From: a virus
Virus record (IMG/VR): IMGVR_UViG_3300050821_009576
Location: 1 to 46,051 of that record
Reading direction: 5' to 3' (one strand)
Length of the DNA stretch: 46,051 nucleotides
Part shown: piece by piece, positions 1 to 46,051 of the stretch
Layout of the letters: each line of letters opens with the position of its first letter
Position numbering within the stretch: the first letter of the stretch is position 1
The notes under the pieces: generated by a model
Seen by the model: only the letters and a program-made list of their open reading frames with translations
What the model was told of the DNA's origin: nothing
The model's database searches: none
Translations under genes and position numbers: made by a program

Positions 1-2
1 AA

Positions 3-572
3 GCTAAGATTGGGAAGAAGTTTAGTGTAGAAGCTCGAGCAAATATGTCAGCGGTTAAGATTGGGAAGAAATTTAGTGAAGAACGCCGAACAAGCATGTC
101 AGTAGCAGCAAAGAGTAGAAGGAAAAGGATATTTAGTGAAATAGCAAAAGCAAACATTTCAAGGGGTTTGAGGCAAGCAGTCTTGGATGGGACTCACCGT
201 CCACAAGATAACTTTTTTAGTTATAAGAAAACAAAGGTACAAACTATTAAAGGTGGTGAAATTATTTGTCATAGTACATGGGAGAAGGCTTTTGCTTCTC
301 TACTAGATGAATGTTTAGATGTCCTGTCTTTCTTGAAAGACGGAGTTCAAATTTCCTACTTTTTCGAAGGTGAGTGGCATACATATATTCCTGACTTCTT
401 AGTTACATATAGTAGTGGTAGTAAGAAATTAGTGGAGATAAAACCAGCTTATCTTGTTAAAGAGCCTATAAATGTTGCTAAATTTATAGCAGCTACACTA
501 TGGTGTCAAGAACACAAAGTAACCTTTGAATGCATAACGGAGGAAAACTGGCCAACCACCACACTAGCATGA
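3..572 (+). CDS. Homing-endonuclease-like protein, NUMOD3-type repeats plus PD-(D/E)XK domain (5' cut by window edge)
   Basis: The frame is open to the left edge, so the true start is outside the window. The visible N-terminus carries repeated basic helical units (KIGKKFS-x5-7-MS, twice, then a diverged third), the style of NUMOD3 DNA-binding modules of homing endonucleases. The second half has a nuclease-like core with PDF followed about 13 residues later by VEIK, matching the D...E-x-K signature of PD-(D/E)XK enzymes (TnsA/VRR-like). It probably acts as a free-standing homing endonuclease between structural genes. Its TGA overlaps the next ATG (ATGA). The repeats and D/E/K motif are seen; nuclease activity is inferred, and no target site can be identified. 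Confidence 0.6.
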   Translation, partial: AKIGKKFSVEARANMSAVKIGKKFSEERRTSMSVAAKSRRKRIFSEIAKANISRGLRQAVLDGTHRPQDNFFSYKKTKVQTIKGGEIICHSTWEKAFASLLDECLDVLSFLKDGVQISYFFEGEWHTYIPDFLVTYSSGSKKLVEIKPAYLVKEPINVAKFIAATLWCQEHKVTFECITEENWPTTTLA

Positions 573-1558
573 CACTAGAAAATACAACTGAGCAACAATG
601 GGGAAGAAAGTTAATACTTCCTACAGATTCCTTACAGGCCCAAAAACTTGCACACACATTTGCAAATATACAGATTAAACTCATTTTCATTGATGGTGAA
701 ACTATCACCGTCTGCGAGTCAAGTACCTACAAAGGTGCTTACGAACTCTTTGGTGATGTTGTTGCCCCGTGGCGAATTTCTAATCCAAAGGCTCTTATTA
801 AATATCTTGTTGATTCAAAGGATACATGGTGGATTAACTCCATCGACGCACCAACTTCTGGTGACTTCTTTGGGACAACAATGCAGGTCCCGACAAATCT
901 GCTAGATGTTAAAGCACCAAACTTCCAATTTTGGCTAGATAAAAAGGAAAAGCGTCATAGAAAACGCATTAAAGAAAATCTAGAAGCTTCAGTTAGTTTA
1001 CAGACTAGACGTATAGGTCCTGAATACGCAAAGTCAGAAGATTTTTCTAGATTACTTATCGGTCAGGCAGACTACTTACAAAAGACGGTTTGGGTTGAAA
1101 CCTATGATGAGGAGTGCATAACTCATCTAGCAGTTGTTTGGATGGCCTGGGTTAGAGCTATTGCTCAGGCACCTGAGCTTAATCCACAATGTTGGGTTGG
1201 TAGTCTTTGTGGTAGAGACATAGCTTGTACAGTTACTTGTACCATAAATGATAGAAGATTCTTTATCATCACACTGACGGATCATGGACTTAAAAATGCT
1301 GGGTTAGCCGTCCGAGCAAAAGCAGTTAAAGATTCAGTTGATGACCCTAGTATTAACTGGGTTGATATGATGGTTGGTAATTCTTACCATAAACGGGTTT
1401 ACGAACCAGATCTATCGCACAAAACCCACCTACTAACAGTACATCCAACTCGATTTTGGGAGGATCCAACCGCCGAAATTGAGTTGATGCCAAATCCGCC
1501 ATTTATTGCTGATGGCAAACTCTACACACTTCACTCCCAAGAATTAAATCTAGAATAA
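569..1558 (+). CDS. Possible FemAB/GNAT-like acyltransferase in structural operon
   Basis: About 329 residues. I chose the ATG at 569 because it overlaps the upstream stop (ATGA); an in-frame ATG at 530 would extend 39 nt into the previous gene. Around residues 205-285 the order of elements resembles Acetyltransf_6/FemAB folds: a strand with a G-R-D-I-A turn, an ITLTDHGLKNAG segment, then WVDMMVG and a YHKRVYEPD end, like the 'DlG...YK' close of that family. Many W and C residues, no signal peptide, no membrane segment. It sits just before the head-tail adaptor, so it may modify a virion or host surface component, or be a virion-associated enzyme. The family call is weak; treat as hypothetical if profile searches fail. 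Confidence 0.45.
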   Translation: MTLENTTEQQWGRKLILPTDSLQAQKLAHTFANIQIKLIFIDGETITVCESSTYKGAYELFGDVVAPWRISNPKALIKYLVDSKDTWWINSIDAPTSGDFFGTTMQVPTNLLDVKAPNFQFWLDKKEKRHRKRIKENLEASVSLQTRRIGPEYAKSEDFSRLLIGQADYLQKTVWVETYDEECITHLAVVWMAWVRAIAQAPELNPQCWVGSLCGRDIACTVTCTINDRRFFIITLTDHGLKNAGLAVRAKAVKDSVDDPSINWVDMMVGNSYHKRVYEPDLSHKTHLLTVHPTRFWEDPTAEIELMPNPPFIADGKLYTLHSQELNLE

Positions 1559-1573
1559 ACGTCTGGAGTACAA

Positions 1574-2311
1574 ATGGGTACACCGCCTACATCTCCCTGT
1601 CCGGCGAATCCTATCGACCTCTGTACTGTTGATGATGTCTTAGGATGGCTTAACGCCCAAAGCCCACCTGCGGCTACGCCTCCGACTGATGTTTGTTCTA
1701 TTCAGGCAATTATAACTTCCTGGTCTTCTATGTTTTTGTGGAGAACAGGCCGAGGTCCGATGGATGAGGAAATGCCTACAGAGTCCCCATTTAATTCTAT
1801 CGTGAATTACGTAGAGGCTTATGATGGTAATGGACATAGTAAATTATATCTTCGTAACTACCCAATCCAGTCTGTTAATTCTTTGCAAATTGGAAATAAC
1901 ACCATTGTTCTAAGTCCTGGGTATGGGCAAGCTGGATATTCAGTTAGTGTTAGCAAGAAATACTTACATCTTCGTCCTGGAGGAGGTACATTTTTCGGTT
2001 CACTATATGGGTCATGGTATGGCAGTGTCTTTTGGAAAGGAATCCAGAATGTTTTCGTTGATTATATGGCGGGTTACGACCCAGAACCGGCTGACATTAT
2101 GATGGCTTGCATCAAGTCAGTTGCACTTGAGTATAGGAGACGATCATACATTGGTGTAAGTAGTAAATCAATGGCCCAAGGAGCTGGGACTATCTCTTAC
2201 CTATCACCTGCTGGTGCTGGTGGGGATAAAGGTGCATCTGGTGGATTTGAATATGACCCAGATGTGGAGAGACTAATCTTGAATTACACAAGACCGTGGT
2301 TAACAATTTGA
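1574..2311 (+). CDS. Head-tail adaptor / connector protein (gp6-like)
   Basis: 245 residues. After a proline-rich start comes a helical portion (CTVDDVLGWL, then AIITSWSSMFLWRTGR), a beta insertion (SKLYLRNYPIQSVNSL, strands around 85-150), and a C-terminal helix that begins after the YDPEPADIMMACIKSVALEY segment. This layout is that of HK97 gp6 / SPP1 gp15-type adaptors, where DP.DI..A....A..e.Y closes the fold; these form the ring joining portal and tail. A ggag Shine-Dalgarno lies just upstream of the ATG. The gene order adaptor, gp10-like, terminator, tail tube agrees. It follows the FemAB-like gene by 15 bp and is in the same transcriptional unit. Confidence 0.75.
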   Translation: MGTPPTSPCPANPIDLCTVDDVLGWLNAQSPPAATPPTDVCSIQAIITSWSSMFLWRTGRGPMDEEMPTESPFNSIVNYVEAYDGNGHSKLYLRNYPIQSVNSLQIGNNTIVLSPGYGQAGYSVSVSKKYLHLRPGGGTFFGSLYGSWYGSVFWKGIQNVFVDYMAGYDPEPADIMMACIKSVALEYRRRSYIGVSSKSMAQGAGTISYLSPAGAGGDKGASGGFEYDPDVERLILNYTRPWLTI

Positions 2312-2323
2312 ATTGAGGTGTTT

Positions 2324-2488
2324 ATGAGCTTACTAAAGAAATTCATTCAAGAATCCGGTGGTCGTGAAGTCAACAATCAAGAAGTTTTGAAGCGGAATCA
2401 GGAGCAAGATCAAGATTCTGAGTTAAAGAAAGAAAGCGAACCAGAGAGGCGAAATGACGATAGCATAGGAAACGAGGCTGACTCATAA
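2324..2488 (+). CDS. Small charged hypothetical protein (54 aa)
   Basis: A short frame with ATG preceded by a good Shine-Dalgarno (gaggtg, 2315-2320) and filling the gap between the adaptor and gp10-like genes. The product starts MSLLKKFIQESGG and then becomes almost entirely charged and polar (many E, K, D, N, Q), likely disordered. No domain is recognised. It could be a small head accessory or a scaffold-like peptide; the position and ribosome site are the main support that it is translated. Confidence 0.6.
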   Translation: MSLLKKFIQESGGREVNNQEVLKRNQEQDQDSELKKESEPERRNDDSIGNEADS

Positions 2489-2506
2489 CAAAGGGACCGA
2501 GATTTT

Positions 2507-3031
2507 ATGCGAGTAAATGTTCAATTTGAAGGTCTTGATGAAGCAAAAAAATTTTTCAACGACATTAACACCAAAATTAAGGCTAACTTAAGATATAGAA
2601 TGAATGCGGAGATGCAAAAACTCCGTAATTACATTGTTTCTGAAAAGCTAGGTGGCCAGATTTTGGGTCGTGGAACAGGTGCACTTATTGAGTCAATCAA
2701 AGTAGTTCCTGCAAAAATTTCTGGTAATGTAATTACAGGAACGATTGAACAAGACACAAGTATCGCTCCCCATGGAGCCTATTTTGAATTTGGTGGTAAA
2801 GGTCCTTACCAGATAATTCCAGTATCAAGAAGAGCACTGGCATTTACAATACAAGCAACTTCTCAAGCAGGTGGTATTGGGGATACTATATTTGCTAAGA
2901 AGGTCAATCATCCAGGAATTGCAAAGAGGCCGTTCTTAACACCTTCATTACAAGAAAGACAAGGACCAATCTATGCTGCTTTGCAACAAGCTGTTACAGA
3001 TACAATTAACAGAGCGAGCAAATCATCTTGA
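2507..3031 (+). CDS. HK97 gp10-like neck/tail-completion protein
   Basis: 174 residues. Shows the family order: N-terminal VQFEGLDEAKKFF, a long amphipathic helix with basic residues, a TGALIESIKV segment, a strand region with the H-G-A-Y-F-E-F-G-G motif (about residues 88-96), then a C-terminal RPFLTPSLQE segment and helix. 'tGaLr.Si...' and 'ya.y.EfGt...rpFl.pal' are hallmarks of HK97-gp10/DUF646 proteins that sit at the head-tail junction. The start is supported by a weak aaggga site. Placed between the adaptor and terminator genes as in other siphophages. Confidence 0.8.
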   Translation: MRVNVQFEGLDEAKKFFNDINTKIKANLRYRMNAEMQKLRNYIVSEKLGGQILGRGTGALIESIKVVPAKISGNVITGTIEQDTSIAPHGAYFEFGGKGPYQIIPVSRRALAFTIQATSQAGGIGDTIFAKKVNHPGIAKRPFLTPSLQERQGPIYAALQQAVTDTINRASKSS

Positions 3032-3050
3032 TAAAGAAGAGTACTGAGTA

Positions 3051-3506
3051 ATGAGAGTTCCAAGAAAGCAAATATCCACAGCACTTTTTAACTTGTTAGC
3101 AGGCTGTTATCCTTGGAAGACTGCAGATCCTCGTCTCCAACTACCTGAAGAGTTTCCTGCTGGGCAACAGCCTGCATTGTTTTTAGTGAAGCCTCAAGAA
3201 CACCTTGATCAGGAGGCAAGTGCGAATTTCACTATGGTCAAGTACACCCTTTCCTATTTCGCCTTGATTCTAGTTTATTCTTCAAGTGTTGGTATTGGCC
3301 CAGGAGACTTCAGTGCTGAGGATTTAATGTCTGATATCCTTGATGCTGTAGATAATGCTATCATAGGTCCAAGACTTGGTGAGTCTCAGACGTTAGGCGG
3401 ACTAGTGACTAACTGCTATATTGAAGGTGAAATCTTTATTGATACACCGGTGTTTTTTGAACATTGCGCTATTTGGGTGCCTATTAAAGTCATAGTTGGG
3501 ATGTAG
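3051..3506 (+). CDS. Tail terminator / tail completion protein
   Basis: 151 residues. An alpha/beta protein starting with RKQISTALFNLLAG, then a conserved-looking PALFLVKPQEH strand, a beta strand with YTLSYFALILVYSS, and a helix EDLMSDILDAVDNAI followed by a C-terminal beta pair. This is the fold and size of tail terminators (lambda gpU / SPP1 gp17 / DUF3168 group), which cap the tail tube at the head end. Position directly before tail tube genes agrees. Identified by layout and secondary structure rather than by a unique motif. Confidence 0.6.
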   Translation: MRVPRKQISTALFNLLAGCYPWKTADPRLQLPEEFPAGQQPALFLVKPQEHLDQEASANFTMVKYTLSYFALILVYSSSVGIGPGDFSAEDLMSDILDAVDNAIIGPRLGESQTLGGLVTNCYIEGEIFIDTPVFFEHCAIWVPIKVIVGM

Positions 3507-3552
3507 CTTTTTTCTCTTTCTAGTAAGTATACATAGTTAGAGGACCAATTAC

Positions 3553-4143
3553 ATGCCAAGAGGCATTTATCCTAGAAAGCCTTGGACAGAAGAAGAGAAA
3601 GCTAGAAGGAGAGAGGCTTTTAAAATAAGAACTACAGCCCAGATAGCTGCAGGTAAGGCGCATAGTCAGTTTCTCACAGGTAAGAAGCGCCCGCCAATGT
3701 CGAGTGAACAGAAGGAGCAAATCCGAAGGACACTACTAACTAGGAATGCTAGTATTAAGAGAACGGTACCCCCTTTTAAGCCAGAACATCGCGCTAAGAT
3801 GTCTGAAGCTCGGAAGAAGTATCTTGAAAAATTTCAAATAAACTTTCCGCTCCCTACTTCTAGTTTAGAAGGTCGTGTGGCTGTACACTTTTCTTCTTGG
3901 TCTAAGCAGTATAGAATTGGTAGGTTTACAGTTGACTTTGCTCTTCCAGAAGAAAAACGAGTTGTAGAAGTTTATGGCTGCTACTGGCATGCTTGTGTTG
4001 AATGTGCTTTGGTCACTAACCAATTTTCAATAGAAGAAGTTCGGAAGCGAGATGAGACTAGATTGAACTTCTTGCGAGAAAAAGGTTGGAATGTTGAAAT
4101 TATCTGGGAGCATGGAATTGATGAGTGGCTGGAAAAACGCTAA
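3553..4143 (+). CDS. Free-standing homing endonuclease, NUMOD3-like plus Vsr-type (EDxHD) nuclease
   Basis: 196 residues. The basic N-terminal half repeats helix modules of the NUMOD3 type (EEKARRREAFKIRTT, MSSEQKEQIRRTLL, PEHRAKMSEARKKYL). The C-terminal half has a very-short-patch-repair-like core: VDFALPEEKRVVEVYGCYWHAC, broken into VDF, VVEV and YWH, then KRDETRLNFLREKGW and IIWEH. D, E and H positions fit EDxHD homing endonucleases (the I-Bth0305I group). It interrupts the tail terminator to tail tube order and is followed directly by a dispersed repeat. SD agagga precedes ATG. Cutting activity is inferred from the motif set. Confidence 0.8.
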   Translation: MPRGIYPRKPWTEEEKARRREAFKIRTTAQIAAGKAHSQFLTGKKRPPMSSEQKEQIRRTLLTRNASIKRTVPPFKPEHRAKMSEARKKYLEKFQINFPLPTSSLEGRVAVHFSSWSKQYRIGRFTVDFALPEEKRVVEVYGCYWHACVECALVTNQFSIEEVRKRDETRLNFLREKGWNVEIIWEHGIDEWLEKR

Positions 4144-4183
4144 TAGCTTTACTTCTATTTACACAACCAAATAATAATTAAAA

Positions 4184-4266
4184 ACGCTTAAGAGACATGC
4201 GTTTCTTCGCGCGTATCTTTGCGAATTCCGCAGTGTCTACGCAATCTTAATAAATTAGTGCAGTAA
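4184..4266 (+). repeat. Dispersed bipartite repeat, copy 1 (intergenic)
   Basis: A 27-bp block at 4184-4210 is identical to the reverse complement of 23524-23550, and a second 15-bp block AAATTAGTGCAGTAA at 4252-4266 is identical to the reverse complement of 23469-23483. The spacers differ in sequence but are 41 and 40 bp. The first block contains the core ATGCGTTTCTTCGC also found in the copy at 39935. It lies in the gap after the homing endonuclease and about 50 bp before the next virion gene. Could be a phage promoter or factor-binding element. Confidence 0.7.
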
Positions 4267-4317
4267 AAATTACGAGTAGCGAGTTAGAGCAAATTTAGAA
4301 TAAATAGAAAGGAAACT

Positions 4318-4737
4318 ATGCCAATACAAAAGAGAAGTGCTGTGTCCTCGGCTTCAGCTCCCACTAAAACCGATGCGCCTCCACCACCACCAGAAGCTGT
4401 TCCTTGGCATGAGATAATGGCTTCTCAACATGGAGGGGTTCCTTACACAGGTCCAGGTACAGGCGGAGATACTGGAACAGGTTTACCACCCCTTGCTCAG
4501 GAATCTGGTGTCCTGAACATGGACATGAACAACTCAACGGATGATATTGTTGCTCTCCAAGATGCATCAACTACAGCTGGCGTGGGTGTTCACCTTCAGA
4601 TTGAGAGTGAATACATGGCCATCATTGACGCGAGTGATATGAGTAATCTAAAAGTAACTCGTGCAGTTGGAGGTTCAACCATTGCAGCGCATGTGACAGG
4701 GACGCCTGTAACGGTTGGTGTAATATTACCAGTGTAA
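4318..4737 (+). CDS. Small virion protein (possible decoration or tail protein)
   Basis: 139 residues. A low-complexity N-terminus rich in S, A, P and G (with five consecutive prolines) leads to a C-terminal beta domain. This domain has the pattern IESEYMAI followed by LKVTRAVGGSTIAAH and G-x-P-V-T-V, a motif often seen in siphophage virion proteins ('E.m.V......L.VtRG..GT.A..H..G..V'). Preceded by aaagga and by the repeat-containing leader. Its exact place in the virion is not clear from sequence. Confidence 0.55.
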   Translation: MPIQKRSAVSSASAPTKTDAPPPPPEAVPWHEIMASQHGGVPYTGPGTGGDTGTGLPPLAQESGVLNMDMNNSTDDIVALQDASTTAGVGVHLQIESEYMAIIDASDMSNLKVTRAVGGSTIAAHVTGTPVTVGVILPV

Positions 4738-4760
4738 AATTGTTTTAGCGCAAATTCAAC

Positions 4761-4793
4761 AACCTCCAAAATTTCTTGGGGGTTTAATTTTGT
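4761..4793 (+). terminator. Candidate intrinsic terminator or attenuator
   Basis: AACCTCC (4761-4767) can pair with GGGGGTT (4778-4784; one G-U pair in RNA) around a 10-nt loop, followed by TAATTTTGTT. The U-tract is imperfect, so this may only attenuate. It sits between the small virion gene and the major tail gene. Confidence 0.4.
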
Positions 4794-4804
4794 TCGTTCC
4801 CAAC

Positions 4805-4829
4805 TTCGGCTAGTTGCCGAAAAGGAGGT
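4805..4829 (+). promoter_or_regulatory. Hairpin abutting strong ribosome-binding site of major tail gene
   Basis: Perfect 6-bp stem TTCGGC/GCCGAA with loop TAGTT (4805-4821), directly followed by AAGGAGGT, the strongest Shine-Dalgarno of the left half, 7 nt before the ATG. The hairpin does not cover the SD, and may protect the transcript's 5' side or keep the SD open for high expression of the tail tube protein. Confidence 0.45.
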
Positions 4830-4835
4830 ATCAAA

Positions 4836-5600
4836 ATGTTCCAATTCGGGATTGGCGGAATTTGGGTAAATCCAACTGGTGGCGTAACAGCAGCAAATCC
4901 CACTCCATATGAACTTTTAACTGTACAAGATGTCAGTGTTGATATCAGTCAAGACCTCAAAGAGTTAGTGGGTCAAAACAGATATGCTGATGATGTTGCT
5001 CCCGCCCAAATGAAGATTTCTGGAAAGTTTACTCCAGGCCGCATTGATATTGGGCTCTTCAACCAAATCTTTTTTGCAAACGTTGAAACAGCTGGCATCA
5101 AACAGATTGTGAAAGATGAGGCTGGAACTGTTGGCACTACTCCTTACACCTATCTGGTAAGTCAGAAAACTAATTTCTTGACTGGTCTCGGTGTTCGCTA
5201 CGCAGCAAATGGGATGGCGTTAATCCGTGTATTAGCGACGCCAACAGTCGGTCAGTACACCGTGTCAGCTGGTACTTATACATTTAGTGCTGCTGACACA
5301 AACGCTGCTATCCTAGTTAGTTATGTTTTTACTGCAGCGACGACTGGTTATACAGTTTCTTTAATTAACTCCTTGATGGGTTACGGTCCAATTTTTGAGT
5401 TGTGGGTCTCAGAGCCTTACCAGTCATCACCAGCAGGAGTAGCACCAGCAGCACCAAATGGAATTCATTTATACTGCTGTAGACTCTCAAAACTAAATCA
5501 GGCGTTGAAGAATACTGACTACCTCAAACCTGAGATGGACTTTTCTGCCTTCTCAAATGCTGCTGGACAAGTCGGAGAACTCTTCCAGACTGTGCCTTAA
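4836..5600 (+). CDS. Major tail protein (tail tube)
   Basis: 254 residues. Beta-rich protein with the tube pattern: PYELLTVQDVSVDISQDLKE, then LVGQNRYADDVA, MKISGKFTPGRIDIGLFNQIFF, and a C-terminal region with a FELWVSEPY strand. 'G....p....r....itGk........n..ff' is typical of siphophage tail tube proteins. An inserted segment near residues 140-175 (YTVSAGTYTFSAADTNAAI) resembles two segments of the large tip protein. Very strong SD (aaggaggt) agrees with high expression. It lies before the chaperone frameshift pair and tape measure, as usual. Confidence 0.8.
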   Translation: MFQFGIGGIWVNPTGGVTAANPTPYELLTVQDVSVDISQDLKELVGQNRYADDVAPAQMKISGKFTPGRIDIGLFNQIFFANVETAGIKQIVKDEAGTVGTTPYTYLVSQKTNFLTGLGVRYAANGMALIRVLATPTVGQYTVSAGTYTFSAADTNAAILVSYVFTAATTGYTVSLINSLMGYGPIFELWVSEPYQSSPAGVAPAAPNGIHLYCCRLSKLNQALKNTDYLKPEMDFSAFSNAAGQVGELFQTVP

Positions 5601-5602
5601 GC

Positions 5603-5667
5603 CGGTGGCATAAAACTTTCATCGTAGGATGCGAAGCCCGAGTTAGTAATCTACAACTCCGCCACCG
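5603..5667 (+). other. Structured intergenic RNA element (three-way junction)
   Basis: Between the tail tube gene and the tail chaperone. Outer 7-bp stem CGGTGGC (5603-5609) with GCCACCG (5661-5667); inside are two arms: CATC-GTAG-GATG (5620-5631) and GAGTT (5640-5644) with AACTC (5655-5659) around a 10-nt loop. A TTT follows the outer stem. Possible terminator, RNase processing site or regulatory RNA that sets different levels of tail tube and chaperone; it lacks tRNA features. Confidence 0.5.
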
Positions 5668-5700
5668 TTTCTAAGTTAATTTCTTCTCAAGGAGAATTGT

Positions 5701-6033
5701 ATGGTTAAAGAAGTAGTTATTGAAGATAGAACCTTCAAACTTGGAGCTATCCGAGTTGGACAAATGCGTGATATGGCAATGGTTAGACAGAATGAGCCTA
5801 GCCGTGGACCCATGGAAGACAATATCGACACAGTTCTCTTTTGTCTTCAAAATGGTGGTGAACAAATTTCTCGCCAGGAAGTTGAAAATTTGCCCTGGCC
5901 CGTCTATAGACAACTAGTTGAAATTGCCTCAGAAGTTAGCGGCTTTAATCTAAAGGAGATAAAGCCGGGGGAAGAGAGTCAGGTGCCCCAATTAACTGGC
6001 CTTGGATCTACGCAAGAATCGCCAGTACGTTAG
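5701..6033 (+). CDS. Tail assembly chaperone, short form (gpG-like)
   Basis: 110 residues. A mostly helical acidic protein starting MVKEVVIEDRTFKLGAIRVGQ, with LPWPVYRQLVEIASEVSGF before the overlap with a second frame. Size, position between tail tube and tape measure, and the overlapping -1 frame fit the lambda gpG/gpGT arrangement: the chaperone binds the tape measure and recruits tail tube subunits and is absent from the finished virion. SD aaggag is good. Sequence identity with known G proteins is not obvious, so the call rests on context and architecture. Confidence 0.65.
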   Translation: MVKEVVIEDRTFKLGAIRVGQMRDMAMVRQNEPSRGPMEDNIDTVLFCLQNGGEQISRQEVENLPWPVYRQLVEIASEVSGFNLKEIKPGEESQVPQLTGLGSTQESPVR

Positions 6034-6335
6034 GTTACCTGCCTCAGCAGATTGATGATTTACCCCTACATTTTGCTACTGGTCTGTTTGATTATTGGTA
6101 TTTTAATCCACCTGCGAATGAATTAATGGCTGCTTACTATGGATACAGAGAAGGTGAAAGAAAACATATTAATCAGTTAGAAAAACAAGAAGCAAAGGGT
6201 CTTCAAGGGAATCTTAGTCAAGCTGACCGAGCTTTTCTTGCTGATTTACCTCCGTCTGCAAAATCGTTTGATAGTCTTCCTCTTCCTGTTCAAAATTGGT
6301 TGGTAAAATCAGGAATATCTAAACTTCCGAATTGA
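5701..6335 (+). CDS. Tail assembly chaperone, -1 frameshift long form (gpGT-like)
   Basis: The -1 frame relative to the short form is open from 5949 to the TGA at 6333-6335, overlapping its last 28 codons, and has no good independent start until an ATG at 6126. A shift near 5967-5973 would give about 211 residues: 90 from the first frame, then about 121 ending with an L-Q-G-N-L-S-Q-A-D-R-A-F segment and a P-V-Q-N-W-L-V-K tail. Its extension reads INWPWIYARIAS then LPQQIDDLP and HFATGLFDYWYF, typical of T-domain sequence. The stop lies 7 bp before the tape measure start. The shift itself is inferred from the open overlap. Confidence 0.65.
5954..5973 (+). promoter_or_regulatory. Candidate -1 frameshift signal
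   Basis: G-run GGGGGAA (5967-5973, read G GGG GAA) lies in the overlap of the two chaperone frames, with an internal Shine-Dalgarno-like AGGAG (5954-5958) 8 nt upstream, as in stimulated slip sites such as dnaX. The A-site re-pairing is not perfect, so the exact slip position is uncertain; CCCC at 5986-5989 is a less likely alternative. Confidence 0.45.
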
Positions 6336-6342
6336 GGGCATT

Positions 6343-9141
6343 ATGGGAACTGTACCTCCAATCTCCGCAAAAATAAATTTAGATATAACTGACTGGCTAA
6401 ATGGCACAAGTAAGGCTGGGCCTGCCATGGCCCAGATGGCCTCTGACGTTCAGAATGCAATTAGTAAGATGAACGCAGAAATGGCTAAACAAGTAGAAGC
6501 AATGGAAGAAGTGGGAGAGCAATTTGAAAAACTAAAAAATACTCATCGTGGTGCTTATGCATCAATGCAAGGGGATATGGGAAAATCTGTCCAAATGTAT
6601 TTGATGCTTGATAGGACATTTCGTGTTGGCCTTGATCGTGAAATGTATGCAGTAATGGCTGCGTTTCCTGTTTTCCAGAAATTCCTAGCTCTTTTGTATG
6701 ATGTTCCTGCAGTCACCCCTCTTCTTTTAAGCGCGATGCTTTTAAAGAGTGGTATTGAGGAACTTATTAAGGTGTGGAAACAAGCTTCTGAAGCTGCTGG
6801 TAATTTAGCAAGGGAAGAAGAAGGATTGCTAAATGCAGGGATAGCTGAGACTGATTCTCTTAAGGTTCAAAGTGATCAACTAGATATAACAATAGCGAAA
6901 TTTGAGCATAAGCCAGTTAATTATATGGCTTTAGCAATTGATGAAGATAGACAGAAGATGGATCAGTTAGTTTCATCATTTTCTTCTGGTTTTAGCCAAA
7001 TAGACGCTATGTTAAAAGATAGCTCTGCTCATATAGGTTGGGTTGGAGCTTCACTTGGAACAGTTATAAATGCTGCTAAGGATTTTGTGGATTGGATTAA
7101 CACTGGGAAAGATAAACCTTTAACGATAGTTCATACTGATACAGCCCAACTTGAAAGTATTAAAAAAGCAAATGATAGACTTAAGGAACTTACTGTTACA
7201 TATGGAATAAGTACAGGTGAAGCACTTGCAAATAATGAGGCTATAGATGCATCGGCGGCAGCTACTAAGTATGATGTGGAAATGACTGCAGCTTTAAAGG
7301 ATGAGATAAAGAAGTTAAGTGCCGAGCGTAATAACCTCCAAACGTTTGGACCTGATTGGAAGATGCAGTATGATGAATTAGGGACAGCGATAGCTAGATA
7401 TGGTATGATGCTTAACAATTTTACACAGGAGCAGAAAAACACAGATAAGGAGAACCAAGCTAGGCTGGACCAGGAGGCAAAAGAAAACTTAACCTTAGCT
7501 CAGCAGATAGAAAAGGCTAAGCTTGATGCTTGGAAGAAAACAGAGTTAGATAAAATAGATGCTACTGAAGCAGCAGCAAAAAAAGAGTTTGACTTAGGAC
7601 GTACTACTCAGGAACAACTTACAATAGCTTTACAAACAGCTATTAATGCTAGGGCTGATATTGAGAAGAAGTATCTAGCAAATGAATTAGCTATGGTTGG
7701 TAAAAATGTTGATAAGCAGAATGAAATTTACAAGATACAAGCTGAACAGAAGGACATACCTTTAAAACGACAAACTTCCTTAGGTCGAGTTGATGTTGAA
7801 GTAGAAGATGCTGCTAGAAAACGACTAGCTATTGAATTTAGGATGTTAGATGCTAAACAACGGATAAATGCTATTGAAGCGTCGAGTGAGTTAGAACATT
7901 CTAAAATAATGCTGGGTATGCATAGGGAGACGGCGGAAGAAAACTTTGCTATACAACGATCCGTTGAGAATCGGAGTTGGCAAAGTAATCGAGATATGCT
8001 CCTAAAGAAAATTGGAGATCTTGGTCCAGCAAATGAGAAAACTAAAGATGAGATAACAACACTGTTTCAACAACTAGAAGCATTAGATAAGGAACATGTA
8101 GCTAAAGACCAAGCAATTAGAGATGCTGCTCAAGAAGAAGAATATAACAAGGAGCAATCTTATTATCAGTCTGTTATTAGTCTACAAGAGAGTCGAGCTC
8201 AACGAGAACTAGATTTAGCTATAAGAAAAAATACGGGGATATCTGGCTCGTCCTCTAAAAAGCAATATGAAGCTCAAAGAGCAGCTATTGAAACTTGGCA
8301 TAATCAGGAACTGAGTTTAATAACAGGTCAGATGCATACTTTAGAAGCCGAACAAAAGACTGGAACTCAGGAATACATTGACCTTATAAACCAAAGAGAA
8401 GCTAAAGATGCTGAGTATTATGCAAAGTTGGACGCTCTAGAGAAAAAGGAGCATCAAGCGTGGAAAAAACTTCAAGAACAGATGAAATCTGAGTTTAATA
8501 ATACAATTGATTTGTGGTTAAAGGGTCAAGGTCGGATGTCTACTAACTGGCGAAATATGCTTGATCAGATGGGTTTGTCAGTTTCAAATATGTTGTTACA
8601 ATGGGTTGAGAAGGAAGCTGCTGCCATGATAAAGAATCTGGCGTTGCATGAAATGCACCAAATAGAACTAACTATGGTGACTGCTCAAGGTGAAGCAACA
8701 AGGGCGGCAATTGAGGACGCACATTCTCTCAAAGCTATCTTCCATCTAGCGAATGAAGGTGCAGCAAGAGCTTGGAGTAAGCATGCCGACAACCCAATTA
8801 TAGGAGCTGCATTAGCGGCTGGTACTTGGGCAGCAATTATGGCTTACGCTATGTTTGAGAAAGGTGGTGTTGTTGGTGGATATGGCTTTCAGTATAGCAA
8901 TGAAGTCCCTATCCTAGCTACACCTGGTGAACGTGTTCTGACTGTTGACCAGACAAATAAATTCCACCAGATGGTTGATAGTCATAGAGAGGGTGGGAGT
9001 GATAAGAATGTTCATTTTCATTACTCCCCAAGTATTCAAGGTATTGATGGTGCCTCGGTTCAGCGCATGGCTCAAAATCATGGGCGAGTATGGGAGCGCC
9101 AAACACATCACATGTTGCGGGTTAAGGGGTTAGTTCAATGA
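6343..9141 (+). CDS. Tail tape measure protein
   Basis: 932 residues, the usual tape measure: long helical coiled-coil stretches rich in A, E, K, Q (about 380-740), hydrophobic segments near residues 100-145 (VMAAFPVFQKFLALLY, PLLLSAMLLKSG), and a Gly-rich C-terminus (EKGGVVGGYG, ILATPGERVLTVDQ) that is a common end of these proteins. It sets tail length and is injected with the DNA. At about 0.15 nm per helical residue, a tail near 140 nm would be expected (estimate only). The tail tip gene starts inside its stop (ATGA). Confidence 0.9.
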   Translation: MGTVPPISAKINLDITDWLNGTSKAGPAMAQMASDVQNAISKMNAEMAKQVEAMEEVGEQFEKLKNTHRGAYASMQGDMGKSVQMYLMLDRTFRVGLDREMYAVMAAFPVFQKFLALLYDVPAVTPLLLSAMLLKSGIEELIKVWKQASEAAGNLAREEEGLLNAGIAETDSLKVQSDQLDITIAKFEHKPVNYMALAIDEDRQKMDQLVSSFSSGFSQIDAMLKDSSAHIGWVGASLGTVINAAKDFVDWINTGKDKPLTIVHTDTAQLESIKKANDRLKELTVTYGISTGEALANNEAIDASAAATKYDVEMTAALKDEIKKLSAERNNLQTFGPDWKMQYDELGTAIARYGMMLNNFTQEQKNTDKENQARLDQEAKENLTLAQQIEKAKLDAWKKTELDKIDATEAAAKKEFDLGRTTQEQLTIALQTAINARADIEKKYLANELAMVGKNVDKQNEIYKIQAEQKDIPLKRQTSLGRVDVEVEDAARKRLAIEFRMLDAKQRINAIEASSELEHSKIMLGMHRETAEENFAIQRSVENRSWQSNRDMLLKKIGDLGPANEKTKDEITTLFQQLEALDKEHVAKDQAIRDAAQEEEYNKEQSYYQSVISLQESRAQRELDLAIRKNTGISGSSSKKQYEAQRAAIETWHNQELSLITGQMHTLEAEQKTGTQEYIDLINQREAKDAEYYAKLDALEKKEHQAWKKLQEQMKSEFNNTIDLWLKGQGRMSTNWRNMLDQMGLSVSNMLLQWVEKEAAAMIKNLALHEMHQIELTMVTAQGEATRAAIEDAHSLKAIFHLANEGAARAWSKHADNPIIGAALAAGTWAAIMAYAMFEKGGVVGGYGFQYSNEVPILATPGERVLTVDQTNKFHQMVDSHREGGSDKNVHFHYSPSIQGIDGASVQRMAQNHGRVWERQTHHMLRVKGLVQ

Positions 9142-9803
9142 GTAGCTACCCAACACTTATCCTTCCACAAGGCATAAGCTGGAAATTTCGTAAAACGGCG
9201 AAATTTAATAACATTCGCCAAGATTCTCAATCTGGAAAGCATCCAGCTATGGCTACGTTACAATATGGAGTCAATTACGAATTTTCTCTCAACTGGTCCT
9301 ACTTGAAGAATATGGGAGTAACCACTTCTGACGATCTTCGGTATGTTCAAGAATTCTATGAGGGAAATCGTGGTAGTTTTGGGTTGTTTATCTTTGATCC
9401 AACCACTAGAAATCTTGAAAAGCTATACTGTGTTCAAGATACTACGCAGCTTAGTAATGGTGGTTCTGGCAAAACGGATGGAGTTAACGCAAAGTTTCCA
9501 CTTTGGCGTTCAACAAACATTATGGGTGGTGGACTTTACACCTTGTGTGAGCGGATTCAGAACATAACTGGTCTCTATGGGATCTCACTTGGTGGTGTTA
9601 CTCAAGCATGGGGATCATTTACTCAGACCAACTTTCCAGCTTCTGTTATTTTTAACAGTGTACCAGCAGCTGGACAGGATATAGTTTGGTGGGGTTCTTA
9701 CTCGTATATTTGTCAATTTGCGGAAGACTCTCAGGATTTTGATGAGTTCTTATACCAACTCTGGTCGCTTGACTCCTTAAAGTTAGAATCTATCCAACTC
9801 TAA
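9138..9803 (+). CDS. Distal tail protein, DUF2460 type (GTA gp12-like)
   Basis: 221 residues. Opens with PTLILPQGISWKFRKTAKFN, has a beta core with YEFSLNWSYL, and the FYEGNRGSFGLFIFDP segment characteristic of DUF2460 ('f...~G....F.f.DP.d'), then CVQDTTQLSNGGSG. DUF2460 proteins form the distal tail ring in gene transfer agents and related siphophages. It starts by ATGA overlap with the tape measure and is followed in order by DUF2163, NlpC/P60 and the giant tip gene, the same order as in GTA tails. Confidence 0.75.
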   Translation: MSSYPTLILPQGISWKFRKTAKFNNIRQDSQSGKHPAMATLQYGVNYEFSLNWSYLKNMGVTTSDDLRYVQEFYEGNRGSFGLFIFDPTTRNLEKLYCVQDTTQLSNGGSGKTDGVNAKFPLWRSTNIMGGGLYTLCERIQNITGLYGISLGGVTQAWGSFTQTNFPASVIFNSVPAAGQDIVWWGSYSYICQFAEDSQDFDEFLYQLWSLDSLKLESIQL

Positions 9804-9804
9804 A

Positions 9805-10749
9805 ATGAAAAACTATTCCACTGACCTCGTTAATCTGCTAGCGTCTAAAGTTCGACTGTATAAAGTGCATTTGTTCAAAATTGGACCTACGCTGAATGGA
9901 CAATTCATTTATGCAACTGATGGTGGTGAGCACATAGTTTTCAATGGACAAAAATATGAAGCTTCAAAGTTTGGGATGTGGGAACGTGACTCAATAACTA
10001 CAAAAATTGGGTTTGAATCTAGTCAGTGTAAGCTAACTGTCTTCTGTGATAATAGACTCCTTGTTGACTTCCCAGGTTTGAATAATGTGCAGATGCTTGA
10101 TGGTTTCAAGAAAGGTCTACTAGGCGGAGCACCCGTTACTATTTACTGTGCTTACATGCCAGTGTATGGTCAAGTTACTGGCCCAACGGGTGGTAGTCTT
10201 GTTGAGACAAAGTTTGTGGGCATGGTTACTAGTATTGAGTCGCTTGGTTTTACTAAGGCGGAGATCCAGCTTCAAGATATGATGTACTTGTTGAATATTC
10301 AAGTACCTCGTATGATCTTCCAATCTTCATGCTCCAACGTTCTGTATGATGCAAAGTGTACATTGGCGGCTGCTAACTTTACCGTAAGTGGATCAATTGG
10401 AGGAGTGATCAATAATGTTTCCTTCTACCCAGCTTCTCCTTATCTTAGTACAAGAAGTGCTGCTGGTACCTTTACACAAGGTAAACTAACTTGGACTAGT
10501 GGGAATAACAATGGGCTTACAGCGTTTGTCTTAGCTTGTGGTGGAACTCCTCAAATACTTACGCTTGATGTGCAGCCAATCTTTCCAATGCAAAATAACG
10601 ATAACTTTAAGGTAGCCGAAGGCTGTGATAAGTCATTAAACTCTTGTTTAAACCTACAACCAACTATTAATCCAACATCTCATTTGGCGATGGCTTACCA
10701 CAATTTCGCGGGCCAGCCTTACACACCTGTTCCTGAAACTGCTATATGA
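9805..10749 (+). CDS. Tail hub/baseplate protein, DUF2163 type (GTA gp13-like)
   Basis: 314 residues. N-terminal beta domain (LYKVHLFKIG, FIYATDGGEHIVFNGQKYEA) followed by ITTKIGFESSQCKLTVFCDN and the C-terminal cysteine motif (FQSSCSNVLYDAKC, then C near KSLNSC). DUF2163 proteins from GTA-like tails share the 'C....d..C' pattern and act as the hub that binds the distal ring and the tip. The start lies 1 bp after the previous stop and the end overlaps the peptidase gene (ATGA), so the four tip genes are translationally coupled. Confidence 0.7.
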   Translation: MKNYSTDLVNLLASKVRLYKVHLFKIGPTLNGQFIYATDGGEHIVFNGQKYEASKFGMWERDSITTKIGFESSQCKLTVFCDNRLLVDFPGLNNVQMLDGFKKGLLGGAPVTIYCAYMPVYGQVTGPTGGSLVETKFVGMVTSIESLGFTKAEIQLQDMMYLLNIQVPRMIFQSSCSNVLYDAKCTLAAANFTVSGSIGGVINNVSFYPASPYLSTRSAAGTFTQGKLTWTSGNNNGLTAFVLACGGTPQILTLDVQPIFPMQNNDNFKVAEGCDKSLNSCLNLQPTINPTSHLAMAYHNFAGQPYTPVPETAI

Positions 10750-11177
10750 CCGACGATCTTAGAAAAGCGTTGTGTGATGAAGCAATCACCTGGCTAGGCA
10801 CACCCTATCGTGCAGCTGGTAAAATAAAGGGAGTCGGTGTTAATTGTGCACAATTTCTATATCTAGTTGGTAAAGCTAGTAATGTATTGAAAGAAGATGT
10901 ACCTGAACCTAGTTGGTACACACCACAGTTTGCACAAAATAATAAGGAAGAGCGACTAATCAATTACTTAATGGCGTATGGAGCTACTGAGATTGAGTTG
11001 GACGCTGTAAAGCAGGGAGACATTATAGCATACAAGAGTGGCTTATCGCATGGACATCTCGCTCTTTGTTTAGGCCTACCTCAGATTATTCACTGTACTC
11101 CTCCTTTCGGATGTCAGTTAGGTATGTGGGAAGATGGGAAGTTAAAACAATTCAGTAAACGTTTTTTTACATTCTAA
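10746..11177 (+). CDS. Tail-associated NlpC/P60 peptidase (GTA gp14-like)
   Basis: 143 residues. NlpC/P60 fold with a likely catalytic Cys34 in GVNCAQF, His104 in SHGHLALCLG, and a third polar residue at His116 in IIHCTPP. In GTA-like tails this protein opens peptidoglycan during DNA delivery. ATG overlaps the stop of the hub gene (ATGA) and the giant tip protein starts 5 bp after its end. Length matches the family core with no extra domain. Confidence 0.8.
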   Translation: MTDDLRKALCDEAITWLGTPYRAAGKIKGVGVNCAQFLYLVGKASNVLKEDVPEPSWYTPQFAQNNKEERLINYLMAYGATEIELDAVKQGDIIAYKSGLSHGHLALCLGLPQIIHCTPPFGCQLGMWEDGKLKQFSKRFFTF

Positions 11178-11181
11178 AACT

Positions 11182-14100
11182 ATGGGAATCTTTCGGCCAA
11201 AAAATCCCGGTCAGCCAAGATATAGTGGCAAACTACATAATCTACAATTCACAGAGTCAATTTTCGGTACTTGTGTACCAATTGTATTTGGTACGCCTAG
11301 AGTCCATGGAAAGCTGTTATTCTATGGTGGATTTAACGCTCAAAAGTCAAAGAACTCTGCTGGTAAGGGTATCTTTGGCGGTAAGGCAACTCAATTTATT
11401 TACTATGCTGATAACTTACAATGTTTAGGTCAGGGATCCGGTAGTGATCATTGTCGAGGAATAATCAATGTCTGGGATCAGAACGGAAGAATGGCGAACC
11501 AGAATAGTAACTATAATTATCTGATCGCATCGCCGTATACTGTCCAGCCATCTACTAACCCAGTCATTTCGGCTGACTTAGGAGTTTACCAACCAGGTGT
11601 TGTAATTACGATGCCGACTGACAACTACGGATCTGGGAATGCTTCTAGTACAGTCGTAAATGTAACACAAAACGCAGTCTTTAAACATGTTCCAGGTGGC
11701 CCACAGGGACCGCAGCAGTATACCTTTGATCCTAGTTCTGGCACCTACTCCTTCCATGCCTCTGATGCTGGCAAGACTGTAACTATTATCTATAATACTG
11801 TCTTTTCGTTATACTACGAAGCTACAACTCAGGCAGCCGATATTCCCACTAGTACTATTCCACCACAGATCTCAACTGACAATCAGCAGTATTTTTACAA
11901 GGATAATGGTGTTGTTTACGTTCAAACTGGCCAACCACTGATTAGAGATTCTGATGATAGTAGTTCAGAACCAAGTCAACCTGGTCACTATAACGTTAAG
12001 ACAGGACCGATAAGTGATACTAGTCCAGGAGGCTTTTACACCTTTAATAGAGCGGATGCGGGCCAGTTTGTCTTCATCTTCTATGAATACACATCTAGTG
12101 ATGCTGAACTAACTAACTCCAGCAATCTTAATCTAACATTCTTTGGAGGCACTCTTTCACAGGCGCCATGGTCTTACTGTATTTCAAAGTATCCAGGTCA
12201 GGTGTTAGGATACAATGGTATATGCTACGTAGGATTCAATCCTATGTATCTTGGAGGCTCTGCACTAGTTCAACCTTACAACTATGAGCTTGGTGGCCTA
12301 TGCATGTTTGGTGGTGGAAACTTAGATGCACATCCACTAGATTGTATCTTTTCAATTCTAACAGATCCACTACTTGGTGTAGGATTTCCTATACAGAATC
12401 TAGATAGTTGTTTACCCTCAACTGCTGACTTTAGTGATGGTCAGCCTCACAACTGGGCTGGTAGCACAAATCCAACTTCCATTGTTTCTGTAACTGGACA
12501 AGGTTCATTCTCAGGTGCGTTAAAGGTATCTAGTCGAGATAACAATACAGCATTTAATACTGCAGTTACACCTGGTCAAAGGATTTTTGTTAGTGGTTGG
12601 TTAAATTCTCAAGGACTTGCTGGACATCCAAGTGATAGTAATACGTGGAAGTTAGGCATTGGGATGTTCGGTAAAAATAGTAGTGGAGCAGTTGTATCTT
12701 ACTTAATGACTAGTAGGTTACAAATACCGTCAGGTCAAGATTGGACGTATGTTTGGGATTACATAACCATACCTTCCGGTGTAGCTTCAGTTGACGGCTG
12801 GGTACAAGTTGATGGGCCAGTTAGTACCTCTCCCTACTTTTCCTTAGCAGCGATGCCGACCTTCTCGACTATGATGCCTAACTCATGGCAGGATGCCTAC
12901 AACTACTGGGCAGCATCAAATTATCTAATTTCAAAGTCAATTGATACTCAGTCTTCAGTATCTGAGATTTTTGATGAGCTTGTTAAGGTTGGAAATGTAG
13001 GGCCTGTCTGGTCTGGTGGAATCCTAAAGATGATTCCTTATGGTGATACGTCAATTACTAATAATGGTTATGTTTACGTACCTCCGTTTACTACAGGAAA
13101 TCCACCGCCAACCCTGACGTGGGACGACTTACTAACCGATTCGAGACCCGGAGAGAAGACAAGTACTGATCCGATTGAAGTTACTCAGAAGGCCCCACAA
13201 GATTGCTTAAACTATGTCCAGTGTCAGTTCATGAATAGATTGAATGACTACAACAATGAGCTGATTCCTGAACAAAATGATGCTTTCATAGCAACTTATG
13301 GATTTAGGCCTGAAAGTAGTCAAAGCTGGGACTTTATTACTACGCATCAGACTGCTGCTTGGGCCTTGAATCTTCGTTTGAAGCGTAATCTTTACATTCG
13401 GAATACATATAAGTTTAAGTTGTCTTTCTACTGGTCTCAGTTGGAACCAATGGATATGTTGGTTCTTCCAACAGGTGAACCAATTAGAATTACACAGATT
13501 ACAGATGACTCTGAAGGTAAGTTAGAGATTGAAGCTGAACAATGGTCGTATGGGACAGGAAATGCTACAATTTATCCAAAGCAGCAGCCTACTAGTTTTC
13601 TTCCAATTTATTCTCAGGCATTACCAGGTAATACTTCTCCAGTCATCTTTGAAGCTACACCACAATCTGTACTTGCTAAACCAAATTGCTTACAGATCGC
13701 TGTTGCTGGTGAAAGCGATCAGTGGGGTGGTTGTGAGATTTTTGTCTCACAGGATGGAAACGAGTATGTACCTGTTGACAATATGGACAGCCTTGGAAGA
13801 GTAGGTACGATTTCTAACATTATGGGAATCGGAGTTGACCCAGATACGGTTAGTACACTAGCAGTTGATATGACGATTAGTGAGGCTCAACTAGTAACGG
13901 TTACTCAGGCGCAAGCGGATCAGTTCGCTTCTCTCTGCGTTTTGACTAATACCTCAGGTGATGTTGAGCTTGTATCATATGAGACTGCAACTGAAACTGC
14001 TGTAGATCGTTACAACCTAACTTACCTAAGGCGTGGTGTCTATGGAACAACGATGGGAAACTGGTATGTAGGTGACTTCTTTAGTTATCTAGGAATTAGT

Positions 14101-15735
14101 GGAGTTTTCGAGTACCAATATCCTGCTCAGTATGTAGGAAAGACGGTTTGGTTTAAGTTTGCTAGCTATAACATGGCTCACTTACAGCAGCAGGATCTAG
14201 CTAACTGCAAGGCTTATCCATACATTATTCAAGGAACAAGTCTTCAACCTCCCTCGGGTGGTACATTTCATACTCAGCCTCCTGTGGTTCTTAGTGCACA
14301 AGCGACTACAGGAATTCCATCAGTTGTAAGTTTGGTCGGTAATGTTACAGCTTATACTTATAACGATTCACCTCACTCAGGTCCAGTTGGTGCTTACATA
14401 TGGAAGAATCCTGGTGATGTTGGGACAGGTACTCCTAGAACTACTAGTGGTGCCCTTGGAACTATTACAGGTAGTTCGTTAATGTTTGATACAGGTGGCT
14501 TGGGGACAAGTATTGGTCCAAGTAATCCTGTAAACTGGACAACGTTAGATAATACTGGTGCAGTTACTGGCACCACTCCTCTTTTTCCAGCGGGTCAGCC
14601 TGAAAGTGCGGGTTATTCAGATTTTAACGTTTGTGTTATTGCTACTTTATCTATTCCTGCTCCTGGAACATACAACTTTACTATTCAGTACAAAGATCAG
14701 GTAATGCTTGGGGTTGGTGGTGGAGCTACTGTCTCAACTGGCTATCAGACAGGTGTATTTGGGCAGACGAAGTCAGTCATTAGTAATTTACCTTTAGTTT
14801 TTGTTGGGACACTTGATGGTTCTGGTCATGGTCATACATCAGTAATATCTTTAACTTTTTCAGCTGCAGGTAACTACGATATTGAGCTTGATTGGGTTTA
14901 CTGGTTTCATAGTGGTCGTACAGCATGTTTATATCTTGGGAGTTCAACAAATATTCCTCCAGAACCTACTTCTGGAGGAACGCAAGGTCAGATTACAGTA
15001 GCAAACTTTACAGCCTTACTAAATAATCAGTCTGTAGCTTGTGTACCAACTCCAAGTGTAATCCAAAATCTAACTAGAGGTGCTTCTTACTACGTTTATT
15101 ACATTGACAAAGCCTTTGCCGGTGGAAACATAGTTCCCTACGTAACGCAGAACGTAAATGATTTCTTAAATATTACAGGTTATCATCAGTTGCTTGGACA
15201 AAATGTTGATGGGTCTGTAACTATCCCAACTTCAACTACTACTATGTTTTTGACTAAAGCACCACCCGGAGCCGCACCTGGAAATGCACCTAAACTACAT
15301 GGAGTACAATACCAAATACTAGGCTCAACGACACCAATAACTCCACCTCATTATGCTGCTGATGGAAATCTAGTTAATGCTTGCGTCATTAGAGGCTATG
15401 TCGATGATAATAATGAAGTCTACGTTTGTGAGATTGATTTCTTTGGCTTTGATATTGGTGTAAGCGGAGGTGAAACACTCTCGTATGATTCTGTTCTCTA
15501 TATTGATTGTTCAGCTAGTGGTCCACTTGCTGGTGGAAATGGTTCTATAGAAGTTTTTGTTGGTAAGAAAGGTGTTACAACAATCATTATAAATACAGCA
15601 GGGCCACGTACGGTTGGAACAGTTCAGATTCCTTCAGGTACAGATTTGAGTTCAGTCATTGTTAAGGCAATTGCGATAGGAGTAGTTGGTCAAGATCCTG
15701 TTGAAATCAAGATATACTCCATGTACATCCAGTAA
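11182..15735 (+). CDS. Giant tail tip / host specificity protein (GTA gp15-like) with carbohydrate-binding insertions
   Basis: 1517 residues. N-terminal segment (FRPKNPGQPRYSGKLHNLQF, VPIVFGTPRVHGKLLFYGGF) is the usual start of siphophage tip proteins. A tail-tip hub region is seen around residues 650-790 (LTWDDLLTDS, AAWALNLRLKRNLYIRNTYKF, QLEPMDMLVLPTGEPIRITQI). Inserted: beta hairpins (FDPSSGTYSFHASDAGKTV; FNRADAGQFVFIFYEY), a CBM-like jelly roll (about 420-560) and a PA14-like domain (about 1120-1260, DQVMLGVGGG and WVYWFHSGRTACLYLG). It binds the host surface and anchors the fibres. No SD is obvious; start position is coupled to the peptidase gene. Confidence 0.75.
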   Translation: MGIFRPKNPGQPRYSGKLHNLQFTESIFGTCVPIVFGTPRVHGKLLFYGGFNAQKSKNSAGKGIFGGKATQFIYYADNLQCLGQGSGSDHCRGIINVWDQNGRMANQNSNYNYLIASPYTVQPSTNPVISADLGVYQPGVVITMPTDNYGSGNASSTVVNVTQNAVFKHVPGGPQGPQQYTFDPSSGTYSFHASDAGKTVTIIYNTVFSLYYEATTQAADIPTSTIPPQISTDNQQYFYKDNGVVYVQTGQPLIRDSDDSSSEPSQPGHYNVKTGPISDTSPGGFYTFNRADAGQFVFIFYEYTSSDAELTNSSNLNLTFFGGTLSQAPWSYCISKYPGQVLGYNGICYVGFNPMYLGGSALVQPYNYELGGLCMFGGGNLDAHPLDCIFSILTDPLLGVGFPIQNLDSCLPSTADFSDGQPHNWAGSTNPTSIVSVTGQGSFSGALKVSSRDNNTAFNTAVTPGQRIFVSGWLNSQGLAGHPSDSNTWKLGIGMFGKNSSGAVVSYLMTSRLQIPSGQDWTYVWDYITIPSGVASVDGWVQVDGPVSTSPYFSLAAMPTFSTMMPNSWQDAYNYWAASNYLISKSIDTQSSVSEIFDELVKVGNVGPVWSGGILKMIPYGDTSITNNGYVYVPPFTTGNPPPTLTWDDLLTDSRPGEKTSTDPIEVTQKAPQDCLNYVQCQFMNRLNDYNNELIPEQNDAFIATYGFRPESSQSWDFITTHQTAAWALNLRLKRNLYIRNTYKFKLSFYWSQLEPMDMLVLPTGEPIRITQITDDSEGKLEIEAEQWSYGTGNATIYPKQQPTSFLPIYSQALPGNTSPVIFEATPQSVLAKPNCLQIAVAGESDQWGGCEIFVSQDGNEYVPVDNMDSLGRVGTISNIMGIGVDPDTVSTLAVDMTISEAQLVTVTQAQADQFASLCVLTNTSGDVELVSYETATETAVDRYNLTYLRRGVYGTTMGNWYVGDFFSYLGISGVFEYQYPAQYVGKTVWFKFASYNMAHLQQQDLANCKAYPYIIQGTSLQPPSGGTFHTQPPVVLSAQATTGIPSVVSLVGNVTAYTYNDSPHSGPVGAYIWKNPGDVGTGTPRTTSGALGTITGSSLMFDTGGLGTSIGPSNPVNWTTLDNTGAVTGTTPLFPAGQPESAGYSDFNVCVIATLSIPAPGTYNFTIQYKDQVMLGVGGGATVSTGYQTGVFGQTKSVISNLPLVFVGTLDGSGHGHTSVISLTFSAAGNYDIELDWVYWFHSGRTACLYLGSSTNIPPEPTSGGTQGQITVANFTALLNNQSVACVPTPSVIQNLTRGASYYVYYIDKAFAGGNIVPYVTQNVNDFLNITGYHQLLGQNVDGSVTIPTSTTTMFLTKAPPGAAPGNAPKLHGVQYQILGSTTPITPPHYAADGNLVNACVIRGYVDDNNEVYVCEIDFFGFDIGVSGGETLSYDSVLYIDCSASGPLAGGNGSIEVFVGKKGVTTIIINTAGPRTVGTVQIPSGTDLSSVIVKAIAIGVVGQDPVEIKIYSMYIQ

Positions 15736-15741
15736 GAAAAT

Positions 15742-16662
15742 ATGAAAAAACTATTGCTAGTTCTCTATTTCACCTTTGTGCCTCTACTACTTGCTCAGTC
15801 AGTTCAAGTTTCTGGGACTGGTGTTAGGAATGGAACTGGTGCACCGCTTAGTGGTGGCCAATGGTGTTTTGGATCTCAGTGCGTAAATGTAGCTAATGGA
15901 ACTTTCAATGGAACAGTAAATCTTAGTAGCGGCCAAGTTTCAACCGTTACAGTAACATCTTTAGGTAGTACAGTATTAACAGTTCCCTTCGTTTATATGC
16001 CTACAGGTGTTCCTTACAACTGGAATAGTTATGTTGCACCTACAAATGCTCAACTGACGGGCACTGGAAATCCATACTTACCCTGTTTTGTGGGATCTAG
16101 ATATACAGGTTCAAATGGTACACAATACTGCCAAAGTTACAACGGTCAAGCTTCCTGGGGCCAAGCACAGACACCTGTTCCTGCTGGTCAGTATACAGGG
16201 CATGGTGGTCCTATTTTTGCTTGTGTTTCTCCATGCCAGTATTCAGATATTGATAGTTCAATTCTGTATGTTGCTAAAGTTGAACAAGGATTTCCAACTA
16301 CAACATGGGTTGCTGTTAGTGGTGGTACTAGTGGAGCGTCGTTGACGTTTGGTTTTATTATTGGTAATGGTACGGCCGGGAATAATGTAGGGCCAGTGCT
16401 GATTGCAGCTCGTTCTGGTTCCCTTACAAAATGTAAGGTGGTAGTTAAAACTAGTGATGGAGCTACTCCCTTCACTTTCAAAATTAACAAGAATGGTACA
16501 AATATCTTTACTAGTAATCCTACTCTAGCTCCAGGAGCTTCAGGTATTTCAACATTTTCTACATTTACTTCTAATCCATTACTAATTGCTGCTGATGACT
16601 TATTTACTATTGATATTACCAGCGGCAGTGCAAACTGGGCGGTTACTATCCAATTGGAGTAA
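15742..16662 (+). CDS. Fibre/adhesin protein with Sec signal peptide
   Basis: 306 residues. Begins with a clear signal peptide (MKKLLLVLYFTFVPLLLAQS; likely cleaved after LLA), then a Gly/Ser/Thr beta domain with two short Cys-containing segments (WCFGSQC, FACVSPC). Its first 190 residues match the N-terminus of the long fibre at 18095, so one is a duplicate of the other. The C-terminal 100 residues form a distinct beta domain (SGSLTKCKVVVKTSDG). Signal peptides are unusual on phage fibres, which normally assemble in the cytoplasm. Confidence 0.6.
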   Translation: MKKLLLVLYFTFVPLLLAQSVQVSGTGVRNGTGAPLSGGQWCFGSQCVNVANGTFNGTVNLSSGQVSTVTVTSLGSTVLTVPFVYMPTGVPYNWNSYVAPTNAQLTGTGNPYLPCFVGSRYTGSNGTQYCQSYNGQASWGQAQTPVPAGQYTGHGGPIFACVSPCQYSDIDSSILYVAKVEQGFPTTTWVAVSGGTSGASLTFGFIIGNGTAGNNVGPVLIAARSGSLTKCKVVVKTSDGATPFTFKINKNGTNIFTSNPTLAPGASGISTFSTFTSNPLLIAADDLFTIDITSGSANWAVTIQLE

Positions 16663-16667
16663 GAACA

Positions 16668-17564
16668 ATGTCAACTCTGCAATCTCACCTCATCTGCGAC
16701 AATTCAACTCTAGCCAATTTTAAGCAGTGGGCGCAGGCGATCAACGTTGCTTTCTCCACTTTCGGATGGCAACAGTCATCTGACACCGGGCAGGTGAACT
16801 GGAGCACGATCTCTACTATTCCCGGATCTGGTGCCTATGTCTACGAGATATGGAAGCCCAACGACGGCCTTGCTGCTTTCTTTTTGAAGGTAGAGTATGG
16901 AAACTTCGGTGCCGCCAATTGTCCTTCGCTGCGTCTCAGCATCAGTCAGACGACTGATGGAGTAGGTAATCTTACCGGGCAATACTGCCTTGCTACGACC
17001 AACTCGCAAACCTTCACCCCACCTTCTACGACTGCAAGCTATGAGTGTAACTTCTCGGGTGCGCCAGGTCGTATTCACATCATGCTGTGGAGGGATGGTC
17101 CAAATAATTGCAATCAGTTGTTCTCGGTAGAGCGAAGCCTCAATGCTAGCGGCGTTTATACTAGCGCCCATGTCACCTTGAGCACTTGCGGCCATGCGCC
17201 GAATTTCTCCAGCTCCTACTTTCAGCAGAGTCTGGTCTTCGGTGTTGGGGCCGCGCAGCAAGCTTCTAATCAAGGGAATAGTCAGGGAGGGATTCCTGCC
17301 AGAGTGATGAATCCCGGCGCAACTACAGGTACATCTGCTTACAATGGCGCTATCGGCTTCGATACCGCCGCACCCTACGTGGGGTTCTGGGACTTTCCTC
17401 TGACTGGAGTAGGAATTGCTTATCAGCCTGATCTTGTGGATGGTGTTACCTTTACTCTTACCCTCTATGGAAACACCCACACATACATGCCGTCGAAGAA
17501 TGGTGCCTTTAGCGCAGTTGGCCCGGTCGCGACTGCTGCGGCTCTGGGCATGAGGTATGACTAA
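16668..17564 (+). CDS. Putative tail fibre/virion protein (G+C-rich cassette)
   Basis: 298 residues. A beta-rich protein starting STLQSHLICDNSTLANFKQW, with FSTFGWQQSSDTGQV and WDFPLTGVGIAY. No named family recognised; the opening resembles proteins that follow the tip gene in soil phages and may attach to the tail tip. Codon use is visibly richer in G and C than in the neighbouring genes. Hand count of one line (17161-17220) gives 35 G+C of 60, against 16 of 60 at 7681-7740 in the tape measure gene, which suggests recent transfer. TAATG overlap with the next gene. Confidence 0.55.
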   Translation: MSTLQSHLICDNSTLANFKQWAQAINVAFSTFGWQQSSDTGQVNWSTISTIPGSGAYVYEIWKPNDGLAAFFLKVEYGNFGAANCPSLRLSISQTTDGVGNLTGQYCLATTNSQTFTPPSTTASYECNFSGAPGRIHIMLWRDGPNNCNQLFSVERSLNASGVYTSAHVTLSTCGHAPNFSSSYFQQSLVFGVGAAQQASNQGNSQGGIPARVMNPGATTGTSAYNGAIGFDTAAPYVGFWDFPLTGVGIAYQPDLVDGVTFTLTLYGNTHTYMPSKNGAFSAVGPVATAAALGMRYD

Positions 17565-18079
17565 TGGCAACCAACTGGACTTGCACGGTCACATCGAACA
17601 CCTACGGTACGGGTGGGCTAAACCCCAATGGTACAGTTGGGAATGGTACCACGACCTGGATTACCGGTCCTAATCCTCAGTCCATTGCAGTTGATATGCA
17701 GACTGCACGAACCATCATTGGTTTTCAGATCGTACCTAACCAAAACAATGCTATTGGCCAAGGCTATACGTTAGATATCAGTGACGATGGGACAACTTGG
17801 ACGAGTACGGGTGAGACAATAAGTGGATTACCCGCCGTGGTAGCAACACAATCGTGGAAGCTCAGCGCTAGCTATACGCACCGCTACTTCCGCATTAACG
17901 TGACTGCGGACAACGGCTTTGTGTCAATGCAGAGTTTGGCTTTGTACTCTCAGCCTGTAGCTTCGAGCATCAACACACCTATCTCAGATGCTGGTGCTGG
18001 ATCGAAGCACCAACTAGTAAAAGCTCCATCATTCACTCCACCAAGCAGTGGTGGCGGTAACTATGGCTATTCTGGATAG
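17564..18079 (+). CDS. F5/8 type C (discoidin)-like carbohydrate-binding protein
   Basis: 171 residues. The beta-sandwich pattern of F5/8C domains is visible: SIAVDMQTARTIIGFQIVP, GYTLDISDDGTTWTS, then HRYFRINVTADNGFVSMQSL. This order (ligand-binding strand, 'y.v..S.DG..W', 'aRYiri.v') matches discoidin domains that bind glycans. The Gly/Ser-rich tail (SSGGGNYGYSG) is flexible. Starts on TAATG of the preceding gene. Function as a tail-tip glycan receptor-binding unit is inferred. G+C content is high like its upstream neighbour. Confidence 0.65.
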   Translation: MATNWTCTVTSNTYGTGGLNPNGTVGNGTTTWITGPNPQSIAVDMQTARTIIGFQIVPNQNNAIGQGYTLDISDDGTTWTSTGETISGLPAVVATQSWKLSASYTHRYFRINVTADNGFVSMQSLALYSQPVASSINTPISDAGAGSKHQLVKAPSFTPPSSGGGNYGYSG

Positions 18080-18094
18080 AACTAGGAGAGTGTT

Positions 18095-20962
18095 ATGCGG
18101 AAAATTCTAATACTGCTTTGTTTTATTCTATGTATACCACGACTCTTAGCTCAGTCGGTCCAAGCTCTTGGTAATGGTGTCCAAGATGGGACTGGCAACG
18201 TTCTTGGGAGTGGAGGTCAGTGGTGTTTTGGCGGGCAATGTCTGAACGTAGCTAATGGTGCCTTCAATGGAACCATACAACTTAGTAGTGGACAAACGCA
18301 AACTGTTACCATAACAGCAGCTGGTAGCACAATAATGACTGTCCCGTATGTTTACATACCAGCAGGCCAACCTTTTAACTGGAATGCTTTTGTAGCTCCT
18401 GTAAACTCTCAACTAACAGGTGTTGGTCGACCTTACATACCATGTCTTGTAGGTTCTCAGTTTACTAGTTCGAATGCTGGAACCTTCTATTGTCAAAGTT
18501 ATACAGGGCAGACTGCTTGGGGTGGAACACAAACACCTGCTGCTGCTGGATACTATACTTATCATGGATTTCCAGTATTCGCTTGTGTTGTTTCCTGTCT
18601 ATACACAAACATAGATACCCAGTCTGTTTATGCTGCTAATGGACAACAAGGATTTCCTACAAATGTTTGGGCTGGTGCTACTTCACCGATGGGACCACCA
18701 GGGCCAACTGGGCCAACTGGATCAACTGGACCTCAAGGACCTATAGGATCAACAGGGCCATCTGGGCCACCAGCAACTTTCAAGGGTCCTTGGGTATCTA
18801 CTACTACTTACAATGCAGGTGATATCGTATCACAAACAGTTGGTGCTACTACAACCTCCTACGGTTCGATGGTTGCAAATAATCTTGGCAACGATCCAAG
18901 TCTAACCTCTCCTTCCAAGTGGGGAGTAATGGCAACTGGAAATGCTCAAGCTGCAGCTCCAAACGGATCAGTTCAGATTAACTCTGGTGGTGGAATTTTT
19001 GGACCTTCTTCACCAGTAAACATTGGCAAGGCTGTATATGATGCTGGTACTGCTAGTTATATCTTATCTTCTACACCACCTACTTTAGGTTGGCCGTTGC
19101 CAGCTGGACTCGCAAATGAGGTCCTTATTGGAGATAATGCTGGCGATGACTTAGGAAATTATACTCCCATTGTTACTACTGGTACGGCGAGTAGCGGTTC
19201 AACGTCATTAACAGTTGCTTCAGCCACTGGGATTGTGCAGTACAACAATGTAACTGGTGCTGGAATCGCCGCAGGTACCACCGTTGCATCAGGCGATCCG
19301 CAGACAACTACTATTACCTTATCAAAACCAACAACTGCTGCAGTCTCTGGATCGGTATCCTTTACGCCTGGAAATACAAATGGTTTAGTTGCCATCGGTA
19401 ACAATGCCTGCCAACACTGTCAATCAAACAACGGCAGCGTAGTTATCGGACAAGCAGCATTAGCGAATGATGTTGGTTATGGTGCAGGTGGTGAGGATCA
19501 AAACATGGTAGCCATCGGCCCATTTGCCGGAGGTGGAGAAACAGGATATGCCACTTGTCCATTTGCTACGCTCGGCACTAGTAGCTTTGAGTCGGTTTTG
19601 ATTGGGAATAAGGTCGGAGGAACTGGTTGTGCTTGGGCAGGGACACAGATGATTGGCAATCATATTTATCAGATTGCCGGAGCTGGCAATTCGACCATCA
19701 TAGGGAACGAGATCGGGCCAGCATCTGGATCGTTTCTTTCTCCGATCGGTACCATAGCTATTGGCCGTAGTATGTTCAGTAACGCCCTTCGAGGCACGAG
19801 CCCCACTGGCAATTTTACAATCACCAATTCAAACTGCATCGGGTCTTACAGTTGTGCACTTGCTTATAGTTCCTTCAACAATGTGTATGGATCGACCTCC
19901 TTCAATGGCCGGACAGATGGCACGGTAATTACTGGACAACAAAACGACGTTTTTGGTTACAACATTTTCAACAACATAACCTCGGCTTCTAGCAATGTGG
20001 TTATCGGTGGGCCGACTAATTCTGGATTTCCCTTCTTGAATCCAACTGGCTATAGCCTTACTACTGGATCGGCGAATGTGTTGGTTGGCCATACCGCAGG
20101 TGGATCACTCACTACTCCGAATGGCATTACGCTTGTTGGATATGGTGCAGGAGCTACAGATATTACCAGCGATATGAACGCCTTCGGGTATAACGCGTGC
20201 GGTAGGGCTACGGGAGGCTTCAATATCTGCATAGGCTCCTTCGGAGGCTATAACCTCACGACTGGCACAAACAACGTGGTTATTGGCTCTAACAATTCTG
20301 GTGGATCGGGACCAAGCGGAGCGGCTTCGAGTAGCGTAGATGTAGGATTTCTAGCTGGGAACGGAGAAACATCCAATGGCAACGTAGCAATCGGTTCAAA
20401 TGCTGGACGGCGCAATGTAGCGTCGTTGGGATCAAACACAGCCGTTGGTATATCAGAATTTCTTGCTGTGAGTGGTGCCCTTGGTACGGAGCAGTCGGAT
20501 GTGTTTGTAGGAGATAATTCTTCCTGCCTAGGATGTTCTTTTTCCATCAGTCTAGGACACGCCGCTGCTCTCGGAGCATCATTGACGCATGCTGTTCAGA
20601 TAGATACTGGGACAAACAGCGTTTCCCATACCATGCAGTGGCAGGGGATTAACTATCTCGATGATGGCGGTAATCTCACGGTAAAGACGATGAGCGTGCA
20701 GAGCGTGCCAACGATTGCCTCCGCTGCAACGATTGCACCGACTTCAGGACTGAACAAAGTTAGCGGTACAGTTGCTATTACTACGATTACTCCACCCACA
20801 GTGCTTCAGGGTGGCGGAGCGTTTCGCGGATGCATCAAGATGATTCCAACTGGTTTATGGACAACAGCAACAGGTGGTAATATTGCTTTGGCCTCGACAG
20901 CGGTAGTTAATCGCGTAATGGACCTCTGTTATGATGGTACTAGCTGGTACCCTAGCTACTAA
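18095..20962 (+). CDS. Long tail fibre with signal peptide, collagen-like stretch, CBM and YadA-head-like repeats
   Basis: 955 residues, in order: signal peptide (MRKILILLCFILCIPRLLAQ), a domain paralogous to the 15742 gene (to about 190), a collagen-like Gly-x-y run (about 200-230, GPPGPTGPTGSTGPQGP), a CBM5/12-like domain (PWVSTTTYNAGDIVSQ...W), then repeats with A/V-I-G-x-x-A-G and NVVIG (about 420-870), as in YadA heads, forming a trimeric beta roll, and a short C-terminal domain. The repeat half is richer in G+C than the first 350 residues, so the gene is mosaic. Such proteins are receptor-binding fibres; the secretion signal is odd and may come from a host adhesin. Confidence 0.7.
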   Translation: MRKILILLCFILCIPRLLAQSVQALGNGVQDGTGNVLGSGGQWCFGGQCLNVANGAFNGTIQLSSGQTQTVTITAAGSTIMTVPYVYIPAGQPFNWNAFVAPVNSQLTGVGRPYIPCLVGSQFTSSNAGTFYCQSYTGQTAWGGTQTPAAAGYYTYHGFPVFACVVSCLYTNIDTQSVYAANGQQGFPTNVWAGATSPMGPPGPTGPTGSTGPQGPIGSTGPSGPPATFKGPWVSTTTYNAGDIVSQTVGATTTSYGSMVANNLGNDPSLTSPSKWGVMATGNAQAAAPNGSVQINSGGGIFGPSSPVNIGKAVYDAGTASYILSSTPPTLGWPLPAGLANEVLIGDNAGDDLGNYTPIVTTGTASSGSTSLTVASATGIVQYNNVTGAGIAAGTTVASGDPQTTTITLSKPTTAAVSGSVSFTPGNTNGLVAIGNNACQHCQSNNGSVVIGQAALANDVGYGAGGEDQNMVAIGPFAGGGETGYATCPFATLGTSSFESVLIGNKVGGTGCAWAGTQMIGNHIYQIAGAGNSTIIGNEIGPASGSFLSPIGTIAIGRSMFSNALRGTSPTGNFTITNSNCIGSYSCALAYSSFNNVYGSTSFNGRTDGTVITGQQNDVFGYNIFNNITSASSNVVIGGPTNSGFPFLNPTGYSLTTGSANVLVGHTAGGSLTTPNGITLVGYGAGATDITSDMNAFGYNACGRATGGFNICIGSFGGYNLTTGTNNVVIGSNNSGGSGPSGAASSSVDVGFLAGNGETSNGNVAIGSNAGRRNVASLGSNTAVGISEFLAVSGALGTEQSDVFVGDNSSCLGCSFSISLGHAAALGASLTHAVQIDTGTNSVSHTMQWQGINYLDDGGNLTVKTMSVQSVPTIASAATIAPTSGLNKVSGTVAITTITPPTVLQGGGAFRGCIKMIPTGLWTTATGGNIALASTAVVNRVMDLCYDGTSWYPSY

Positions 20963-20998
20963 ACTCTTATGATTCAGAGCACGAAGTACTTGACGAAT

Positions 20999-21028
20999 CT
21001 TCAACCAAGGAAAAATCTTTGGAGGAAG
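20999..21028 (+). promoter_or_regulatory. Hairpin covering the lysozyme ribosome-binding site
   Basis: CTTC (20999-21002) and CCAA (21005-21008) can pair with TTGG (21019-21022) and GAAG (21025-21028). The 3' side includes most of the SD GGAGGAAG of the lysozyme gene. This could delay lysozyme translation, as known for the T4 e gene leader; here it is inference from pairing only. Confidence 0.35.
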
Positions 21029-21034
21029 CGTTAT

Positions 21035-21532
21035 ATGACTCGGACACATATGGAGGCTCTTATACGCAAACATGAAGGTTGTGAGTACATCTCCTATAAC
21101 GATACAGAAGGAAAACGTACTATAGCCATAGGATTTAATCTAGATAAAGAGGGTGCTAGGACTAGGATTGAGGCACTTGGTTTGAACTATGACAGTGTTT
21201 ATGAAGGTACACATGTACTTACATATGAACATTGTAATGCCCTACTCAAAGTTGATTTAGATGATGCTATAGATAATGCACGTGTTCTTGTATCAAACTT
21301 TGATGAACAACCAGAAGATGTACAATCAGTAATAGTAGATATGATTTACAACCTAGGGCCTTCTGGTTTTTCTAAGTTTGTTAAGACAATTGCAGCACTT
21401 GTAGCTAAGGATTACTGTACAGCAGTAGCTGAGATGTCAGTATCTAAATGGGCAAGACAAGTTCCGAATCGCGCTAAGGATGACATTGATATTGTTGAAG
21501 CTCACTGTCAACCTCGCAAAGCTTGGATTTAG
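21035..21532 (+). CDS. Endolysin, T4-type lysozyme (GH24)
   Basis: 165 residues from the ATG at 21035, chosen over an upstream ATG at 20969 because it has a GGAGGAAG SD and gives the T4 lysozyme length (164). The E-x8-D-x5-T catalytic arrangement is present: Glu14, Asp23 and Thr29 in HEGCEYISYND and KRTIAIG. The C-terminal part has FSKFVKTIAALVAKDY, WARQVPNRAKDD like other muraminidases. Cleaves peptidoglycan MurNAc-GlcNAc bonds. Lies just before a holin-like gene, making a lysis cassette at the end of the structural block. Confidence 0.9.
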   Translation: MTRTHMEALIRKHEGCEYISYNDTEGKRTIAIGFNLDKEGARTRIEALGLNYDSVYEGTHVLTYEHCNALLKVDLDDAIDNARVLVSNFDEQPEDVQSVIVDMIYNLGPSGFSKFVKTIAALVAKDYCTAVAEMSVSKWARQVPNRAKDDIDIVEAHCQPRKAWI

Positions 21533-21561
21533 AATTCGCCATCAGAGTAAAGGAGACTTTC

Positions 21562-21870
21562 ATGAGCTTGAAAACGACCATCAAAACTGTTGTAATTGGT
21601 GCATTTGGTGGTGGAGTTGCCAGTTCTATTGCTGCTTTATCTGACCCAACAAAGTATAGTTTTCCTAAGGATCTTGGTACAGGAAAGATGTGGCCGTTTT
21701 TTCTTACTGGTGCAGGATTAGCTATTGGAGGTTTATTCCTTAAGTCACCTGTTGGTCAAAAAGTTGTTTTAAGTGTTAAGGAAAGTCAAGAACAAATTGA
21801 ACAAAGTAAACGGGATATCCAAAAAACTAAGGATGATCTTCAAATGAGTAAGAAGATAGATAACAAATAA
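21562..21870 (+). CDS. Holin-like small membrane protein
   Basis: 102 residues from ATG 21562, with aaaggag upstream; an earlier in-frame ATG at 21523 lies inside the lysozyme gene. Two hydrophobic segments (VVIGAFGGGVASSIAAL and WPFFLTGAGLAIGGLFL) are followed by a charged Q/E/K-rich tail (SQEQIEQSKRDIQKTKDDL) likely to form a coiled coil. Two TM spans next to the endolysin fit a class II holin. It ends 4 bp before the stop of the facing minus-strand gene, with no room for a terminator. Confidence 0.55.
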   Translation: MSLKTTIKTVVIGAFGGGVASSIAALSDPTKYSFPKDLGTGKMWPFFLTGAGLAIGGLFLKSPVGQKVVLSVKESQEQIEQSKRDIQKTKDDLQMSKKIDNK

Positions 21871-21874
21871 TTGA

Positions 21875-22528
21875 TTACTTAGAAGGTAGCCATCTCTGTT
21901 CAAAAGCCGATCTCTTTTTTCTTAAATCCTCAAGTCCACCTTCTTCTTGACGAGCAGTAGCTTCTAGTAACGAAATCCCCTCCTCAACCGCTTCTACAAC
22001 TTCCTTCCTTGTAGCTATCCTTCCGCAGTGATACCACTCAACTTCTTGTGCTCTTCCCATAACAATTAGAATACCGTTTCCGACGTTAACAACTTCGTAT
22101 TCACGAGTTATCCAGAGCATTGTAACTCTAGGGTTTCTAGCAAGTCCTATCCCAGCGGATGTGTCTCGAAACTTGTTGTTATCAACGAGATCATCTTCGC
22201 GGCGTACCATATCTGGATTCGAGAGGAAAGGACAATTGCGAGCAGACCAGCGAGCACACTCGATATGAGATGGTGGTTCTGAACTTATCTTGTTAATTCC
22301 ACACATGGGTCCAGCCACAAAGGCAAATCGAGTCAGGAGTGGATTTCCACACACCCAACATAGTTTCTTAGTAAGTGCCTTCTTAAACTTTCGGATGTCC
22401 ATTGCTCTGAATTCTGGTTTCCCGTCAATCCAATCAACAAACCAAGGTACAACAAAACCTCTGTCAGGATCAACTGGTAGGTTTTGCATTAAGCGAGGTA
22501 GTGGTTCGGTGCGAAGTACAGTGGTCAT
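21875..22528 (-). CDS. Conserved phage hypothetical with zinc-binding cysteines
   Basis: 217 residues. Begins with LPRLMQNLPVDPDRGFVVPWFVDWIDGKPEF, written here in parts: LPRLMQNLPVD, GFVVPWFVDW, DGKPEFRA. Then CWVCGNPL, a GPMCGINKISSEPPSH segment, HIECARWSARNCPFL, and a C-terminal strand-rich region. The C/C...C...C/H set suggests a zinc site. I recall similar proteins of unknown function in diverse actinobacterial and other phages. ATG overlaps the stop of the Uma2 gene (ATGA). Function not known. Confidence 0.6.
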   Translation of the reverse strand: MTTVLRTEPLPRLMQNLPVDPDRGFVVPWFVDWIDGKPEFRAMDIRKFKKALTKKLCWVCGNPLLTRFAFVAGPMCGINKISSEPPSHIECARWSARNCPFLSNPDMVRREDDLVDNNKFRDTSAGIGLARNPRVTMLWITREYEVVNVGNGILIVMGRAQEVEWYHCGRIATRKEVVEAVEEGISLLEATARQEEGGLEDLRKKRSAFEQRWLPSK

Positions 22529-23064
22529 TGAAGTAGGTCCTTGATTTTATGAAGTTGGAATAAAATACGAGGTTGCTTGTTGTTGTCGAAAGCTGGATAG
22601 CGAAAAGCTAAGTGAGGTTGGAGTTCATCATTCATCCAACGTTTGAAGATTTCGTCTTCTGGATCTACAAACCAGATATTTTCAACGCCCATCTCAGCGT
22701 AAAGTTTAAACTTCTTGTAATGCTTATCCATAGCTTGATCAGGACTTCTAACTTCAAAGACAGCAATTGGGGGTTTTGTTGGATACTTTTCAGAATCGTC
22801 TGATTTGTCAAGAACTGCAACATCAGCAATTAAGTAATCTCCGTCTTTATTTACTTTGATAGTAAGTTCAGGGTAGACCTTGATTCCCCACTCTCGGCTA
22901 TGGTTTTGAAACCACATGGCGATAGCTAATTGCCAACTTGCATGATCCTTACTTCCCATTCCACGCTCCCATATTTCACCATTGACAAAATCAACTTCAG
23001 GATCAAAGGATGTTTGAAGAAATTCTTCCTCCGACATGAGTAGTGATCCATTCCTTAGTTGCAT
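22525..23064 (-). CDS. Uma2-family (DUF820) PD-(D/E)XK endonuclease-like protein
   Basis: 179 residues from the ATG at 23064, which has a ggaggaag SD; an in-frame ATG at 23085 is less likely. Uma2 layout: MSEEEFLQTSFDPEVDFVNG, the start motif; a central FQNHSREWGIKVYPELTIKV; then the active-site strand YLIADVAVLDK and PIAVFEVRSPDQ. D and E-x-R/K positions fit the family, but the catalytic Lys may be replaced by Arg or lie elsewhere. The family is very common in cyanobacteria and several soil phyla and uncommon in phages; activity uncertain. Confidence 0.65.
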   Translation of the reverse strand: MQLRNGSLLMSEEEFLQTSFDPEVDFVNGEIWERGMGSKDHASWQLAIAMWFQNHSREWGIKVYPELTIKVNKDGDYLIADVAVLDKSDDSEKYPTKPPIAVFEVRSPDQAMDKHYKKFKLYAEMGVENIWFVDPEDEIFKRWMNDELQPHLAFRYPAFDNNKQPRILFQLHKIKDLLQ

Positions 23065-23091
23065 AATCTTCCTCCATCTATACATGAAGTC

Positions 23092-23343
23092 TTAATGTTT
23101 GAAGTGTTCTTTCATTATCCTCATGTTTGTTCTTAGTATTTTGACATCTTCACGTTTCTTATCTGAGAGAAAATTCTCATCCGCGAGTAACAAGACTAGC
23201 TCGGAATTATATTGTAAAAGCGCTTCACAACCCCAACAGATTGAAAAATTTCCTGTTTTTGGTACTACCTCCCTTCCTAAAGGGTCGGTTACTAAACCGA
23301 TTGTTTTACCGCAAGCTGGACAGGAGTTAGTAGGTGTTTTCAT
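23092..23343 (-). CDS. Small zinc-ribbon hypothetical protein
   Basis: 83 residues. Two CxxC pairs (SCPACGKTIG and ICWGCEALL) about 27 residues apart suggest a zinc ribbon, followed by a helical basic C-terminus (EDVKILRTNMRIMKEHF). SD aaggaa lies before the ATG. Between the Uma2 gene and the small TM ORF. No known function; may bind nucleic acid or another protein. Confidence 0.55.
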   Translation of the reverse strand: MKTPTNSCPACGKTIGLVTDPLGREVVPKTGNFSICWGCEALLQYNSELVLLLADENFLSDKKREDVKILRTNMRIMKEHFKH

Positions 23344-23367
23344 TTAGCATTTCCTTATAACATATAC

Positions 23368-23451
23368 TTATCTAGGAAGTAGCCTAGCTAAGGCAATTAT
23401 AGCTAAAACAACGGCAATGTAGATCAGTAAATAAACACGACGCTTAGGCAA
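23368..23451 (-). CDS. Tiny membrane peptide, TTG start (27 aa)
   Basis: TTG start at 23451 with an optimal AGGAGG (23459-23464 on the minus strand) 7 nt upstream. The peptide starts with PKRR and continues as one hydrophobic segment (YLLIYIAVVLAIIALARLL), so it is a single-pass membrane peptide with a basic N-end. It lies between the zinc-ribbon gene and the repeat copy 2. Too small for a homology call; the SD and TM segment are the support. Confidence 0.45.
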   Translation of the reverse strand: MPKRRVYLLIYIAVVLAIIALARLLPR

Positions 23452-23468
23452 CTTTCAACCTCCTAAAG

Positions 23469-23550
23469 TTACTGCACTAATTTAATGAGATCGAGTAACA
23501 ACTCAAGCAAACTCAAAGCTTATGCGAAGAAACGCATGTCTCTTAAGCGT
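23469..23550 (-). repeat. Dispersed bipartite repeat, copy 2 (intergenic)
   Basis: On the minus strand, 23550 to 23524 is identical to 4184-4210, and 23483 to 23469 is identical to 4252-4266. The inner core has the dyad ATGCG-N6-CGCAT (23522-23537). Located after the 109-residue zinc protein gene and before the tiny membrane ORF. In both copies the second block is close upstream of a ribosome-binding site, on the transcribed side. Confidence 0.7.
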
Positions 23551-23563
23551 ATTAAGACCTAAT

Positions 23564-23893
23564 TTAGGACTCGTACCCATTCTCTTTTTCAAAAAGCTCA
23601 AGTGCTAATCTAGCAGCTTGTCGTATTGTTAGTTCAGGTGGATCTAGTTCACTAGCTCCGGGTATGAAACAATGACATGTTTTCAATTGGTGCGCTACAC
23701 TACCAATAACTTGACGTATATGACATTCTCGATGATAGAAGCCAAGTCTAACAATATGTTCTTCAATGTGAGGTATGGCGAATCCATTATCTTCTTCAAT
23801 AAATACTTCTTCACACCACTCACATGGAACTCCAAGTGGGATAGCACACTCCTCGAAATCTGGATGTCTTTCATGCCCGAAGCTGTAGTTCAT
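23564..23893 (-). CDS. Conserved hypothetical with zinc-binding motifs
   Basis: 109 residues. Cys and His pairs: CEWCEE, then FYHRECHIRQVIGSVAHQ, and a CHC near TCHCFIP, followed by ELTIRQAARLALEL. This 'C..C ... yHreC.lR...Gsv.Hq....C.C' plan occurs in small phage and plasmid proteins of unknown role. SD aaggtag precedes the ATG. Probably a zinc-dependent nucleic-acid or protein-binding factor of the early region, but function is not known. Confidence 0.55.
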   Translation of the reverse strand: MNYSFGHERHPDFEECAIPLGVPCEWCEEVFIEEDNGFAIPHIEEHIVRLGFYHRECHIRQVIGSVAHQLKTCHCFIPGASELDPPELTIRQAARLALELFEKENGYES

Positions 23894-23896
23894 AAA

Positions 23897-24124
23897 CTAC
23901 CTTCTTTTTATTGAAGGTTCTTGTAGGGATAATCCAGCTTTAATCGCATAGTCTGTCGCTTCCGTTTTTGTGCTGAAGTTACAAACCTGTGCCCGACCTA
24001 TCGGTACTCCATACTCATTTACTTCTGACCAACTCGACCCTGTCCAGGCTAGTGCATCAGTGTGCTCGTGTGTAAGGATTAGTCGACCAAAAGCGTTCGT
24101 TTTTAATCTGCAATTATTTCCCAT
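23897..24124 (-). CDS. Hypothetical protein
   Basis: 75 residues, mostly beta with W residues (WTGSSWSEVNEYG) and a short helical end. No family recognised. Placed in a tight series of small minus-strand genes downstream of the ligase gene, 3 bp upstream of the next gene. No strong SD. May be a small accessory protein of the early operon. Confidence 0.4.
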   Translation of the reverse strand: MGNNCRLKTNAFGRLILTHEHTDALAWTGSSWSEVNEYGVPIGRAQVCNFSTKTEATDYAIKAGLSLQEPSIKRR

Positions 24125-24128
24125 AGTT

Positions 24129-24395
24129 TTACCCGATCGTCATCTTGATGAAATTCTTTAACAGATAGTAGTCGATGTCATTTTCTTCTTCTCGACTCTC
24201 ACCATCTGATTCATCATAGTATCCCCAAAAGCCTTCTGGATTGACTACGAATAGATGTGGGTTTTTAATCCAACTTGTCCCACCAATATCATGCCCTAGA
24301 CAAACAAAGCCTAAGTCAGTTAGTTGTTGATCAATCTCATCTAAGAGAGTTTTCAACTCCCTTGGCATACTTTCTTCATATAACCCTTCATACAT
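24129..24395 (-). CDS. Hypothetical protein
   Basis: 88 residues. Helical N-terminus (LKTLLDEIDQQLTDLGF) and an acidic tail (DESDGESREEENDIDYY). SD aaggagg before the ATG at 24395. Overlaps the upstream gene by 8 bp, so translation is probably coupled. No domain recognised. Confidence 0.5.
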   Translation of the reverse strand: MYEGLYEESMPRELKTLLDEIDQQLTDLGFVCLGHDIGGTSWIKNPHLFVVNPEGFWGYYDESDGESREEENDIDYYLLKNFIKMTIG

Positions 24396-24594
24396 TCGTT
24401 CCTCCTTTTTCCACTTCCTTAAAATCTACAGCTTTCCCTACACTGATTAGATAATCAGGTGGGAGATCTTTACCTTGGTCAAGTAAAGTGTGTTTAACAA
24501 ATCTAAATTTCTCCCCGTCGAAATACACAATAGCGGGACCTGTTTTTTCTGCTAGTTTCCAATTGATCATCACGTTGTAAAATCCAGGTTTCAT
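24388..24594 (-). CDS. Hypothetical protein
   Basis: 68 residues. Beta-rich with PGFYNVMINWKL and IVYFDGEKFRFVKH. Starts right after the ligase stop (tagATG), so it is part of the same operon and likely coupled to it. Function unknown; no family recognised. Confidence 0.5.
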   Translation of the reverse strand: MKPGFYNVMINWKLAEKTGPAIVYFDGEKFRFVKHTLLDQGKDLPPDYLISVGKAVDFKEVEKGGTNV

Positions 24595-25518
24595 CTAGAG
24601 GTCCCATTTCTCCCTAAATCCCTTAAACTGAGGGATTCTAGGTGCATCAGGTGTGCTTCCCATAACTTGATAACGAAAGGTTATTGTTTTACCAATTAGG
24701 CTTTCACGATGCTTCCAATACTCATTTCGCATCTGGAGATTGAATCCAGAAACTTGAAACTGCTTCTTAAATTTTGGGCACTCAACTATGAATGCTCCAA
24801 GTTCTTCTAAAGCGTGAATGTTTTCTTTATCTGTACCTCGATAATTAGAACCGAATGCATCTTGTTTAACTGAGTTGGCATTATGATATCTAGGAACTGT
24901 GCCGATGATGATTGCTTCAGCATCATCGAAAACCTTCCATTTCAACAAGAGACCTTCGTTTAGAGTTGATCGATCGTGCTTGTACCATCCATCTATTTTT
25001 TTAAATACAACACCTTCATACCCAATCTCAACGGCTGTGTCAGCAAACACTTTAACATCAGCCATTGTTTGGAGTTTGAACTGTTCCATTGCGTCAATTC
25101 TAGATTCAAATTGTGGGAATTTTTCTTTGAAGAGTGCTACTTTTATCTTGTAGCGTTCGTATCGCTCGAAGGCCTTACCAGGCTCCAGATCATCAAAGAT
25201 GTTAAACTGGATGCGATCTGATTGTTTGTCGTTTATTCTTCTTACAAGTCCCGAGGTTCTATGAAATAATTCTTTTCCGTAAGGTTCACCATCTGAGAAT
25301 TCACCGTCGACCCCGATAAGTTCCTCTACAGCGAATACTGATTGAAGTCTTGTTGAAGCGATCTCGATACCAGAACGGGAGATCAGCCTTGGTTGGCCGT
25401 TCATGCGTTGTACAGTAGCACGAACTCCATCAATCTTAAATGATCCGTAAATGGGTAATCTTTTTACAAGCTCTTCTGGCTTGATTGCTTCTGCGAGCAT
25501 GGGACATCTAAGCTTCAT
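24595..25518 (-). CDS. ATP-dependent DNA ligase
   Basis: 307 residues. Nucleotidyltransferase motif I KIDGVRA with Lys28 as the likely AMP-linked residue; motif III VDGEF (71-74); motif IV YEGVVFKK; motif V LLLKWKV. The C-terminal part (FRYQVMGSTPDAPRIPQFKGF) fits the OB-fold with the final 'P.f.g.R' seen in T7-type ligases. Short, single-unit ligase like those of T7 and related phages, acting in DNA replication and nick repair. It overlaps the upstream small gene by 11 bp and has a gaaggg SD. Confidence 0.9.
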   Translation of the reverse strand: MKLRCPMLAEAIKPEELVKRLPIYGSFKIDGVRATVQRMNGQPRLISRSGIEIASTRLQSVFAVEELIGVDGEFSDGEPYGKELFHRTSGLVRRINDKQSDRIQFNIFDDLEPGKAFERYERYKIKVALFKEKFPQFESRIDAMEQFKLQTMADVKVFADTAVEIGYEGVVFKKIDGWYKHDRSTLNEGLLLKWKVFDDAEAIIIGTVPRYHNANSVKQDAFGSNYRGTDKENIHALEELGAFIVECPKFKKQFQVSGFNLQMRNEYWKHRESLIGKTITFRYQVMGSTPDAPRIPQFKGFREKWDL

Positions 25519-25717
25519 TTCTGCCCTTCGATGTTACTCTAGACTCAGTAGTAGAGATTAATTGGTCGCCGCCATGTTGTTTAGCGATCTCGTTGGACTC
25601 TTTAATGTCTCTTGATCCAACAGGTAACCAGATGGATGTTATCTTTTTGGTCTTGTAGACACATCCGTCTCGGAATTCTGTTATCTTGTAGACATCCCAC
25701 TTGGCCTCAAATGCCAC
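25508..25717 (-). CDS. Hypothetical protein
   Basis: 69 residues if the GTG at 25717 is used (aggagg with 9-nt spacing), rather than an upstream in-frame GTG at 25735. The sequence (MAFEAKWDVYKITEFRDGCV, KTKKITSIWLPVG) is beta with basic patches. It overlaps both neighbours by 11 bp. No family recognised; member of the ligase operon. Confidence 0.5.
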   Translation of the reverse strand: MAFEAKWDVYKITEFRDGCVYKTKKITSIWLPVGSRDIKESNEIAKQHGGDQLISTTESRVTSKGRNEA

Positions 25718-25904
25718 TCTGCATCTCCTCCTCACTGCGTATAGGAACTCCGATGCCTCTGAGTCTTGAGACCCATTCTTCGACTGACCTAGGGACCTCA
25801 GTTTCTACGAGTTTTCCCTCTACCCATTCAACTTTTATCCAGGATTCAGGTTGCACTTCCTTCCATTGCTTTGTCTTGCTTTGTTGGTAATACCACTTTG
25901 CCAT
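25707..25904 (-). CDS. Hypothetical protein, first gene after promoter A
   Basis: 65 residues, with WYYQQSKTKQWKEVQPESW at the start and many aromatic and charged residues. SD aaggaaaag before the ATG. It is the first gene after the strong promoter at 25949-25977, so it is probably made early at a high level; such promoter-proximal small phage genes are often host-takeover factors, but there is no direct evidence here. Confidence 0.5.
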   Translation of the reverse strand: MAKWYYQQSKTKQWKEVQPESWIKVEWVEGKLVETEVPRSVEEWVSRLRGIGVPIRSEEEMQSGI

Positions 25905-25948
25905 CTCACTTTTCCTTTACCCATTTTTTATTTATTTCCTATATTATT

Positions 25949-25977
25949 ATTATATATAATTCTAATAGGAAACGCAA
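25949..25977 (-). promoter_or_regulatory. Sigma70-type promoter A
   Basis: Reading the minus strand: TTGCGT (25977-25972), 17-bp spacer, TATAAT (25954-25949). Perfect -10 and near-consensus -35. The same module recurs at 32164 and 35780. It drives the genes from 25904 leftward. A hairpin-forming sequence lies just upstream. Confidence 0.8.
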
Positions 25978-25985
25978 GAGTTTTT

Positions 25986-26005
25986 TTAAGAATTTTTATT
26001 CTTAA
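25986..26005 (-). terminator. Hairpin upstream of promoter A
   Basis: Inverted repeat TTAAGAAT (25986-25993), 4-nt loop, ATTCTTAA (25998-26005), immediately upstream of the -35 box of promoter A and after the end of the previous operon. A second inverted repeat (GTTTAA at 26034-26039, TTAAAC at 26048-26053) lies next to it. The U-tract is poor, so terminator function is uncertain; an operator is also possible. Confidence 0.35.
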
Positions 26006-26077
26006 ATTTACCATTCAAACATACCTCTCCTGTGTTTAAACTTTTTGTTAAACAATGGAGAAGTTAGTTACGCCTTG

Positions 26078-26551
26078 TTAGGCGTTGGCTTCTTCTTTCG
26101 CTTCTTCGGCCTGTCCCTCTGGGACCTGGACCTTATCAAGCGGGATATAGTCAATCTTGTTGGTCTTGGAGTTCTTGATCTCTGCCCACTTAGATCCCCA
26201 TTTCCTGACTGCGCCGCTGTGTTCGGTTCCATCGGTCCACGTATAGTTGACAGTTGTTCCTACAGCCACTTTTGCCATTGTATTCTTCTCCTTAGTTAGT
26301 ACTGCGTTGTAGGTAAATACTGGAAAACAATCATCTGTTAACCAGCCCACAATCTTGCCGTTCGCCAACTGCCACCAGAGCTTAACGTTTTCTTGTCCGA
26401 AGGGCCATCCTTCTTTGAACTCAGCAAGGACTTCAACATCTAAGTTTCTAGCAGCATCAGTTGGAAAAAACCGCTGATCTCGGTGTGTCCAGTATTCTAA
26501 GTTCCGTTTGTTTTGGAAGAAGACTACTGGAAGTGCTTCTCGCAATAACAT
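26078..26551 (-). CDS. Two-part protein: N-terminal domain fused to small beta-barrel domain; possible internal start
   Basis: 157 residues from the ATG at 26551 (SD aaggtg). The first 90 residues (RFFPTDAARNLDVEVLAEF, LWWQLANGKIVGWLTDD) are of unknown type. The last 66, from Met at 26278, repeat the N-terminus of the 27524 gene (VGTTVNYTWTDGTEHSGAV, KWGSKWAEI), and this Met is preceded by its own aaggag with 9-nt spacing. Either a fusion, or two products from one frame (157 aa and 66 aa). The beta domain (WTDG...G.V.KWG.KW) looks like a small SH3/Tudor-like barrel; function unknown. Confidence 0.5.
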   Translation of the reverse strand: MLLREALPVVFFQNKRNLEYWTHRDQRFFPTDAARNLDVEVLAEFKEGWPFGQENVKLWWQLANGKIVGWLTDDCFPVFTYNAVLTKEKNTMAKVAVGTTVNYTWTDGTEHSGAVRKWGSKWAEIKNSKTNKIDYIPLDKVQVPEGQAEEAKEEANA

Positions 26552-26591
26552 TTACCCACCTTGGTTAAATATACTTTCTAGAATTAACTTT

Positions 26592-26834
26592 TTACTCACC
26601 TTCAATTTCTTTTAGTCGGCGTTCATGAATAAGCAGTAATTTAGCAATCTGACCAAACTTTTGGTTGTGTTGGTTCATCTTTGTTTCATGATCTGCAACA
26701 ACTTCCAACAGATGATTCAATCCATTCTCAAACTTAGTGAAAAAATCTTCATGTTTAGCTTGATTCTCAGCGATTGCTGAAAGTATTTTTTCTACTCGGT
26801 CCATCCGACTTGTTAACGTTGCCTTCTTTGGCAT
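26592..26834 (-). CDS. Coiled-coil hypothetical protein
   Basis: 80 residues from ATG 26834, with GGTGGAGG 5 nt upstream; an earlier GTG at 26846 lies inside that SD and is unlikely. Almost wholly helical with heptad-like spacing (MDRVEKILSAIAENQAKHED, FFTKFENGLNHLLEVVADHE). No membrane span. It might oligomerise or act as an adaptor to other proteins. No family recognised. Confidence 0.55.
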   Translation of the reverse strand: MPKKATLTSRMDRVEKILSAIAENQAKHEDFFTKFENGLNHLLEVVADHETKMNQHNQKFGQIAKLLLIHERRLKEIEGE

Positions 26835-26870
26835 AAAAGCCTCCACCTAGCACTAAGCTAATTCAAGTGC

Positions 26871-27524
26871 TTACAGAACGTCCTTCATCATTTTCTTCAT
26901 CGCGGTATAGGAAAGCTTGTGAAACTTGGTGTAAAGTTCTTTCCAGGTTGTGTTCATCTTGGCGCATTGATCATCAACATACCCATACGCCAACATGTAG
27001 TCAGCATCCAAGGTTGACTCAATGCGAATAGCTTTACTTGGTTCTTTACCAAGTGCAGTCGCTATGTCGTCTCCGATTGCCTGCCAGGTGTTATGTGCTG
27101 CTCTCTTGATAACTTTAATCTCGTCAATTGTAAAATCTTTGGGGAGAAGGTTTTTAACCTTCCCCTCCTCAGACGTTGTGGTTGATTCAGGCTCGAGCTC
27201 GTTGTCCTCAGCAGCTTCCTCTTCCTCACCCTCGTCTTCCTCATCCTCACCATCTTCCTCCCGCCCATCTTGAGCAACAGGTGGTTCTGGATTCTCATCG
27301 GGCATTGGAATGTCAGGAGTTTTCTCTTCAGTTGAGGTTTCAGCTGAAGCTTCGACAACACCGTTGTTGGAAACAACTTTATCAGGGCTAACCCAGTCAA
27401 GTTTCTGGGTCTTCTCATTGGTAATCTGGACCCACTTGGTGCCCCACTTTTGTACAGTTCCTCGGTGTTGAGAACCATCTGTCCAAGCATAATCGACGAC
27501 TGTTCCTTCTACTACTTTTGTCAT
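26871..27524 (-). CDS. Beta-barrel domain plus acidic linker plus helical domain protein
   Basis: 217 residues. N-terminal domain (about 1-50; VVDYAWTDGSQHRGTVQKWG, KWVQIT) is paralogous to the end of the 26078 gene. A long acidic low-complexity linker (about 60-110, runs of E and D) connects to a helical C-terminal domain (FTIDEIKVIKRAAHNTWQAI, ELYTKFHKLSYTAMKKMMKDV). Acidic linkers with a small barrel suggest a chromatin-like or nucleoid adaptor, but this is speculation. SD aaggag sits directly after a 7-bp hairpin (27540-27559). Confidence 0.5.
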   Translation of the reverse strand: MTKVVEGTVVDYAWTDGSQHRGTVQKWGTKWVQITNEKTQKLDWVSPDKVVSNNGVVEASAETSTEEKTPDIPMPDENPEPPVAQDGREEDGEDEEDEGEEEEAAEDNELEPESTTTSEEGKVKNLLPKDFTIDEIKVIKRAAHNTWQAIGDDIATALGKEPSKAIRIESTLDADYMLAYGYVDDQCAKMNTTWKELYTKFHKLSYTAMKKMMKDVL

Positions 27525-27539
27525 TCTCTTTGTTCTCCT

Positions 27540-27559
27540 TTGGGACTATTGGGTCCCAA
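27540..27559 (-). promoter_or_regulatory. Leader hairpin before gene 27524
   Basis: Perfect stem TTGGGAC (27540-27546) / GTCCCAA (27553-27559) with a 6-nt loop, just upstream of the SD (aaaggag on the minus strand) of the gene starting at 27524. It could be a weak terminator or mRNA 5' structure. An A+T-rich stretch upstream on the minus strand (TATAAA, TATAAAG) could hold a promoter but no convincing -35 is visible. Confidence 0.35.
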
Positions 27560-27609
27560 TTTCCCTTTATAGTGATTTATACCGATTTGTGCATTCTAGA
27601 AAGTTAATT

Positions 27610-28011
27610 TTATCTTGTCAGATCCCCATGGTGAACTTCAAAATCTTGTGGTGTATCTCCACGTTTAATGTGCATTGCATAATGAAGACTCTGCCATCTT
27701 CTACGCAAGTCTGTACGCTTCATATCTTTTGGAGGACGAGCCTCACAAAACAAACACCATGTTGGAACACCGAACCCTCTTCCACTACGACGAATAACGT
27801 TGGCCAAGAGCGAGAACGACCCTGGTGGCAAATTCGCGTGAAGAGAGCTCAGAGCGACTCGCAGTTGTGAGGATGATGTTTTCGATGATTCCTGTGACAT
27901 GAGCAATTGCAAGTGCTTCGGCAACCTGGGAAGACTCGTGTTGATGTTTATGACTTCTGCTAATTTGGGTTTGGGGGCTTTCGTGTTGGTCTTTCGTGCG
28001 GCCATCGCCAT
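27610..28011 (-). CDS. Hypothetical protein overlapping zinc-finger gene
   Basis: 133 residues from ATG 28011 (an aggag SD, 8 nt before). It overlaps the end of the zinc-finger gene by 227 bp in the +1 frame, an unusually long same-strand overlap. The unique C-terminal part (WCLFCEARPPKDMKRTDL, then LHYAMHIKRGD) has a CxxC and two His that could form a further zinc site. Alternatively a frameshift joins the two frames. No known family. Confidence 0.45.
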   Translation of the reverse strand: MAMAARKTNTKAPKPKLAEVININTSLPRLPKHLQLLMSQESSKTSSSQLRVALSSLHANLPPGSFSLLANVIRRSGRGFGVPTWCLFCEARPPKDMKRTDLRRRWQSLHYAMHIKRGDTPQDFEVHHGDLTR

Positions 28012-28555
28012 TCATTAACTCCTGAGTACTTCGAGTTGTTAGAGCGTTTGGTTTATGAACTTGTGCGATATGGATGCTTAGTCCATGTTGTTTAGTAAAC
28101 GTCCTTTGACACTGTGGACACTGAAGTTGGCCTTCAGTAGTAACTTTGGAAGACAAGAGCTTCGCAGTTGTCATTTTCCTTAGTTTCATAGCAGTATATG
28201 AACGACCAAGAACGTTATGCTGGAAGCGTCTATGCTGTCCAAGTTCTGTTGGTGTTTTGAAATCAACAGCTCTGTGTTGAGTTTCCCAACATTCTGGACA
28301 GCGATGGATGCCTTGTTCCTTTAGTTTGTTGAGATGATTCTCCGTCCGAGTCTTTCCAGCTTTTGCTCTAGTTTCTGGAGAGTGACTATTGGAGATATGA
28401 GTGTGGATGGCCTTTTTAAGACCCTTCTCGCGCTTCTTGATGGCGTCTTCCGGTAGAAGCTCTCCAGTTCTAGTCATCTTATGGACCATCGCCATATGAG
28501 AAGATAGTCCAGCATTATTCTTGTATTCTTTTTCACACTGTGTACACTTTACCAC
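27785..28555 (-). CDS. C2H2 zinc-finger protein
   Basis: 256 residues if the GTG at 28555 is used (aaaggag, spacing 5 nt). Three finger-like motifs: CTQCEKEY-x8-HMAMVH (C-x2-C-x12-H-x4-H), CPECWETQ...HRRFQH (longer spacing) and CPQCQRTF-x8-HIAQVH. A basic middle region and a C-terminal helix (VAEALAIAHVTGIIENIIL, SSREFATRVVLALGQ) follow. Such fingers are rare in phages and suggest sequence-specific DNA or RNA binding. It starts near the end of a 52-residue basic ORF. The C-terminal frame overlaps a second gene. Confidence 0.7.
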   Translation of the reverse strand: MVKCTQCEKEYKNNAGLSSHMAMVHKMTRTGELLPEDAIKKREKGLKKAIHTHISNSHSPETRAKAGKTRTENHLNKLKEQGIHRCPECWETQHRAVDFKTPTELGQHRRFQHNVLGRSYTAMKLRKMTTAKLLSSKVTTEGQLQCPQCQRTFTKQHGLSIHIAQVHKPNALTTRSTQELMNGDGRTKDQHESPQTQISRSHKHQHESSQVAEALAIAHVTGIIENIILTTASRSELSSREFATRVVLALGQRYSS

Positions 28556-28566
28556 TATAACTCCTT

Positions 28567-28725
28567 TCACTTCTTGCGCTTTTTCTTTCGTTTTCCTGGC
28601 CCATGTGCCAATCCAACCGCCATGTATTTCAACTTTGGATCACGCATGTTAGCATAAGATCTTTCTGTATCACGTGACGATTGTTTTTCAAGTGGACCGG
28701 TTCCTGATTTCGGTGGTTTCATCAT
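28567..28725 (-). CDS. Small basic protein (52 aa)
   Basis: ATGATG at 28725, overlapping the stop of the SNF2 gene (ATGA), so translation is coupled to it. The product (KPPKSGTGPLEKQSSRDTER then MAVGLAHGPG) ends in GKRKKKRKK, so it is strongly positive at the C-terminus and may bind nucleic acid. It fills the gap between the helicase and the zinc-finger gene exactly. No homologue recognised. Confidence 0.55.
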   Translation of the reverse strand: MMKPPKSGTGPLEKQSSRDTERSYANMRDPKLKYMAVGLAHGPGKRKKKRKK

Positions 28726-30365
28726 CCTACTCCCATCTCAGCATCTTCTTGTTTTTTAATCACCCGCTTTACTATTATACAATCTACCGATTCCTCAAAT
28801 ACTAAATGCTGGATAAGCACAGATTCTTTTTGTCCGATTCTATGAAGCCTATCTTCTGCTTGCGTAATGATTGCTTGTCTCCAATCTAATTCTAGTAAAA
28901 GTCCATAGTCTGCAGCTGTAAGTGTAATTCCAATTGCTAAAGTCAATCCACATATACAGCCCCTACACTTAGGATTAGTTTGGAATTGCTCAATCCTTCT
29001 ATTCCTTTCCTCCATGCTAACCTCACCCGTCAATAGGACGAAGTTATCTCTTTCAAATTCTTTATACAATCCATTAAGCAAATCAAGGTGATGTGCAAAA
29101 ACAACAACTTTTTCATGTTCTTCTAACATCAATTTGATGTATGTAACTGCGTAAGAAAGCTTTGCTAGAGCAGTTGCATGACGTAATCCTGCTAATTCTG
29201 AGAAGAGTGGCCTATCACCATCTTCACCCATTTTTAAGTTGATTAACTTTTTTGCGGTTTCTTTGTAACTCTTTTCATCACCTTCTGGCTGTTCTTCTTC
29301 AGCTCTATCTATAGCTCTGTTAATCTTGATAATGTTTCGTTCAAATAGCTCACGCTCTCGTTTTACAGCTGTAAGTAAGCCTTCATCAGGAGTAATTGTA
29401 ACAATTTGCCTACGCTTAGGTGGAAGATCCTTTAGAACCTCAGACTTCTTCCTCCTTATCATGAATGAACCGCGAAGGCTGAATTGAAGTTCTTCTAGAT
29501 TACTAGCACCTGAATAGTCAAATCCCCAAGGAGCGTCCCATGCGGCACAATATCTATACGCAAAGTGTGTCCAAACTGCACCGAGGCCGTTTGGGTCAAA
29601 TGCTTGGCAGTACTCCCAGACATCTACAGGTCTGTTAAGCATTGGAGTACCTGTCATACAGATCATCTTTCTAGCATTCAATCTTGGTATTACATATATC
29701 CCACGGTTGACTTTTCCCCAGAAGGCCCTACCTCTTTTAGTTGTACAGTCCTTTACCATATGTACTTCATCTGCTGCTATGAGGTCATAGTTTCTAGAAT
29801 CTATAAGTGGGCGTTGTTTTGCAAGTGCTTCATAACTAATAATGGCAATATCTGTTTCTGGAATATAACTAGTATCACCAATGTCGATTGTGGGTTCATA
29901 GACTAGCCAGTTTCTAAGTTCTTTCTTCCAGTTTAATCGCAACATTGCTGGGCAGATAATTAAGGTCTTCTTTACATCTCGGTCAGAATTTAAGTAGCCT
30001 ATTGCTTGGATTGTTTTACCTAATCCAGGGTCGTCTGCCAAGAGTGTGTATTGATGTTGGTGAATATAAGCAATACCAACTTGTTGGAAGGGTAAATAAG
30101 ATTGACCTTCAGGAACTGGGTAATTAAAACCATCACCTGAAGTAGCTTGTGAGAAAGCAATGGCCATCTCGTGCCTACGAATTCTAGTTTTAACTTCCTC
30201 ATCCCAAGTAGTTGCACCAGAATTTTTTGCTACTTCAGGTAGGCGGGTGTAACAGGTCATCCTACGCTTGTCCAAAACAAAACCCTTCTTGACAAGAGCT
30301 TTTTCTAGACTATTATTACCACCCGGGTTTATTTCAAATCTATTCTTGAAGAGGACTAAATCCAC
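28722..30365 (-). CDS. SNF2-family DNA helicase/translocase (SMARCAL1-like)
   Basis: 547 residues, GTG start at 30365 with an aaggag SD. Motif I DDPGLGKT (111-118), motif II DEVH (199-202), motif III MTGTPMLNRP, the RRKKSEVLKDLPPKRR block after the first RecA lobe, and a second lobe with LLTGEVSMEERNRRI and the final motif VI QAEDRLHRIGQ. This is the compact SNF2 plan of SMARCAL1/RapA-type translocases. In phages these remodel or anneal forks during replication or recombination. A small basic protein is coupled to its end. Confidence 0.9.
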   Translation of the reverse strand: MDLVLFKNRFEINPGGNNSLEKALVKKGFVLDKRRMTCYTRLPEVAKNSGATTWDEEVKTRIRRHEMAIAFSQATSGDGFNYPVPEGQSYLPFQQVGIAYIHQHQYTLLADDPGLGKTIQAIGYLNSDRDVKKTLIICPAMLRLNWKKELRNWLVYEPTIDIGDTSYIPETDIAIISYEALAKQRPLIDSRNYDLIAADEVHMVKDCTTKRGRAFWGKVNRGIYVIPRLNARKMICMTGTPMLNRPVDVWEYCQAFDPNGLGAVWTHFAYRYCAAWDAPWGFDYSGASNLEELQFSLRGSFMIRRKKSEVLKDLPPKRRQIVTITPDEGLLTAVKRERELFERNIIKINRAIDRAEEEQPEGDEKSYKETAKKLINLKMGEDGDRPLFSELAGLRHATALAKLSYAVTYIKLMLEEHEKVVVFAHHLDLLNGLYKEFERDNFVLLTGEVSMEERNRRIEQFQTNPKCRGCICGLTLAIGITLTAADYGLLLELDWRQAIITQAEDRLHRIGQKESVLIQHLVFEESVDCIIVKRVIKKQEDAEMGVG

Positions 30366-30388
30366 TTCATTTTCTCCTTAAGTGAGAA

Positions 30389-31336
30389 CTACTCGTCTTC
30401 AAACGAGATAAGTCTTGGTGCATCAACTACAAGTTTGTCTAGCTCAACTTTGATTTCTTCAAAGCCTTGCTTAACAATGTCTCGAAGATTATCGTCACCG
30501 CGCAGAAGTTCAGGATCTAATCCTTTTGTCATTTGACTGATCTTATCGACCATGGCTTTCAACTCAACATCGGACGTCAGATTTCTAGCATCAAATACTG
30601 AAATGAAGTCATTGATATTGTCGATTGAAGGCCTCTTAAAGGCTTTTCTCTTACCGTCAGTTGTTGGAGATAAACGATCAATCAAGTGACTGACGAGATC
30701 ATTCATGTTTACACGAAGTAAAGTTCGGATATTGTTCGAAGCATCTACCCACTGAGCTCTCAACTTTGCTTCTTCTCGTTTAACAACCTCTGCTGACAAG
30801 GACCTTAGCGCATTTCCAACTCCAAGCTCAGCATACTGCCAACTAAACCTAAACTCTCTTTTGGCAAGTTCAAGTGGCATATAGTCGTCGGGATTAAAGA
30901 GTGGACCAAGTTTTAACTTAGCACGGTCAATTGCTGACTGATATTCATCAGGTGAGCAAAATTCATTGACCATTTCGATGCGGTTCTTTAAGTGGTTTTC
31001 TAACACCTCATCGACTTTGGGTACTAAGGAAACTGGAAGTAATTTTGCACTACGAAGGGGAGAAGGTAAGCAATAACGTTTTACTAAGTTGATTTCCATT
31101 AAGGAATCGGCATTGTAAATCGACCATAATTTCTTACTAGAAAAGATTGTTTTAGAAGTGCTCATCCAGGATTTGTCAGTCTCAGTCTGAGATTCATTCC
31201 ACTTAATAACTTGGATTTGTTCAGGTCGGACTGTTTTACTGACTCCAATGTAGGTTTTCTTAATGAGCAAGAGAACTGCTTTGTCCATTATGTTTGGGAC
31301 ATTACTAGTTTCAAGCTCTTCTAATGCTTCTGACAT
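30389..31336 (-). CDS. Hypothetical protein (possible AAA+ partner)
   Basis: 315 residues, helical, with YCLPSPLRSAKLLPVSLV, EFCSPDEYQSAIDRAK and FRFSWQYAELGVGNALRSL, and a long C-terminal helical region. In several phages proteins of this size that resemble the DUF3150 family occur near MoxR/AAA+ ATPases. An AAA+ gene lies 2.4 kb upstream in the minus-strand block, but pairing is speculative. Start ATG has aaggtgag. No domain is certain. Confidence 0.45.
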   Translation of the reverse strand: MSEALEELETSNVPNIMDKAVLLLIKKTYIGVSKTVRPEQIQVIKWNESQTETDKSWMSTSKTIFSSKKLWSIYNADSLMEINLVKRYCLPSPLRSAKLLPVSLVPKVDEVLENHLKNRIEMVNEFCSPDEYQSAIDRAKLKLGPLFNPDDYMPLELAKREFRFSWQYAELGVGNALRSLSAEVVKREEAKLRAQWVDASNNIRTLLRVNMNDLVSHLIDRLSPTTDGKRKAFKRPSIDNINDFISVFDARNLTSDVELKAMVDKISQMTKGLDPELLRGDDNLRDIVKQGFEEIKVELDKLVVDAPRLISFEDE

Positions 31337-31394
31337 TTTCTCACCTTCAAGTTGATCTGGGGAGTGATTTTTGTTTAACCTATAACGGTATAGG

Positions 31395-32123
31395 CTAGCT
31401 TCCTTCTAACTTTTTTCCTCCGATATTCATCTGATTTGCAATGCGTACACCTTCTCTGTACCCACGAGTATCAAGTGCTTCCATATACCCAATTTCTTTC
31501 TTTTTACGGTTTGGATTCTCGTTTTGCCATTTCTTGATACCTTCCTTAGCAACTTTTAGTGCTTGGCCAATCCGGACAAGGGCGGTGGATTGTTCTGTGG
31601 AAGTCTTCAACGATTCTTGATACTCATGCATACGAACTTCAAGTCGATCAATAAATCCTACAAGGAATGATTCACGATAATTCTTTGTTCTACGTCCTTC
31701 ACTGTATGCCTTGTTGTATGCCTTATATGACAGTCTTTCGGCCACACAGAACATGTAGTCCATTGTCTCCTTGGCGACTACTGCATGACTTTCCATACCA
31801 ACGAAGAATATAGCGAAGGGACTAACGAGTATTTCACACTGACTGTATTGAGCAATTGTTGTTCCAAGATGATAGACCCATTTGGGTAGTCTGTAGAGTC
31901 TATAATTTGGATACATGCATTTCGTTGTCCATTGGACATGAATTGCATTTATCTTAACTTCTTCTTCCCACTCAATCTCAGACATGTCAACATCATGTTT
32001 GGTGAGAAGATCAGCAAGCATATCGGCGAAGGCTTGAGCTTCAGCTTCATTGCCAATCTCAGTAGCAGATTTAGCATGGGCCCTAATCTTTTTTAGTTTC
32101 TCAATTATCCTTTCCTTAGTCAC
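31395..32123 (-). CDS. DUF2786 domain protein
   Basis: 242 residues; GTG start at 32123. The N-terminus ERIIEKLKKIRAHA, NEAEAQAFADMLADLLTKHD, then DVDMSEIEW is the DUF2786 signature. The rest (LPKWVYHLGTTIAQYSQCEI, then FFVGMESHAVVAKETMDYMF, LVGFIDRLEVRM) is the DUF7168-like companion, widely found in phages with unknown role. First gene after promoter B at 32164, so probably early. Confidence 0.75.
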   Translation of the reverse strand: MTKERIIEKLKKIRAHAKSATEIGNEAEAQAFADMLADLLTKHDVDMSEIEWEEEVKINAIHVQWTTKCMYPNYRLYRLPKWVYHLGTTIAQYSQCEILVSPFAIFFVGMESHAVVAKETMDYMFCVAERLSYKAYNKAYSEGRRTKNYRESFLVGFIDRLEVRMHEYQESLKTSTEQSTALVRIGQALKVAKEGIKKWQNENPNRKKKEIGYMEALDTRGYREGVRIANQMNIGGKKLEGS

Positions 32124-32163
32124 TGACTAGCCCTTTCCTATTTATTTATTTTCCTATATTATT

Positions 32164-32192
32164 ATTATATAAAATTCCAATAGGAAACGCAA
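32164..32192 (-). promoter_or_regulatory. Sigma70-type promoter B with upstream palindrome
   Basis: Minus strand: TTGCGT (32192-32187), 17-bp spacer, TATAAT (32169-32164). It shares most of its sequence with promoters A and C. A 16-bp perfect palindrome AAACTTTATAAAGTTT lies at 32206-32221, just upstream. Drives the genes from 32123 leftward. Confidence 0.8.
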
Positions 32193-32227
32193 TAGAAATT
32201 TTGAGAAACTTTATAAAGTTTTTTAAT

Positions 32228-32431
32228 TCATTTGAATTTGAATTGCCATACCTTCATATTGTCCTGAGGAGTGAGATTCTCAGGTTCGCCTTCTAGATGT
32301 GAGCTAACAATTCGTATAACAGGATCTCTACTATCTGGATAGATCGTAGCTCTAAACTTACCATTTACCCAAACTTCAACTATTTCTACACCACTCTTCA
32401 TTTGGTGAAGTACCTTCTTAAACTCAATCAT
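32228..32431 (-). CDS. Hypothetical protein
   Basis: 67 residues; ATG overlaps the stop of the integrase-like gene (ATGA). Beta-rich with VEVWVNGKFRATIYP, then IRIVSSHLEGEP. No family recognised. Lies just before the palindrome and promoter B, at the end of the operon started by promoter C. Confidence 0.45.
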   Translation of the reverse strand: MIEFKKVLHQMKSGVEIVEVWVNGKFRATIYPDSRDPVIRIVSSHLEGEPENLTPQDNMKVWQFKFK

Positions 32432-32763
32432 CTGCGTCTACGTCTCCTTCTGAAATCAGGATTTGTTTCTAGTTTTTCTGGTCTAGGCTTTCTCATAGCT
32501 TCTTCGACAGGTACATCAACTTCTTCACCAGCTAGAATTTTCTCAATGGATTCATCGACAATCTCCATCTTCTTCTCTAAGTCAGGTAGTAATGCTGATA
32601 GAAGTGGAGAGTCTGCAAACTGTTGTCTAGCAACTTCTTTCTTAGCTTTCTGTTCTATCGCAGTAGCTAATTCTGGGTCCTCAGTTCCTGTTGACTCACG
32701 GTAACGGACCCCGGCGCATTTAAATTCATACCACCACAGGCGTCCGCGTAGGAAGATAGTCAT
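32428..32763 (-). CDS. Orphan integrase arm-type DNA-binding domain protein
   Basis: 111 residues from the ATG at 32763 (aaaggaggt, 8-nt spacing; an ATG at 32811 lies inside the HNH gene). It starts TIFLRGRLWWYEFKCAGVRY then RESTGTEDPELATAIEQKA, which is the N-terminal arm-binding domain of tyrosine recombinases (G.WY..f...G.R.reStgt.d...A). No catalytic domain follows; instead an acidic and then an Arg-run tail (FRRRRRRR). It may be a relic, or a small excisionase-like regulator. No full integrase is present in this window. Confidence 0.6.
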   Translation of the reverse strand: MTIFLRGRLWWYEFKCAGVRYRESTGTEDPELATAIEQKAKKEVARQQFADSPLLSALLPDLEKKMEIVDESIEKILAGEEVDVPVEEAMRKPRPEKLETNPDFRRRRRRR

Positions 32764-33257
32764 ATGGAATACCTCCTTTTGTTTTCTTCTTTCTGATGAC
32801 AAGAAGAACATAGAGATTGCCCGTTACTTACTTCATATCGTAGTTCTAGAAAATCTTCCCATGACTTAATATGGTGAGCGTGAATACAATACTTACTTGT
32901 GCGTCTTTTCTTACCTGATGCTAGGAACAACTTATAAAGTTCTTGGTCAGTTATACTACATTTCTGGCAGGTAAAGTTATCTCTTGTAAGAACATCTTTT
33001 CGCCATTTAAAGAATCTTGGGCATTGTCTAAGATCGGCATATTCTCCACCATTCTTTGCTAGTTTTCCTTCTAGCTGTTTTTGGTGAAATTCACGTGTTG
33101 AGTTTAGAATAGCAATATCAGGTCGTTTCTTTCCAGTTTTAGCTTCTGATATTTTACGAGCAATTTCTAGTTTTTCTTTTTCCGTCTTATTTTTCTTAAC
33201 CTCAGACATCAACTTTCTTGTTTCTTCTGATAGTTTGGATCCTTTTGGCCTACTCAT
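32760..33257 (-). CDS. HNH homing endonuclease with NUMOD3-like N-terminus
   Basis: 165 residues. N-terminal helical DNA-binding modules (KLSEETRKLMSEVKKNK, KISEAKTGKKRPD) precede an HNH core: RDNFTCQKC, then CIHAHHIKSWEDFLELRYE, and NGQSLCSSCHQKE. Two CxxC pairs, the HH and N-x-x-x-L-C-S-S-C-H pattern complete the HNH site. ATG overlaps the stop of the previous gene (ATGA), so it sits within the operon rather than interrupting a gene. Probably a mobile homing endonuclease. Confidence 0.85.
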   Translation of the reverse strand: MSRPKGSKLSEETRKLMSEVKKNKTEKEKLEIARKISEAKTGKKRPDIAILNSTREFHQKQLEGKLAKNGGEYADLRQCPRFFKWRKDVLTRDNFTCQKCSITDQELYKLFLASGKKRRTSKYCIHAHHIKSWEDFLELRYEVSNGQSLCSSCHQKEENKRRYSI

Positions 33258-33718
33258 CTTATTAGGTTCCCTTCTTTATCATAGGCCCTAGGTTGGTGAA
33301 TTAGATCTTCCTTTACAAGCCAGTCGATTGTTTTCTGCCAATCACCTCCATCATCAGGTGGAAAGTGTGAAGTAAATACTGCTCTTGGTGGTTTAACTCC
33401 ACCAAAATGCTCAAGAGCCTTCAAGATCATCTCCTCCATTGTTTCTTGAAACTTTGCGACTCTTTCCGCACGGCTCTTCTTCTGTTCTTCGTCTTTCAGT
33501 TCGATTGTATACCAACTACCACCATCCGTGTAGCGATATCTAAACTTACAGGAGATATTACCTGAGTCTCGTTCTTCAACTATGAAAGCTCGGAAGAAGG
33601 CTTCACCAGCTTTACTGCTCATCGCTTGAGCAACTTCATCATTAAGGGCCATCAGGCAGATTAGCTTTTGCTTATTAGCAATCCAACCTGTTCTGCTTTC
33701 ATCAATATCTTTACCCAT
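33254..33718 (-). CDS. Hypothetical protein
   Basis: 154 residues. Mixed alpha/beta with GEAFFRAFIVEERDSGNISC, FRYRYTDGGSWYTIELKDE and a C-terminal HFPPDDGGDWQKTIDWLV. taggag SD before ATG. Directly downstream of the AAA+ gene (9-bp gap), so it may work with it. Function unknown. Confidence 0.5.
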   Translation of the reverse strand: MGKDIDESRTGWIANKQKLICLMALNDEVAQAMSSKAGEAFFRAFIVEERDSGNISCKFRYRYTDGGSWYTIELKDEEQKKSRAERVAKFQETMEEMILKALEHFGGVKPPRAVFTSHFPPDDGGDWQKTIDWLVKEDLIHQPRAYDKEGNLIR

Positions 33719-33727
33719 TGTCTTCTC

Positions 33728-35284
33728 CTAAGCCTGACCTATGTCAAATCTTCTAGTAATCGCTTGAGCAACTTGACCTTCAATCTTTTCAAGTTTCTCA
33801 TCTTTATAGATATACTTTCCTGGTGTGCTAGCCGAGATAAATCTCCCGCTTGCTTCTCGACGGAGTTTATCAATTGACTCCTTAGCGCTTTCACAAACTG
33901 GAACTATGTAACTTGCGGCCTCAACAAGTGAAATGTTCAACCTATAAGATAGATTACAACAATTTCTGATCTCCGCACCTGTCCAACCTTCATCGTTGGG
34001 AACATAAACGTCAATAGCATCGTGAGCTGTAAGATAAGCTCTGTCAAGTAATCCATACTTCTTCAAGTAAAGCGGCCAGATGCTAATTCGTTCTTCCTTA
34101 GAAGGGAGGTCAAAGAAGAATGTACCAAAGGAAAATCTACGTCGGAGTTCAGGTGGGAGTGAAGTAATTGAATTACAAGTCGCGATACATAGGACCTTTC
34201 CACCAGAGACTGCATCTACAACCTTCAACGCATTGCGGAGGTTTTTAGTAGAGTTACCTACAAGACTATCTTTCATCGCTGAGAAGTTAAACTGGATGCA
34301 CAAGATCCCACCTATTGTAGCAGCAACCTTAGCAATTAAGGATTTACCAGCTCCAGGTGGTCCAATTGCGATAACACCAGTAACCTCATTGTCTTCCATA
34401 TAGGAGAGTTGCTCTCCCATCATTTCCTGAGAAGTACCAGATGTATCTGTAGTACCACCTGAGGTACCCATAACTTTTTCAACTTCATCAATGAATAAGA
34501 TGACGTTTGGTGGTTCATTACCAGTCATCAACTTTGTTAAGAAGGATTTTATGTTTTCTAGACCACCAACATCAGCAAGTGTCTCTGACCCTTTCCAGAC
34601 ACTTAATCCAGGCTGCGCCTCAATTGTTTTCCGCTTTCGTTCCCACATGTTATCAAGGTCAATACCAGTCTTTGTTAAGGACATAGCTGTAACTTGTTCA
34701 GCTGAAAAAGCGGAGAGACCAACTAATGACTCAACTGCTTTATTGAATTTATCTGGTTCCTCATTAAGGCCAGCATCTTCATAAGTTTTCTGGATAAGTT
34801 TTCCTAACTCCTCACGAGTTGGTAAAGGTTCATCTAGAATCAAGATATCCTGAGTCAATTCAGTTGGTAGTTTGAGATTTGGAGTGAGCAGAATTAAGGT
34901 TCTTCCATCCTGCTTAAAAGTGTCTCGTAGATTCCAGATGGCCTGGATAACTGATTCGTTCTTCGTGGTTATGTACAACTGAGCATTGTGAAAGAATAAA
35001 ATCGACCTAGCTGGAAGTTTTTGTGCTTCTAGTAGGGCTTCAGTTGGATTAGTGATCATGGAGTAGTCAATATCTGAATTCTTCTTGATAGCAGCTACAC
35101 CTGCGTCATTTATTGGAAGAATCCCACGAACAATATCCCATGAAAGTAAGGGAGCACCATTTGTTATTGGTACTATGTTTTTGATTGTTGATGCTGGATC
35201 TGGGGTCTGAACGGCGATTATAGGCGTTGACACTCTTCGTGCTGCCTTTATGCTTTTGATGAATGTAGATTCTACCTTCTCCAT
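33728..35284 (-). CDS. Ycf46-like AAA+ ATPase with Walker B segment placed before Walker A
   Basis: 518 residues from ATG 35284 (an in-frame TTG at 35293 is an alternative). The N-terminal half follows Ycf46-type proteins: a RecA-like part with LLSWDIVRGI, SILFFHNAQLY, then RTLILLTPNLKLPTELT and DVGGLENIKSFL. The order of the ATPase motifs is unusual: a Walker B-like VILFIDEVEKVMG with GTSQEMMGEQLSYM comes first (about 261-290), then Walker A GPPGAGKS (about 308-315), then a sensor-1/arginine-finger section CIATCNS and LPPELRRRF, FFFDLPS. In standard AAA+ proteins Walker A precedes Walker B. Substrate and role are unknown. Confidence 0.75.
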   Translation of the reverse strand: MEKVESTFIKSIKAARRVSTPIIAVQTPDPASTIKNIVPITNGAPLLSWDIVRGILPINDAGVAAIKKNSDIDYSMITNPTEALLEAQKLPARSILFFHNAQLYITTKNESVIQAIWNLRDTFKQDGRTLILLTPNLKLPTELTQDILILDEPLPTREELGKLIQKTYEDAGLNEEPDKFNKAVESLVGLSAFSAEQVTAMSLTKTGIDLDNMWERKRKTIEAQPGLSVWKGSETLADVGGLENIKSFLTKLMTGNEPPNVILFIDEVEKVMGTSGGTTDTSGTSQEMMGEQLSYMEDNEVTGVIAIGPPGAGKSLIAKVAATIGGILCIQFNFSAMKDSLVGNSTKNLRNALKVVDAVSGGKVLCIATCNSITSLPPELRRRFSFGTFFFDLPSKEERISIWPLYLKKYGLLDRAYLTAHDAIDVYVPNDEGWTGAEIRNCCNLSYRLNISLVEAASYIVPVCESAKESIDKLRREASGRFISASTPGKYIYKDEKLEKIEGQVAQAITRRFDIGQA

Positions 35285-35306
35285 TTGGTTCAACTTTCTT
35301 TCTAGT

Positions 35307-35726
35307 CTATTTATATTTACATGCCCAAGCCGCTAACTCTCTCCTTAGGCGTTCATCTTCTTTGCTGTGGTGTTTAGCGCAATAGAGAGTGGCTAATGTT
35401 GGATCATACAGGATGTTTATATCCTGCTCATACATCTTCTTAAAGAATTGTCCAGGTAGTAGGTGGTGAACATCTAAGTTTGTTGTGATTAAACATCCAA
35501 GTTCTTGACATTTGTTCTTTTTTCTGACAATAGCTTGAAACTTATAGTAAGGAGCACACTGTCTAGGATGCTTATACGATATGCCATTTCTAGGTCCTTT
35601 AGGTCCTAGCCTTTGTGCAATTTCTTTTTCTTGTTCCTCAGATCTATTTTGATGTACTTCCTTCATTCTTTTTGAATGCTGTTGTTTAAATTCTTCTGGT
35701 CTCTTCTTACCTTTGGGCCAAGGCAT
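35307..35726 (-). CDS. HNH endonuclease-like protein
   Basis: 139 residues. Basic N-terminus (KGKKRPEEFKQQHSKRMKEV) like NUMOD3 modules, then a ROK-like linker and an HNH-type core: NKCQELGC, LDVHHLLPGQFF, then LATLYCAKHHSKED. The HH, N/D and H residues fit HNH enzymes, with an odd Cys spacing. It begins near promoter C and precedes the AAA+ gene. Likely a second free-standing homing endonuclease in this operon; activity not certain. Confidence 0.7.
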   Translation of the reverse strand: MPWPKGKKRPEEFKQQHSKRMKEVHQNRSEEQEKEIAQRLGPKGPRNGISYKHPRQCAPYYKFQAIVRKKNKCQELGCLITTNLDVHHLLPGQFFKKMYEQDINILYDPTLATLYCAKHHSKEDERLRRELAAWACKYK

Positions 35727-35779
35727 CTTCTTCTTTTCCCCTCCTCCTTTGTTTTAATTTTTTATTTATCCTTATTATT

Positions 35780-35808
35780 ATTATATAAAATTCTAATAGT
35801 AAACGCAA
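35780..35808 (-). promoter_or_regulatory. Sigma70-type promoter C
   Basis: Minus strand: TTGCGT (35808-35803), 17-bp spacer, TATAAT (35785-35780). Third copy of the shared module. A 7-bp hairpin GAGAAAT/ATTTCTC (35809-35827) abuts the -35 box. Drives the genes from 35726 leftward (HNH, AAA+, and others). Confidence 0.8.
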
Positions 35809-35827
35809 GAGAAATATAAAATTTCTC
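35809..35827 (-). terminator. Hairpin upstream of promoter C
   Basis: Stem GAGAAAT (35809-35815) and ATTTCTC (35821-35827), loop of 5 nt, next to the -35 box and 11 bp after the DnaB stop. May be a terminator for the upstream operon or an operator for promoter C. Confidence 0.35.
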
Positions 35828-35837
35828 AAAGAAGTTT

Positions 35838-37178
35838 TTAGTCTTCTGTTCTAAGATTTTTGACTAAGACGCTATCTAGTGAGAACTGACCAATAGCATA
35901 AGATTGAGAATTCAAGATAATGACTTTATCAGCTTCATCTCTGTATTTAGCAACTAAAAGTCTACACAAACCAACTTCCTTTTCTTGTGTTGTTTGGTTG
36001 TGAGTATAGAGTGCATCTACAGTTCCAGCTATACTCCAATCCTCAGAAATATCGCCTTCATCAATCAACTTTGAATCCTTAGCTGGTCTATTCGACTGAG
36101 CGGAGCAAATTAAAGCTGTATTTCTTTCAACTGCTAATCCTCGAAGGCCAATCCATAATCGTCCAAGTGAGATGCGTAAGTTATTAGCATCAACGGCCAT
36201 ATTATGAGGAGCATCAAGAATAATCTGATCTGGTATGAAACTATAATCTTTGTCAAGTCTATCTAGAAGAAGTTGAAGATCAGTAAGTGAGAACATCCCT
36301 GTTGGATATTCTTTGATGAGGACTCGTGGCCAAGATAAAGCTGATCCTAGACGTCTTAATATTTCTTCACGTCTTTCAACAACAGAGCTTCTAACAATTG
36401 TTCTGTAGTCGATGACACCATTTGAAAAGAAAGCTACACGGACTTCTTTTGCTTCATATTTACTCAGTGAGAACAATGCCTGAACAAGTCTTCCAGCAAA
36501 TTTTTCTTGACTTAATTCTAGTGTAATTACAAGTGTGGTCTTTCCATATTGAATCCCAGCCTTTGTTTCATTGACCATTGCCCAGGTCTTCCCTCTTCCT
36601 GTTGAAGCCATCCAGCAGGCAATAGTCTTTCTTTGTGGGATTAAGTTCAACTTATCAATAGCTTCAACACCAGAAGAAAAGAATTCTTCAATAGTGTTGT
36701 CACTATTACGAAGCATAGCAATTGGATCACTTAGCCAAATGCCTGGGTCTTCTATCTTAGTTAGTTTACGTTGTCTAGTTAGTTCTTTCTTAGCAAACTC
36801 AACATCACCACGAGCAACTGCTTCCATAGCTGATGTTGCTGCTTGGTTTATTTGCTCAGCTTCTTCCCATGTGTTTAACTCAGATAGGACGAATTCAGGT
36901 TGTAGAGTAGCGTATTGTTCAGGAAGACTATCTAGAATCTTACCTAAGAGTATACCTTCATCACCCCTGCGTAAATCATTTTCTAGAAGAAGTTCTAACT
37001 GATCACCAGGTGGGAGACGATATTCTTCTATGTAAGCAATTGCCGCTTTTGCAATCTTTTGATTAACTCGTCCTTGGAACAAGTTTGGGTCAACACGTGA
37101 AGCTAAGAACAAACAATTCTTTTCATCATAACATAGAAGTGCAAGGATTGCTTGGCCAAGAGCACTAGCAGATATCAC
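35838..37178 (-). CDS. DnaB-like replicative helicase
   Basis: 446 residues, GTG start overlapping the QueE stop (GTGA). N-terminal DnaB-like helical domain (QAILALLCYDEKNCLF, VDPNLFQGRVNQKIAKAAI). The RecA-type domain has Walker A ASTGRGKT (191-198), LVITLELSQEKFAGRLVQAL, which is the DnaB 'SlEms...l..R' motif, Walker B IILDAPHNM, and a SAQSNRPAKD sensor. The Walker B Asp followed by Ala-Pro-His is diverged from the usual D-x-x-Q. It unwinds DNA at the phage fork. Confidence 0.8.
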   Translation of the reverse strand: MISASALGQAILALLCYDEKNCLFLASRVDPNLFQGRVNQKIAKAAIAYIEEYRLPPGDQLELLLENDLRRGDEGILLGKILDSLPEQYATLQPEFVLSELNTWEEAEQINQAATSAMEAVARGDVEFAKKELTRQRKLTKIEDPGIWLSDPIAMLRNSDNTIEEFFSSGVEAIDKLNLIPQRKTIACWMASTGRGKTWAMVNETKAGIQYGKTTLVITLELSQEKFAGRLVQALFSLSKYEAKEVRVAFFSNGVIDYRTIVRSSVVERREEILRRLGSALSWPRVLIKEYPTGMFSLTDLQLLLDRLDKDYSFIPDQIILDAPHNMAVDANNLRISLGRLWIGLRGLAVERNTALICSAQSNRPAKDSKLIDEGDISEDWSIAGTVDALYTHNQTTQEKEVGLCRLLVAKYRDEADKVIILNSQSYAIGQFSLDSVLVKNLRTED

Positions 37179-37897
37179 CGAACCCCCAGGATTTTGTGGA
37201 TTTGTAGAGAAATCCTAATTTCGGGATGCTCCTTGGCGATTTCTGAACATATACCAGCATTTACTGGGTTGATTGAATCAACATCGTTGATTGGTGAAAT
37301 CCAAACTTTATGTGAGTTTTTGCGGACACTCTCGGGAAGTTTACTCCACGAAAATTCATTATCAACAAGGATCCGAATTTCATCTCCTAATTGAGCAAAC
37401 ATATCGTTGAAAGGAAACTTGGGACTAACGACTACCCAATCTATGTATGAAACTGAGTCGTAGTATAATGTTGTTCCTGAAGTCTCAAGATGAGTTAGAA
37501 AACCCTCTTCTTTCAAAAACTTGAGCAAGGGAGTGAGATTGTGCATCATTGGCTCGCCACCCGTAATACAAATCCACTTACAGTCTGTAGTCAATTTCCT
37601 AATTTCTTCTACAATTTTAATTGTAGTCATACTCATCTTCTTGCGATAGTCTGTATCACAAGGAAATTTACGACCATCCCAAGTTGTACATTCTGTCTGA
37701 AAGACTTTCAAATCATTCTCAGACTTGTATGTAGTAGTGTAAGGCTTACCAACTGTACAACCTGCAAGCCGTACAAATACCATTGGCATACCAGACTGAG
37801 CACCTTCACCCTGGATGCTGTAGAAAATCTCTGAGACAGGATAGAAAAGTCCAACCTCAATAGGTTTTGTTATTTCTACTTCCATTGTTTCAGTCAT
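37175..37897 (-). CDS. queE: 7-carboxy-7-deazaguanine synthase-like radical SAM enzyme
   Basis: 240 residues. Start SEIFYSIQGEGAQSG, then FVRLAGC and the GGEPMM motif (SAM binding), are clear QueE features. The three Cys for the 4Fe-4S cluster look spread apart: Cys47 in LAGCTVGK, Cys70 in TECTTWDGR, Cys80 in FPCDTDY, giving C-x22-C-x9-C instead of a compact C-x3-C-x2-C. Similar spreads occur in some phage QueE proteins. Acts in 7-deazaguanine synthesis, after QueD. It precedes DnaB with overlapping stop/start. Confidence 0.85.
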   Translation of the reverse strand: MTETMEVEITKPIEVGLFYPVSEIFYSIQGEGAQSGMPMVFVRLAGCTVGKPYTTTYKSENDLKVFQTECTTWDGRKFPCDTDYRKKMSMTTIKIVEEIRKLTTDCKWICITGGEPMMHNLTPLLKFLKEEGFLTHLETSGTTLYYDSVSYIDWVVVSPKFPFNDMFAQLGDEIRILVDNEFSWSKLPESVRKNSHKVWISPINDVDSINPVNAGICSEIAKEHPEIRISLQIHKILGVR

Positions 37898-37914
37898 TTG
37901 TCAAACTCCTAACT

Positions 37915-38220
37915 TTAGTTGAATGGAATTGCCATGGTCTCAGGTTCAGGATTTACATCTGGATGAGCTGCATAATACTCATCGAGAATGCTAAGAGCGT
38001 TTTGAAGTGCTTCACGGAAATCTCTCTTGCCCCAGAAGGTAATAGCTGCTGAGTCATCATCACCTGGACGGTGAATAAAAGGGCCTTTTACGTTCACACC
38101 TTCATGGGTTACTGGAAGCTCAAGGTAGAAGCGTATTCCGACAAAGTGACCTTCAGCATTTTTCTTTTCGACTAGTTCGATGCGGTCAGTTATTTCTTCT
38201 GCGTAGACATTGACTCTCAT
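37915..38220 (-). CDS. Conserved hypothetical between queE and queD
   Basis: 101 residues. VNVYAEEITDRIELVEKKN, RFYLELPVTHEGVNV, GPFIHRPGDDDSAAITFWG make up a conserved-looking block. I recall similar small proteins next to deazaguanine genes in phages. taggag SD before ATG. Being flanked by QueD and QueE suggests a linked role in nucleotide modification, but its function is unknown. Confidence 0.5.
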   Translation of the reverse strand: MRVNVYAEEITDRIELVEKKNAEGHFVGIRFYLELPVTHEGVNVKGPFIHRPGDDDSAAITFWGKRDFREALQNALSILDEYYAAHPDVNPEPETMAIPFN

Positions 38221-38221
38221 C

Positions 38222-38803
38222 TCAATCTCCTACTTGGTTATGGTCGTAGATAGCTTGCTTCTCAGCATTACATTCTTCAATAGGCTTACCACAACATTCA
38301 CATAGAACTGGTTTGTAAGCAAGTGGTGGATTCTCCCAAGCAACCATAACTGACTTTAAAGTTGCTGAGGCAGAACATTTTCTAGTCTCCTCTACTTTTA
38401 CAGAGACTAATTGGGCTCCAGTTCCTTTGAGTTGTTGCGGACCAATTACTTCAAGTAAGTATGATGCCATGTTTTCTGCTGTTGGATTAAAAGGAACAAA
38501 GACGATGCCTAAGTCCTCATCATTGATTGTTGGGGCAGTAGCTAGTAAACGAACAAACGGACTATTATCTTTGTTCCACAACAAAAACTTGTGGTCCCAG
38601 TTTTCTTCTAACCACTGGCAGAGTAGTTTATTAATTGTACCAAAATCAAGAACACGACCAACCAAATCTAAGTCACCGGCGATAATGAAGGTTACACGAT
38701 AATTATGCCCATGTAGATAAGCACACTTGTTTTCATGACCATGTACTCGATGGCCTGCGGAGAAATCATGATAGCGAGTTGCGTTTCTAATTGTTTTTTC
38801 CAC
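38222..38803 (-). CDS. queD: 6-carboxytetrahydropterin synthase homologue
   Basis: 193 residues from the GTG at 38803 (ggagg 6 nt upstream; an in-frame TTG at 38809 abuts the SD). Zinc ligands His18 (SAGHRV), His31 and His33 (HGHNY), and the catalytic Cys27 in NKCAYLHGH, are in the QueD arrangement. The mid part has RVLDFGTINKLL and later SVKVEETRKCSA. An extra C-terminal segment with CECCGKPIEEC may bind zinc. Makes the QueE substrate. It overlaps the 38787 gene by 17 bp. Confidence 0.85.
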   Translation of the reverse strand: MEKTIRNATRYHDFSAGHRVHGHENKCAYLHGHNYRVTFIIAGDLDLVGRVLDFGTINKLLCQWLEENWDHKFLLWNKDNSPFVRLLATAPTINDEDLGIVFVPFNPTAENMASYLLEVIGPQQLKGTGAQLVSVKVEETRKCSASATLKSVMVAWENPPLAYKPVLCECCGKPIEECNAEKQAIYDHNQVGD

Positions 38804-39047
38804 CCTCAACCTCCAACTTAGTTACTCTGTCATGTACACCGTGGATGGTATTCAATAGTGTAGTTATCTGATTCTCTGTTCTTTCACTCAGATGATCTAT
38901 TTTGTCACTTAAACGATCACCTAAGTTATTCGTACGACTACCCAAACCATCTATACGACTTATAAGAAACAAGATGATAGTCAAAGCTCCAGCAAAAACT
39001 GAACCAAAGATCGAAGCTAAAATTGTTGCGAATTGCCACGGTTGCAT
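38787..39047 (-). CDS. Small membrane-anchored coiled-coil protein
   Basis: 86 residues. One hydrophobic segment (ATILASIFGSVFAGALTIIL) near the N-terminus and a helical, charged tail (SDKIDHLSERTENQITTLL, THGVHDRVTKLEV-like). Resembles small phage XhlA/holin-accessory type proteins in layout but reversed in order. Overlaps QueD by 17 bp. Function unknown. Confidence 0.5.
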   Translation of the reverse strand: MQPWQFATILASIFGSVFAGALTIILFLISRIDGLGSRTNNLGDRLSDKIDHLSERTENQITTLLNTIHGVHDRVTKLEVEGGKNN

Positions 39048-39065
39048 TTGCCCGCCTCTATTAAA

Positions 39066-39383
39066 TTATACTTTACTAGAATACTTTTCCACCACCCTAG
39101 TTAGAGCCTTGTCAATTTTCTGCTTATCAAGTTCAGTATACTTCTCCAAGTTTTCAATAATTACAATCTCATCTACAAGTTTTGTAAGAGCAGCCGAGAC
39201 TAGAGTTATTGAAGTTGTTAAGACAATCATAGGTTTATCTAGTAGGATAGCGGCGCCAACCTCCAAACAGATTTTTGAATCTAACGGTTTGTCAGGAAGT
39301 AGAATCATCATAACTCTACTTTTTACCATTGTAGGAATTACTACCTTTTGGAAGTGTTCTAGATAAGGATTCAACCTATTCAC
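39066..39383 (-). CDS. Small Rossmann-like protein (possible nucleoside deoxyribosyltransferase-like)
   Basis: 105 residues; GTG start at 39383 overlaps the SbcC-like stop. The fold pattern is alternating: SRVMMILLPDKPLDSKICLE, VGAAILLDKPMIVLT, then LVDEIVIIENL. 'LEvG.A.lldKP.ivl' is seen in short nucleoside 2-deoxyribosyltransferase/SLOG-like proteins. Catalytic residues are not certain. Its neighbours are nucleotide-modification and recombination genes. Confidence 0.45.
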   Translation of the reverse strand: MNRLNPYLEHFQKVVIPTMVKSRVMMILLPDKPLDSKICLEVGAAILLDKPMIVLTTSITLVSAALTKLVDEIVIIENLEKYTELDKQKIDKALTRVVEKYSSKV

Positions 39384-41386
39384 ATGGCGCCTATTTGCTC
39401 AATCTTTGTTCCAAGTTGTGGGTCTTTCTTCGCCATCCAGATTTCTTTAAAGTTGCTGTATGTCAAAGCTGTATGATCACAGATGAAAATAGTTTTGTTA
39501 AGAGCTGCCGCTCTGTAATCTAGTGTCTCCAGCATATCCTCAATACCTTCTTCACTTAAATAGGTGGATGCTTCATCCCAGACTTCCAAGGGCCACCAAC
39601 TACCTGAAGCCCTCTGAATAAGCGATGCCAAACCCTGAGCCATAGCTAGACGTAAACGTTGGCTTTCGCCACCTGACCATGATTCCCATGTAGCATCTTG
39701 CTTTGGTGAATGAACTTGAATCTGAATCCCGAGCTTTACAGTCCCAGATTTTGTTTCAGTCTCAGTCGATAAGTCGACTGACCAACCCTTCATACCTAGA
39801 GTTGAGATGGCAGAATTTATTTCAATTGCCAAAGCTGCTAAGACTTTGTTTGTTAAGTAGAGCCTAATCCTTTTGAAGCCTTGCTTCCAAAACTCGACTA
39901 ATGCAAGGTTATTATTTAAGTTCTTAATCTCATTAGAGACATGCGTTTCTTCGCTTAGCAATGCGTTTCTTCGCATTTGTACCTCATCCTTAGCCTTTAT
40001 ATAGGGGTTCTTCTGCTCTTCTTCAGTCAGAAGGAATTGCTTATACGGATTGGCTTCTTTTCTGGCCTCTTCTATCCTAACTACGTAGGGATTATTGCCA
40101 TTTGGATTTTCTGATTTCTTTACAACTTCTCGACATTCGTCTTCTAGTCTATGAAAACTCTTCTTAGCTAGGTCGAGTAATTTCTTAACACCTTGAACTC
40201 GCTCTTTTTCAACAGCTACTTCAGTGACAATCTGATTTGTAATTTTTCTAGATTCAGTAACCTCAATTTGTAGCTTTTTAGCGCTCTCTTTCTCAGCCCA
40301 AACTTGGACTTCTAGATTACTAAGAGCATCACGTTGTTCTTGTAGGTGCTTCTCAATTTCTTCTAGATTAGCATTTGTTAATACTTGACCACAAGTAGGA
40401 CAATAACCACTACCCTGCATTGAGGAGATTCCTCGCTCTATAGATTGGTGTCTAGATTCTTTTACGGCAATGGCACTCTGTATAGCTCGAAGCCTGCCTT
40501 CTAGAACGGAATCATTATTCTGAGCGTTTAGCAACTTAACAGTTTGGTCAGTTGTTACTAACTGATTTTGGAATTCTTCAATTTTGGTTGTAACTTCATC
40601 TAGTTCATCACCTAGTCTTTCTAGCTCAGCATTAGATTTTTCTTCCCATTCTTTTAACCATCTAGTAGAAGAGGTTTCTAGATTAGTAATCTTAGCTGCT
40701 TGTTGCTCATCCCAATTTAGAAGTTGGAGTTGTAGTGTCTTAAGCTTTTGTTGGTGATTAACTTCCCATTCATCAATTTCCATCTGCAAAGATTCTTCAG
40801 ATGGTAGACCCTTAAGTTCACCTTGAACCCCAGCTAGGGTGATCTTCTTCTTTTGGACTTGTTTTTCTAATTCTGAATACTTGTTAGTTGTAGTCCATGC
40901 ACACCGCATCCAGAATTCAAGACCTAGGACATCCTCCAGTAGGTCTCCTCTTTCAGGTACAGTTAAATCTGGGAATAAGCGGTATCCTTGATTAAAGATT
41001 ATAGAGTGTTGGAATGGTAGTCTTTTTAAGCCAAGAAGAGCATCTATTACACCTTGCTCTGTACGCTGACCATCAAGGTATAGGTAAGCTGGTGGGCCCC
41101 ATCTTTTGATTGTATGTACCTTGTCAGACACTTTTACATCTACTTCGACCCAGGTGTCTTTTTCTCCCCATGTAGTTAGCATGGAGAGTTTTCCATCTCC
41201 ATAGAAACACCAGCGCATTGCCCACCAGATAGTAGTCTTACCTGCTCCGTTAGCCCCTAAGTCTGGTTCTTCATCATTCTGACCACCTAAAAATCGAAGA
41301 CCTGGTTCTGTTGGAAATATAATCTTTTCATCTCTAATAGAGCGAAAATTGTGGATTCGGATTTCAAGGACTTCAACAGTTCTCAC
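39380..41386 (-). CDS. SbcC/Rad50-like ATPase (gp46 type)
   Basis: 668 residues, GTG start with ggag upstream. N-terminal FRSIRDEKIIF and Walker A GANGAGKTT (44-52), a long coiled coil, zinc-hook CPTC near residue 330 (YCPTCGQVL), second coiled arm, then a signature WSGGESQRLRLAMAQG and Walker B LEVWDEAS. This is the Rad50/SbcC plan and is shorter than the bacterial SbcC. It forms a complex with the Mre11/SbcD-like protein encoded 0.8 kb upstream. A repeat copy lies within its coding sequence. Confidence 0.85.
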   Translation of the reverse strand: MRTVEVLEIRIHNFRSIRDEKIIFPTEPGLRFLGGQNDEEPDLGANGAGKTTIWWAMRWCFYGDGKLSMLTTWGEKDTWVEVDVKVSDKVHTIKRWGPPAYLYLDGQRTEQGVIDALLGLKRLPFQHSIIFNQGYRLFPDLTVPERGDLLEDVLGLEFWMRCAWTTTNKYSELEKQVQKKKITLAGVQGELKGLPSEESLQMEIDEWEVNHQQKLKTLQLQLLNWDEQQAAKITNLETSSTRWLKEWEEKSNAELERLGDELDEVTTKIEEFQNQLVTTDQTVKLLNAQNNDSVLEGRLRAIQSAIAVKESRHQSIERGISSMQGSGYCPTCGQVLTNANLEEIEKHLQEQRDALSNLEVQVWAEKESAKKLQIEVTESRKITNQIVTEVAVEKERVQGVKKLLDLAKKSFHRLEDECREVVKKSENPNGNNPYVVRIEEARKEANPYKQFLLTEEEQKNPYIKAKDEVQMRRNALLSEETHVSNEIKNLNNNLALVEFWKQGFKRIRLYLTNKVLAALAIEINSAISTLGMKGWSVDLSTETETKSGTVKLGIQIQVHSPKQDATWESWSGGESQRLRLAMAQGLASLIQRASGSWWPLEVWDEASTYLSEEGIEDMLETLDYRAAALNKTIFICDHTALTYSNFKEIWMAKKDPQLGTKIEQIGAM
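39935..39975 (+). repeat. Dispersed repeat, copy 3 (inside the SbcC-like gene)
   Basis: A 20-bp block at 39935-39954, written on the plus strand, is identical to 4191-4210, and its core ATGCGTTTCTTCGC recurs at 39961-39974 with a 20-bp period. It encodes an in-frame part of the coiled coil (MRRNALLSEETHVS). The second block of the other copies is missing. Its presence inside coding sequence makes chance or an independent cause possible, but the 20-base identity is hard to ignore. Confidence 0.55.
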
Positions 41387-41556
41387 TTATCGTTCTCCAA
41401 CATCCACTTGATTGCTTCTTCATAGCAGTATGAGCAGTTGAAGGTGCATGTTCCGCGCTCATGGTGTAGCTTAGCTAAGCTATCTGGGTAGGAGATGCCC
41501 TCAACTAGTACACCATCCTTGTCGAAAACTTCGATAGTAAAACCCTCAACTATCAT
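41383..41556 (-). CDS. Small cysteine-containing hypothetical protein
   Basis: 57 residues from the ATG at 41556 (gggag upstream; a TTG at 41568 is less likely). MIVEGFTIEVFDKDGVLVE then HHERGTCTFNCSYCYEE: C-x3-C-x2-C in the same spacing as radical SAM clusters, but the protein is too short to be one. Probably a small zinc protein. The end overlaps the SbcC-like start (GTGA). Confidence 0.5.
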   Translation of the reverse strand: MIVEGFTIEVFDKDGVLVEGISYPDSLAKLHHERGTCTFNCSYCYEEAIKWMLENDK

Positions 41557-41596
41557 AGCATCTCCCAATTGTCTTCATTTTGTCGTCTCTATTACT

Positions 41597-41872
41597 TTAG
41601 TCTAGCGTAATTTGAACCTCACCGCTAACCATAACAAGTTTTCTAGTTTTCATATCTTCAAAGTAGAAACCATCACTGTGCTCCTCACTGAAGACTCTTC
41701 CAACAGAATCCCATTCACCAATGACTTGTCCACAACTAAACTGCTTGATATGGTGGGGAGTATTGTTTGAAAACATCTTGGCACGAGTAGCTGAGTAGCA
41801 TCCTGACAAGGATATAACAAATGCAAGTGCTACTATAGTAAGAACTATCCAAACTAAAGTTGTCGTTTTCAA
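41597..41872 (-). CDS. Putative lipoprotein
   Basis: 91 residues; TTG start at 41872 with AAGAGG 5 nt upstream. N-terminal membrane segment (LVWIVLTIVALAFVISLSGC) ends in the lipobox-like LSGC, predicting lipid attachment at the Cys and cleavage. The mature part (HIKQFSCGQVIGEWDSVGRV) is small and beta-like. Phage lipoproteins often block superinfection or serve as o-spanins; position within the early operon favours an exclusion or membrane role. Confidence 0.55.
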   Translation of the reverse strand: MKTTTLVWIVLTIVALAFVISLSGCYSATRAKMFSNNTPHHIKQFSCGQVIGEWDSVGRVFSEEHSDGFYFEDMKTRKLVMVSGEVQITLD

Positions 41873-41886
41873 AGTAGGCCTCTTAG

Positions 41887-42162
41887 CTAACTACAACCTG
41901 GTAGTAAACCGGAGGATGCTAGAAGGAGCAGAAAGATCTCACCTTTTAAGATCATTAGAACCTTCTTTAAAATATATTCATTTTGAGAAAACTCAATAAC
42001 TTTGATTCGCCACATCTTTTGTTCTAGATGATTATGCTCCTTCTTTGCCTTGTCAAACCTCTTTTTTGCAATCTCAAGTGCTTCTACTTCTCTATTCTTC
42101 CATTCTTCGATTTTGCCGATGGGGGTTTCGGCTTCTAGTGGGTTTGTTCCCCAGGGTTCCAT
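41887..42162 (-). CDS. Hypothetical protein with hydrophobic C-terminus
   Basis: 91 residues. A charged helix-rich N-terminus (EEWKNREVEALEIAKKRFDK) and a C-terminal hydrophobic tail (IFLLLLASSGLLPGCS) that ends like a lipobox. aaggag before the ATG. Could be a tail-anchored membrane protein; the last part might alternatively begin from an internal ATG as a tiny lipoprotein. Function unknown. Confidence 0.45.
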   Translation of the reverse strand: MEPWGTNPLEAETPIGKIEEWKNREVEALEIAKKRFDKAKKEHNHLEQKMWRIKVIEFSQNEYILKKVLMILKGEIFLLLLASSGLLPGCS

Positions 42163-42187
42163 TCCATCCGTTCTCCTTATTTCTAGT

Positions 42188-43201
42188 TTATAATGTTTCT
42201 TTTATAATCTCAAGTCCCATTGCTTTAAGCTCAGGAATTAGTTTTTCTTCATCTGCAAACAACGTTACAACCTGCTCAGGGCTAATCTGTTCAATACCAG
42301 CTTGAGCTATGGCTGTTTCAGATCCACGCTCGAAGGTTTGTTGAAAGATAGCCTCCAGTGACAATAACTGAACCTCCTTAACTTTAACTAAATCTCGTAT
42401 GTCTTTCTCAATTTCCGCCCACCTAGGAAATGTTTCCTGCGTGATATAGAAACGGATACGAAGTTGGTCACCAATCCTTGTTCCTTGGAGGAGTTGAAAT
42501 ACTTCATCAACTGACATTACGTTCATAGTCAAACGACGAATGTTCTCCAAAGGAATCTCTTTTGCCTTCCAATTCTCAGTATCTGTAACTAATACATGAC
42601 ATTCCCAATCTTCACCGAATCGAGTTGGGTAGGGAGCTCCAATATATGTGATGTTTCCTAAGGTCTGAGGTCTGTGAACGTCACCAGAGTAGATTGGAAT
42701 GTTAGGCAAAGTAGGCAGTTTGTCACCCTTCTCTAGTTTATAATCTCTTTCAACTAAAGCTCCAGCAACTGTTTGGTGCATAAGTAATGCTTTACCAAGC
42801 TCAAGTTTGAGATCTTTCCAATCCTCAGCAGGATTACTACTAAATGGGAGTAGCCAAACTTCTATGTTTTCGAGGAATTCAGGTTTAGTTATGTAGTGAA
42901 CACCATCAAGTTCATTAAGAAATTCCCAATAATGAACTCCACCATAAATAGGTGAGTCATGATTTCCCGCTAAGACGTAAGTTTCAAGCCCTTGTTCAGA
43001 TAGCCATTGCAGTGCACCAATACTTTGATTAACAAGTTTGGCGCTATGTCTGTCTTTACGATCCCAACCATCTCCCAAAATGAATACGTACGTGATTTTA
43101 TCAATTTTACAAATGTCAGCAATTTGTTTAAACAAATCCCATCTGTAAGCGTCTAAAGGGTTGTCTGTTAAATGAGGATCCCCGACAAGTAGGATGTTCA
43201 T
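42188..43201 (-). CDS. SbcD/Mre11-like nuclease (gp47 type)
   Basis: 337 residues. Metallophosphoesterase motifs: ILLVGDPHLTDN, FILGDGWDRKD, LAGNHDSP, then LLMHQTVAG and IPIYSGDVHRPQTLG. These are the D-x-H, G-D-x-x-D, G-N-H-D and H-x-H-like sites of Mre11-family nucleases. Partner of the SbcC-like ATPase. ATG overlaps the stop of the upstream gene (ATGA). Acts in end-processing during recombination-dependent replication. Confidence 0.9.
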   Translation of the reverse strand: MNILLVGDPHLTDNPLDAYRWDLFKQIADICKIDKITYVFILGDGWDRKDRHSAKLVNQSIGALQWLSEQGLETYVLAGNHDSPIYGGVHYWEFLNELDGVHYITKPEFLENIEVWLLPFSSNPAEDWKDLKLELGKALLMHQTVAGALVERDYKLEKGDKLPTLPNIPIYSGDVHRPQTLGNITYIGAPYPTRFGEDWECHVLVTDTENWKAKEIPLENIRRLTMNVMSVDEVFQLLQGTRIGDQLRIRFYITQETFPRWAEIEKDIRDLVKVKEVQLLSLEAIFQQTFERGSETAIAQAGIEQISPEQVVTLFADEEKLIPELKAMGLEIIKETL

Positions 43202-43782
43202 CCGGCTTCCTCCATTTCGTCGTCTATATCGTTATACATTCTAATAAATACATCGGCAGTAACTGTCTCCATTAACTCTAAGAAATTAACCATACAAACC
43301 GTACCATTGAATAGAGAGTGCCATGAAGATAAAGCTAATACCGAAGGATCTGGGGGCATAGCAAAGAGCGCTAACATTGGTTTTCGAGTCTGGCGAGCAA
43401 TCAACAACCAGAATTTTTTGTTAAGATGTGCTTCTTCCATCACTTTGTTTAGAGCACTGTATAAGTCTCCCTTTTTCATAAGGAAATCTAGTATATACAA
43501 GTACTCCCATGTTTTACATTCAATCACAAATTTTCTGCAAAATGGGAAGGCAAGCTCGTGATTTGGTTGAAGGTCACCTGCGTTTCCAACTAGTTTTTCT
43601 CGCTTGGACATTACAGTGAATTGACCACCAGATAGTACACTTCGACAGAAGATATCGTTTCTTTGTCTAAGCTCACTTTTTTGGTCTTTTGGGCCAAGTG
43701 GTTCAGTTATCCACCAAGAAAGCCATTGCCCAACTTCGATTTCAAAGGCATTGCCTTTTGCTTTACCGCCACCCGATTGCAT
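43198..43782 (-). CDS. PD-(D/E)XK nuclease / Holliday-junction-resolvase-like
   Basis: 194 residues. Begins KAKGNAFEIEVGQWL, the first helix of many phage and archaeal resolvase-like nucleases, then GDLQPNHELAFPFCRKFVIE followed by CKTW: the D and E-x-K pair of the active site. It sits between the RecA-like and SbcD-like genes, agreeing with junction or replication-intermediate processing. Alternative: RecB-type exonuclease domain of unknown role. Confidence 0.7.
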   Translation of the reverse strand: MQSGGGKAKGNAFEIEVGQWLSWWITEPLGPKDQKSELRQRNDIFCRSVLSGGQFTVMSKREKLVGNAGDLQPNHELAFPFCRKFVIECKTWEYLYILDFLMKKGDLYSALNKVMEEAHLNKKFWLLIARQTRKPMLALFAMPPDPSVLALSSWHSLFNGTVCMVNFLELMETVTADVFIRMYNDIDDEMEEAG

Positions 43783-43799
43783 CTTACATTTAACCTCAG

Positions 43800-44846
43800 C
43801 TATGTTGTTGTCCTTGAAGGAATTGCAGGACGTGGAGCTACCTGTGTACTACTATTGCTATTGTTATTTGCTGGCGGGTCGTAGTATTTCTTTGTTTTAG
43901 GCCGTAGTGCTTCTTCAATCGCTGCCCACTCGATTTTAGTTCTAGTTTCAAGTTGAGTATGAACTTCTTTAAGAAGAGCACTGTTAGTGCCATCCTTTCG
44001 TCCTCTCTTCAATTGTTCTGTGAAGGCGTCTCCTTCTTCCTTATTGAACGCTTTGATACCTGTAAGCCAGTCGTTCATTGACGTTTCATCATCAATTCCG
44101 TAGCCAAATAAAATTGGGAATTCTGCTGTTCGATAGGGTAGGGCTACTTTGTTTTTCTTGACATTTGACTTGATACCGACACCCACTGGGCGGGAGATAC
44201 CATGGAATGTCTTTTCAATCTTTCCACTTTGTGCCAGCCATACAACCTGACTAGCATAAAAATCTAACGCCTTTCCACCAGATCTAGAGTAGTGTTCACC
44301 AAAGGTAACTCCAATATTATCACGTACCTGGGAGATGACTTGAAGGTGACAATGGTGCTCTTCCATATCCTGCACAATACGCCGGAAGAGTTCTGACATC
44401 GCCTTTGCCTTTTCAGCGCCGTAAGTAGCATCTCCAAGCTCACGCTTCATTTCAGCATCTGATGAAAGAGCATCAAGGGAATCTAGAACGTACAACATCT
44501 TCTTCCCTTTGTTGTCCTTGATGAACTTTGACAGGTCCTTATAGAAGTCTTCAACTGTTCTGATTCGTTCGAGTGGTTTCTGAACCGACCCAGGAAAGCC
44601 AAGTAAGGCAGCATAGCTATCGTCAAAAGCAGCTTCAGCTTCACCATATCTTGTAGCAGTGTTTGCTTCGCCATATTGACGAATAAAATTGATAATGTGT
44701 TCGATGGCAACTAGAGTCTTTCCTGTTGATCGATCTCCAACAAGATTGGAAACTCTATCATTTGCCCATCCTCCCCCTAGGGCCAGATCTAAAAGAACTG
44801 ACCCAGAAGGGGTAAACGTTACGGTCTTTTGTGTTGGAGGAGACAT
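43800..44846 (-). CDS. RecA/UvsX-like recombinase
   Basis: 348 residues. Starts GSVLLDLALGGG; Walker A GDRSTGKT (37-44); Walker B KMLYVLDSLDAL near 118-128; the region SELFRRIVQDMEEHHCHLQV and ISQVRDNIG fits the L2/motif-4 part of RecA. The Q-rich/S-rich end is flexible. Its start overlaps the end of the SSB gene (TAATG), as in phage recombination operons. It catalyses strand pairing. Confidence 0.9.
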   Translation of the reverse strand: MSPPTQKTVTFTPSGSVLLDLALGGGWANDRVSNLVGDRSTGKTLVAIEHIINFIRQYGEANTATRYGEAEAAFDDSYAALLGFPGSVQKPLERIRTVEDFYKDLSKFIKDNKGKKMLYVLDSLDALSSDAEMKRELGDATYGAEKAKAMSELFRRIVQDMEEHHCHLQVISQVRDNIGVTFGEHYSRSGGKALDFYASQVVWLAQSGKIEKTFHGISRPVGVGIKSNVKKNKVALPYRTAEFPILFGYGIDDETSMNDWLTGIKAFNKEEGDAFTEQLKRGRKDGTNSALLKEVHTQLETRTKIEWAAIEEALRPKTKKYYDPPANNNSNSSTQVAPRPAIPSRTTT

Positions 44847-46051
44847 TACTTAGGTTGCTCCTGATAACGTGCTCTTAATGCTGCAGCACGGCTGTTAGTT
44901 GGTACGTTACCCGTTTGGGCCGGTGCCACATTCTGGGCAGCCGTTTGTGTAGGCTGTTGCTCCACAGTTTGGACATTCGAAGGAGAGTTCTGTTGGGCAC
45001 CGTTCTGGGCCACCGACGTGGTTGGTGCCGCACCAGATACATTCGTCGGTTGTGTAGGACCCAGTTCAATCTGGAAGTCACAATTACCTTGATGACCAAA
45101 GGCAAACGCACATCCATATCTCTTACCACCGGCTGAAATCGACTTGTCACAAGCTGGAGTAAGAGCAGCAACTTGTTGAGTTTGTTGAATAGGTTGAGCT
45201 TGTTTAACTGCTGCTTGTGCTGCTTGTGCTGCTTGTGCAGCTGCGAAAGCATCTGATGCTGACAAGTTAGGATTTATTTGCGGAGCCTGCTCTTGTTGGT
45301 TATTGCTTGGCATCTGAGGGCCGCCTGCATCTGCTCCCTCAAACAAGATCCCAATCTCATTGTAGTCACGCCACAACAAAATGGATGGAAGTGGGTTAGC
45401 TACAATGTAATCAAGATAAGGCTCAGCAACTGTGCTAGATGTTCTAGCAATTTGGATGCCGGTGTAGGTACTGTTCCAACCTTCACCTTCTTTGTCAAAG
45501 GTTAGGTCATAGCCAATTTCTGGGTTATCAATGTGGTATAGTTCACCAGTGATTGAATCCTTACAAACCTTGGCAACTGCCTGATCTGTCTTCCATGGGA
45601 AAGCCCAGGCTTGAACGATTGAGTCGAGCTTCTTTTCTCGCTCATTATTTCGGTTAAGAAGCCAGGCAAGAACTCTCTTAGTTGCCCTAAACCCAGAAAG
45701 CTCATCGTAAGTTTTGCCTGCAGCTTCATACTTTGCGTGAGTTTCACAAACAGGACACTTACCTCTATTGTGCTTCAACGGGCAAAGTACGTTTGCGTTT
45801 TGAGGACCAATATACTGATGGACGAATATTTCTAGTCCATAGTGAGGAGGACGCTGACCATCAGCAAGGTCTTCACCTTCTTTTAGCCTTCTCCAACCAG
45901 GATCAACACCTGGAGTAAGAGCATAGAAGGGTGGTAAAGGTCGTACCCAGTTATGTGGTTGAGGTGAGAAAATGGATACATAGTCTTTAAGATAAGTTAT
46001 GTACCCACCACCCTTTTGTTCTGCTCGAGCTTGCCAAGCCTCAGCAGGTCT
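44846..46051 (-). CDS. Single-stranded DNA-binding protein, gp32-like (start beyond right edge)
   Basis: The frame is open to the right edge, so the N-terminus is missing; at least 401 residues are visible. A C-x-L-K-H-N-R-G-K-C-P-V-C zinc site like the T4 gp32 finger is in the middle (near 45765), followed by an OB-like region (LDSIVQAWAFPWKT, GIQIARTSSTVAEPYLDYI). The C-terminal 170 residues are low-complexity A/Q-rich with a second small Cys/His block (ACDKSIS, KRYGCAFAFGHQGNC). Protects ssDNA and recruits the recombinase; the 3' end overlaps it. Confidence 0.75.
   Translation of the reverse strand, partial: RPAEAWQARAEQKGGGYITYLKDYVSIFSPQPHNWVRPLPPFYALTPGVDPGWRRLKEGEDLADGQRPPHYGLEIFVHQYIGPQNANVLCPLKHNRGKCPVCETHAKYEAAGKTYDELSGFRATKRVLAWLLNRNNEREKKLDSIVQAWAFPWKTDQAVAKVCKDSITGELYHIDNPEIGYDLTFDKEGEGWNSTYTGIQIARTSSTVAEPYLDYIVANPLPSILLWRDYNEIGILFEGADAGGPQMPSNNQQEQAPQINPNLSASDAFAAAQAAQAAQAAVKQAQPIQQTQQVAALTPACDKSISAGGKRYGCAFAFGHQGNCDFQIELGPTQPTNVSGAAPTTSVAQNGAQQNSPSNVQTVEQQPTQTAAQNVAPAQTGNVPTNSRAAALRARYQEQPK

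Follow-up and report, generated by a model that had tools for sequence, protein, structure and literature searches.

AAA+ ATPases are among the commonest motors in biology, and a fixed succession of Walker A, Walker B, sensor 1 and arginine finger serves both to define and to detect them. The circularly permuted GTPases of the YjeQ/RsgA type are P-loop NTPases in which the motif order is altered and the fold is kept. The family with which the protein analyzed here was compared comprises the Ycf46-type AAA ATPases of phages, bacteria and plastids, e.g., gp050 of Rhizobium phage L338C or ycf46 of Pseudomonas phage SM1 in BFVD. Shared with this family are an apparently degenerate N-terminal domain, the GGLE helix, the P-loop, IDE(I/V)EK, the ATCN sensor-1, LPPEL-R-RF, a C-terminal lid and, in relatives, DUF2997/DUF1257 neighbors. 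In Ycf46-type proteins the Walker B block lies C-terminal of the P-loop block, whereas in the clade described here it lies N-terminal of it. We are highly confident that our protein belongs to a phage-borne Ycf46-type AAA+ clade whose catalytic core was block-exchanged once.

Searches of the open-access literature for permuted AAA+ proteins, for Ycf46/DUF1257/DUF2997 and for DUF3150 (subscription papers being outside their scope) returned no description of such a protein, and the two closest papers apply the term "permuted" to DNA methylases. The publication on the Tunturi viruses, one of which encodes a relative, does not mention the ATPase (PMC11924767). Thus, a natural block-swapped AAA+ core is apparently undescribed, which the lack of a report in the open literature does not prove. 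A large natural clade that breaks the AAA+ order while its residues and neighbors are kept offers a natural experiment on the extent to which topology constrains a molecular motor, and also on folding order and the fixation of internal permutations. If fold and catalysis were indeed kept, the order of the core strands along the chain, treated as a defining property of AAA+ proteins, would be evolvable.

Motif order of the ATPase gene

The analyzed DNA (hereafter the window) comes from a virus record and represents a phage contig of 46 kb (46,051 nucleotides). Its ATPase gene had been annotated as one uninterrupted frame at 33728-35284; the frame is indeed uninterrupted, 35284 corresponds to an in-frame ATG at residue 4, and the frame runs to 35293 (Table 1). 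Read from the translation, the motifs follow each other as VGGLENIK (residues 242-249), VILFIDEVEK (264-273), TDTSGTSQEMMGEQLSYMED (282-301), GVIAIGPPGAGKS (306-318), SLVGNSTKNLRNALK (343-357), KVLCIATCN (366-374) and LPPELRRRF (379-387). VILFIDEVEK continues into a Thr/Ser/Gly-rich loop and a helix, upstream of GVIAIGPPGAGKS, which is in turn followed by the pore-loop region SLVGNS, helix α2 and the sensor-1 strand. Neither motif reading nor the AlphaFold secondary structure revealed a second Walker B C-terminal of the P-loop; helix α2 passes directly into the sensor-1 strand. The region ahead of the core (residues 1-231) resembles the N-terminal part of Ycf46-type proteins in looking like an AAA-like domain that has degenerated.

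Table 1. Position of the ATPase gene, its motifs and blocks, and the conserved partner gene in the window.
Feature	Position	Strand	Remarks
Conserved partner gene	30389..31336	-	315 aa; distant DUF3150 family; near ATPase
Block-swapped AAA+ ATPase gene	33728..35293	-	one open frame, 521 aa, TTG start
N-terminal region, residues 1-231	34601..35293	-	five-stranded α/β domain plus helices, without P-loop (AlphaFold secondary structure); collinear with canonical relatives
GGLENIK motif, residues 243-249	34547..34567	-	pre-core helix α0 in canonical position; G244 invariant in family alignment
Block B, residues 262-303	34385..34510	-	Walker B strand β3 and helix α3, ahead of P-loop; family profile positions 261-299
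Walker B ILFIDE, residues 265-270	34484..34501	-	D269 98%, E270 invariant
Block A, residues 304-364	34202..34384	-	β1, P-loop, α1, β2, pore-loop region (SLVG), α2; family profile positions 300-358
Walker A GPPGAGKS, residues 311-318	34340..34363	-	K317 invariant
Sensor-1 strand β4, residues 366-374	34172..34198	-	N374 invariant; immediately C-terminal of α2
Arginine-finger pair R385-R386	34136..34141	-	R386 invariant; role from AAA family knowledge

Exchange of two adjacent core blocks

The linear order of AAA proteins, β1-P-loop, β2, β3-Walker B and β4-sensor 1, is violated in that the β3 block stands ahead of the β1 block. Pfam PF00004 matched the window protein as three separate stretches and its canonical relatives as a single stretch (1-130/131), with AAA scores of 32-65 bits for four swapped proteins versus 99-111 bits for three canonical relatives. 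Swapped AAA+ proteins score poorly in profile searches, and similar rearrangements may escape annotation. A PDB search with the window sequence alone matched a VCP-like ATPase in out-of-order pieces, residues 306-359 aligning with 503-556 of that chain, 264-312 with 562-610 and 367-448 with 605-681. In about 70 canonical relatives, hmmsearch with a family profile (A2) built from 64 members matched profile segments 1-255, 300-358, 261-299 and 360-480, always in that order. Both AAA domains of Cdc48 show the identical block exchange against the core profile A3; in Cdc48/p97 and other classic AAA proteins all core blocks align significantly and the fold probability is 1.00, but the block order differs.

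By profile matches, canonical relatives and Cdc48/p97 are arranged as N, A, B, C and the swapped proteins as N, B, A, C; in the latter, the N- and C-terminal parts are collinear with the Ycf46-type family, whereas the core is not. Judged by these matches, block A (β1-P-loop-α1-β2-α2, ∼60 aa) and block B (β3-Walker B-α3, ∼40 aa) have traded places and the flanks are untouched. The comparison set consisted of natural sequences only.

A circular permutation like that of the cpGTPases was rejected, because both termini stay in place and are collinear with those of canonical relatives. In YjeQ/RsgA-type GTPases the termini are relocated, whereas the swapped AAA+ proteins keep theirs and have two neighboring internal blocks interchanged. 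The first-pass annotation had proposed a permuted core, with the Walker B segment before the P-loop in one continuous gene whose remainder is of Ycf46 type. Motif order and profile matches bear out this placement, and the parts on either side of the swapped blocks are indeed collinear with Ycf46-type AAA ATPases. The rearrangement itself also holds, its type being refined to an exchange of adjacent blocks, unlike in the permuted GTPases with which it had been compared. A normal Walker B after the GKS motif, which would have refuted the proposal, was looked for by motif reading and alignment and is absent.

Conservation of catalytic residues

The AAA hallmarks are present, i.e., Walker A GxxxxGK[ST], Walker B hhhhDE, the sensor-1 Asn and the arginine finger(s). 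In addition to the residues marked in Table 1 (E270, K317, N374 and R386), K273, G311 and G314 are invariant in the family alignment, and within the swapped clade D269 is conserved at 98% and R385 at 92%. The residue before the P-loop Lys (316) is Gly in 100% of 122 canonical sequences; in the swapped ones it is Gly in 53%, Ala in 36% and Ser in 9%, and about 46% of the swapped clade carry Ala, Ser or Cys. With residue 316 relaxed, the active site may therefore not be quite standard. The swapped enzyme probably retains activity, its P-loop chemistry being somewhat relaxed, an inference made without biochemistry.

Predicted fold and coevolution

With the A2 alignment, AlphaFold modeled the full-length protein at a mean pLDDT of 93.0 (pTM 0.87) and the core alone at 91.2 (pTM 0.88), predicting strands at 264-268 (the IDE segment), 305-310, 331-335, 367-373 and 391-393. 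We rely on the model for confidence and secondary structure; strand order was not read from its coordinates. Foldseek searches of the PDB, run both with the complete model and with the isolated core, retrieved classic AAA domains with probability 1.00 and did not reveal strand order. Sequential superposition of the core was poor in the best 50 (TMq 0.34-0.54, rmsd 7.7-17.9 Å), as expected of a block swap, which is indirect evidence only.

Coevolution in 107 swapped sequences, a shallow set (Meff 97), served as a test separate from the model. The top four of the ten strand pairs (β3-β4, β1-β5, β1-β4 and β3-β2) are the neighbors of the canonical 5-1-4-3-2 sheet (chance 1/210). They lead whichever of the nine parameter settings is used. 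Among 12 runs on 80% subsamples, 10 placed three of these pairs in the top four, and 2 placed all four there. Moreover, positions 263/264 and 363/364 at the former α2-β3 junction, which are chain neighbors in the canonical protein, are strongly coupled at a distance of 100 residues, with a score matched by only 0.09% of comparable blocks. No coevolution signal was found at the former α0-β1 and α3-β4 junctions. A rewired chain with the usual fold fits these data, with the coevolution being shallow and the strand order inferred. The ordinary five-stranded sheet 5-1-4-3-2 is predicted still to be built, because all connections would be parallel β-α-β crossovers with short linkers, so that D269/E270 would remain beside K317. 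In line with this, a position of the IDE strand between the sensor-1 strand and β2 is compatible with both model and coevolution, and the other refutation that had been envisaged, a structure in which the IDE segment is not the Walker B strand, finds no support in these predictions.

A rearrangement of sequence only would make the IDE segment convergent or duplicated rather than the Walker B of this P-loop, with the true acidic residue elsewhere and the motor unusual or dead. The P-loop glycine relaxed in nearly half of the clade would suit such a protein, and strand order is inferred rather than seen. However, homology to canonical β3-α3 extends beyond the IDE over the entire block, D269 is conserved at 98% and E270 at 100%, no strand-borne acidic pair follows the P-loop, and coevolution sets the IDE strand beside β4 and β2, which leaves this explanation very unlikely.

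Intra- and inter-chain contacts are indistinguishable by coevolution, and ring ATPases have neighbors available, so that β3-α3 might instead complete the core of the adjacent subunit, with two chains per active site. Such a domain-swapped assembly appears very improbable, since AlphaFold confidently folds a single chain with the strand paired, and a linker of only three residues joins helix 287-301 to strand 305-310; linkers this short make a reach to the neighboring subunit less likely. It is very likely that an AAA+ ring lineage exchanged two adjacent β-α blocks once, kept fold and catalysis, and then drifted in its P-loop chemistry.

Extent of the swapped lineage

The swapped order was present in all 174 ORFs of the lineage and absent from all 155 canonical ORFs, and no mixed, duplicated-block or intermediate forms occurred among these 329. 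Some contigs were fetched twice; the set non-redundant at 90% identity comprises 107 swapped and 122 canonical sequences. The motif order that the first-pass annotation suggested searching for in environmental phage proteins is therefore shared by a whole lineage and is not a one-off.

A scan of viral contigs with the window protein alone found no relatives, and a query made by aligning the most divergent members proved too loose. A two-sequence alignment run against IMG/VR retrieved 219 relatives; the 80 that were retained all have the swap, and a scan with canonical planctomycete proteins yielded 80 canonical phage proteins. Twelve swapped and 68 canonical loci were found in genomes, the former in assemblies labeled Acidobacteria, Armatimonadetes, Nitrospirales and Myxococcales and in the complete chromosome of Nitrospira moscoviensis. 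Among named phages, tblastn returned eleven records, the closest being gp103 of Tunturi_3 (39% identity over 95%), an isolate that infects Tunturiibacter; gp103 has the swapped order. The proteins of Rhizobium, Agrobacterium and Rhodobacter phages and of a Streptococcus satellite that were read have the canonical order. An assembly, frameshift or recombination artefact, conceivable for a single metagenome contig from a public virus collection, can practically be ruled out, because isolate phage Tunturi_3, the complete N. moscoviensis chromosome, more than 100 non-redundant sequences and all 174 family ORFs share the order.

Origin of the swapped clade

In a tree on registered profile columns, the 107 swapped sequences group into a single clan (support 1.0) with canonical phage ATPases as sister (support 1.0), and in a smaller tree planctomycete proteins are the nearest canonical ones. 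Separate trees of the N-domain, C-part, block A and block B each recovered the swapped clan without a canonical intruder (support 0.83-0.97), and since the four agree, the gene was not stitched together from distant sources. As far as descent can be read from sequences, these trees show that the swapped clade arose once, from canonical phage ATPases, and the inferred tree supports descent from the Ycf46-type family despite the exchanged core. The canonical phage and planctomycete sister clade (L099, L101-L103 and L249-L289) has the DUF3150-type partner, DUF2997 and DUF1257 in common with the swapped clade (L008-L087 and relatives), but it has the canonical block order and an invariant Gly before the P-loop Lys, neither of which holds for the swapped clade.

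An ancestral N-[β1 P-loop α1 β2 α2]-[β3 Walker B α3]-[β4 sensor-1, β5, arginine finger, lid] would have become N-[β3 α3]-[β1 α1 β2 α2]-[β4 ...]. The simplest route would be that the A-B segment was duplicated in tandem and that the first A and the last B were then lost, which is inferred without an intermediate in support. Most likely, the protein is a working AAA+ ring ATPase that was rearranged once in phage evolution, its activity, ring and substrate being inferred.

Gene neighborhood and proposed function

A partner gene of ∼315 aa accompanies 75 of the 80 swapped viral loci, usually downstream, and a DUF3150-type partner is found at 61 of 80 canonical viral loci. The window partner protein alone has no Pfam match and no PDB relative. 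Ten of 34 members of its family match DUF3150 (PF11348, best E 2.7e-9), and on these matches the partner is a divergent DUF3150 protein. DUF2997 and DUF1257 (Ycf35-like) proteins are encoded near about half of the swapped relatives, also in Tunturi_3, and beside 67/80 and 69/80 canonical phage ATPases, respectively; neither is recognizable in the window. With neighbors common to both forms, the swapped enzyme and its canonical sister belong to one kind of gene set, for which the simplest reading is a remodeling ATPase plus partner proteins.

Ring formation and the roles of pore loop and arginine finger are presumed here from knowledge of classic AAA proteins. Subunits would form a ring and bind ATP between them (K317, D269/E270 and N374, with R385/R386 from the neighbor), and hydrolysis would drive the remodeling of a protein or complex, in concert with the DUF3150-type partner and, in relatives, the DUF2997/DUF1257 proteins. 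This functional step, inferred without biochemistry, has in our estimate an even chance of being right.

ORF96 of Tunturi_3 (PP885686; L002:7702-8661), annotated as HNH endonuclease, belongs to the DUF3150-like partner family, and the annotation looks wrong. At the N. moscoviensis locus (L095:7989-11022), the swapped ATPase and a DUF3150-like neighbor lie, by eye, near primase-like, SNF2-like and mercury-resistance-like genes; this looks like a mobile island more than a plain prophage.

The ATPase gene of the window is flanked by a small HNH gene (32760-33257, minus strand; PF01844, E 2.6e-8) and by an ORF that is HNH-like but has no Pfam match (35307-35726, minus strand), possibly homing endonucleases. 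A C2H2 zinc-finger protein with two finger-like motifs is encoded at 27785-28570 (minus strand; PF00096, E 2.1e-8). QueE/QueD-like genes, a radical SAM protein (37175-37897, minus strand) and a 6-pyruvoyl tetrahydropterin synthase (38222-38809, minus strand; PTPS, E 3.3e-25), may point to a deazaguanine DNA-modification pathway. SbcC-like (39380-41386; AAA_23), SbcD-like (42188-43201; Metallophos) and RecA-like (43800-44846) genes are clustered, all on the minus strand.
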